A stretch of 28,686 nucleotides of DNA from a virus: the IMG/VR virus record IMGVR_UViG_3300031658_000075, positions 1 to 28,686 of that record. The stretch is one strand, 5' to 3'. Positions 1 through 28,686 of the stretch are shown here, in pieces; the stretch's first letter is position 1; each line of letters starts with the position of its first letter. Both the position numbers and the translations under genes were made by a program. The notes below the pieces were generated by a model. The model did no database searches, had not been told where the DNA came from, and saw only the letters and a list, made by a program, of their open reading frames with translations.

Positions 1-1675
1 AAATTCTACGAATCCATCCATGATAACAATTGGCTCCTCCTTTGTAAAGGAAGATGTTGTAAGTTGACCTTCCTTTTTCTGATAAAGCACCATTAACTCC
101 AGATTTAGACATAGCATTAATATCTTCAAATCTCCACTCTACTCCAGAACGAGTAAATTGCATCATTTTTTTACAAAATAATCGGCTGCTACCTTTAGCA
201 TCTTTACCAGCCGTATGCTCATAAACATATCTTACTTTATATAGTCCTACATCGCCCTCTTTTGACTTAGAATCTGCATCAGCCATAGACTTAGTCGGCA
301 TAGTATTAAATTGATGAAAACCCTCTTTAGTTGTATCAACCCATTCCTCGCTAACTAAGTCCCAGACATCATCATCGTTAACTAAAGCATATTGTTCTAT
401 TTCTTGTAATAGAATTTCAGCCTTTTCATCTGACATATAACTGATACTTTCATCTTTTGTTTCATCAATTATCTTAGTCTTAGGAATTACATCAATAGCT
501 TCTTCTTCATTAATAGTTTCTGCTTCTGTATCTGCAAATTCAGTTTTAAATAAATCAAAAGGCTCAAAGAATAAATTTAAATTCATTTGGTCTTCCAACA
601 TTAAAATCTTCAAGGCATCAATTATTACATCTCTAAATGGCTCAACGACAGTTTGCTCAAATAAAGCACTTGCCGTTTGAAGTTCTTCTGCATTTGAGCC
701 AAGCCCATTACCAGAATCAATTACTCCAAATAATCGAGGGGAAACTACTCTGTGAGAAATCATTACTTTTTTAGTAATCTCTTCACTTAAAAATTGGTAT
801 TGTTTGTCTGCATCAGATAAAGGAACTGGAGTAATCTCTGGAGTAGTATCTCTACCATCCGAAAAAGTACAAAGAAATTTACCAGCATTTTGTGAACCAG
901 ATAATTCCATTTCAATTTGGTTCTTAATCTGTTCTCTTTTTTCTCTTGCTGGAATACCATTTGCAAAATTTATAATATAACTTGGAGCAAGACCTCTTTG
1001 AATTTGTGATAAATGAAATTGAGAAACATTCTTATCTAACTCTATGTAATTCCAAGCACCAATATAATCTGGCTTTGGATAATAATAAGAACCAACTGTA
1101 TTCATTTTAACACATAATACTTGAGTTGGATATTCTTTTTTGCACTCTGGGTCAAATGCTTTCATACTCTTAACATCAGCTCTTCTTCCTTCTTGCCAAT
1201 TATTAGAGTAATAATAGTGTTCTACATCTCCATCTTCGTTTGCGTGTCCAGAACGCATCATTTCAAATGGTATAACATCCATTGAAGAAATACTTTCTCT
1301 ATCTAATGAGTAAGTAAGGGATATGTAAAATCCACCATGAAGTTTTAAATCCATAGCCATTAACTGAATATCGTTTTTACCAATTTTCTTGTTAATTAGA
1401 CTATTAAATCTTGCCCATTGTTCTGGATGCAACATCTTATTATCTGCATCAATACCACCTCCATATATCCAACCAGAAATTGAGTTCACTAAAGCGTTGT
1501 GTGTTGCAGAATTTTGATATAAATTAATGGTATGTTGTGGATATAAATTATCTATTCCATACCAGATATAATCAAAGCCTTTTTTATCTATTTCTACTGC
1601 ATCAGTTAAGTCATAGGTTGAGCCAACTGATGAGAAATGATAATCTCCACTATTTTGTTTCTTAGTTCTAGCCAT
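1..1675 (-). CDS. Portal protein, 5' part (runs off window)
   Basis: I translated 558 codons from ATG at 1675 to the window edge with no stop. The N-terminal 400 or so residues read as a dodecameric portal of the type found in Bacteroidota siphoviruses: a leader with WYGIDNLYPQ near residue 38, then alternating alpha/beta sequence and GNGLGSNAEELQ near residue 335, the region usually before the portal stem. Portals form the ring through which DNA enters the head and to which the tail connects. An acidic linker (EEEAIDVIPKTK) follows. The last 85 residues (YKVRYVYEHTAG, later FKGGANCYHGW-like residues LYKGGANCYHGW) form a second domain seen fused to portals in this phage group. Its start overlaps the previous gene by 8 bases. 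The C-terminus is missing here; the fragment at 28534-28686 probably supplies it. Portal role is inferred from sequence pattern and context. Confidence 0.75.
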   Translation of the reverse strand, partial: MARTKKQNSGDYHFSSVGSTYDLTDAVEIDKKGFDYIWYGIDNLYPQHTINLYQNSATHNALVNSISGWIYGGGIDADNKMLHPEQWARFNSLINKKIGKNDIQLMAMDLKLHGGFYISLTYSLDRESISSMDVIPFEMMRSGHANEDGDVEHYYYSNNWQEGRRADVKSMKAFDPECKKEYPTQVLCVKMNTVGSYYYPKPDYIGAWNYIELDKNVSQFHLSQIQRGLAPSYIINFANGIPAREKREQIKNQIEMELSGSQNAGKFLCTFSDGRDTTPEITPVPLSDADKQYQFLSEEITKKVMISHRVVSPRLFGVIDSGNGLGSNAEELQTASALFEQTVVEPFRDVIIDALKILMLEDQMNLNLFFEPFDLFKTEFADTEAETINEEEAIDVIPKTKIIDETKDESISYMSDEKAEILLQEIEQYALVNDDDVWDLVSEEWVDTTKEGFHQFNTMPTKSMADADSKSKEGDVGLYKVRYVYEHTAGKDAKGSSRLFCKKMMQFTRSGVEWRFEDINAMSKSGVNGALSEKGRSTYNIFLYKGGANCYHGWIRRI

Positions 1676-2159
1676 TGTATGATACGCTTGATGGGATTAT
1701 TGTTGGTTCTATTCCACTAGGTGAATTAGCAAAACTCTTATTTGTCCAGTTTTTGTCATGCACTAAAGCTAATCCACTTGCAACTATTCCAATTACTTTA
1801 GAAGCATTAGAATCTGTTACATTTCCACTTGTAAAATATAACTCATAATTATAAATACCTAAATCTAATTTAAAATGATTAGAGATATTTTCATCGCTAA
1901 TATATAGCTTAAATTCTATACTTCTAGGAAAATTATTATTACTAGAGGCTATTCTTTTAAGTAAAACTTCTCCAGTTAACTGAGAGGTAAATTTAATAGT
2001 ATAAGAAGTACCTTTCCAATCGCTATTAAAATTAGGAGTAAATTGTCCTTTTTGGTCATACCTCTGAAAACTAGAAATAGTGTTAGCATATATTCTACTC
2101 CACACATCTAAAGATATTGTATTTTGAACACCTAAACTATTTGATAGTTCTAACATCAT
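1668..2159 (-). CDS. Putative minor structural protein, beta-rich
   Basis: 163 residues. The ATG overlaps the stop of the upstream 57-residue gene and the end overlaps the portal start by 8 bases, so translation is probably coupled along this stretch. The middle part (YTIKFTSQLTGEVL, then LDLGIYNYELYF) has the alternating hydrophobic pattern of a beta sandwich and resembles small beta-rich proteins that recur among Bacteroidota phage structural genes. There are no catalytic motifs, signal peptide or membrane segments. Position between the tail tube gene and the portal suggests a virion or assembly component, perhaps a head-tail joining or decoration protein. I do not recognise a named family, so the role is inferred from location only. 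Confidence 0.6.
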   Translation of the reverse strand: MMLELSNSLGVQNTISLDVWSRIYANTISSFQRYDQKGQFTPNFNSDWKGTSYTIKFTSQLTGEVLLKRIASSNNNFPRSIEFKLYISDENISNHFKLDLGIYNYELYFTSGNVTDSNASKVIGIVASGLALVHDKNWTNKSFANSPSGIEPTIIPSSVSYNG

Positions 2160-2329
2160 GACACTTTTGGATTAGCTGCTTTCTTTTTTTTAGGAATATC
2201 TTCTTCAACAAATGTAGGATATTTTAAAACAACATAATCAAATAGCTTTTTATCCATTACACTTGATAAGTAGATTTTTCTTCCACCTTCATAAATAGTG
2301 TTATCTAAATACTTCTTTTTTATTTTCAT
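2156..2329 (-). CDS. Small hypothetical structural-region protein (57 aa)
   Basis: Short gene read directly from the sequence: ATG at 2329, TGA at 2156-2158. The stop overlaps the ATG of the next gene (ATGA arrangement), which supports it being real. It begins MKIKKKYLDNTIYEGG, continues KIYLSSVMDKKLFDYVV, and ends in a lysine-rich tail after FVEEDIPKKKK. No known motif is visible. It is the first gene after the terminator-like hairpin at 2343-2374. Its place among head genes and its basic, probably flexible C-terminus fit a small head or connector accessory protein, but function is unknown. Confidence 0.55.
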   Translation of the reverse strand: MKIKKKYLDNTIYEGGRKIYLSSVMDKKLFDYVVLKYPTFVEEDIPKKKKAANPKVS

Positions 2330-2342
2330 AGTTTAAAGGTAT

Positions 2343-2374
2343 AAAAAAAGGCGATGGAATTAACCACCACCTTT
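2343..2374 (-). terminator. Intrinsic terminator-like hairpin after tail tube gene
   Basis: On the minus strand GGTGGTGG and CCATCGCC form an 8-base-pair stem with two G-U pairs around a TTAATT loop, followed by seven T residues and flanked by A residues upstream. This is a classic Rho-independent terminator shape. It lies about 25 bases after the stop of the tail tube gene, yet genes continue downstream in the same direction. It probably lets only part of the transcripts through, keeping capsid and tail tube mRNA above portal mRNA. The efficiency is inferred. Confidence 0.65.
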
Positions 2375-2399
2375 CATTCAACAAGAAACAGACAAAGTT

Positions 2400-2990
2400 T
2401 TACGCTTGAGGGTCGTTATATTGTGTTGATTCTAAAACCATTGTACTTACGTATGTTACAAATGGGCTTACTGTTGACATGTTACTCGCTGGAATAGGTT
2501 CAGCACCAGTCATTTGAATAACATAGCCTACATAGTCTGTATATGCAACATCGCCACCATGAGCATATGTACCAGATGCTACTTGTAATCCATTTGAAAG
2601 TCCAGCAAAATAATAAACTCCATTATTATCTTCTACAACTACTTGAAATACTCCCTCACATACATTTTGCATCCTTGCCCAAGACTCTTGCGAATCATGG
2701 CTCATATGTAAATCTAAGTCAGTTTGGTAAGTTAAAGCACCACCACCACCAGTTATGATGGTTTGATTAAAAGAAGATAATTGTCTATCTAAATCAAATT
2801 CATAAAATTTCAGAGCACCTCCAGCATTAGCACCTTGAAGAACGGCTGATATTGTTCCATCAGTTGCACTTTGACTTATACTAGCAATTGCATCATCCGA
2901 ATACCAATTAGCTAAATACACCTTTTTTATTCCTCCTACTTGTCCAGCACAGAAGTAACCTCTACCAGACGATATTTCGCATATAGCCAT
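2400..2990 (-). CDS. Probable major tail tube protein
   Basis: 196 residues. The N-terminus (AICEISSGRGYFC, then GGIKKVYLANW) and the central FYEFDLDRQLSSFNQT followed by YQTDLDLHM match the pattern of tail tube subunits in Bacteroidota siphoviruses, which stack as hexameric rings to make the tube. It is beta-rich, with no signal peptide or membrane segment. It sits directly after the major capsid gene with a 64-base gap and is followed by a terminator-like hairpin, which suits the second most abundant virion protein. Placing the tail tube after the capsid, away from the other tail genes, is unusual. Assignment is from sequence pattern and position; a capsid decoration protein is the main alternative. 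Confidence 0.6.
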   Translation of the reverse strand: MAICEISSGRGYFCAGQVGGIKKVYLANWYSDDAIASISQSATDGTISAVLQGANAGGALKFYEFDLDRQLSSFNQTIITGGGGALTYQTDLDLHMSHDSQESWARMQNVCEGVFQVVVEDNNGVYYFAGLSNGLQVASGTYAHGGDVAYTDYVGYVIQMTGAEPIPASNMSTVSPFVTYVSTMVLESTQYNDPQA

Positions 2991-3054
2991 CTATCTATTT
3001 TTTTAAGTTAAAGAATTAAGAGGATGTAATTCAATACCTCCTCCTTATCTTAAT

Positions 3055-3999
3055 TTATGACTTGAATATCTTAACATTCGCTGGGACTGCTACTTGAGTT
3101 CCAACTGCAAATCTCATTGTAATTCTGTAATTGTCAGAACCATCTAATGGAGTCATGTCAATTGCTTGTGCAAGTTCTACTGAATCTGCAGAACCAACTC
3201 CTACTGCAAGGTCTTGTGGTCGAGCCAGAACAGCAACACCATCAAACAATCCAAAGGCTGCAATCATTTTGTAACCACCAAATCTAGTGATTCCACCATC
3301 AGCCGTACTATTGTTATAACCTCCACCATATTGACCGATAGCTACATTGTATCTATCAATTACTGCTGGATTAACATAAATTGCAGTATTTTCATAATCT
3401 CCAATTAAGTTAGCTGGTATTCCAGCGATACAAGTTCCAAGACCTTTAATAATATCAGCTGCAACGGCTGATGTTAATTTAGAACCAGCTGCTAAAGTTG
3501 TAACTGTTCCACCACCAACTGTATATTGCTTGTATAAACCAGCGAATAATGTTGGAGCACCAACTAAACCAGAATTACCATTCCAGATATTAGATTCCAT
3601 TGTACCTTGTACTTCGTTTGCTACATACAATAATAAAGCATCAGCATAATCATCTGGCACTCCATTGTTAATTGTATATGAATCTCCTTGCCACCAAGTA
3701 CGGAAGTTCTGCTTACATAATTGTAGGTTTACCATTAAGTCTGTAACCTCTAATGTAGAGTTACCTAATGAAGTTGCAGCCGTTGTAGTAAAATCACATC
3801 CACCAGTCGTAACTAAACCAGTATTAGACATTACTGGAATTTGTGCTTTATATCTTACATTCTCTAAAACAGTAACAGTTCTATTTGCTATTGTTGGAGC
3901 CGATAATGTTGCAGCATGAACATAAGGTAATGCTAACTCTCCAGCAAATGAAGAAGTAACTACTGGTTGTGCAACGAAATTGTGTTTATTTTGTGCCAT
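3055..3999 (-). CDS. Major capsid protein (HK97-fold type)
   Basis: 314 residues, the usual size for a mature HK97-fold capsid subunit without a long delta domain. It starts MAQNKHNFVAQPVVTSS and has an early LPYVHAATLSAPTI stretch, a long central helix-like ADALLLYVANEVQGTMESNIWNG segment broken by glycines (residues about 117-145), and the C-terminal strand pattern YRITMRFAVGTQVAVP seen in Bacteroidota phage capsids. The order protease, scaffold, capsid is canonical and only one base separates it from the scaffold stop. It is rich in Ala, Thr and Gly like other abundant shell proteins. No start alternative is needed. Confidence 0.85.
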   Translation of the reverse strand: MAQNKHNFVAQPVVTSSFAGELALPYVHAATLSAPTIANRTVTVLENVRYKAQIPVMSNTGLVTTGGCDFTTTAATSLGNSTLEVTDLMVNLQLCKQNFRTWWQGDSYTINNGVPDDYADALLLYVANEVQGTMESNIWNGNSGLVGAPTLFAGLYKQYTVGGGTVTTLAAGSKLTSAVAADIIKGLGTCIAGIPANLIGDYENTAIYVNPAVIDRYNVAIGQYGGGYNNSTADGGITRFGGYKMIAAFGLFDGVAVLARPQDLAVGVGSADSVELAQAIDMTPLDGSDNYRITMRFAVGTQVAVPANVKIFKS

Positions 4000-4000
4000 C

Positions 4001-4585
4001 TTATTTGTTTTTTCTAGCGTTAAAAATTTCTCTTACTCTGTCGTGTGAGGACATTTGCATTAAAGCATCTCTATCTGCTACTTTTTGAGATGCAGACATT
4101 GTATGTTTAAATGGTTTTTCAGCTGATAATTTTTTAACTGCCGATAATTCTTCTTTAAAGCCATCTATTAAAGATAACTTTGTTTTTAGTTCTTCTATTT
4201 CAGACATCATTAATTCAAATGACTCTGTAATATCGGATTTTAAAGCATAAGCTGAAAGGTCAATTTCAGAAGACATTTCTTCCTCTTTATCATCTTTCAT
4301 TGTTTCATCTGCTCCCTCTGGTTCTTTTTTAGAACGCATTTCGCCATCAACAATATCTATCATTGTGCCATCTGCAAGTTCATATTCTCCAGATGGTAAA
4401 GGCATTTTTTCTCCATCGTCTCCAGTAATAAAAACAAGAACACCATCTTCAAAAGCATCGGCATCTGTTCCTATAACTGTCCCATCGACTAATGTAGTTT
4501 CAGCGAAAGTTGTTGGCTTCTTAGCGACACCTAACAAAGTTCTGATTTGGTCAAGTTTTGACATAGTTTTAGATTTAGTTTTCAT
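4001..4585 (-). CDS. Capsid scaffold-like protein
   Basis: 194 residues. The first half holds a repeated beta-hairpin pattern, TTLVDGTVIGTDADAF then LPSGEYELADGTMIDIVDGE, which I have seen in scaffold-position proteins of Bacteroidota phages. An acidic linker (ETMKDDKEEEM) follows, then a predicted coiled coil at about residues 115-155 (FELMMSEIEELKTKLSLI), and a basic C-terminus ending RVREIFNARKNK, a common way for scaffolds to dock on the capsid shell. It lies between the XkdF-like protease and the major capsid gene. It would guide shell assembly and then be cleaved and lost. Start at 4585; an internal ATG at 4564 is also possible. Confidence 0.65.
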   Translation of the reverse strand: MKTKSKTMSKLDQIRTLLGVAKKPTTFAETTLVDGTVIGTDADAFEDGVLVFITGDDGEKMPLPSGEYELADGTMIDIVDGEMRSKKEPEGADETMKDDKEEEMSSEIDLSAYALKSDITESFELMMSEIEELKTKLSLIDGFKEELSAVKKLSAEKPFKHTMSASQKVADRDALMQMSSHDRVREIFNARKNK

Positions 4586-4610
4586 AAGTTAAAAGATTGA
4601 TTTGGTAATT

Positions 4611-5216
4611 TTAGCTTTCGCTGGTTAATATTTGTTTGATTTTGTCTATTAATAAATCCTCTTTATTAAGATTTGCACTAAAAGTTTTGATTTTATCTGT
4701 GAAATAGCCTTCAATACTAAAACCTTTAATTTCGCCATCTTTGACTTTTTGCCATATCTCATCGTTTTCTACTTTCATTGTTACAAACCAAGTTCCATTT
4801 GGTAAATCTTGGAATCCATAGTTAACTGATTTATCTACTGCTCCCTCTTTAATCCAAGATTCAACTACAAATATGTCTTCTATCTCTAACTTATGCTCTA
4901 ATGTAGCATTCTTTTGATAGCTATTTTTTAGGAATAATTCAGATGCTTGTTTAATAGTATCTTTTGAGAAATAAACATAGAAATCTTCTCCTTTTTCATC
5001 CATCCTAAATATCTGTTTATTAGGTATTAAGGCTGGAGCAATTAATAAGCGTTTATCCTCATCAATTTTAGCACATTTCATTACTTCTCTTTCTTGCTTT
5101 TTTAAGGCAATCCAATTCTCTTCTATTGCTGGAGATTCCACTAATGAAATAGCAAATACTCCATCTTCATTTTCTTGGCTTTCTTCTGAAATAATTAGTT
5201 CTACAATTTTAGTCAT
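4611..5216 (-). CDS. Prohead maturation protease, XkdF-like
   Basis: 201 residues with the full pattern of the XkdF-type phage serine peptidase family: N-terminal FAISLVESPAIEENWIAL (about residues 21-38), NATLEH with His108, VVESWI with Ser120, then NGTWFVTMKV (140-149) and a C-terminal GEIKGFSIEGYF (161-172). His108, Ser120 and Ser167 are candidates for the active site. The enzyme would cleave scaffold and capsid precursors inside the prohead. It sits directly upstream of the scaffold and capsid genes, its expected place. The gene ends with AGCGAAAGCTAA, a tiny GAAA-loop palindrome also seen at 15691-15704. Confidence 0.85.
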   Translation of the reverse strand: MTKIVELIISEESQENEDGVFAISLVESPAIEENWIALKKQEREVMKCAKIDEDKRLLIAPALIPNKQIFRMDEKGEDFYVYFSKDTIKQASELFLKNSYQKNATLEHKLEIEDIFVVESWIKEGAVDKSVNYGFQDLPNGTWFVTMKVENDEIWQKVKDGEIKGFSIEGYFTDKIKTFSANLNKEDLLIDKIKQILTSES

Positions 5217-5226
5217 TTTGTTTAGT

Positions 5227-6999
5227 TTATAGGGTTGAGTTTTGTTCTATCATTGTGTTAATTTGTTGTGCATCAGTAACATTTTGCTCTACAACATATG
5301 CTTGTATTGGTGCTTGTCCTCCACCAAATTGGTCGTTAAATGATTCTGTAATAGTTGGAGCATTTGACAAATCTGCTAATGTATCAAGTGATGAACTTGT
5401 TGAACTAGCTGCATCTGTTGGTATTGATGTTAATTCTGCCGTTGGAGTAGGAACAGATTTTTTGGTTTTAACTGCTAATATAGATTTTACTGATTTTAAA
5501 CCAGTTGTTAGAGCAATTCCAGCCGTTAAGAAGTTCTTAGCCGTAAATGGAGGTTCTGCTAATGCACCAGCTACTGCTTGATATGTAGATATTGTAGCAT
5601 TAGCTATACCAGATGCTTTTGCCATCGCTGAGCCCTCCTCAAATAAGCTACCAGCGACTGCAATAGCTTGTTGTTTAGCTTGCAATTCTTCTTTTTGTTG
5701 AGCCTTTAAGTTGTCGCTAACCTCTTTTGAGGCATCTGCTGCTTTTTTTTCCTCTGCAAGTAACGCATCGCTTATCTTTTTAGCTGCATTAAGTTGTTCT
5801 GAATCGTATTCTGATTGCTCATAGGCTAATGCCTCATTATATCTTTTAGTTATTTCAACAGTTGCCTCTCCAGTTAATCTTGCTAACTCTAATTTAGCCT
5901 CATAATCTTGTCTTAATGACTCTAATTCAGCCTCTCTTTCAGATAGTGTTGCTATTCTTAATTGGTCTCTAGCATCTTTTTGCTCTTGCATTAAACCAAT
6001 CTCATTTGTAAGTTGCTCAGACCTAAAACCAGTAATTCTTTCTTGTAAATCTAAGCCTTCTGCTTCTGCTTGTATTAATGCTTCTTGTAATTCAATGCTA
6101 TCCTTGTTTACTGATAATTCATCTTTTGCAAGTTGTATTTTAGCATCAACAATTTCCTTTTCTTTTACTAATTGCTCATCTAAAATTTGCCCAAGTTTTA
6201 CATTTGCTGCAATTCTCTCTTCAAAGGTTTTAGATACATCATCCCTAACTTGTCTTTGTAATTCTTGCTCTCTTAGATAAGTGAAGTTTAGTTTAACTTG
6301 TTCTGCTTCCAGTAATCTAACTGCATTTCTTTGTTCTACTAAAGAATTAGCCATCTCAATAGCATTGGTTGTTGCCGTTGCAATTGCAGTTGCCGTTTCT
6401 GTAAAAAACTCAGCTACTTCGGTTTGTTGAATTGCATCTAAACCAGTTGCAACTTGTATAACTGCCGTTCCAAAGTCAGCTGCTCCCTCTTTTACCTTAT
6501 CAAAGTCAAATGTAAATACTCCCTCTAGAATATCTCCAAATGCTATAATTTGGTCTCTATATCCAAGTAATCTATTTACAAATTGAGACTTTATAAACTC
6601 CAGTAAAGCACTTATTGTTTCTTTAGGGTTATTAAAGGCATCAAATAGGCTTGTTCCTAAGTCAACAACTACATCAGCTACTTGATTAAATACAATTCCT
6701 AGAGCAGTTGTAGCTTTATCCAAAGCATCAACTATTGGTTGGTTTTGCATTATTATTTCTTTCAGCAAATTAAATGCTTCCACTAATAATCCAATTCCCA
6801 TTGCTTTAGTTGCTAAACCTAAGCCTTTAAATCCTTTTGACAATTTACCCAGAGCAGATGTAGTCTTTTTTTCTTGCTCCTTTATACCCTCAAGTTGCCC
6901 TTTAATTTCATCTAATTCTGCTTTTAAAGCATCTAACTCAGATGTGGTTTCTTTTGCATTAGTTTGGAAATCGACATCTATAATTACTTTTTCAGCCAT
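5227..6999 (-). CDS. Tail tape measure protein
   Basis: 590 residues. It opens with a beta strand, then a coiled coil at about residues 18-50 (rich in Lys, Glu and Leu), a hydrophobic helix at 55-85 (LGLATKAMGIGLLVEAFNLL), further amphipathic segments to about 190, a long Glu/Lys/Gln-rich helical region at 195-450, and an Ala/Gly hydrophobic stretch at about 455-510 before a low-complexity Ser/Thr tail. This layout is typical of tape measures, which set tail length and are ejected with the DNA. With about 0.15 nm per residue the tail would be near 85-90 nm, an inference. It overlaps the preceding small gene by 16 bases. Unusually, it is followed by head genes. Confidence 0.8.
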   Translation of the reverse strand: MAEKVIIDVDFQTNAKETTSELDALKAELDEIKGQLEGIKEQEKKTTSALGKLSKGFKGLGLATKAMGIGLLVEAFNLLKEIIMQNQPIVDALDKATTALGIVFNQVADVVVDLGTSLFDAFNNPKETISALLEFIKSQFVNRLLGYRDQIIAFGDILEGVFTFDFDKVKEGAADFGTAVIQVATGLDAIQQTEVAEFFTETATAIATATTNAIEMANSLVEQRNAVRLLEAEQVKLNFTYLREQELQRQVRDDVSKTFEERIAANVKLGQILDEQLVKEKEIVDAKIQLAKDELSVNKDSIELQEALIQAEAEGLDLQERITGFRSEQLTNEIGLMQEQKDARDQLRIATLSEREAELESLRQDYEAKLELARLTGEATVEITKRYNEALAYEQSEYDSEQLNAAKKISDALLAEEKKAADASKEVSDNLKAQQKEELQAKQQAIAVAGSLFEEGSAMAKASGIANATISTYQAVAGALAEPPFTAKNFLTAGIALTTGLKSVKSILAVKTKKSVPTPTAELTSIPTDAASSTSSSLDTLADLSNAPTITESFNDQFGGGQAPIQAYVVEQNVTDAQQINTMIEQNSTL

Positions 7000-7229
7000 G
7001 AGAAATTCTTTAATTGGTTCATTTTCTTGTCATGATATATTTGCACTCTCTCGTACCAATCAATACATCTATGGTTAGTGTACAGATGACTAGGAAGTAG
7101 TCTAAGACTCGCTGGGATGACGCTTATTGCACCAACCCAGAACCCTTGTATCATAGATATATCAATTTTACCTATCTCTGCATCTATTTTTCTAGGCTTA
7201 CTATTAAGCCTTAAATTAATGTGTTCCAT
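6984..7229 (-). CDS. Hypothetical protein between hub and tape measure (81 aa)
   Basis: 81 residues, overlapping the hub gene by 19 bases at its start and the tape measure by 16 bases at its end, which supports a real, translationally coupled gene. The centre is hydrophobic (FWVGAISVIPASLRLLP, about residues 31-47) but broken by prolines, so I do not call a membrane helix. The C-terminus is basic (KKMNQLKNFSWLKK). I do not recognise the family. Its position next to the tape measure would suit a tail assembly helper, but the likely chaperone pair is elsewhere (14902-15662). Confidence 0.6.
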   Translation of the reverse strand: MEHINLRLNSKPRKIDAEIGKIDISMIQGFWVGAISVIPASLRLLPSHLYTNHRCIDWYERVQIYHDKKMNQLKNFSWLKK

Positions 7230-10200
7230 TTTGTTGTTAAATAGTTAGTTACTTCTTCTATTTCGGAATCTGTTAGTAAAACATTGTATTGTATAACTTC
7301 ATAAATTTTACCCTTATATGGGTCAAGGAATGAGCCACCAATATAACTTATACCTCCAAGTACATAGGCTTGAGGAACAACATTAGCCGAATTAGTTTGT
7401 GTATTAGTATTTCCTAATTGGTCTATAACTGTTCGACTTGCACCTTGTCTTTTACCTACTACAACTTGTCTAGTAGTTGATGGAATTACATCTAAGTTAT
7501 TTGAAAAATCTTTTGTTGAATTATTTAAAAAACTTAAACTTTTTGGGGTTGTTCCTATTAATTCTTTTATAGATACATTGTCAATAGTAATATTTGAATT
7601 ACTGGTTTGATTTGTAAACATAAATGATGTCTGAGTTCCTTGAGTAAATGTTATTGTATAAGAACCTACTCCATTAGATATAGTTTGAAAAGTTCCACCT
7701 CTATAAATTCTAAAACTTGTAACACCTACATTTGAAATAACTTCATATTTTAACTGATATGTTTTGGTTGGTATTAATGTAGATTGACTATTAGCTGCAT
7801 TTCTTAACCAACAATATGTATATCCTCCAGTTCCTCGTGTTAGTTTTAAACCACCACCAGTAAATGTAGTAGCTCCTCCTCCAGAAGATTGACTATACCA
7901 ACCACTACCAGCTTGTCCAATTGGTATTGAAGGGTCCATAGTTGGATTGATACAAATTTCAGAACCAAATGATGGAGCAGAAGCATTAACATTAATACCA
8001 AAAGATTGTGAACCACTACTTGTTCCTCCAACTACTATACTTCCATCAACTGCCGTTGTAGGTGTATCAGACTCATATACTACAAATAATGTATTATCAC
8101 TATTTGGTACATTTTTCATTTGAGTAGTAAATACGCTAAAGCCTTGTTTTACACCATCCATTTTTAAATGAGGTAAAGGAGCTCCATTTGTGTCGTATTC
8201 ATAAGTTGGATATTGATTTACTTGTGAAGCCTTTACATTGTTACCATTACCAGATAAATCATTCCAAAATTCTACATCTGTTGTGCTTGTACCATCAAAT
8301 ACAATTGAACTATAATTGTTTGCATCTAACCATAACACACATCCACTAATTGATGTTGGGCTAAATGTTTGAGAACCACTAGAACGACTTAAATTTTGCA
8401 GTCCAACTAATGTGTATTTAACATCTATCGTCCAATCCACGTTATCAAGCTTTGTACATTTATTTGTGTCTATCACAAAATAAAACATTCCATCTGCATA
8501 ATAATTTGTGCCATCAAAATAAGATGATACTGGAATTATTTTAAAAGTGTAATCTGTAAACTCAGCACTTTCTTTCTGTATTTCTATTGTAGTATTTCTA
8601 TTTAATACATTTCCAGAATTATTAGTGTTTTGAATAGTTCCATTATATTTTCTAAATGTAAATGCTTGAGACCTATTTTGTATTGTTCCTCTGTTATGAC
8701 CTACAATAGTTATCTCAAAACTAAGCATAGATGGATAGTCCATTCTAAAGGCATTATTACTTACATCTGTATAGTATGAAGTATTACTTATATCAAATAC
8801 ACCTTGTTGTCCTATTGTAACTATTTCCTCTAGTTTTGTCCAAGCTATTTTTACAAAGTTTCCAGAAGCACTTCTTCCTCTTTTATTGTATAACTTATCA
8901 GCTCCACCACTTACAAGACTTTCTCCACTTGCTAATGGAATAGCAAAATCTCCAGCAATACTATTACCAGAAAATTGTTGTCTTGAAAATATTTGAACTC
9001 TGGTTCCCTCATAATCTAATCTGTAAGGAGAAATAAGGTTATAATTTCCTACAACATTACTATTAGATACAAAATCGGTTAAGAAGTTTGCATTACCTTT
9101 TAGAGTATTATCATGAGATGTTGAACTAATGTAATTAAACACTCCATTAATGTTTGAGTGATTTCCATTTACTAAATTAGATTTACCTTTAGTTTCATTG
9201 TAGTGTCCAGTATCAGTATTTCCACCATTTGGTATTTGGTCTATAATTTTATTTGGAGGCTCTAATGTATCAGCTACTTCTCCAGTTGTACCTCCACCAC
9301 TCAGATTTACTTGAGTACATTTATTTCCACTCCAATTGTAACCGTATGCTTCACAACAACTTTGTGTTGGTGTAACAAGTGGAGATGTTGTACCAGTTAA
9401 TGCGAAATTTACAATACCATTAAATGTAATAGTTACTGGAGATAATTCACATTCACTTCCAGATTGGTCTAATATATTAATCTTATCTACTTTTATTAAT
9501 TCAACTTGGCAATTGCTAGTTCCTACTAATGAGTAGTTTTGTATTTTGTTTATTCTAAAGTATGCATTTTGCACATAAACAATATCATTAAAAGATAGGT
9601 TTGATATATCTGTTGTATCTAATAAAAAGTTAGCCTTTAATATTCTTGCTTCTCTATTATATGTTTCTGAGATATATTGTTTCCAATATTTTGTATAAGC
9701 ACCATTAACTAATAATGGATGATTTAAGTTTCCAGATGCTTCATTCATAAAAGATAAGCACTCTGTTGTTGGAGTTATTACTGCATCTTTATAGTTTTGA
9801 AATAATGCATAAGAGGTTAGTGTTTGCTGACCATCTCCAACAATATGAATTGGTTGAGCACCAGTAGATACAAGCCCACAATAAAATGATAATCTAATTG
9901 CTGGACTATTTTTTAAATCCTCTCCATCAACACTATAACATCTTGTATATTTAACATCGTTTGACTCTGGTAAAAAACTTGTTATTGTTGGAGTAAATAT
10001 TGTTTTAATCTCGTCTTTATCAGAGCCAAAATCTGAGTCTGAATTATCTACTAATTGTGTACCATAAATTCTATCAGTTTGTGATTGAAAAGATGCATTC
10101 ATAAAATCTTCTGATTCTGCATCTGTAAAAGTTAATGTCTTAGCTTGTAAGTCTGCCGTTGGCATTAGCTGAACATCTTTCGATAAGTCTAATTTTTCTG

Positions 10201-11650
10201 TCCAATCTATATTTTCCCCCTCATTTATCCAGTTAGAGTATGGCTCAATATATAAATGTGTTGGAGTATTTTTGTCTGGAACTATTATTAGATTAAACTT
10301 TTTACATAATGAAGTAATAAAGTCTATTGCCTTAATACTTGGCATATTAGAACCCACAAGAAACTCTAATCCTACATCGTATGCTACTGGAGGCCATATG
10401 ATAGTACTAACGCCTCCGTTTGGATTTGGCATTGTAGATGTACTACCCTCTGAATTTAATGGATTAGTATTAAAATTACCAGCTGATACAGTATAAGTAA
10501 CAAGGCTAGTTACACTTAATGAAACAAGCACTATTGTATAAACCTTTCCAAACTCTATTAAAGCACCAAAAGTATCAATTGTTGCAGTTGCCGTTCCATT
10601 AAATATTGTTGCGATATTACTTTGTGAGGAAGTCATTACTTCATCAGTAAGATTATACAATCCTATTTGAAATGTAGAACCATTAGCACTTGATGGACAT
10701 GTTATAGTTACGCTTACATCTAATGATGAGGTTTCCCAAGCACCAGTTGGAGTATATTCTCCACTTGTTGGAGCCCATGAATTAGATAAATTAGCAAAGT
10801 CTGGATTTGAAGTATCGTCAAACTCTATTGTAGTTTGAGTAAATATATTTAGAAATGTTTGCGTACCAACAGCTGGAGCATTTACTAAATAAAAATTAGG
10901 CTCTAAAGTTGTAGATGTATTTCCAGCATTTACATCCATGTATAAATTAGACATTGTTGTGTCTATAAAGTCTGATGTATAAGCAAATCCAGACTCTTCA
11001 AGTATCTGTTTCAATACTGCCTTTATTCTTATTTGAGGCTTTAGGTTTAAGGTAAGTAATGGATTTGTTGGAGCAGAGTTTATGCTTTGTAGTGGGTTAA
11101 TTGGAAACTGGCAAGAACCTTCTGTTTGCCCCCCGATAATTCCTTGACCATAGTCGTATATAGAATAAACAATATCCCCTCCTAATTGGGACTGATTCAT
11201 GCTATCCTTAACAAAATTAGCATCCATTGTATGGTCATATGCAGAGAAATCAAACTCATTTAATTGTTTGCCTTTTAGCACTTGACCTAATGTACTTACT
11301 CCACTAAATACAATACACTCATATTCAAATGTGTTATTGCTTTTCTTATACACATTTTTTAATTGCAGAAACCCATCTAATACATCAACACCAGCTTTTA
11401 TTATTGTGGCTTTAACTTTCTTCTTTGGGTTAAAGTTTCCTTGTTGTGTTACCTCAAAATAGTTGTTAAAAAATGTTTCATTATTTGAAGTAGAAGGTAC
11501 TCTAAATGTAAAAGTAAAAGCACCTTTATTAGCCTTTGCATCTTGTATATCCTTAAACTGATAGTTTGCAGTTATAGGTTGTGAGTCTGCTAAATCTAAA
11601 AAGATTATTTTTGCGTCCTCTTGTCCAATTACTCTTATTTGTGTTTCCAT
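7211..11650 (-). CDS. Large tail hub / receptor-binding protein with LamG and carbohydrate-binding-like domains
   Basis: 1479 residues, by far the largest gene. Residues 1 to about 720 look like a baseplate hub or tail-tip protein: FTFRVPSTSNNETFFNNYF near 47, SLCKKFNLIIVPD near 445, WTEKLDLSKDV near 475. A Cys-rich segment (CCEAYGYNW at 765 and Cys778) follows, then four turns of an N-x-[IV]-x-G-x-x-N-x-[IV] pattern (815-874) like a short beta helix. Residues 1102-1479 are a LamG/concanavalin-like domain starting SGCVLWLDANNY. It is interrupted at about 1232-1364 by a beta-sandwich module ending ITIDNVSIKEL, the usual end of carbohydrate-binding modules. The protein probably sits at the tail tip and binds host surface glycans. 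It overlaps its upstream neighbour by one base. Confidence 0.7.
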   Translation of the reverse strand: METQIRVIGQEDAKIIFLDLADSQPITANYQFKDIQDAKANKGAFTFTFRVPSTSNNETFFNNYFEVTQQGNFNPKKKVKATIIKAGVDVLDGFLQLKNVYKKSNNTFEYECIVFSGVSTLGQVLKGKQLNEFDFSAYDHTMDANFVKDSMNQSQLGGDIVYSIYDYGQGIIGGQTEGSCQFPINPLQSINSAPTNPLLTLNLKPQIRIKAVLKQILEESGFAYTSDFIDTTMSNLYMDVNAGNTSTTLEPNFYLVNAPAVGTQTFLNIFTQTTIEFDDTSNPDFANLSNSWAPTSGEYTPTGAWETSSLDVSVTITCPSSANGSTFQIGLYNLTDEVMTSSQSNIATIFNGTATATIDTFGALIEFGKVYTIVLVSLSVTSLVTYTVSAGNFNTNPLNSEGSTSTMPNPNGGVSTIIWPPVAYDVGLEFLVGSNMPSIKAIDFITSLCKKFNLIIVPDKNTPTHLYIEPYSNWINEGENIDWTEKLDLSKDVQLMPTADLQAKTLTFTDAESEDFMNASFQSQTDRIYGTQLVDNSDSDFGSDKDEIKTIFTPTITSFLPESNDVKYTRCYSVDGEDLKNSPAIRLSFYCGLVSTGAQPIHIVGDGQQTLTSYALFQNYKDAVITPTTECLSFMNEASGNLNHPLLVNGAYTKYWKQYISETYNREARILKANFLLDTTDISNLSFNDIVYVQNAYFRINKIQNYSLVGTSNCQVELIKVDKINILDQSGSECELSPVTITFNGIVNFALTGTTSPLVTPTQSCCEAYGYNWSGNKCTQVNLSGGGTTGEVADTLEPPNKIIDQIPNGGNTDTGHYNETKGKSNLVNGNHSNINGVFNYISSTSHDNTLKGNANFLTDFVSNSNVVGNYNLISPYRLDYEGTRVQIFSRQQFSGNSIAGDFAIPLASGESLVSGGADKLYNKRGRSASGNFVKIAWTKLEEIVTIGQQGVFDISNTSYYTDVSNNAFRMDYPSMLSFEITIVGHNRGTIQNRSQAFTFRKYNGTIQNTNNSGNVLNRNTTIEIQKESAEFTDYTFKIIPVSSYFDGTNYYADGMFYFVIDTNKCTKLDNVDWTIDVKYTLVGLQNLSRSSGSQTFSPTSISGCVLWLDANNYSSIVFDGTSTTDVEFWNDLSGNGNNVKASQVNQYPTYEYDTNGAPLPHLKMDGVKQGFSVFTTQMKNVPNSDNTLFVVYESDTPTTAVDGSIVVGGTSSGSQSFGINVNASAPSFGSEICINPTMDPSIPIGQAGSGWYSQSSGGGATTFTGGGLKLTRGTGGYTYCWLRNAANSQSTLIPTKTYQLKYEVISNVGVTSFRIYRGGTFQTISNGVGSYTITFTQGTQTSFMFTNQTSNSNITIDNVSIKELIGTTPKSLSFLNNSTKDFSNNLDVIPSTTRQVVVGKRQGASRTVIDQLGNTNTQTNSANVVPQAYVLGGISYIGGSFLDPYKGKIYEVIQYNVLLTDSEIEEVTNYLTTKWNTLI

Positions 11651-13134
11651 TAACTTGTCGTTCTAAACTTAGGATTAGCAAATGTAAACTTTAATTCGTA
11701 TTGTTTAATTCCTCTATTCTTTTCTCTTTTTAATTGCAGCTTAGAATTTTCAAGAATTAATGCTACTGCTTTTTCTCCATCAATTAAATGTATTTGTGGG
11801 GACATCATTAAATCTCTTATCTGATTTATCTGCCAATCTTCTTCTAAGTTGTCTGTCCACATTGTTGTAGTTATTCTAGCCTCAACTGATGTAGCCATTA
11901 CTCCTTGTTTTGCAACATTAGGAGGATAAGCTACATTCTTTGCATCAGCTGAAAACTGAGATAAACCTACTTGCTGATTAATTACTGGCTTTGTAAGGTA
12001 TTGTTTTGTAACAGATAGTTCATCTGTCCTCTCCTTATTTAGTGTAATATACTCCCAAGCACCCCACTCATTAACATAAGCTATTCTTGACTGGTCATAA
12101 TTTTGACAATATGTTACAATATTAAAAATATAGCTTGTTGATTTATTATTACCAAGAGAACCAGTTACTCGTATTTCATAAGATTTAAGTGCACTAAGTC
12201 CTCCAGTTACACTATTGGGAATTACTCCAGTAATTTTAACACCATCAATAACTGTCTTGTTTAGATTAGGAATACCAGCTGGAAAAAACTGATAAAAACT
12301 TTCATCGTCAAGATTAGGGTTATACTTACCACCAACTAAAGGGTCATTTAAAGCATTTAAGAATCCAATAGATGTGCCTTGTGCATTTGCTTGAGGATAA
12401 TAAGTTATGTTTACTGCCTCTGGCTGAGCTGATTGGTTAATTAGACATTTGTTTAAAAAGGCTAATGTATGAACTTCACTTACTCCAATATTTATATAGT
12501 ACTTTGAATCTATCTCATTATAGTTAGAAGCTAATAATTTCTTAATTGGAGATGTTAATTTGTAATCTGTAAAGTCTATTGCAAATCCTTGCTCTTCTGT
12601 TCCTCTCCCCCAAAATAAAAATATTTGTTTAGTATAAGTAGCACCTTGTTTCTGAGGAATACCATTTTCTGTATCACTATAAAACTCAAAGAATTTAACA
12701 TCTACAACATTAGCTACTCCTCTAAATGATTCCATGCCTTGTGTATTACTAAGCAAGCCCCTTTGATACCATTCGTTTGTTGCTAAAACAAAGGGAATAT
12801 TATGTATAGAATCATAGTAAGATGGTATTCCACCTATTTGAATTTCTTCAATAGATGTAATTTGTGGTGTTGGTATTCTGGAAAACACATTTCTAAAGTC
12901 CATTACTAAATAAGAAAATGCACCATTCGTATAAGATATTTGTTGAGTGAAAGATACAGTTTTGGCGTTATTCGATGCACCATAATATAATCTATAGGTT
13001 ACTTCTGCTAAAACTTTATAACCATATTTACCTCCAACTGCTGGATAAATAGGAGTGTTTGTATTAATATAAGCTAGGTTCAAACCAGTACTTATATTAA
13101 ATCCAGTAGTATTCATTGTAACGTTTAAACTCAT
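11650..13134 (-). CDS. Tail tip / distal tail protein
   Basis: 494 residues, beta-rich throughout, without membrane segments or enzyme motifs. The region VTYCQNYDQSRIAYVNEWG (about 340-360) and the C-terminal DNLEEDWQINQIRDLMMSP followed by QYELKFTFANPKFR resemble tail proteins found just before the hub in Bacteroidota siphoviruses. It would form the tail tip or baseplate ring joining the tube to the receptor-binding hub. Its ATG overlaps the stop of the gp10-like gene (4 bases), and its stop overlaps the hub start by one base. The exact homologue (Dit-like or a side subunit) cannot be decided by eye. Confidence 0.6.
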   Translation of the reverse strand: MSLNVTMNTTGFNISTGLNLAYINTNTPIYPAVGGKYGYKVLAEVTYRLYYGASNNAKTVSFTQQISYTNGAFSYLVMDFRNVFSRIPTPQITSIEEIQIGGIPSYYDSIHNIPFVLATNEWYQRGLLSNTQGMESFRGVANVVDVKFFEFYSDTENGIPQKQGATYTKQIFLFWGRGTEEQGFAIDFTDYKLTSPIKKLLASNYNEIDSKYYINIGVSEVHTLAFLNKCLINQSAQPEAVNITYYPQANAQGTSIGFLNALNDPLVGGKYNPNLDDESFYQFFPAGIPNLNKTVIDGVKITGVIPNSVTGGLSALKSYEIRVTGSLGNNKSTSYIFNIVTYCQNYDQSRIAYVNEWGAWEYITLNKERTDELSVTKQYLTKPVINQQVGLSQFSADAKNVAYPPNVAKQGVMATSVEARITTTMWTDNLEEDWQINQIRDLMMSPQIHLIDGEKAVALILENSKLQLKREKNRGIKQYELKFTFANPKFRTTS

Positions 13135-13697
13135 TGCTTTGTATTTAGTGTTTTTCTAATGTAGTCTATGTATATCTCTTTTGCAATATCACTTGCACTT
13201 CCTCTTATCGCTTTCTCTGTTGCATCTCTAACATAATGCCTTGCTGCAATACCCTTTGTTGCAACGGCTCTACCTAAAAGAAATGCAAGACTATTCATAG
13301 TTGATTTAGTTTTCTTTACAAATCCTCCACCTTTTTTTTGTGGTCTAATAGGCTTATCTTTTATCCATCTAGCCATTACTCCCCTTGGTAAATTTTTGCT
13401 TTTAAATTGGAATGGAGAATTTGCAGCTGATGGTTTAACGCTTTCAGAACCTTTAACTCCTTGCTCTATAAATGAAGCATAATCTTCTGTGCTTGTTATT
13501 AATAAATCAAAGCCACTCATAAAGTGTCCCTTATCATTTCTCTTTTGCTTTACCTCATAACCTAAAGAATCAGATAAAGCTCCAGTAGAATCTGTAACTC
13601 TCTTTTTACCATCAATGGTCTTAGAAGCACCTAGTTCTATTCTGGATAGCCTTACTATATTAGCACCTAATTTATTTATGGAAGATTTTACACTCAT
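13131..13697 (-). CDS. HK97 gp10-like head-tail / tail completion protein
   Basis: 188 residues, basic. The segment DYASFIEQGVKG (about 92-103) and the later AARHYVRDATEKAI (about 151-164) match the pattern of gp10-like tail completion proteins, which act at the junction between neck and tail. A Lys/Gly-rich loop (PQKKGGGFVKKTKS) separates the two. It lies between the tail terminator-LamG gene and the tail tip gene, sharing one base with the former and four with the latter. The family call is moderate: the order and the two motifs fit, but the N-terminus (SINKLGANIVRLSRIELG) is not diagnostic. Confidence 0.55.
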   Translation of the reverse strand: MSVKSSINKLGANIVRLSRIELGASKTIDGKKRVTDSTGALSDSLGYEVKQKRNDKGHFMSGFDLLITSTEDYASFIEQGVKGSESVKPSAANSPFQFKSKNLPRGVMARWIKDKPIRPQKKGGGFVKKTKSTMNSLAFLLGRAVATKGIAARHYVRDATEKAIRGSASDIAKEIYIDYIRKTLNTKQ

Positions 13698-14905
13698 TAT
13701 CTATAATTTAACCAAGTCATGGTATCTGTTACTTCTTCATCTGTAAATGTTATATCTGAATAAATTAGTTCTTGCATATTAAATGCTGATGATTGAGTTA
13801 TATTCCATGTCCCTATTCCAAATTCATCGTTAAGAAACTCAAAAGATATTTGATGAGATGTTTTTTCGTATGTTTCCATACCATAGAATAATGTTACTAA
13901 ACCATTGTCAACAGTTATTGCAAAAGTATAAGGTTCTTTTCTTAATAGTTGGTTTCCAGCATTAGAACCTTGCAATGGAACAACTGGAAATGGACTCACT
14001 AATCTTTGCAGACTACCACCAGAGAAATCATTTAATTCTAATGTACCATCTTGTTGTATCTGCACATATATCCCCTTAAATAAAGCCACATCTCCCAACC
14101 AAATAATTGAATTCCTTTGTGTTCCAGCAAATCTCCCAAAGTTATTTATTCTAATAATCCATGTCCCTCTTTTACTTGTAATTGGAGTATGTACTAAATT
14201 AACCTCAGTTGTATTATCTATGTTCTTAAACTTAAAGCCGTTTTCTAATGGATTCCATGTTGCAGAATTACCTCTAGTTGTTAAAGTATTATCAGTTACA
14301 AGAGTTTTGTCATAAACTTCTTTTAAAGTATTTAATTCACTTCCTTGAAAATTAGCTTTTGCGTGTATTTGTTCTCTTGAATACCATGCAAATCTAGTAG
14401 GGATTCCTTTTGGAAATATGTAATCTAAGCTAAATTGTTGTTCTGGATTATAGTAAGGTATAAGACAAGCAGAAGCTTCATTTGGAGTTGCAACACTAAA
14501 TGATGTACTCCAACCAGAACATACATCTGGCTTAGTATCTATAAATGGAGATGCTTGTATTGGCAAACTTAAATTTATCAGAGTGTCCTCATTAATAAAG
14601 TATTTACCTTCTGTTAATTCCTTACATAAGTCTTGAAGTATAAGCAATGAGTCAGATAAGCACATTGCTTCATTTACCATTTTATTGCTTTGGTCATTGT
14701 ACCTATCAAATATTATCACTTCAAATCCATACTCAACAGTTTGGTCTGATATGTTTGTAGTTGTAGGAGTTAAATGTAAAGCTGGATATTTAGTAAATTT
14801 AGTATCATCCAATAGGCTTATTTCTCCATAAGTAAATGAGTTTATCTGTTGATGTCTTTCACTTATTGCCGAAAAGTATTGTATAATCGTATTGTATGTT
14901 ATCAT
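13697..14905 (-). CDS. Tail terminator-like protein fused to a LamG-like domain
   Basis: 402 residues in two parts. Residues 1-150 (MITYNTIIQYFSAI, then TKYPALHLTPTTT and VEYGFEVIIFDRY) resemble the small tail terminator proteins of Bacteroidota phages, which cap the tail tube and are normally 120-160 residues and free-standing. Residues from about 185 to the end look like a LamG/concanavalin A-like lectin fold: NGFKFKNIDNTTEV, GTWIIRINNFGRF, YTFAITVDNGLVTLFYG, and a last strand-helix EEVTDTMTWLNYR that resembles the end of the hub LamG domain. The fusion would place a glycan-binding domain at the head-proximal end of the tail. Neighbours overlap by 4 and 1 bases. Confidence 0.55.
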   Translation of the reverse strand: MITYNTIIQYFSAISERHQQINSFTYGEISLLDDTKFTKYPALHLTPTTTNISDQTVEYGFEVIIFDRYNDQSNKMVNEAMCLSDSLLILQDLCKELTEGKYFINEDTLINLSLPIQASPFIDTKPDVCSGWSTSFSVATPNEASACLIPYYNPEQQFSLDYIFPKGIPTRFAWYSREQIHAKANFQGSELNTLKEVYDKTLVTDNTLTTRGNSATWNPLENGFKFKNIDNTTEVNLVHTPITSKRGTWIIRINNFGRFAGTQRNSIIWLGDVALFKGIYVQIQQDGTLELNDFSGGSLQRLVSPFPVVPLQGSNAGNQLLRKEPYTFAITVDNGLVTLFYGMETYEKTSHQISFEFLNDEFGIGTWNITQSSAFNMQELIYSDITFTDEEVTDTMTWLNYR

Positions 14906-15159
14906 CTTCTAGTTGCTTTATTTTGTGCTTCTTTTTTCTTTGCTTCTAAATTCTTTTCTACTGCCCTATCTGTATCAAGTGATAGCTTCATTAGGCATAG
15001 ATTTAGCTCGATTGCTGCCACTTTATCAATATTTAGTACATTACCACCAGCAAGAGTATCTAGTATTGAGAACCATCCGTAATTGGATTCTGCTCCTCCA
15101 CCTTTACTTGGTTTGAATATGTTATCGAATCGTCCAGTAATTTGCTTCCTAAACTCCAA
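14902..15159 (-). CDS. Tail assembly chaperone, frameshift extension (-1 frame)
   Basis: 85 codons from the TTG at 15159 to the stop at 14902, in the -1 frame relative to the gene at 15060-15662, and overlapping it by 100 bases. There is no ATG at its start; the frame opens right at a run of nine T. I think it is normally made by ribosomes slipping on that run, giving a 253-residue fusion (168 residues of the first protein plus these 85). The sequence NYGWFSILDTLAGGNVLNIDKVAAI followed by a Lys/Glu/Ala-rich helix resembles the C-terminal part of continuous proteins in related phages. This matches the G/G-T logic of lambda-like tail chaperones. A sequencing indel in the run is the alternative. 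Confidence 0.6.
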   Translation of the reverse strand: MEFRKQITGRFDNIFKPSKGGGAESNYGWFSILDTLAGGNVLNIDKVAAIELNLCLMKLSLDTDRAVEKNLEAKKKEAQNKATRR

Positions 15160-15662
15160 AAAAAAACTGCAACTGCATTAGCAATATTAATACTTAGCTT
15201 TTCTAGTCTAAGATAATTTTGTCCATGCTTCTCAAATGAATAAGATTCTATTGTGTATCTATTACCTTTATCTTCTACTATTGGTCTGTATAATACACCA
15301 AGCATTTTACTTAGGTTATGTTCTTTAGCATGAGAATCTAAATCAACAAATTCGCCCATTGTCATCTCATCAAGGTTAGGATGGAATCCATATATTACAC
15401 CATCAATATCTATTTTATTAATTATGTCTTGTGATATAGGCTTTAGAATAAGCTGCTTTAGAATGCTTTGTATTTTAGTTAAGTCTTTTATTTTTAAGTG
15501 CTTAACAACATTACCCTTTAAAGAACAGAAATGTAATAGCAATTTTGCCATGTGTTCTTCATCTGTATCTTCTTGACTTACTGAACTAATATAATCTGTA
15601 TATTGTTTAGTAGTTATTTCCGACCAGTCATTTGGTATTGATAATTTTAGTTGTGTTGTCAT
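15060..15662 (-). CDS. Tail assembly chaperone-like protein
   Basis: 200 residues. Features shared with proteins at this place in Bacteroidota phages are an N-terminal IPNDWSEITTKQYTDYI, a central DGVIYGFHPNLDEMTMGEFVDL (first part about residues 128-135), and MLGVLYRPIVEDKG. The last conserved stretch is IANAVAVFFW at 161-169, exactly where the T run allows a -1 shift into the frame of 14902-15159. Without the shift, translation continues 31 residues past this point into a low-complexity tail. Such chaperones coat the tape measure while the tail tube assembles. A 41-base gap, holding a short GAAA-loop palindrome, separates it from the zinc protein upstream. Confidence 0.65.
   Translation of the reverse strand: MTTQLKLSIPNDWSEITTKQYTDYISSVSQEDTDEEHMAKLLLHFCSLKGNVVKHLKIKDLTKIQSILKQLILKPISQDIINKIDIDGVIYGFHPNLDEMTMGEFVDLDSHAKEHNLSKMLGVLYRPIVEDKGNRYTIESYSFEKHGQNYLRLEKLSINIANAVAVFFWSLGSKLLDDSITYSNQVKVEEQNPITDGSQY
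15156..15167 (-). promoter_or_regulatory. Slippery run for probable -1 frameshift
   Basis: On the minus strand the zero frame reads GTT TTT TTT TGG over nine consecutive T (15158-15166). T-TTT-TTT is a known type of slippery heptamer. A -1 shift leaves the zero frame after Phe168 and enters the long open frame that ends at 14902. The run sits 99 bases before the zero-frame stop. I did not identify a convincing downstream pseudoknot by eye. The longest T run in the tail genes falling at this junction is either programmed or a homopolymer error. Confidence 0.6.
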
Positions 15663-15703
15663 CTTATAAATTTAAAGTTCTTTTTTCTGTTTTTAGCTTT
15701 CGC

Positions 15704-16108
15704 TTACTTTTCGTACTCCTCTATAATATCTTTTATTTCTTGTATTGCTGACTTTAAACAAGGGACACAAGAAGTAGTTGATTTAGTTCCATCAGAATAT
15801 TTATTAAGCAATGCATACATTGTATTCTTTTGCTCTGAATCAATAGTATTTGTAACTTCTGAAATTAGTTTCTTCATATCTAGGTAATCATCTTTAGATA
15901 CTTGCAAATCCCCCCACTTAGATAATGGACAAGTAGAAAATGATAGCTTAGTCTTAACATCCATAAAACAACCACATGTTCTCTTGTTCCCTATTTTGTT
16001 TCCAATAATAGGAGTTCCACATGTTCGGCTCTTTTTTCTAAAATGTTGGCATGATTCACAAACAGCTATTCTTCGCTGCTCTACCTCTGGGTTACTTTTT
16101 AGCCTCAT
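15704..16108 (-). CDS. Cysteine-rich zinc-binding protein
   Basis: 134 residues. Cysteines 17, 20, 30, 45, 47 and 60 are arranged as CESC, RTCG, TCGCFM and STCPLSKW, an arrangement that recurs in small proteins beside terminase genes in Bacteroidota phages and that probably binds one or two zinc ions. A second pair, SCVPC at 114-117, precedes a C-terminal amphipathic helix (LKSAIQEIKDIIEEYEK) that could dimerise. It overlaps the sigma-like gene by 17 bases. The function is unknown. Position between sigma factor and tail genes would suit a transcription partner or an assembly helper, which is only an inference. Confidence 0.7.
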   Translation of the reverse strand: MRLKSNPEVEQRRIAVCESCQHFRKKSRTCGTPIIGNKIGNKRTCGCFMDVKTKLSFSTCPLSKWGDLQVSKDDYLDMKKLISEVTNTIDSEQKNTMYALLNKYSDGTKSTTSCVPCLKSAIQEIKDIIEEYEK

Positions 16109-16646
16109 CTATAATCTTTTTTATGTTGTTCCTTACTTTAGTGATTGTGTTCCTTAATGACCTTTGACTGATTCCAGTTTCTTCTTCTAGCTTCTTAAAT
16201 GAAAGCCCAGTTTCATAATATAACTTAAATACTTTAGTATCATAAACATCCATAGTTTTAAGGCACTCATTAATCTTGGCTTCCATTTCTAATACATTAT
16301 CTTCATGCTCATTCTGTTCATTTATAACCTTTTCAATAAAGCTGCTATTGTTTGTAGGTCTGACTTTTAGGTTGTTATACCTTACATATTTCTTGTGGAA
16401 TTGAGATTTCTTTGAGAAGTATTTTACCAGTAATATTTTGCAAACATAAGTCTTAATTTTGCCACCATCAATAATGATTAATAGCTTGTGTTGGTTCATA
16501 GTCAATAGCTGGAGAAATACCTCTTGAACTAAATCTTCTGATAAGAATGCATCTTTGGTTTTCTTAATAGCAAAGCCTAAGAAATATTTATAGTCTTTGT
16601 AAACATACTCTATTGGATGGTATTTTTTAAAAGGCATATTCTCCAT
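16092..16646 (-). CDS. ECF-like RNA polymerase sigma factor
   Basis: 184 residues. Residues about 13-80 look like sigma region 2, with SEDLVQEVFLQLLT (36-49) matching the -10-recognising and core-binding helix of ECF sigmas. Residues 125-178 look like region 4, with the helix-turn-helix TGLSFKKLEEETGISQRSLR (147-166) and a basic end. Between them lies a charged linker, as in ECF factors, and regions 1 and 3 are absent. It would direct host RNA polymerase to phage promoters. The gene lies just after large terminase (20-base overlap) and before all structural genes, the natural place for a late-gene switch. An alternative is a DNA-binding protein derived from a sigma fold. Confidence 0.7.
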   Translation of the reverse strand: MENMPFKKYHPIEYVYKDYKYFLGFAIKKTKDAFLSEDLVQEVFLQLLTMNQHKLLIIIDGGKIKTYVCKILLVKYFSKKSQFHKKYVRYNNLKVRPTNNSSFIEKVINEQNEHEDNVLEMEAKINECLKTMDVYDTKVFKLYYETGLSFKKLEEETGISQRSLRNTITKVRNNIKKIIDEAKK

Positions 16647-17943
16647 AGTTCTTTTTAATATGAAACCACATCCTCATCATTATAGCATCTGCATAATCTG
16701 GAGAATGTCCTAGCTTAGACTTCTGTATCTCTTTCCCCTCAATAGCTAACTTCTGACTATCCTTATCTACTCTATCTCTTTTTATTATTTCTAACTCTGT
16801 AATAATTGCATCTCTAAATCTAGTATCAGCAATATACATTTGTCCACTATTAATGACTTCTGCTAATTTATAAAAGCATTGTGTTTTAAGGTTCATGTAA
16901 TTTTCTCCTTTTAATGCTTTGCTTCCATTTACAAAACCAACACTTCCAGAAAGATAATCTACAACTCCACCACCGACACCATCTTGGTCTATTACCACTT
17001 TAGAGTTTGGAATGCTATGTTTAAGACACATTGTATTTATCTCTGTAACCACTTCTAATACGCTGCTCTTGTCGTATTTTACTATCCTCTCCAGCCGTAA
17101 ACCATTCCAAAGGCATATAACCGTCTTGTCATCGCCAAACCTCGCTACATCGCATGTTATGATTTTCATGCCTTCTTCTACATATTCATTAGTAAACATA
17201 TCTTGCAATGCATCGTATTCAAATAGTAAGGCGTCATCATCATTATATTCCCAGTTTCCAAATAATAGTCTTTCCTTACTTATCTTATCCAGCTTACTTA
17301 ATTGAGATATGTAATGTTTTGATATAGCCTTGTTATCTGTTACTAAGGATTTAATGAATTTTCTGTGGTCTGGTAAATCATTGGTTAAAGCTGGTTTATA
17401 GTATTTAGTATAAAGCCAACCTTTTGATGGGTTACATGTCAGAAGTGTTTTTGGTATTAGATTGTATTCATCTAGCTTATATCTAATACGAGAGTTTAAT
17501 ATGTTAATTGCTTTCTCTGTTACCTCAGCTGCTTCATCTACAAACGCATCTGTAATCTCTAAACCACCTAATGAAGTAAACTCTGGGTCTGATGGATAAA
17601 AGAATAAATCACGCAACATAATTTCTGAGCCATTATAGAACTTAATCTTATAGCCATTAGCATTGAATGTAAAGTCTCTGTTTGGAACTAACCCACAATA
17701 ATTGATAGCCACTTCCCAAAATGTGTTTAGGGTTGTAGCTTTTAGATTCTTTAGTTTTGACCTACCTATTACACTTCTTGTGTTTGGATATTGTAGTCTA
17801 CGAGTTATTTGCCAAAGGCATCCAGTAAATGTTTTAGCACCTCCAGCTCCCCCTCCAAATAACACCTCTGATGTGTGATTATCTTCTAAGTATTTAAAGC
17901 ATTCAATCTGCTTCGGAAATAGTGTTATCTTCTGTTTCTTCAA
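16627..17943 (-). CDS. terL: Terminase large subunit
   Basis: 438 residues with both expected domains. ATPase: P-loop FGGGAGGAKTFTG (29-41), Walker B ITDAFVDEAAE with Asp136 and Glu137, and coupling motif LLTCNPS (167-173). Nuclease of RNase H fold: Asp265 in ITCDVARFGDD, Asp319 in VVIDQDGVGGG, Asp416/Asp419 in HSPDYADA. It cuts concatemeric DNA and pumps it through the portal into the head. The length is normal for compact phage terminases. It overlaps terS by 41 bases and the sigma gene by 20. I cannot tell cos from pac cutting by eye, but a circularly permuted map would suit headful packaging. Confidence 0.95.
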   Translation of the reverse strand: MKKQKITLFPKQIECFKYLEDNHTSEVLFGGGAGGAKTFTGCLWQITRRLQYPNTRSVIGRSKLKNLKATTLNTFWEVAINYCGLVPNRDFTFNANGYKIKFYNGSEIMLRDLFFYPSDPEFTSLGGLEITDAFVDEAAEVTEKAINILNSRIRYKLDEYNLIPKTLLTCNPSKGWLYTKYYKPALTNDLPDHRKFIKSLVTDNKAISKHYISQLSKLDKISKERLLFGNWEYNDDDALLFEYDALQDMFTNEYVEEGMKIITCDVARFGDDKTVICLWNGLRLERIVKYDKSSVLEVVTEINTMCLKHSIPNSKVVIDQDGVGGGVVDYLSGSVGFVNGSKALKGENYMNLKTQCFYKLAEVINSGQMYIADTRFRDAIITELEIIKRDRVDKDSQKLAIEGKEIQKSKLGHSPDYADAIMMRMWFHIKKNYGEYAF

Positions 17944-18274
17944 AAGGAGTGATTTCTATTTTAATTCTATCGTCTGTTGATACATCAATTTCGCTTCTTT
18001 CAATATACCCTCTTTTCTTCCCTTTAGTCTTTAAATAGAATATTGTTGCTGATGTGTTATTGTCTCCTATCTGCTCATGCAACTTACTTTCTGCAAAGTC
18101 TAAAGCGATGTTTTGAATATCATCTACTTGAGTGGCAAACTCTAAATCATCTTTTAACCAGTTGTAATATTGTGTTCTTCCAACTCCTACTTTCTTACAA
18201 GCCGTAGTAACTATTCCAAGTGATTTCTCTAATGCTTCAAGTATTGCTTTTTTAGAGTGTTCAGTTTTGTTCAT
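17903..18274 (-). CDS. terS: Terminase small subunit
   Basis: 123 residues. Residues 8-40 form a helix-turn-helix (LGIVTTACKKVGVGRTQYYNW) like the DNA-packaging HTH domains of phage small terminases, followed by a helical stretch (DLEFATQVDDIQNIALDFAESKL, shown in part) for oligomerisation and an acidic tail (EETEDNTISEAD) that may contact TerL. The gene directly precedes terL and overlaps it by 41 bases. It recognises the packaging start on phage DNA and feeds it to the large subunit. Confidence 0.88.
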   Translation of the reverse strand: MNKTEHSKKAILEALEKSLGIVTTACKKVGVGRTQYYNWLKDDLEFATQVDDIQNIALDFAESKLHEQIGDNNTSATIFYLKTKGKKRGYIERSEIDVSTDDRIKIEITPFEETEDNTISEAD

Positions 18275-18911
18275 TATGTTCCTTTTTGAGCTTCATCATT
18301 TTCTTTGTTTCCCAAGCCTTTTTATAATCTATATTCTCAAACAACTTACTAAATCCAGTAACATGTTTTAGCTTTAATATTTCTTCTGGCTCCATACCTA
18401 AATGATTACAAATATCTTCTTCACTCCAACCATTCTCAAGCATATCAAATACCATATTAGACATTCCCTCTACTGAGTGTTGTCCTCTTGCTCTATTGTG
18501 TCTAACAGTACTTGCCATTCTTTCATTAATATCTTTTTCAATGACAACTATTGGCACTCTACCTTTATTCTTTTCCATTATATCTGGATTTCTTTGGCAA
18601 GTAAAGTATCTATGGAATCCATCAACAATAACATATTTGTCTGTTTCCTCGTCATAAATTGTTACTATGGGTTGTGTGTAGCCATCATGCTTTATACTCT
18701 TGTAAAGAAGCCCCATTTCAACCTTAGCGACTGAATTAGGGTTATAGTCATTTGGCTGGACTCTATCTATCTCAACCCATCTAACAAAATCTACTGGTTG
18801 TGGAGTTGGAGAAATGTGTTTGTGCATCCACTCTCTTAATTCATTTAAAAATTTAGCACCATCATCTGCTTTATTAAATGCTAATTTAATTTGATTTTTT
18901 AAGTCGTTCAT
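18261..18911 (-). CDS. ParB-fold protein, IbrB-like
   Basis: 216 residues. A ParB/sulfiredoxin-like domain spans about 44-145: VEIDRVQPNDYNPNSV (46-61), KHDGYTQPIVTIY (74-86) and VIVDGFHRYFTC (94-105) containing the G-x-H-R core, then TVRHNRARGQHS (135-146). A helix-turn-helix follows (GWSEEDICNHLGMEPEEIL, 161-179) and a basic C-terminus. The pair of this gene with the PAPS-reductase-like gene upstream (26-base overlap) matches IbrB/IbrA of E. coli, known as regulators of immunoglobulin-binding protein genes and common in prophages. ParB folds can bind CTP, act as nucleases or bind DNA. Its stop overlaps terS by 14 bases. Confidence 0.8.
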   Translation of the reverse strand: MNDLKNQIKLAFNKADDGAKFLNELREWMHKHISPTPQPVDFVRWVEIDRVQPNDYNPNSVAKVEMGLLYKSIKHDGYTQPIVTIYDEETDKYVIVDGFHRYFTCQRNPDIMEKNKGRVPIVVIEKDINERMASTVRHNRARGQHSVEGMSNMVFDMLENGWSEEDICNHLGMEPEEILKLKHVTGFSKLFENIDYKKAWETKKMMKLKKEHNEQN

Positions 18912-20118
18912 TTTGAAAGTATTTGATTATTTCTGTTTTCTGTTCAGTAGTAAGATACTTAGTACTTTTAAGCATTGGAGTTAACCATACATATTTCTCC
19001 TTGTTTTCTCCTTTAGGATTCTTAATGTATCTTCTGTATGTATCACATGCTCCAGACATCATATAGTTTTGAAGTTTAGTGAAATCGAAATCGCTACTTA
19101 GGATTGTATTTATAATTACTTTCCAATAATCTGTTGCTGACTTCTCTGCATGAAATATGCTTGACTTTTCTATTTTAACAAATAGCATATCTCGATACTT
19201 ATCTTCTGCTATTAAATACTTAGCTAAATGAAGAGCATATTCTTTCCAATCTGCAAACATATAAGGTAATGCTTTAGGACATCTAAATGCATTGTTTTGA
19301 ATATGCTTAATTGTATTTGCTCCCTCTATTTTCTTAGCAACTTTATTCCATGTTGCTGGTTCTATTTCTTGAACAATTAAAAGGCTTTGAATTGCCGTTT
19401 CGTGATGAAGATTTGACACCCTCATTTCATTAAGTTTAACTCCATGTCGATACATTTCATCGTAAACCTTATTGTACTTATACTTATTAGACTGAATTAG
19501 TTTCCAGACATCTGTATAACTCCAATCATATAATGGATAGAATGTATGTTGATTCCTTTTCTTACTTAATGTCTTACCCCAAGTAATCCACTTGTATGTT
19601 ATACCTCCAGTTAATGCGACAAATCTCTTTGGTGCTTCTTCTGTTCTTACTCCAGCGACATAACAAGTGTTTTCTGGGAAGTCTACTTGAGCAATCTTTT
19701 GGAATAAATCATGAAATCTATCTGTTCCATATTTGTTTTCTGTAATAGCTATTGAGTCTTGAGGATGTATCCAATCTTCCTTTTCATTTTCAGCCCAACA
19801 ATAATGGTATCTACTTGTGCTTGATGCATTGTTTGTAATTACCATTGGGATTTGATACCAATGTGGCTTAACCTCTTTTCGATACATTACTTCTTTCATG
19901 TAATCAATTGTGCTTTGCCACTCACATTCTTGGTCTACAAAAACAACTGGAACTGGTAATCTGTTCTTTTCTTTTGCTACTTGAATAGCTAATTCTAAAA
20001 CACAAGTGCTATCCTTTCCTCCAGAAAATGAAACAACAACCTCATCAAATTCATCGTACAAATACCTAAACCTTTCAAGTCCAGCATCTAACACATTTTG
20101 ATTCCTATAAATTTTCAT
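18886..20118 (-). CDS. PAPS-reductase-like / IbrA-like ATP pyrophosphatase
   Basis: 410 residues. The N-terminus carries the PP-loop SFSGGKDST (30-38), the AMP/PPi-forming nucleotide site of PAPS reductases, DndC and tRNA thiolases. Further family marks are VFVDQECEWQST (near 62-73), AGVRTEEAPKR (about 158-168), FYPLYDWSYTDVW and MRVSNLHHETAIQ. The C-terminal half, with FRCPKALPYMFADW, fits the DUF3440/IbrA type rather than true assimilatory reductase, which would be about 240 residues and carry an ECGLH end. The substrate is unknown; adenylation of a carboxylate, base or sulfur carrier is possible. It overlaps the GNAT gene by 14 bases and the ParB-fold gene by 26. Confidence 0.85.
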   Translation of the reverse strand: MKIYRNQNVLDAGLERFRYLYDEFDEVVVSFSGGKDSTCVLELAIQVAKEKNRLPVPVVFVDQECEWQSTIDYMKEVMYRKEVKPHWYQIPMVITNNASSTSRYHYCWAENEKEDWIHPQDSIAITENKYGTDRFHDLFQKIAQVDFPENTCYVAGVRTEEAPKRFVALTGGITYKWITWGKTLSKKRNQHTFYPLYDWSYTDVWKLIQSNKYKYNKVYDEMYRHGVKLNEMRVSNLHHETAIQSLLIVQEIEPATWNKVAKKIEGANTIKHIQNNAFRCPKALPYMFADWKEYALHLAKYLIAEDKYRDMLFVKIEKSSIFHAEKSATDYWKVIINTILSSDFDFTKLQNYMMSGACDTYRRYIKNPKGENKEKYVWLTPMLKSTKYLTTEQKTEIIKYFQNERLKKSN

Positions 20119-20488
20119 AGATTACTTTTGTTATTCCGTTCTTGTAAGTTTCTTTAATTTTAGCTCCATGTTTTAAATGGATGCTTAAAGACATTTCAGT
20201 ACAATTTGCTTCTATAATTTTATAACCAAATCCTTTAAGCAATGTTAGTCTTGTTAAAATTAATTCAGATGCTAATCCTTGTTTTCTGTGATGATAATCT
20301 ATGTAGACATTTTTCATTATTGCTTTACTTTTAAGCAATCTCATTCCACTAAATCCAACCACCTCTGCATCGTCATTTAATATGCATATGAACTTAGTAT
20401 CTAACTTAGGGAATAAAATACCTTCCTTTTTAGCATCTGCCATCAAGTGTTTAATAGAATCTCTTGGTAATGTCTTAATGCTATACAT
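20105..20488 (-). CDS. GNAT-fold acyltransferase
   Basis: 127 residues with the compact GNAT layout. Strand-rich residues 32-50 (FICILNDDAEVVGFSG) lead into motif A, KNVYIDYHHRKQGLASELI (59-77), the acyl-CoA pyrophosphate loop with the Q-x-x-G-x-A type pattern RKQGLA. Then come YKIIEANCTEMSLSIHLKHG (89-108) and a last strand. Such enzymes transfer acetyl or related groups from CoA to proteins, small molecules or, for the Mom protein of phage Mu, to adenine in DNA. The target cannot be read here. Its location between an unknown phage gene (1-base overlap) and the PP-loop enzyme (14-base overlap) suggests a shared pathway. Confidence 0.8.
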   Translation of the reverse strand: MYSIKTLPRDSIKHLMADAKKEGILFPKLDTKFICILNDDAEVVGFSGMRLLKSKAIMKNVYIDYHHRKQGLASELILTRLTLLKGFGYKIIEANCTEMSLSIHLKHGAKIKETYKNGITKVIYENL

Positions 20489-20799
20489 TACTTCTTTCCT
20501 TTAGCATAATTAATCCAATCTGACTTAGGTTTAATTATGGCTCTATTAATAATTCCAGAACCATCGTTTATCTTCATTGCCCAATACTCATTATCATCTA
20601 TTGTGTAATAGTAATAGAACCTTCTAAAGAATAATCTCTTATCTCCATGCTCTGTAATAAATTCAGCTACTTCCTTATACAAATCTTTATCTCCCCAATT
20701 CTTTTCTAGTGTATAAGAATGAGGGATTTTAGCCATTGTCTTAGCAAACTTCCATGTCATGGATAATAGTATTTTTCTTACTTTCTCGTGGTTCATCAT
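20488..20799 (-). CDS. Conserved phage protein of unknown function (AKTMxxIPHxYT type)
   Basis: 103 residues, basic. The N-terminal half holds FAKTMAKIPHSYTLEKNW (18-35), a motif I recall from many phage and prophage proteins, sometimes beside or fused to DNA methyltransferases or ParB-like domains. Aromatic strands follow (FFRRFYYYYTI, 57-67) and EYWAMKINDGSGIINRAII (71-89). The conserved His, Tyr, Trp and Asn-Arg hint at a catalytic or nucleic-acid role, which is an inference. Its start overlaps the ParB-fold gene by 4 bases and its stop overlaps the GNAT start by one, so all are co-translated. Confidence 0.65.
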   Translation of the reverse strand: MMNHEKVRKILLSMTWKFAKTMAKIPHSYTLEKNWGDKDLYKEVAEFITEHGDKRLFFRRFYYYYTIDDNEYWAMKINDGSGIINRAIIKPKSDWINYAKGKK

Positions 20800-21374
20800 A
20801 CTTGTACATCAAATTCTGCGTTACACTCTGGACACATTACACTTACATTCTTCATTTCCTTAATCATTTCATCTGCTAATTTCTTAGCTTCTCTTTCTAT
20901 TTCTTCTCTTGTTACATCAGAGTAATCAGTTGTTGGAGATAGAGTTGGCTCATAATCTATTTCTTCTGCTTGCCATACATCAACACCCCAATAATCAAGT
21001 GCTTTAGTATCGTAAGTATTTGCTAATACATCCCAATCCCATTCTCCAAAACCAGAATTATCTTTAATAACAAATTCCTCACATCTTTCTTTATAGCTTT
21101 TGCGTTTTTCTATTGGGACTTTGTTTTCTCCTTTCTCCCACTCTTTTAATCCAAATACAATTGTTGGAATAACTTCCCAGCCTAAATCTGTACAAGCCTT
21201 TAATCTCATGTTACCTCCAATAACTACATTCTTTTCATCTAACACAATAGGTCTTAATTCCATCATTTGTGGAAAGTCTATTATTGATTCTTTTAGCTTC
21301 TCAAACTTTTCATCCCTTATAACTCTGGGATTGTTTTTGTTTGGTTTAAGGCTTTTGATTTTTAACTCTTTCAT
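20796..21374 (-). CDS. ParB-fold protein with C-terminal zinc-like motif
   Basis: 192 residues. The N-terminal 75 residues are a ParB-like domain: LKPNKNNPRVIRDEKFEKL (9-27), MELRPIVLDEKNVVIGGNMR (38-57; GGNMR is the core loop) and DLGWEVIPTIVF. The central part, EEFVIKDNSGFGEWDWDVLA (99-118) with YWGVDVW, is the segment that often links a ParB domain to a DNA methyltransferase in phages; here no methyltransferase follows. A helical part and CPECNAEF (181-188) close the protein. It differs from the second ParB-fold protein at 18261-18911, so this operon carries two types. It overlaps the 55-residue gene upstream by 29 bases. Confidence 0.75.
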   Translation of the reverse strand: MKELKIKSLKPNKNNPRVIRDEKFEKLKESIIDFPQMMELRPIVLDEKNVVIGGNMRLKACTDLGWEVIPTIVFGLKEWEKGENKVPIEKRKSYKERCEEFVIKDNSGFGEWDWDVLANTYDTKALDYWGVDVWQAEEIDYEPTLSPTTDYSDVTREEIEREAKKLADEMIKEMKNVSVMCPECNAEFDVQV

Positions 21375-21513
21375 CTCTTTTTTTTATTTGTAGATAACAA
21401 CACGCAACTCGCTGGGTTTTATTTTTATAGTGTTTAAACATGTAAACATCTGCCAAACATCTAAGCATAAATGTTTCTGTTTTTTCATTCTTTTTTGCTT
21501 TGGGAATAGACAT
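21346..21513 (-). CDS. Small protein with phage RC..QR.A.CY motif (55 aa)
   Basis: Found by reading the gap between the VRR-NUC and ParB-fold genes: ATG at 21513, TAA at 21346-21348. It starts MSIPKAKKNEKTETFMLRC and continues KNKTQRVACCYLQI. This matches a short module, roughly IPKPKKGE-x-F-x-x-RCM followed by QR-x-A-x-C-Y, that I recall at the ends of phage head and nuclease proteins; here it stands alone. Three cysteines could bind metal. It begins two bases after the VRR-NUC stop and overlaps the ParB-fold gene by 29 bases. The motif and position support a real gene; function is unknown. Confidence 0.65.
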   Translation of the reverse strand: MSIPKAKKNEKTETFMLRCLADVYMFKHYKNKTQRVACCYLQIKKRDERVKNQKP

Positions 21514-21515
21514 AC

Positions 21516-21926
21516 TTATTTTGTTTTAGATAAGTATTCATCAATTGTATTTGCGACATGGTCGAATCCAGTACATATTTCTGTTCTGTAACCAGAGTCT
21601 TTGAGTTTACCCAAGACCAATTTTTGTTTATCGCTTGCATAATTTCCTTTTACTTTTAATTCAATAGCTAATCCATGATAACCATTTCTAGCTTCATAGA
21701 TAAATAAATCTGGAAAACCAGCCTTGTAACCAGTTGCCTTCATTCGTTTAGCGACTGATAGATATGTTCTCATACCTCCAGCACTTCCATTAAAAAATAT
21801 GTTTGGATATTTGAAAGCCAGAAAATTACAAACTGCTACTTGCAATTCATATTCTGGCTGCTTGTTCTTTGACTTTGTCGGAGTGTAATTCTTGAAGCCA
21901 CTCCATGTGTTGTTTCTTGTCGCCAT
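21516..21926 (-). CDS. VRR-NUC domain nuclease
   Basis: 136 residues. Core of a PD-(D/E)XK nuclease of VRR-NUC type: Glu27 in PEYELQVAVCNFL, GSAGGMRTYLSVAKRMKATG (47-66), GFPDLFIYEA with Asp73, LAIELKVKG with Glu89 and Lys91, then DKQKLVLGKLKDSGY with Gln101. Standalone phage VRR-NUC proteins act on branched or flap DNA, so it may resolve replication or recombination intermediates before packaging. Its first 80 bases lie inside the HNH gene in another frame. I keep the ATG at 21926 because the next in-frame start would remove the conserved Glu27. Confidence 0.85.
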   Translation of the reverse strand: MATRNNTWSGFKNYTPTKSKNKQPEYELQVAVCNFLAFKYPNIFFNGSAGGMRTYLSVAKRMKATGYKAGFPDLFIYEARNGYHGLAIELKVKGNYASDKQKLVLGKLKDSGYRTEICTGFDHVANTIDEYLSKTK

Positions 21927-22110
21927 ATTCGATGTGACATTTTCGGCATACTGCCATTAAATTTTCTATCCTATCTTTATCGGAACCACCCATACCTCTG
22001 CATTCAATGTGATGAATATCAACGGCTCTGGAATTACATACCTCGCAAGGAATAAAATCATCTGCAATATAGTCAAAATATTTTAGATATACTTTTGTGT
22101 GTTTTTTCAT
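21847..22110 (-). CDS. HNH endonuclease
   Basis: 87 residues. Residues 22-25 (CEVC) and 55-59 (CRKCH) form the zinc-binding knuckles around the active centre DIHHIECRGMGG (31-42), with Asn50 in ENLMAVC: the full HNH pattern. The C-terminal helix (QHMEWLQELHSDKV) is usual for phage HNH proteins. Many phages carry such a nuclease to aid terminase or to act in DNA processing; here it sits with VRR-NUC, some 4 kb before terminase, so a shared DNA-processing role is likely. Its start overlaps the upstream stop (4 bases). Confidence 0.88.
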   Translation of the reverse strand: MKKHTKVYLKYFDYIADDFIPCEVCNSRAVDIHHIECRGMGGSDKDRIENLMAVCRKCHIEYGDKKQHMEWLQELHSDKVKEQAARI

Positions 22111-22292
22111 AATAATATTTTACCATTTAATTTCCCTCCAGAATTTGTCTGTATATTATCATCATATTTGTAAGTGTACCAACCACCAGTCTTTTTCCAT
22201 CCAGTAACTAATTCCCAATTTGTTTTGTGAACCATTCCAGCATCTTTTAATGCTTGGATTCTTTTCTTTTCTCTTTCGTCATATTCGTCCAT
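22107..22292 (-). CDS. Hypothetical protein (61 aa)
   Basis: 61 residues starting MDEYDEREKKRIQALKDAG, a charged helix, then WELVTGWKKTGGWYTYKYD, a Trp- and Tyr-rich stretch, and a short C-terminus. No recognised family. It lies 3 bases after the upstream stop and its own stop overlaps the HNH start (ATGA type), both signs of a coupled operon gene. Probably an early protein of narrow distribution. Confidence 0.6.
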   Translation of the reverse strand: MDEYDEREKKRIQALKDAGMVHKTNWELVTGWKKTGGWYTYKYDDNIQTNSGGKLNGKILL

Positions 22293-22295
22293 ATC

Positions 22296-22481
22296 CTAGC
22301 CTAAATATGCTTCATGCTGTTCTACTACCAGAACTCTCATATTTAGTCTAAGACCTCGTAATTTAGCCTCTTGCAGTAATATAGGTTTGCATTGTGTCAT
22401 TACAATCTGAGAACGAAACTCAGCCACCATATAACAATCTTCTCCTAGTTCATCTGTAAACCAAGCTCTGTATAAATTCAT
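22296..22481 (-). CDS. Hypothetical protein (61 aa)
   Basis: 61 residues with a predicted beta-alpha-beta character: MNLYRAWFTDELGEDCYMVAE, shown only in part here as MNLYRAWFTDELGED, then IVMTQCKPILLQEAKLRG and LRLNMRVLVVEQH. No diagnostic motif and no membrane segment. Its ATG overlaps the stop of the 43-residue Cys protein upstream. It appears to be a small early or middle gene of unknown role. Confidence 0.55.
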   Translation of the reverse strand: MNLYRAWFTDELGEDCYMVAEFRSQIVMTQCKPILLQEAKLRGLRLNMRVLVVEQHEAYLG

Positions 22482-22609
22482 CTTGTTTCTTCTTTAATAA
22501 TTACCTCACATTCCTTATCACATTTTGTACAAGTATGTTTATCTATCAATACTGGTGCTTGACAACATATTGATTCTCCATAAAAGTGTATCGTGTAGTT
22601 AAATTCCAT
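22478..22609 (-). CDS. Small Cys-rich protein (43 aa), possible zinc knuckle
   Basis: Read from the sequence: ATG at 22609, TGA at 22478-22480, overlapping the next ATG in ATGA fashion and starting one base after the previous stop. It runs MEFNYTIHFYGESICCQAP, then THTCTKCDKEC-like residues (HTCTKCDKECEV) and ends KEETR. The CC and CTKC...C pairs could hold one zinc. The tight junctions on both sides support it as a real gene. Function is unknown. Confidence 0.6.
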   Translation of the reverse strand: MEFNYTIHFYGESICCQAPVLIDKHTCTKCDKECEVIIKEETR

Positions 22610-22610
22610 C

Positions 22611-22811
22611 TTATTTCATTTTTATTTTTAGTAACCAGTTTGGGTTTTTATGCTTCTGAACAAATTCTAATGCTTTAGTATATGTTCTAGCATCTGATAA
22701 ATGACAATAGCTTCCATTGTCTCCTTTAAATTTACCAACAATTTCATACTCTGGTTTTAAATCTGCTAGTTGCTTTCCCATATCTCCAAATAATCCGTCT
22801 AGTATGCTCAT
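22611..22811 (-). CDS. Hypothetical protein (66 aa)
   Basis: 66 residues from the ATG at 22811: MSILDGLFGDMGKQLADLKP, then YEIVGKFKGDNGSYC and a C-terminal helix YTKALEFVQKHKNPNWLLKIK. I chose this start because the frame upstream (to 22877) lies on top of another convincing small gene that ends at 22817, and AATAATG-type spacing follows that stop. The KALEFVQKHKN part resembles short phage proteins that read a substrate through a beta sheet, but no family is certain. Confidence 0.6.
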   Translation of the reverse strand: MSILDGLFGDMGKQLADLKPEYEIVGKFKGDNGSYCHLSDARTYTKALEFVQKHKNPNWLLKIKMK

Positions 22812-22816
22812 ATTAT

Positions 22817-22951
22817 TTAGCCTTTTAAATAAATTTGTAATTCTTTTTTTGCATTTTTTATACTTCCTACAATCCACATTGCCCAGTATCCATTTACAAA
22901 TACATCGTGTCCATTATTTTTCTTTTCAAATCTTTTCATTGTCTGTTTCAT
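22817..22951 (-). CDS. Small hypothetical protein (44 aa)
   Basis: ATG at 22951, TAA at 22817-22819, five bases before the next ATG. It reads MKQTMKRFEKKNNGHDVF, then VNGYWAMWIVGSIKNAKKEL. It is basic with a Trp-rich centre and a short helix. A second in-frame ATG at 22939 (MKRFEKK) may be the true start. It follows a strong stem-loop at 22975-22992. No family recognised; spacing to the next gene argues that it is translated. Confidence 0.5.
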   Translation of the reverse strand: MKQTMKRFEKKNNGHDVFVNGYWAMWIVGSIKNAKKELQIYLKG

Positions 22952-22974
22952 AGTTTCTGGTTTAAGTTATTAGT

Positions 22975-22992
22975 AGGAGGGTTTCCCCTCCC
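22975..22992 (-). other. GC-rich stem-loop with GAAA loop
   Basis: On the minus strand GGGAGGG, GAAA loop, CCCTCCT forms six G-C/A-T pairs plus one G-U pair. It lies 11 bases after the stop of the 74-residue gene and about 25 bases before the next start. No T run follows, so it is more likely an mRNA stability or processing element than an intrinsic terminator. Confidence 0.55.
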
Positions 22993-23003
22993 TTTAATTA
23001 GTT

Positions 23004-23228
23004 CTAGTTTTTTGCTCTATTCTCTATAATATCAAAAGCATTATCTCTCAAATTATATCCTCTGTTTGTGTAGCTTCTTGAAAGTTCAAGATATTTTTTA
23101 GTTAAACTTGGCATATCCATTTTGCTCAGTTGTAAATAAGCATTTACACAATTATGTGCCATTGCAAAATATTCATCTGCTATTACATTTAATTTAGTTG
23201 CTTTTGTGTATCTGTCTTCTCTAGTCAT
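23004..23228 (-). CDS. Hypothetical helical protein (74 aa)
   Basis: 74 residues, almost wholly helical by pattern: MTREDRYTKATKLNVIADEYF, shown in part as RYTKATKLNVIADEYF, then YLQLSKMDMPSLTKKYLELS and a final basic helix. It is the first gene behind the promoter-leader copy at 23229-23295, so it should be made early and well. A strong GAAA-loop hairpin follows its stop. No family recognised; small helical leader-operon proteins of phages often bind host proteins, which is only a suggestion. Confidence 0.6.
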   Translation of the reverse strand: MTREDRYTKATKLNVIADEYFAMAHNCVNAYLQLSKMDMPSLTKKYLELSRSYTNRGYNLRDNAFDIIENRAKN

Positions 23229-23295
23229 CTTGTGTGTGTTAGGTTAGTATCTATTTCTGTTACACAAATATAGAAAATAATATTTACATATGAAC
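23229..23295 (-). promoter_or_regulatory. Early promoter with conserved leader (copy 3)
   Basis: Minus-strand -7 box TATATTTG at 23265-23272 matches the Bacteroidota consensus TAnnTTTG. It is followed by GTAACAG and a 36-base leader carrying TACTAACCTAACACAC up to the ATG at 23228. The -33 region is weak (GTTCATATG). The box, the leader motif and their spacing are shared with the copies at 26429 and 27031. Confidence 0.75.
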
Positions 23296-23771
23296 TACTC
23301 TGACAGAAAACTTTTTAAACTTATTTCTGAGCTTCTTTCTCCAAGACTTGACCACTCTCCATCTTGTTTTGCTTTCTGGTTTTGTCTCTCTATCATTATT
23401 AGATTGTTTCTATCTATATCAAATTGCTTTAGCCAACCTAACACCATGCCACCATCTACTCTGTCGTACACCTTTTCTCTTGTCTTAGCCACTTTTAGAC
23501 ACATTCCTATGTCATAGTAGTTAAAGTGTCTATACTCCCCACATATCAAGTAAGCTGATTCTGTAAGTTGTGCATCTGACATCTTTGATTTGCAATTATA
23601 AAAGTCTTGTAATTGGATAAGCATTAATTTTATAATGTCAATAGTCATTTCTTCATTGTCTAAGAATTGTCTGTACAATGATTTTGGCTTGTGAACTAAT
23701 GCAATATCTATTATGTCAGACATTTTCATTTTTAAGACTTGAATATTGAACCCAGAATCAACTGGGCTCAT
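23295..23771 (-). CDS. Replication-associated protein (helicase-loader-position gene)
   Basis: 158 residues from the ATG at 23771, which lies 8 bases after the initiator stop; an earlier ATG at 23837 would overlap the initiator by 59 bases and is less likely. The centre, LTESAYLICGEYRHFNYYDI followed by GMCLKVAKTREKVYDRVDGG and WLKQF, resembles a family found next to replication initiators in Bacteroidota phages and plasmids (DUF6633-like from memory). The first 50 residues are unconserved. By position after a winged-helix initiator it may load the host helicase or stabilise the initiation complex. No Walker motif is visible, so it is not a DnaC-type ATPase. Confidence 0.6.
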   Translation of the reverse strand: MSPVDSGFNIQVLKMKMSDIIDIALVHKPKSLYRQFLDNEEMTIDIIKLMLIQLQDFYNCKSKMSDAQLTESAYLICGEYRHFNYYDIGMCLKVAKTREKVYDRVDGGMVLGWLKQFDIDRNNLIMIERQNQKAKQDGEWSSLGERSSEISLKSFLSE

Positions 23772-23778
23772 TATTTGT

Positions 23779-24546
23779 CTATCTGTACTTGGCGAGGATG
23801 TCTTCGGCAAGAGATTTTGTGCTGGTCGCTTTTCCATTTTTTAGCTGGTTTATTATGTTAGTTATGTTAGAATTTATCTGAGATAATTTTACTTGTTTTC
23901 TGGTAAAGTCATCTAAAGAATCCCAGTTGCTGAAAATATACTGAAAGCTAATCTTACAATTATCTTCTGGCATTCCTTTGTTTGTAGATACTTTAATTAG
24001 ATAACTAATGATTTGTTTTAAGGCCTTACCCTCCATACCATTAATTTTGCAAGGAGCATCAAATTGTTTTAGACAAAAGCTATCATAGATAGCAAGCATA
24101 TCTTTATAGTATTTGTTTTTACTATCTGTATTACTATCTGTAAGTTTACTATATGGTATAGGTTGGCTGACTTCAACTATTGCATTAGTCATTTCCGTCT
24201 GTTCCATTGGCTGATTTGTGCTAATGGTATTGTTGCTATTAATAAATGAGGTTTCATCTATAAATGCATACCATTTAGTCCTATCATATTTTGCCTTATT
24301 ATAGTTTCCTACAAGCAATACTTCTTGGTCAACTAATGACTTTAAGATTCTTTTTATTTGTCCTATACTCCAGAAAGGAAATAACTCTTTAAAAGCTACT
24401 TGAGAATTATATGTCCATGTTCTTCCATCGTGATTAGAATATTTATTAGCTCTGTTCTTGTTTATCCAGAACTGAAAATTCTTAATCATGATAGCTTCAT
24501 TTACTCCATATTTGTCTGCATATGATATGTTGAATGAATACTCCAT
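23779..24546 (-). CDS. Replication initiator, winged-helix / DnaD-like
   Basis: 255 residues. The N-terminus, MEYSFNISYADKYGVNEAIM and IKNFQFWINKNRAN, then GRTWTYNSQVAFKELFPFWS, QIKRILKSLVDQEVLLVGNY and a KWYAF strand (to about residue 115), is the winged-helix domain of phage replisome organisers. After a Ser/Asn-rich linker (120-165) a C-terminal helical domain (FDAPCKINGMEGKALKQII; NCKISFQYIFSNWDSL) ends in a basic tail. It would bind the phage origin and recruit the host helicase; no phage helicase or polymerase is encoded. The origin may lie inside this gene, as in many phages, but I see no clear iteron array. Confidence 0.75.
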   Translation of the reverse strand: MEYSFNISYADKYGVNEAIMIKNFQFWINKNRANKYSNHDGRTWTYNSQVAFKELFPFWSIGQIKRILKSLVDQEVLLVGNYNKAKYDRTKWYAFIDETSFINSNNTISTNQPMEQTEMTNAIVEVSQPIPYSKLTDSNTDSKNKYYKDMLAIYDSFCLKQFDAPCKINGMEGKALKQIISYLIKVSTNKGMPEDNCKISFQYIFSNWDSLDDFTRKQVKLSQINSNITNIINQLKNGKATSTKSLAEDILAKYR

Positions 24547-24548
24547 GC

Positions 24549-24761
24549 TTACATCTTCTTTAGCTTAGCTAATACCTCGTTTACGGACACTTTAGATACT
24601 TTAGCTATGTGAGGTGCATATTTGTAAATAGTGTCCCCAGCACGACAGATTTTATCTATCGTTGGTCTGGAAACATTTAGCTTTATCATGGCTTCTGCTT
24701 TAGTATCAAAATACAATTTGATTAGCTTGCCGTTTTTGTTGTGTGGTTCAAATGCTATCAT
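24549..24761 (-). CDS. Small helix-turn-helix protein
   Basis: 70 residues. A helix-turn-helix fits FDTKAEAMIKLNVSRPTIDK (18-37), followed by ICRAGDTIYKYAPHIAKVSK and a basic C-terminal helix. Two bases separate it from the SSB-like gene upstream and from the initiator gene downstream, so it belongs to the replication operon. It may regulate that operon or assist the initiator. It is not a typical Cro or CI protein, and no divergent promoter pair or operator array is seen. Confidence 0.6.
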   Translation of the reverse strand: MIAFEPHNKNGKLIKLYFDTKAEAMIKLNVSRPTIDKICRAGDTIYKYAPHIAKVSKVSVNEVLAKLKKM

Positions 24762-24763
24762 AG

Positions 24764-25276
24764 TTAAAATGGTAAATCGTTAGCTTCATCTTTTACTTGT
24801 GGCTCTGATGGAGAAACCACTTTTACTTCTGACCAATCACTTGGTAGTTGAGTTTCTGCATTGCCGTTTACGAAAGCTACAAACCTTTCAGCAGTTTTCA
24901 ATACATCAACCTCAGATGGTTTTAACTCTGGATTAATAGCATGAAAATCAACTGATGCTTTTAGCATTGATTGTCTTACTATTTTAGTTTGAACATCATC
25001 ACTTTTACCAAATGCTTTAGCTGGAGAACCTCCACCAGAAAAACCTCCTTGAGATGGTTGCGAATAATGTGGTTTAATCTTTGGAAATTTACCTCCATGA
25101 TATTCGTATTCTGTTTCAGAACCTACCTCAAATTTATTTTGGTCTTTAGATTTAGAAGAATACTCTCCAACATCTCCATTCTGAAATACTATTTCATTCT
25201 TAAACATTACTCCATAGCTTCCTTCCCAAGTTCCATTGGCTTGAACGCTCATTACTTTTGACTTTTTTACTTCCAT
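24764..25276 (-). CDS. ssb: Single-stranded DNA-binding protein-like
   Basis: 170 residues. The N-terminal 70 residues (VMSVQANGTWEGSYGVMFKN, then VFQNGDVGEYSSKS and SETEYEYHGGKFPKIKP) look like an OB fold with several aromatics. A Gly/Ser-rich linker (PSQGGFSGGGSPAKA) follows, then a helical part (TKIVRQSMLKASVDFH) and a tail ending DEANDLPF. The acidic DLPF end is the mark of bacterial SSBs, which recruit replication proteins through it. The helical insert before the tail is longer than in E. coli SSB. It is the first gene of the replication operon, behind a promoter at 25298. Confidence 0.75.
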   Translation of the reverse strand: MEVKKSKVMSVQANGTWEGSYGVMFKNEIVFQNGDVGEYSSKSKDQNKFEVGSETEYEYHGGKFPKIKPHYSQPSQGGFSGGGSPAKAFGKSDDVQTKIVRQSMLKASVDFHAINPELKPSEVDVLKTAERFVAFVNGNAETQLPSDWSEVKVVSPSEPQVKDEANDLPF

Positions 25277-25325
25277 AATTTCTGTTTGTTGTTTGTGTAA
25301 ATATAGTAAATTTATTTGTTATTCC
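25277..25325 (-). promoter_or_regulatory. Promoter of the replication operon (diverged copy)
   Basis: The minus strand reads AATAAATTTACTATATTTAC: the same TTTACTATATTT core as the two upstream copies, but the last base of the TAnnTTTG box is A (box at 25298-25305) and the leader is different (CACAAACAACAAACAG). The spacer reaches into the end of the upstream gene. It probably gives weaker or later expression of the SSB and initiator genes. Confidence 0.6.
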
Positions 25326-25632
25326 AGCCCTTAATCTCTGATACAACCTCACTTGTCTGATTCTTTTTTCTATCCTTATATCTATGTCCTCTAAGTTCTG
25401 GATGCACTTCTTGTAGCTTTGCTCTGCATCGTCTTATACTAGATGGATTAGATAGCTTACCATCGGCTATTAGCTGCAATGTCTCGTGTGCTGAATGACT
25501 ATGCATGTCTAAACCTAGTATTCTTATTTCTTGCCACCAAACAGAAGCTAATAGCTTCATGTCGTCATCTCTTAAATGTGGTGAAGATGTTAGAAATACT
25601 TTAATCATCTTTTCGTGCTTCTTAATTTTCAT
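25312..25632 (-). CDS. Conserved phage protein of unknown function (106 aa)
   Basis: 106 residues from the ATG at 25632; the longer frame to 25680 covers the end of the upstream gene, whereas this start overlaps it by only 11 bases. The sequence SSPHLRDDDMKLLASVWWQE, then GKLSNPSSIRRCRAKLQEVH and PELRGHRYKDRK is a pattern I recall from small proteins in many Bacteroidota phages and prophages, near replication genes. The SIRRCRAKLQ segment may be a DNA-binding helix. No enzyme motif is seen. The stop lies inside the promoter of the replication operon. Confidence 0.65.
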   Translation of the reverse strand: MKIKKHEKMIKVFLTSSPHLRDDDMKLLASVWWQEIRILGLDMHSHSAHETLQLIADGKLSNPSSIRRCRAKLQEVHPELRGHRYKDRKKNQTSEVVSEIKGWNNK

Positions 25633-25978
25633 GTTTTTCCTCTGTTTCATTAGCATTAATTTGTGCTTCAACCCAAGCATCAGATTGATAAACTTTATAA
25701 GATGGCTCTAAATCTTCCTCTTCCCATTGCTCCAACATTAATTTTATGGATATTTTCTGGTTATCAGTCATTTTAGTATATAGCCAATCTGGAAATTCTA
25801 CATTCCAATTAGTTGTCCAGTAAACTCCATCTTTAACTACAACATCCTCTGTTAATGTTGTTAGTTTTTTAGGTAGAAAAATCATGCTAGGTTCTCCATA
25901 TTTACTGAAGTCAATTGCGTATGCTTTATCTGTACTTGCATTTTTGATGTATTGTTGTTTTTGTAGTTTAAGCTTCAT
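25622..25978 (-). CDS. Hypothetical protein (118 aa)
   Basis: 118 residues. The first half is strand-rich and basic (MKLKLQKQQYIKNASTDKAY, then IFLPKKLTTLTEDVVVKDGV), the centre is Trp-rich (YWTTNWNVEFPDWLYTKM) and the end strongly acidic (QWEEEDLEPSYKVYQ, ANETEEKHEN). No known domain. It overlaps both neighbours (11 bases each side) within the operon started by the promoter at 26429-26495. Acidic early proteins can mimic DNA, but nothing proves it here. Confidence 0.6.
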   Translation of the reverse strand: MKLKLQKQQYIKNASTDKAYAIDFSKYGEPSMIFLPKKLTTLTEDVVVKDGVYWTTNWNVEFPDWLYTKMTDNQKISIKLMLEQWEEEDLEPSYKVYQSDAWVEAQINANETEEKHEN

Positions 25979-26153
25979 AATATCTGATTTCTTTGTTGTA
26001 GAATTTACCTACATAGTTAATATGAGTTCTAGTTGTCTTGCTCCAGTATCCTAATTCTTCAATATGGTTGTCATGAATTATTGCTACTTTGGTTGTGTAA
26101 GAATACACATCAGTTCCAAACATGATATGTAGATTGTTTTTTAGCTTTTCCAT
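25968..26153 (-). CDS. Small hypothetical protein (61 aa)
   Basis: 61 residues: MEKLKNNLHIMFGTDVYSY, then TTKVAIIHDNHIEELGYWSK and TTRTHINYVGKFYN. The pattern YSYxTxVA followed by WSxTTxxHINY recurs in small phage proteins of several host groups, from memory, so I regard it as a real conserved family without a known function. The last base of its upstream neighbour is shared with its ATG, and its end overlaps the next gene by 11 bases. Confidence 0.6.
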   Translation of the reverse strand: MEKLKNNLHIMFGTDVYSYTTKVAIIHDNHIEELGYWSKTTRTHINYVGKFYNKEIRYYEA

Positions 26154-26428
26154 TAGATGTTTGTGTTATGAGTTGTTGCTTCATTGTATATCTCCATAAA
26201 ATTTGCAAGTAATTTCTCGCCAGTACCTTTGATACCAAAATACTTTTTTACATCTGTTACTCTCCAATTTCTATTAGGCTTCATTCCTAATTTCACATAT
26301 AAGTTCAAGTCCCGCTTTGTTATAATTAGATTCCATCTACTCCACTTCATTGGAATTCCATTTACATTTGTTCCTTTGCCTATCAACTCATCTGTTTGAT
26401 ATTGGCTAATTGTGTTTTTTGTTTTCAT
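26153..26428 (-). CDS. Hypothetical early protein (91 aa)
   Basis: 91 residues, basic. It starts MKTKNTISQYQTDELIGKG and has a central WSRWNLIITKRDLNLYVKLG (29-48, counting approximate), then MKPNRNWRVTDVKKYFGIKG and a helical end. The NWRVTDVKKYFGI segment resembles small phage proteins I cannot name. It is the first gene behind the clearest promoter-leader copy (26429-26495), so it is probably transcribed immediately after infection. Confidence 0.6.
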   Translation of the reverse strand: MKTKNTISQYQTDELIGKGTNVNGIPMKWSRWNLIITKRDLNLYVKLGMKPNRNWRVTDVKKYFGIKGTGEKLLANFMEIYNEATTHNTNI

Positions 26429-26495
26429 CTGTCTGTATCTAGGTTAGTATTGCTCTTTGTTACACAAATATAGTAAATTTATTTTATATACACAA
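26429..26495 (-). promoter_or_regulatory. Early promoter with conserved leader (copy 2, best match)
   Basis: Minus strand: TTG (26493-26495), a 20-base spacer, then TATATTTG (26465-26472). This is a full match to the Bacteroidota -33/-7 promoter. A 36-base leader follows, carrying GTGTAACAAA and TACTAACCTAGA before the ATG at 26428. No Shine-Dalgarno sequence is present, as usual in this phylum. Confidence 0.82.
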
Positions 26496-26506
26496 TGTCA
26501 GCATAA

Positions 26507-26716
26507 TTATATTATTGGATTTTTTGGTCTGCCTAAATAAACCCATTCTTTTACTGAGCCACCATTTAATAAAGTAATTTCTCCAGATTTCCACTTGCTT
26601 AATCTGTCGCAATATTTCTCATACATTGCATCTAATTCTGCTTGTTGTTCTTGAGCGTAAGCATATGGATTATCTCCATATACTTGCTCTACATACTTTT
26701 CAAATACTCTGCTCAT
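26507..26716 (-). CDS. Hypothetical early protein (69 aa)
   Basis: 69 residues. It begins MSRVFEKYVEQVYGDNPYAY and continues as an acidic helix (AQEQQAELDAMYEKYCDRLS), then a short strand region SGEITLLNGGSVKEWVYLG. No known family. It starts two bases after the upstream stop and is the last gene of the first early operon; the next promoter lies just beyond its stop. Confidence 0.55.
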   Translation of the reverse strand: MSRVFEKYVEQVYGDNPYAYAQEQQAELDAMYEKYCDRLSKWKSGEITLLNGGSVKEWVYLGRPKNPII

Positions 26717-26718
26717 AA

Positions 26719-27030
26719 TTAAAATTTTATAGTGTTAGACTCTTTCATATCATTATATGTCTTGTTTTCTTGAATACTTAACTTATTTACACAAGCCTTT
26801 TTTTCATTCCAGAAACCATATAGTGTTGTTACTTTATTATAAAGTATGTTAGTTGAACAATCAGTATATTCAGCATATTTATGTTTAGCCTCTATTCTGT
26901 CATTAAACATTAGGCAATAACAATCTCCATCCATTTGAATTGCTACAAAATACGTTAGGTCATACTTGAGTATCTTAGTTTCATTTCTTCTTTTATGCAT
27001 TGCTTTTTTTAACTTGCTCGAAATTTTCAT
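26719..27030 (-). CDS. Hypothetical early protein (103 aa)
   Basis: 103 residues, basic N-terminus (MKISSKLKKAMHKRRNETK) then strands: YDLTYFVAIQMDGDCYCLMF and DRIEAKHKYAEYTDC, with four cysteines spread through the protein. No motif is diagnostic. It is the first gene after the promoter-leader copy at 27031-27100 and thus likely one of the first phage proteins made. Small basic early proteins often target host transcription or defence; I have no direct evidence for that here. Confidence 0.55.
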   Translation of the reverse strand: MKISSKLKKAMHKRRNETKILKYDLTYFVAIQMDGDCYCLMFNDRIEAKHKYAEYTDCSTNILYNKVTTLYGFWNEKKACVNKLSIQENKTYNDMKESNTIKF

Positions 27031-27100
27031 TTGTCTGTCTGTTAGGTTACTACTCTGTTATTGTTACACAAATATAGTAAATATATTTTATATACTACTA
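27031..27100 (-). promoter_or_regulatory. First early promoter with conserved leader (copy 1)
   Basis: Minus-strand TATATTTG at 27069-27076 preceded by the shared TTTAC, with an AT-rich spacer and no clear TTG at -33. The 38-base leader has GTGTAACAATAAC and AGTAACCTAACAGACAG before the ATG at 27030. It lies directly after the late terminator at 27102-27124. Confidence 0.75.
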
Positions 27101-27101
27101 T

Positions 27102-27124
27102 AAAAAAAGGGAAATATTATTCCC
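27102..27124 (-). terminator. Terminator at the end of the lysis genes
   Basis: Minus strand GGGAA, short AT loop, TTCCC, then seven T. The stop codon of the holin-like gene (27117-27119) lies in the loop. Only about 25 bases separate it from the -7 box of the first early promoter. It probably ends late transcripts that come round through portal and lysis genes, keeping late and early units apart. Confidence 0.65.
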
Positions 27125-27329
27125 TCTTAAATACACTAAAGCATAAAGGCAATACTGCAATAAAGCAAAGCACCACATTTAGCTCTGAAAGTCCATTAGT
27201 AGATATGTCAGCTAATGCTCCAGCTATAAGTATTCCAGATACACTTCGTTTAGCACTCCATTTCTTCTGTCTTACGCCCTCTTTAAACACTTCTGGTAGT
27301 TGTGCTAGTGATTTTAATAATAGTTTCAT
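27117..27329 (-). CDS. Holin-like membrane protein (70 aa)
   Basis: 70 residues. A basic N-terminal amphipathic segment (LPEVFKEGVRQKKWSAKR) precedes two hydrophobic stretches: VSGILIAGALADIS (about 30-43) and LNVVLCFIAVLPLCFSVF (about 50-67), ending FKRE. Two short membrane helices and the small size fit a holin that opens the inner membrane for the endolysin. It lies 22 bases after the endolysin stop. The holin call is by topology and context, without sequence family support; it may be another small membrane protein. Confidence 0.55.
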   Translation of the reverse strand: MKLLLKSLAQLPEVFKEGVRQKKWSAKRSVSGILIAGALADISTNGLSELNVVLCFIAVLPLCFSVFKRE

Positions 27330-27351
27330 ATACGCAATGTTTTAGTGTTGG

Positions 27352-27705
27352 TTAATAAAGCCACATTACTTCACTTGGAAGTTCTGTGTCATCGTCTGCA
27401 TGAATAAATGTCTTAGCAATTCCTATTCTAGTAAATCCAGAGTCTAATAAAGCATGAACAATCAACATTCTTTGATGCGAACTTGTACATTTAATATCAA
27501 AAGCAGTTCCTCTTAAATGAGCCGATGATATTTTACCACCAACTTCTTCATTCTTGGCTTTACACCTCCAGCTGGAGTTAATTACAAATGAAGTATCAGC
27601 CATTTCACGAGCTAAATCTAGTCGATGCAATGAATCTTGGTTTATCATGTCATAACAACTCCCACAACAACAATTAAATTCATTAGGTTGGAAATGCTTA
27701 ATCAT
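27352..27705 (-). CDS. M15-family peptidase endolysin
   Basis: 117 residues, a compact zinc D-Ala-D-Ala carboxypeptidase-like enzyme. The metal site is His63 and Asp70 in SAHLRGTAFDIK with His102 in TFIHAD. Upstream residues SSWRCKAKNEEVGG (44-57) match the substrate-side loop of the family. It cuts peptide cross-links of the host cell wall at the end of infection. The N-terminus has a CCCGSC cluster of unknown role. No signal peptide is seen, so it needs a holin; two small membrane proteins flank it. It overlaps the upstream membrane gene by 8 bases. Confidence 0.88.
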   Translation of the reverse strand: MIKHFQPNEFNCCCGSCYDMINQDSLHRLDLAREMADTSFVINSSWRCKAKNEEVGGKISSAHLRGTAFDIKCTSSHQRMLIVHALLDSGFTRIGIAKTFIHADDDTELPSEVMWLY

Positions 27706-27850
27706 CTTTTTTAGTGATTTTCTTAATGTTATAAATCAATGCCGTTATTAATACTGCTATTGTAAGCACAGATTCTATGTTTATTAATGTAAATCCCAAA
27801 GCACCAAAATTGACACTATTAAATACTAAGTAGTCTATTTTTTCTTGCAT
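27698..27850 (-). CDS. Small single-span membrane protein (50 aa), possible holin
   Basis: ATG at 27850, TAA at 27698-27700, overlapping the endolysin start by 8 bases. It reads MQEKIDYLVFNSVNFGALG, then a hydrophobic stretch IESVLTIAVLITALIYNI (about 25-42) and a basic end IKKITKKDD. One membrane helix with a positive C-terminus fits a small holin or a spanin-like accessory. Its place just before the endolysin supports a lysis role. Which of the two flanking membrane proteins is the holin cannot be decided by eye. Confidence 0.6.
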   Translation of the reverse strand: MQEKIDYLVFNSVNFGALGFTLINIESVLTIAVLITALIYNIKKITKKDD

Positions 27851-27957
27851 TTCTTTTTTAGATATAATTCAAGAAGTTTTTTGTTTTCTTCCTTTTGTTT
27901 AGAATTAGACAAACTGCCTTTACCTTTACCTTTACCTTTAACTATTAAATCCCCCAC
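27835..27957 (-). CDS. Possible small basic protein with non-ATG start
   Basis: An open frame fills the 87-base gap between the connector gene and the membrane protein gene. It has no ATG; a GTG at 27957 would give 40 residues: VGDLIVKGKGKGKGSLSNS, shown in part, then KQKEENKKLLELYLKKK and a TAG at 27835-27837 that overlaps the next gene by 16 bases. The KG repeats come from the hexamer repeat at 27917-27940. The helical second half looks protein-like and the overlap with the next start is typical of this genome. A TTG at the SLSNS part may be the start instead. Weak support. Confidence 0.3.
   Translation of the reverse strand: MGDLIVKGKGKGKGSLSNSKQKEENKKLLELYLKKKCKKK
27917..27940. repeat. 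Four perfect tandem copies of a hexamer
   Basis: CCTTTA repeated four times on the plus strand (TAAAGG on the minus strand). The first minus-strand copy contains the stop codon of the connector gene. A six-base unit keeps reading frames, so changes in copy number would lengthen the Gly-Lys run of the possible small gene without breaking it. Confidence 0.85.
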
Positions 27958-28531
27958 AACAATTCCATTTTGCTAATCGGTTAGTACCATAGTTCTGACC
28001 AGATATAGTTAAACCACCCTCAGAATATGCTTGTGTTTCTGGAGTCATTTGATTTAATGTATCTTGATTGTATTCTGGTAATGCAGAACTTACATTTCCT
28101 AGTAATAAATAATTAATTAATCTTTCAGTATAAAACTGAGCATTAGAACGTTCTGTATCAATTAATGAATTTACCTCATCTTGAGATAAGGAAGTCATAT
28201 TATCTATATTACGAGTACCAATAATACCATTACCTATGTTTCCATGAAGATAAGGATAGAAATAAACTAAAGTCCATTTTAAGGTACACATTTGAACATA
28301 ATCTTGTAGCAATGTTTCGTATGCTGAATTTCCAACATCAGTAATAGTACCATCTTTTATTTTAGACTTTAGAGTATTGTAAAGATTAGTACCAAGTATT
28401 GGTTGTATCTGACTATCTTGTGCTTGTATTATTGATGGTAATAAGTCGTTCTCATCTACATTTCCAGTAATGTGAGAATATGCCTTAATGTAATTAGCAT
28501 CTATGTATAATATTTGTTTAGGTAAAGCCAT
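27938..28531 (-). CDS. Head-tail connector / head completion protein
   Basis: 197 residues. The helical pattern ILYIDANYIKAYSHITGNV (7-25), then LLPSIIQAQDSQIQPILGTN and LYNTLKSKI, with a later AYETLLQDYVQMCTLKWTLV, is typical of connector proteins of Bacteroidota phages (DUF6712-like from memory), related to the gp6/gp15 class that dock below the portal. The C-terminus holds a CCGG. If the genome is circular, this gene follows directly after the portal, the usual arrangement. It starts two bases after the stop of the right-edge fragment. Confidence 0.65.
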   Translation of the reverse strand: MALPKQILYIDANYIKAYSHITGNVDENDLLPSIIQAQDSQIQPILGTNLYNTLKSKIKDGTITDVGNSAYETLLQDYVQMCTLKWTLVYFYPYLHGNIGNGIIGTRNIDNMTSLSQDEVNSLIDTERSNAQFYTERLINYLLLGNVSSALPEYNQDTLNQMTPETQAYSEGGLTISGQNYGTNRLAKWNCCGGFNS

Positions 28532-28533
28532 AT

Positions 28534-28686
28534 CTATCTATCTTTAGGAGGGTTAACATATCCGTGATTTGGTGTATCTATTGGAGCAATAGATTCAGTA
28601 CCTTTTTGTCTAATAAAAGGATTGTTTCCAACTCTTTTTTCATTTGTAAGACCTTTATTTGGCATAAACTTACCAGAAGAATCTCG
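28534..28686 (-). CDS. C-terminal fragment, probably of the portal protein (runs off window)
   Basis: Fifty codons and a TAG at 28534-28536, open to the window edge. It reads RDSSGKFMPNKGLTNEKR, then NNPFIRQKGTESIAPIDTP and HGYVNPPKDR. This Pro/Asn-rich, unstructured tail with PxDTPxxGxVN resembles the C-termini that follow the GGxNCxHxW module in portal fusion proteins of related phages, the very point where the left-edge portal gene is cut. The two pieces need 3n+2 missing bases to be in frame. I infer one gene split by the window ends; an unrelated small gene is the alternative. Confidence 0.55.
   Translation of the reverse strand, partial: RDSSGKFMPNKGLTNEKRVGNNPFIRQKGTESIAPIDTPNHGYVNPPKDR

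Follow-up and report, generated by a model that had tools for sequence, protein, structure and literature searches.

In DNA phosphorothioation by the Dnd system a PP-loop enzyme, DndC, is paired with a ParB-like protein, DndB, and DndC requires a set of cluster- and sulfur-carrying cysteines (PMC10853773). The CmoA-CmoX-CmoY pathway to 5-carboxymethylcytosine, with its ParBc neighbour, is a case of phage DNA hypermodification in which an AMP-forming ligase keeps company with a ParB-domain protein; the gene set is other than that considered below, and its CmoY has been described as an amide ligase dependent on ATP (PMC12783734). Mom of phage Mu, which modifies adenine, is a GNAT-fold enzyme. 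IbrA and IbrB, of families PF01507 plus DUF3440 and PF02195 respectively, are encoded by adjacent, overlapping genes that also stand alone as pairs on plasmids, and in Escherichia coli IbrAB is said to activate prophage eib genes. The 28,686-nucleotide stretch of virus DNA analysed here (IMG/VR record IMGVR_UViG_3300031658_000075; hereafter the window) carries an IbrA/IbrB-like pair in a movable five-gene cassette next to its terminase genes. Judged from sequence, this cassette very probably decorates phage DNA chemically, since in close relatives it is exchanged for enzymes known to do so, and the route would be an undescribed one (the operon survey of Iyer et al. 2013 may mention IbrA).

The gene order is ParB1, AKTM protein, GNAT, IbrA-like, IbrB-like, terS, terL, all on the minus strand (Table 1). 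A sequence-only reading of the same DNA had placed five genes, overlapping by 1 to 26 bases, at 18261-21374 and running straight into terS; all the open reading frames are indeed at those coordinates, with successive overlaps from ParB1 through terS of 4, 1, 14, 26 and 14 bases.

Table 1. Features of the cassette and adjoining terminase genes in the window
Feature	Position	Strand	Description
ParB1	20796-21374	-	192 aa; ParB-fold N-domain, C-terminal CPxC tail (...CPEC...); PF02195 1.5e-6
AKTM protein	20488-20799	-	103 aa; ~95-aa domain AKTMxxxPHxYT...YWxM...NRA; no family match
GNAT	20105-20488	-	127 aa; PF00583 5e-6; motif A RKQGLA
IbrA-like PP-loop enzyme	18886-20118	-	410 aa; SGGKDS; PF01507 7e-18, DUF3440 PF11922 1e-7
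IbrB-like ParB/Srx-fold protein	18261-18911	-	216 aa; PHROG 2159 4e-73
terS	17903-18274	-	terminase small-subunit PHROGs; downstream boundary of slot
terL	16627-17943	-	PF04466 4.8e-10
Swapped segment	18275..20968		ParB1 tail to base before terS; blastn breakpoints

The most telling evidence comes from phages whose TerL is 73-88% identical to that of the window. Their flanks align with its own, but between the tail of ParB1 and the first base of terS they carry different genes, for TET-associated glycosyltransferases (TAGT), for a dioxygenase of the TET/JBP type, for a DNA methylase fused to ParB or for an ABC-GNAT protein. With blastn against four of them (L187, L185, L186 and L188) the flanks next to the slot are 69-79% identical and the alignments break at 18274-18279 and 20967-21018. 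Among the alternative contents, TAGT matches PF20691 (1e-41, 4e-34 and 1e-16) and Tet_JBP matches PF12851 (up to 1.5e-19), with further slot genes encoding a ParB plus N6_N4 methylase, a C5 methylase (4e-40) and an amino acid:DNA transferase (3e-23). The window cassette thus occupies a slot that relatives fill with recognised DNA-modification enzymes. Its own five genes have no match to PF12851 or PF20691, and while the TET/JBP-TAGT loci of phages whose TerL is 82-88% identical fill the same place in ParB1-[slot]-terS-terL, they never coexist with IbrA: among 90 non-redundant loci IbrA is present in 32, TET/TAGT in 40 and both in none. Fisher values take no account of relatedness. On TerL trees, built with FastTree only, the slot has switched at least seven plus two times, i.e. 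at least nine. A search of 49 downstream control regions, which hold structural genes, met none of the modification-type families that were looked for. This natural swapping, together with the mutual exclusion of IbrA and TET/TAGT, leads us to regard the slot as one for DNA modification and the cassette as one of its alleles. We consider it likely that the cassette is one such allele, in an exchangeable slot for DNA-base modification bounded by a ParB-type adaptor, ParB1, and by terS, and that it works by the mechanism proposed below. The sequence-only reading had suggested either a modified base or a modified host protein; slot exchange lends strong contextual support to the former and nothing supports the latter.

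The order ParB1 - AKTM - variable enzymes - IbrA - IbrB - terS - terL is maintained in relatives. AKTM is present in 38 of 39 non-redundant loci and ParB1 in 37, and none lacks a transferase, whether a GNAT, a glycosyltransferase, a methyltransferase or an AdoMet decarboxylase. The methyltransferase and glycosyltransferase labels are softer than the others because Pfam scans missed small methyltransferases and most glycosyltransferases, the former being recognised by eye (DPPW and motif-I sequences) and some of the latter by PHROG 854. The grouping is more than chance: this arrangement is repeated across terminase lineages that fall into 28 clusters at 70% identity and 12 at 30%, and of 70 further viral loci retrieved through AKTM alone, 69 carry IbrA as well. 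The lack of conserved co-occurrence that would have spoken against the sequence-only reading did not materialize. The wiring into the terminase operon which that reading described is not strict, as Streptococcus thermophilus phage D4276 has IbrA/IbrB apart from the terminase.

ParB1 itself is only partly exchanged. Its ParB-CTPase fold domain scores 28.6 bits with PF02195, above the 26.3 cut-off, and the domain is joined to a DNA methylase in relatives; the closest PHROG, 498, is also a ParB fused to a DNA methyltransferase. The CPxC tail is inside the swapped segment and travels with the cassette: in loci with ParB1, a CxxC tail is found in 24 of 31 with IbrA versus 0 of 38 with TET/TAGT. The full partition ParB model TIGR00180 (cut-off 58.45) was reached by neither ParB-fold protein of the window (19 and 25.3 bits).

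What might IbrA do? Both its domains score above cut-off (PF01507, 65.7 bits; PF11922, 32.1 bits), PHROG 2302 matches at 1e-78, and the SGGKDS loop that marks the PP-loop superfamily is invariant in all 26 aligned members. The PF01507 match, and the routine annotation of such genes in phage records as 'phosphoadenosine phosphosulfate reductase', would favour an auxiliary metabolic role in which a phage CysH raises host sulfate assimilation. However, the catalytic ECG(I/L)H motif of CysH is missing, with no ECG in any of the 26, the same alignment has no invariant cysteine, CysH models give 22-31 bits against cut-offs of 154-254 (TIGR02057, 29.8 versus 254; PRK02090, 31 versus 154), and its gene is in fixed association with those of ParB-fold proteins and transferases beside the terminase. 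We have rejected PAPS reduction, and a sulfur-related auxiliary role with it, as extremely improbable. Scarcely better placed is phosphorothioation, with IbrA inserting sulfur into the DNA backbone in the manner of DndC. DndC is the best PADLOC match of IbrA (2.6e-10) and DndB offers a parallel for a ParB-like partner (PMC10853773), but the cysteines on which DndC depends (PMC10853773) have no invariant counterpart in the IbrA family, the DndC model TIGR03183 gives 24.8 bits against a cut-off of 290, and transferases that decorate bases or sugars, of the acyl, glycosyl and methyl types that the cassettes add, would be superfluous to it. DndD/E were not recognised beside the cassette. This candidate too was set aside, as very unlikely. 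The best PDB sequence matches of IbrA are instead AMP-transferring enzymes (FAD synthase, 5.6e-6; CysD, 8.8e-5); as FAD synthase and APS/PAPS reductases come out about level in fold comparison, the case for adenylyl transfer draws on residues and weak sequence matches.

IbrB, at 9.5e-6 and 26.0 bits with PF02195, falls just under the 26.3 cut-off; its PDB matches are ParB/Noc and SbnI, DGFHR and RHNRARGxH are invariant in its alignment, and the IbrA gene overlaps that of IbrB in 169 of 176 adjacent pairs. Are the two then co-activators of transcription, in keeping with their naming in E. coli, turning on late or prophage genes? The families are those of the plasmid pairs, with a Klebsiella plasmid IbrA 33% identical to that of the window (2e-41) and its IbrB retaining VDGFHR and RHNRARGKH, and E. 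coli IbrAB reportedly activates prophage eib genes (Sandt 2002). Yet a regulator is not expected to swap with TET, TAGT or DNA-methylase genes, or to be accompanied by glycosyl-, acyl- and methyltransferases, and the ATP-binding loop of IbrA is intact and invariant. The plasmid pairs differ in having no AKTM, ParB1 or transferases and in being named as regulators; the pair in the window is in a modification slot beside terS. Co-activation is accordingly an improbable account of the phage cassette.

The GNAT scores 27.2 bits with PF00583 (cut-off 20.7) and has the RxxGxG/A motif as RKQGLA. One could envisage that, like Mu Mom, it modifies adenine by itself with IbrA/IbrB as accessories, given that the phage, itself suspected of modifying its DNA, encodes a GNAT-fold enzyme and that the L186 slot holds an ABC-GNAT protein together with a GNAT sharing 51% identity with the window's. 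The analogy to Mom, drawn from the sequence-only reading, is not borne out by homology: BLAST comparison with Mu Mom gives E 0.064 across 46 residues, profiles give no match, Pfam Mom (PF25680) is absent from the matches of the window GNAT, and the ABC-GNAT protein reaches the Pfam Mom family at only E 0.075. Further, GNAT is found in 13 of the 39 non-redundant cassettes against 38 for AKTM and 39 for IbrB, and so is an optional part. A Mom-type system is correspondingly unlikely, and the reading of the cassette as a multi-enzyme allele of the slot is to be preferred.

The AKTM protein has no match in Pfam, PHROG, NCBIfam or PADLOC, or by sequence in the PDB. Its AF2 model (pLDDT 89) resembled no solved fold in a fold search (best E 0.12), which did match one unnamed viral protein (4.6e-6). 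A tblastn search of cultured phages with the window AKTM and GNAT proteins and an AKTM domain from one relative (L056) had no match; a profile detects AKTM in the cultured Microbacterium phage Rasputia, whose cassette has three glycosyltransferases, a GNAT, an AKTM-methyltransferase and IbrA. Other cultured carriers are Microbacterium phage Hendrix and Mycobacterium phage Phlyer, the latter with ParB1-IbrA-IbrB and two small genes. In relatives AKTM forms fusions with a SAM methyltransferase of class I or with a SpeD domain. A weak PHROG match of the fused methyltransferase to a tRNA methyltransferase family may hint that the cassette acts as a counter-defence on host RNA, protein or a soluble nucleotide and not on DNA, and GNATs often act on proteins. 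Also counting against DNA modification, AKTM in cellular genomes is mostly without IbrA (39 of 43 loci), and IbrA/IbrB pairs stand by themselves on plasmids. The AKTM genes of Rhizobium and Butyrivibrio plasmids, which have no adjoining IbrA, are uninformative. Exchange in the same slot with families of DNA-base-modification enzymes nevertheless makes a substrate other than DNA decidedly unlikely.

With DNA as the probable substrate, the following scheme may be considered. The two NTP-binding ParB folds, ParB1 (by way of the CPxC tail) and IbrB, would place the enzymes on phage DNA. The chemistry would begin with a PP-loop ATP enzyme, not the dioxygenase of TET/JBP loci: IbrA would adenylate a group on the base, or on the moiety to be attached, with no cysteine or sulfur step, allowing a nucleophile to be joined. 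AKTM could serve the transferase as a dedicated partner or as a docking domain, and the small GNAT may add an acyl cap to the handle once installed, the cap at the same position in other phages being perhaps a glycosyl, methyl or SpeD-derived group. The likely benefit would be protection against host nucleases. To a broader proposal we give an even chance, namely that there is a new and widespread class of hypermodification in which cysteine-free IbrA and ParB/Srx-fold IbrB equip a DNA base with an ATP-activated handle, its acyl, glycosyl, methyl or aminopropyl caps being interchangeable and selected by AKTM.

If so, plasmid IbrAB pairs would act as epigenetic writers and not as transcription factors. 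IbrA-family phage genes are sometimes counted as sulfur-cycling auxiliary metabolic genes; because conserved residues and neighbourhood argue that the family does something else, some claims about viral sulfur metabolism would need revision. A long-enigmatic pair is linked to DNA modification and the AKTM domain is given a context, while cultured phages with the cassette, Rasputia among them, make its function directly testable. Beyond this one virus, the slot beside the terminase is a hot spot for the exchange of modification systems, and may be mined for further chemistries.

Phages whose TerL (terminase large subunit) is 73-88% identical to that of the window have in common, as far as their contigs extend, HNH, VRR nuclease, ParB1, terS and terL, and all but L184, which is almost identical to the window, lack the five-gene cassette. 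In the segment between ParB1 and terS, here termed the slot, the others carry different contents (see the table), the glycosyltransferase genes there also matching PHROG 842, beta-glucosyl-HMC-alpha-glucosyltransferase. Nucleotide alignment places the downstream breakpoint at the first base of terS and the upstream one within the tail of ParB1. In the window, L186 and L187, the genes for a sigma-like protein and a Cys-rich protein lie on the downstream side of terL, and in other near relatives (L185, L188, L191, L196-L198) they are located upstream of ParB1; this module has shifted position around the slot.

Features of the window and of related loci (L numbers, fetched loci; TAGT, TET-associated glycosyltransferase; SpeD, AdoMet decarboxylase)
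Locus	Feature	Position	Strand	Detail
Window	ParB1	20796-21374	-	CPEC tail
Window	AKTM protein	20488-20799	-	103 aa
Window	GNAT	20105-20488	-	127 aa
Window	IbrA-like PP-loop enzyme	18886-20118	-	410 aa
Window	IbrB-like ParB protein	18261-18911	-	216 aa
Window	terS	17903-18274	-	
Window	terL	16627-17943	-	
Window	Sigma-like and Cys-rich proteins	15704-16646		Cys-rich, 134 aa
Window	Upstream breakpoint	20967-21018		
Window	Downstream breakpoint	18274-18279		
L185	TAGT	slot		1e-41
L187	TAGT	slot		4e-34
L188	TAGT	slot		1e-16
L196	TET/JBP-like dioxygenase, P-loop protein	slot		2.8e-8, slightly below cut-off
L191	ParB1 itself fused to N6_N4 DNA methylase			
L186	ABC-GNAT protein, GNAT	slot		GNAT 51% identical to window GNAT
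L198	Empty	slot		
Further clades	Tet_JBP	slot		Pfam 1.5e-19 and 5e-10
Further clades	TAGT	slot		Pfam 1e-13
Further clades	C5 cytosine methylase	slot		Pfam 4e-40
Further clades	Amino acid:DNA transferase	slot		Pfam 3e-23
Further clades	N6_N4 methylase	slot		Pfam 2e-15
L305, TET-type phage	Amino acid:DNA transferase (PF18724), glutamine amidotransferase	3725-5978, same slot		
L045	SpeD	5606-5980		PF02675 1e-12
L182, plasmid	IbrA-IbrB	3766-5615		

The sequence-only reading had described five consecutive overlapping genes running into terS, and its ORFs, overlaps and family assignments were all borne out: in this linear viral record of 28,686 bases the cluster overlaps by 4, 1, 14 and 26 bases, and its last ORF shares 14 bases with terS. 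The co-occurrence search it had proposed shows the families travelling together. An IbrA query recovered 55 viral loci and an AKTM query 74, 70 of them new, with IbrA in 69 of the 70. The order kept is ParB1 - AKTM - variable slot - IbrA - IbrB - terS - terL, ParB1 in some loci being placed after IbrB. Among 39 loci with sufficient flank, non-redundant at 90% IbrA identity, AKTM is present in 38, ParB1 in 37 and at least one of GNAT (13), glycosyltransferase-like genes (16), methyltransferase (small DPPW-type, 20; class I SAM, 15) or SpeD (3) in all 39. Loci recovered by IbrA only agree (AKTM 17/18, ParB1 18/18, transferase 18/18), and clustering the carriers' TerL proteins gives 28 groups at 70% identity and 12 groups at 30%.

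Three additional TerL clades were fetched. For each of 90 non-redundant loci whose upstream sequence spans at least 3.5 kb, the 5.5 kb before terL was scanned. IbrA occurs in 32 and TET/JBP or TAGT in 40 (some labels are soft, since a gene in L381 assigned to TAGT by iterative profile gave no Pfam match); no locus has both, and 18 have neither. Fisher's test of this exclusion, ignoring relatedness of loci, gives 8e-12. The 5.5 kb downstream, in 49 loci, held no modification-type gene among the families searched. Parsimony on FastTree TerL trees requires at least seven and at least two switches between the IbrA and TET/TAGT states.

The tail of ParB1 varies with the cassette: CxxC is found in 24 of 31 IbrA-positive loci with ParB1 versus 0 of 38 TET/TAGT-positive loci (1e-12, relatedness again ignored). 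The seven IbrA-positive loci without it also lack AKTM, a cupin-like protein precedes IbrA in those inspected by sequence, and they constitute a second cassette subtype. This arrangement lies upstream of TerL in L214, L232, L252, L373 and L420, the cupin-like protein being of ~270 aa in L214, L232 and L373; in L214 a further PP-loop protein, together with one resembling class II glutamine amidotransferases, hints at ammonia chemistry. L359, with CxxC-tailed ParB1 and AKTM upstream of TerL and IbrA not detected, is possibly a degraded or divergent cassette.

Cultured phages also carry these genes. Microbacterium phage Rasputia has three glycosyltransferases, GNAT, IbrA and a methyltransferase carrying an N-terminal AKTM domain (5.4e-7); in the related Leaf, IbrB is gene 1. 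Mycobacterium phage Phlyer reads ParB - two small genes - IbrA - IbrB - terL; in both Arthrobacter LiSara and Faecalibacterium Taranis, terminase is preceded by ParB - IbrA - IbrB; in S. thermophilus phage D4276 the IbrA/IbrB pair is distant from it. IbrB relatives occur in 642 records of Klebsiella, Escherichia and Shigella plasmids, and in the one inspected the pair, annotated PAPS reductase and ParB, is without cassette partners.

The SGGKDS loop of IbrA is invariant and a GxRxEExPxR-type motif is conserved; the enzyme has no ECG motif and no cysteine that is invariant. By its AF2 model (pLDDT 81) it is about as close to FAD synthase as to APS/PAPS reductases. Adenylation is the favoured, putative reaction, because the PDB matches of its sequence profile, FAD synthase (5.6e-6) and CysD (8.8e-5), both transfer AMP. 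GNAT retains RKQGLA, with no detectable relation to Mom. The AKTM protein had zero matches across four family libraries, and its confident model (pLDDT 89) matches no solved fold; several loci encode the domain as a fusion with a class I methyltransferase or with a SpeD domain. It occurs, with no Pfam name, in many bacterial phyla (genomes L059-L101), 39 of 43 such loci being without IbrA and often showing fusion to class I SAM methyltransferase. SpeD, as slot enzyme or AKTM fusion (L045, L140-L142, L170, L171, L353), suggests an aminopropyl donor for the modification. IbrB is the most conserved of the parts, sharing 49-72% identity with the window protein and keeping DGFHR and RHNRARGxH invariant; it matches ParB/Noc and, weakly, SbnI kinase. 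The ParB fold is known for binding CTP, ATP or GTP and, in phages, for its fusion to DNA methyltransferases (PMC12704722).

No account of DNA modification by an IbrA-based system came up in the literature searched, which did not extend to the main earlier survey. That IbrA would adenylate first, with capping coming next, has perhaps an even chance of being the specific mechanism. Because of the slot swap, the cassette is quite likely to modify phage DNA.
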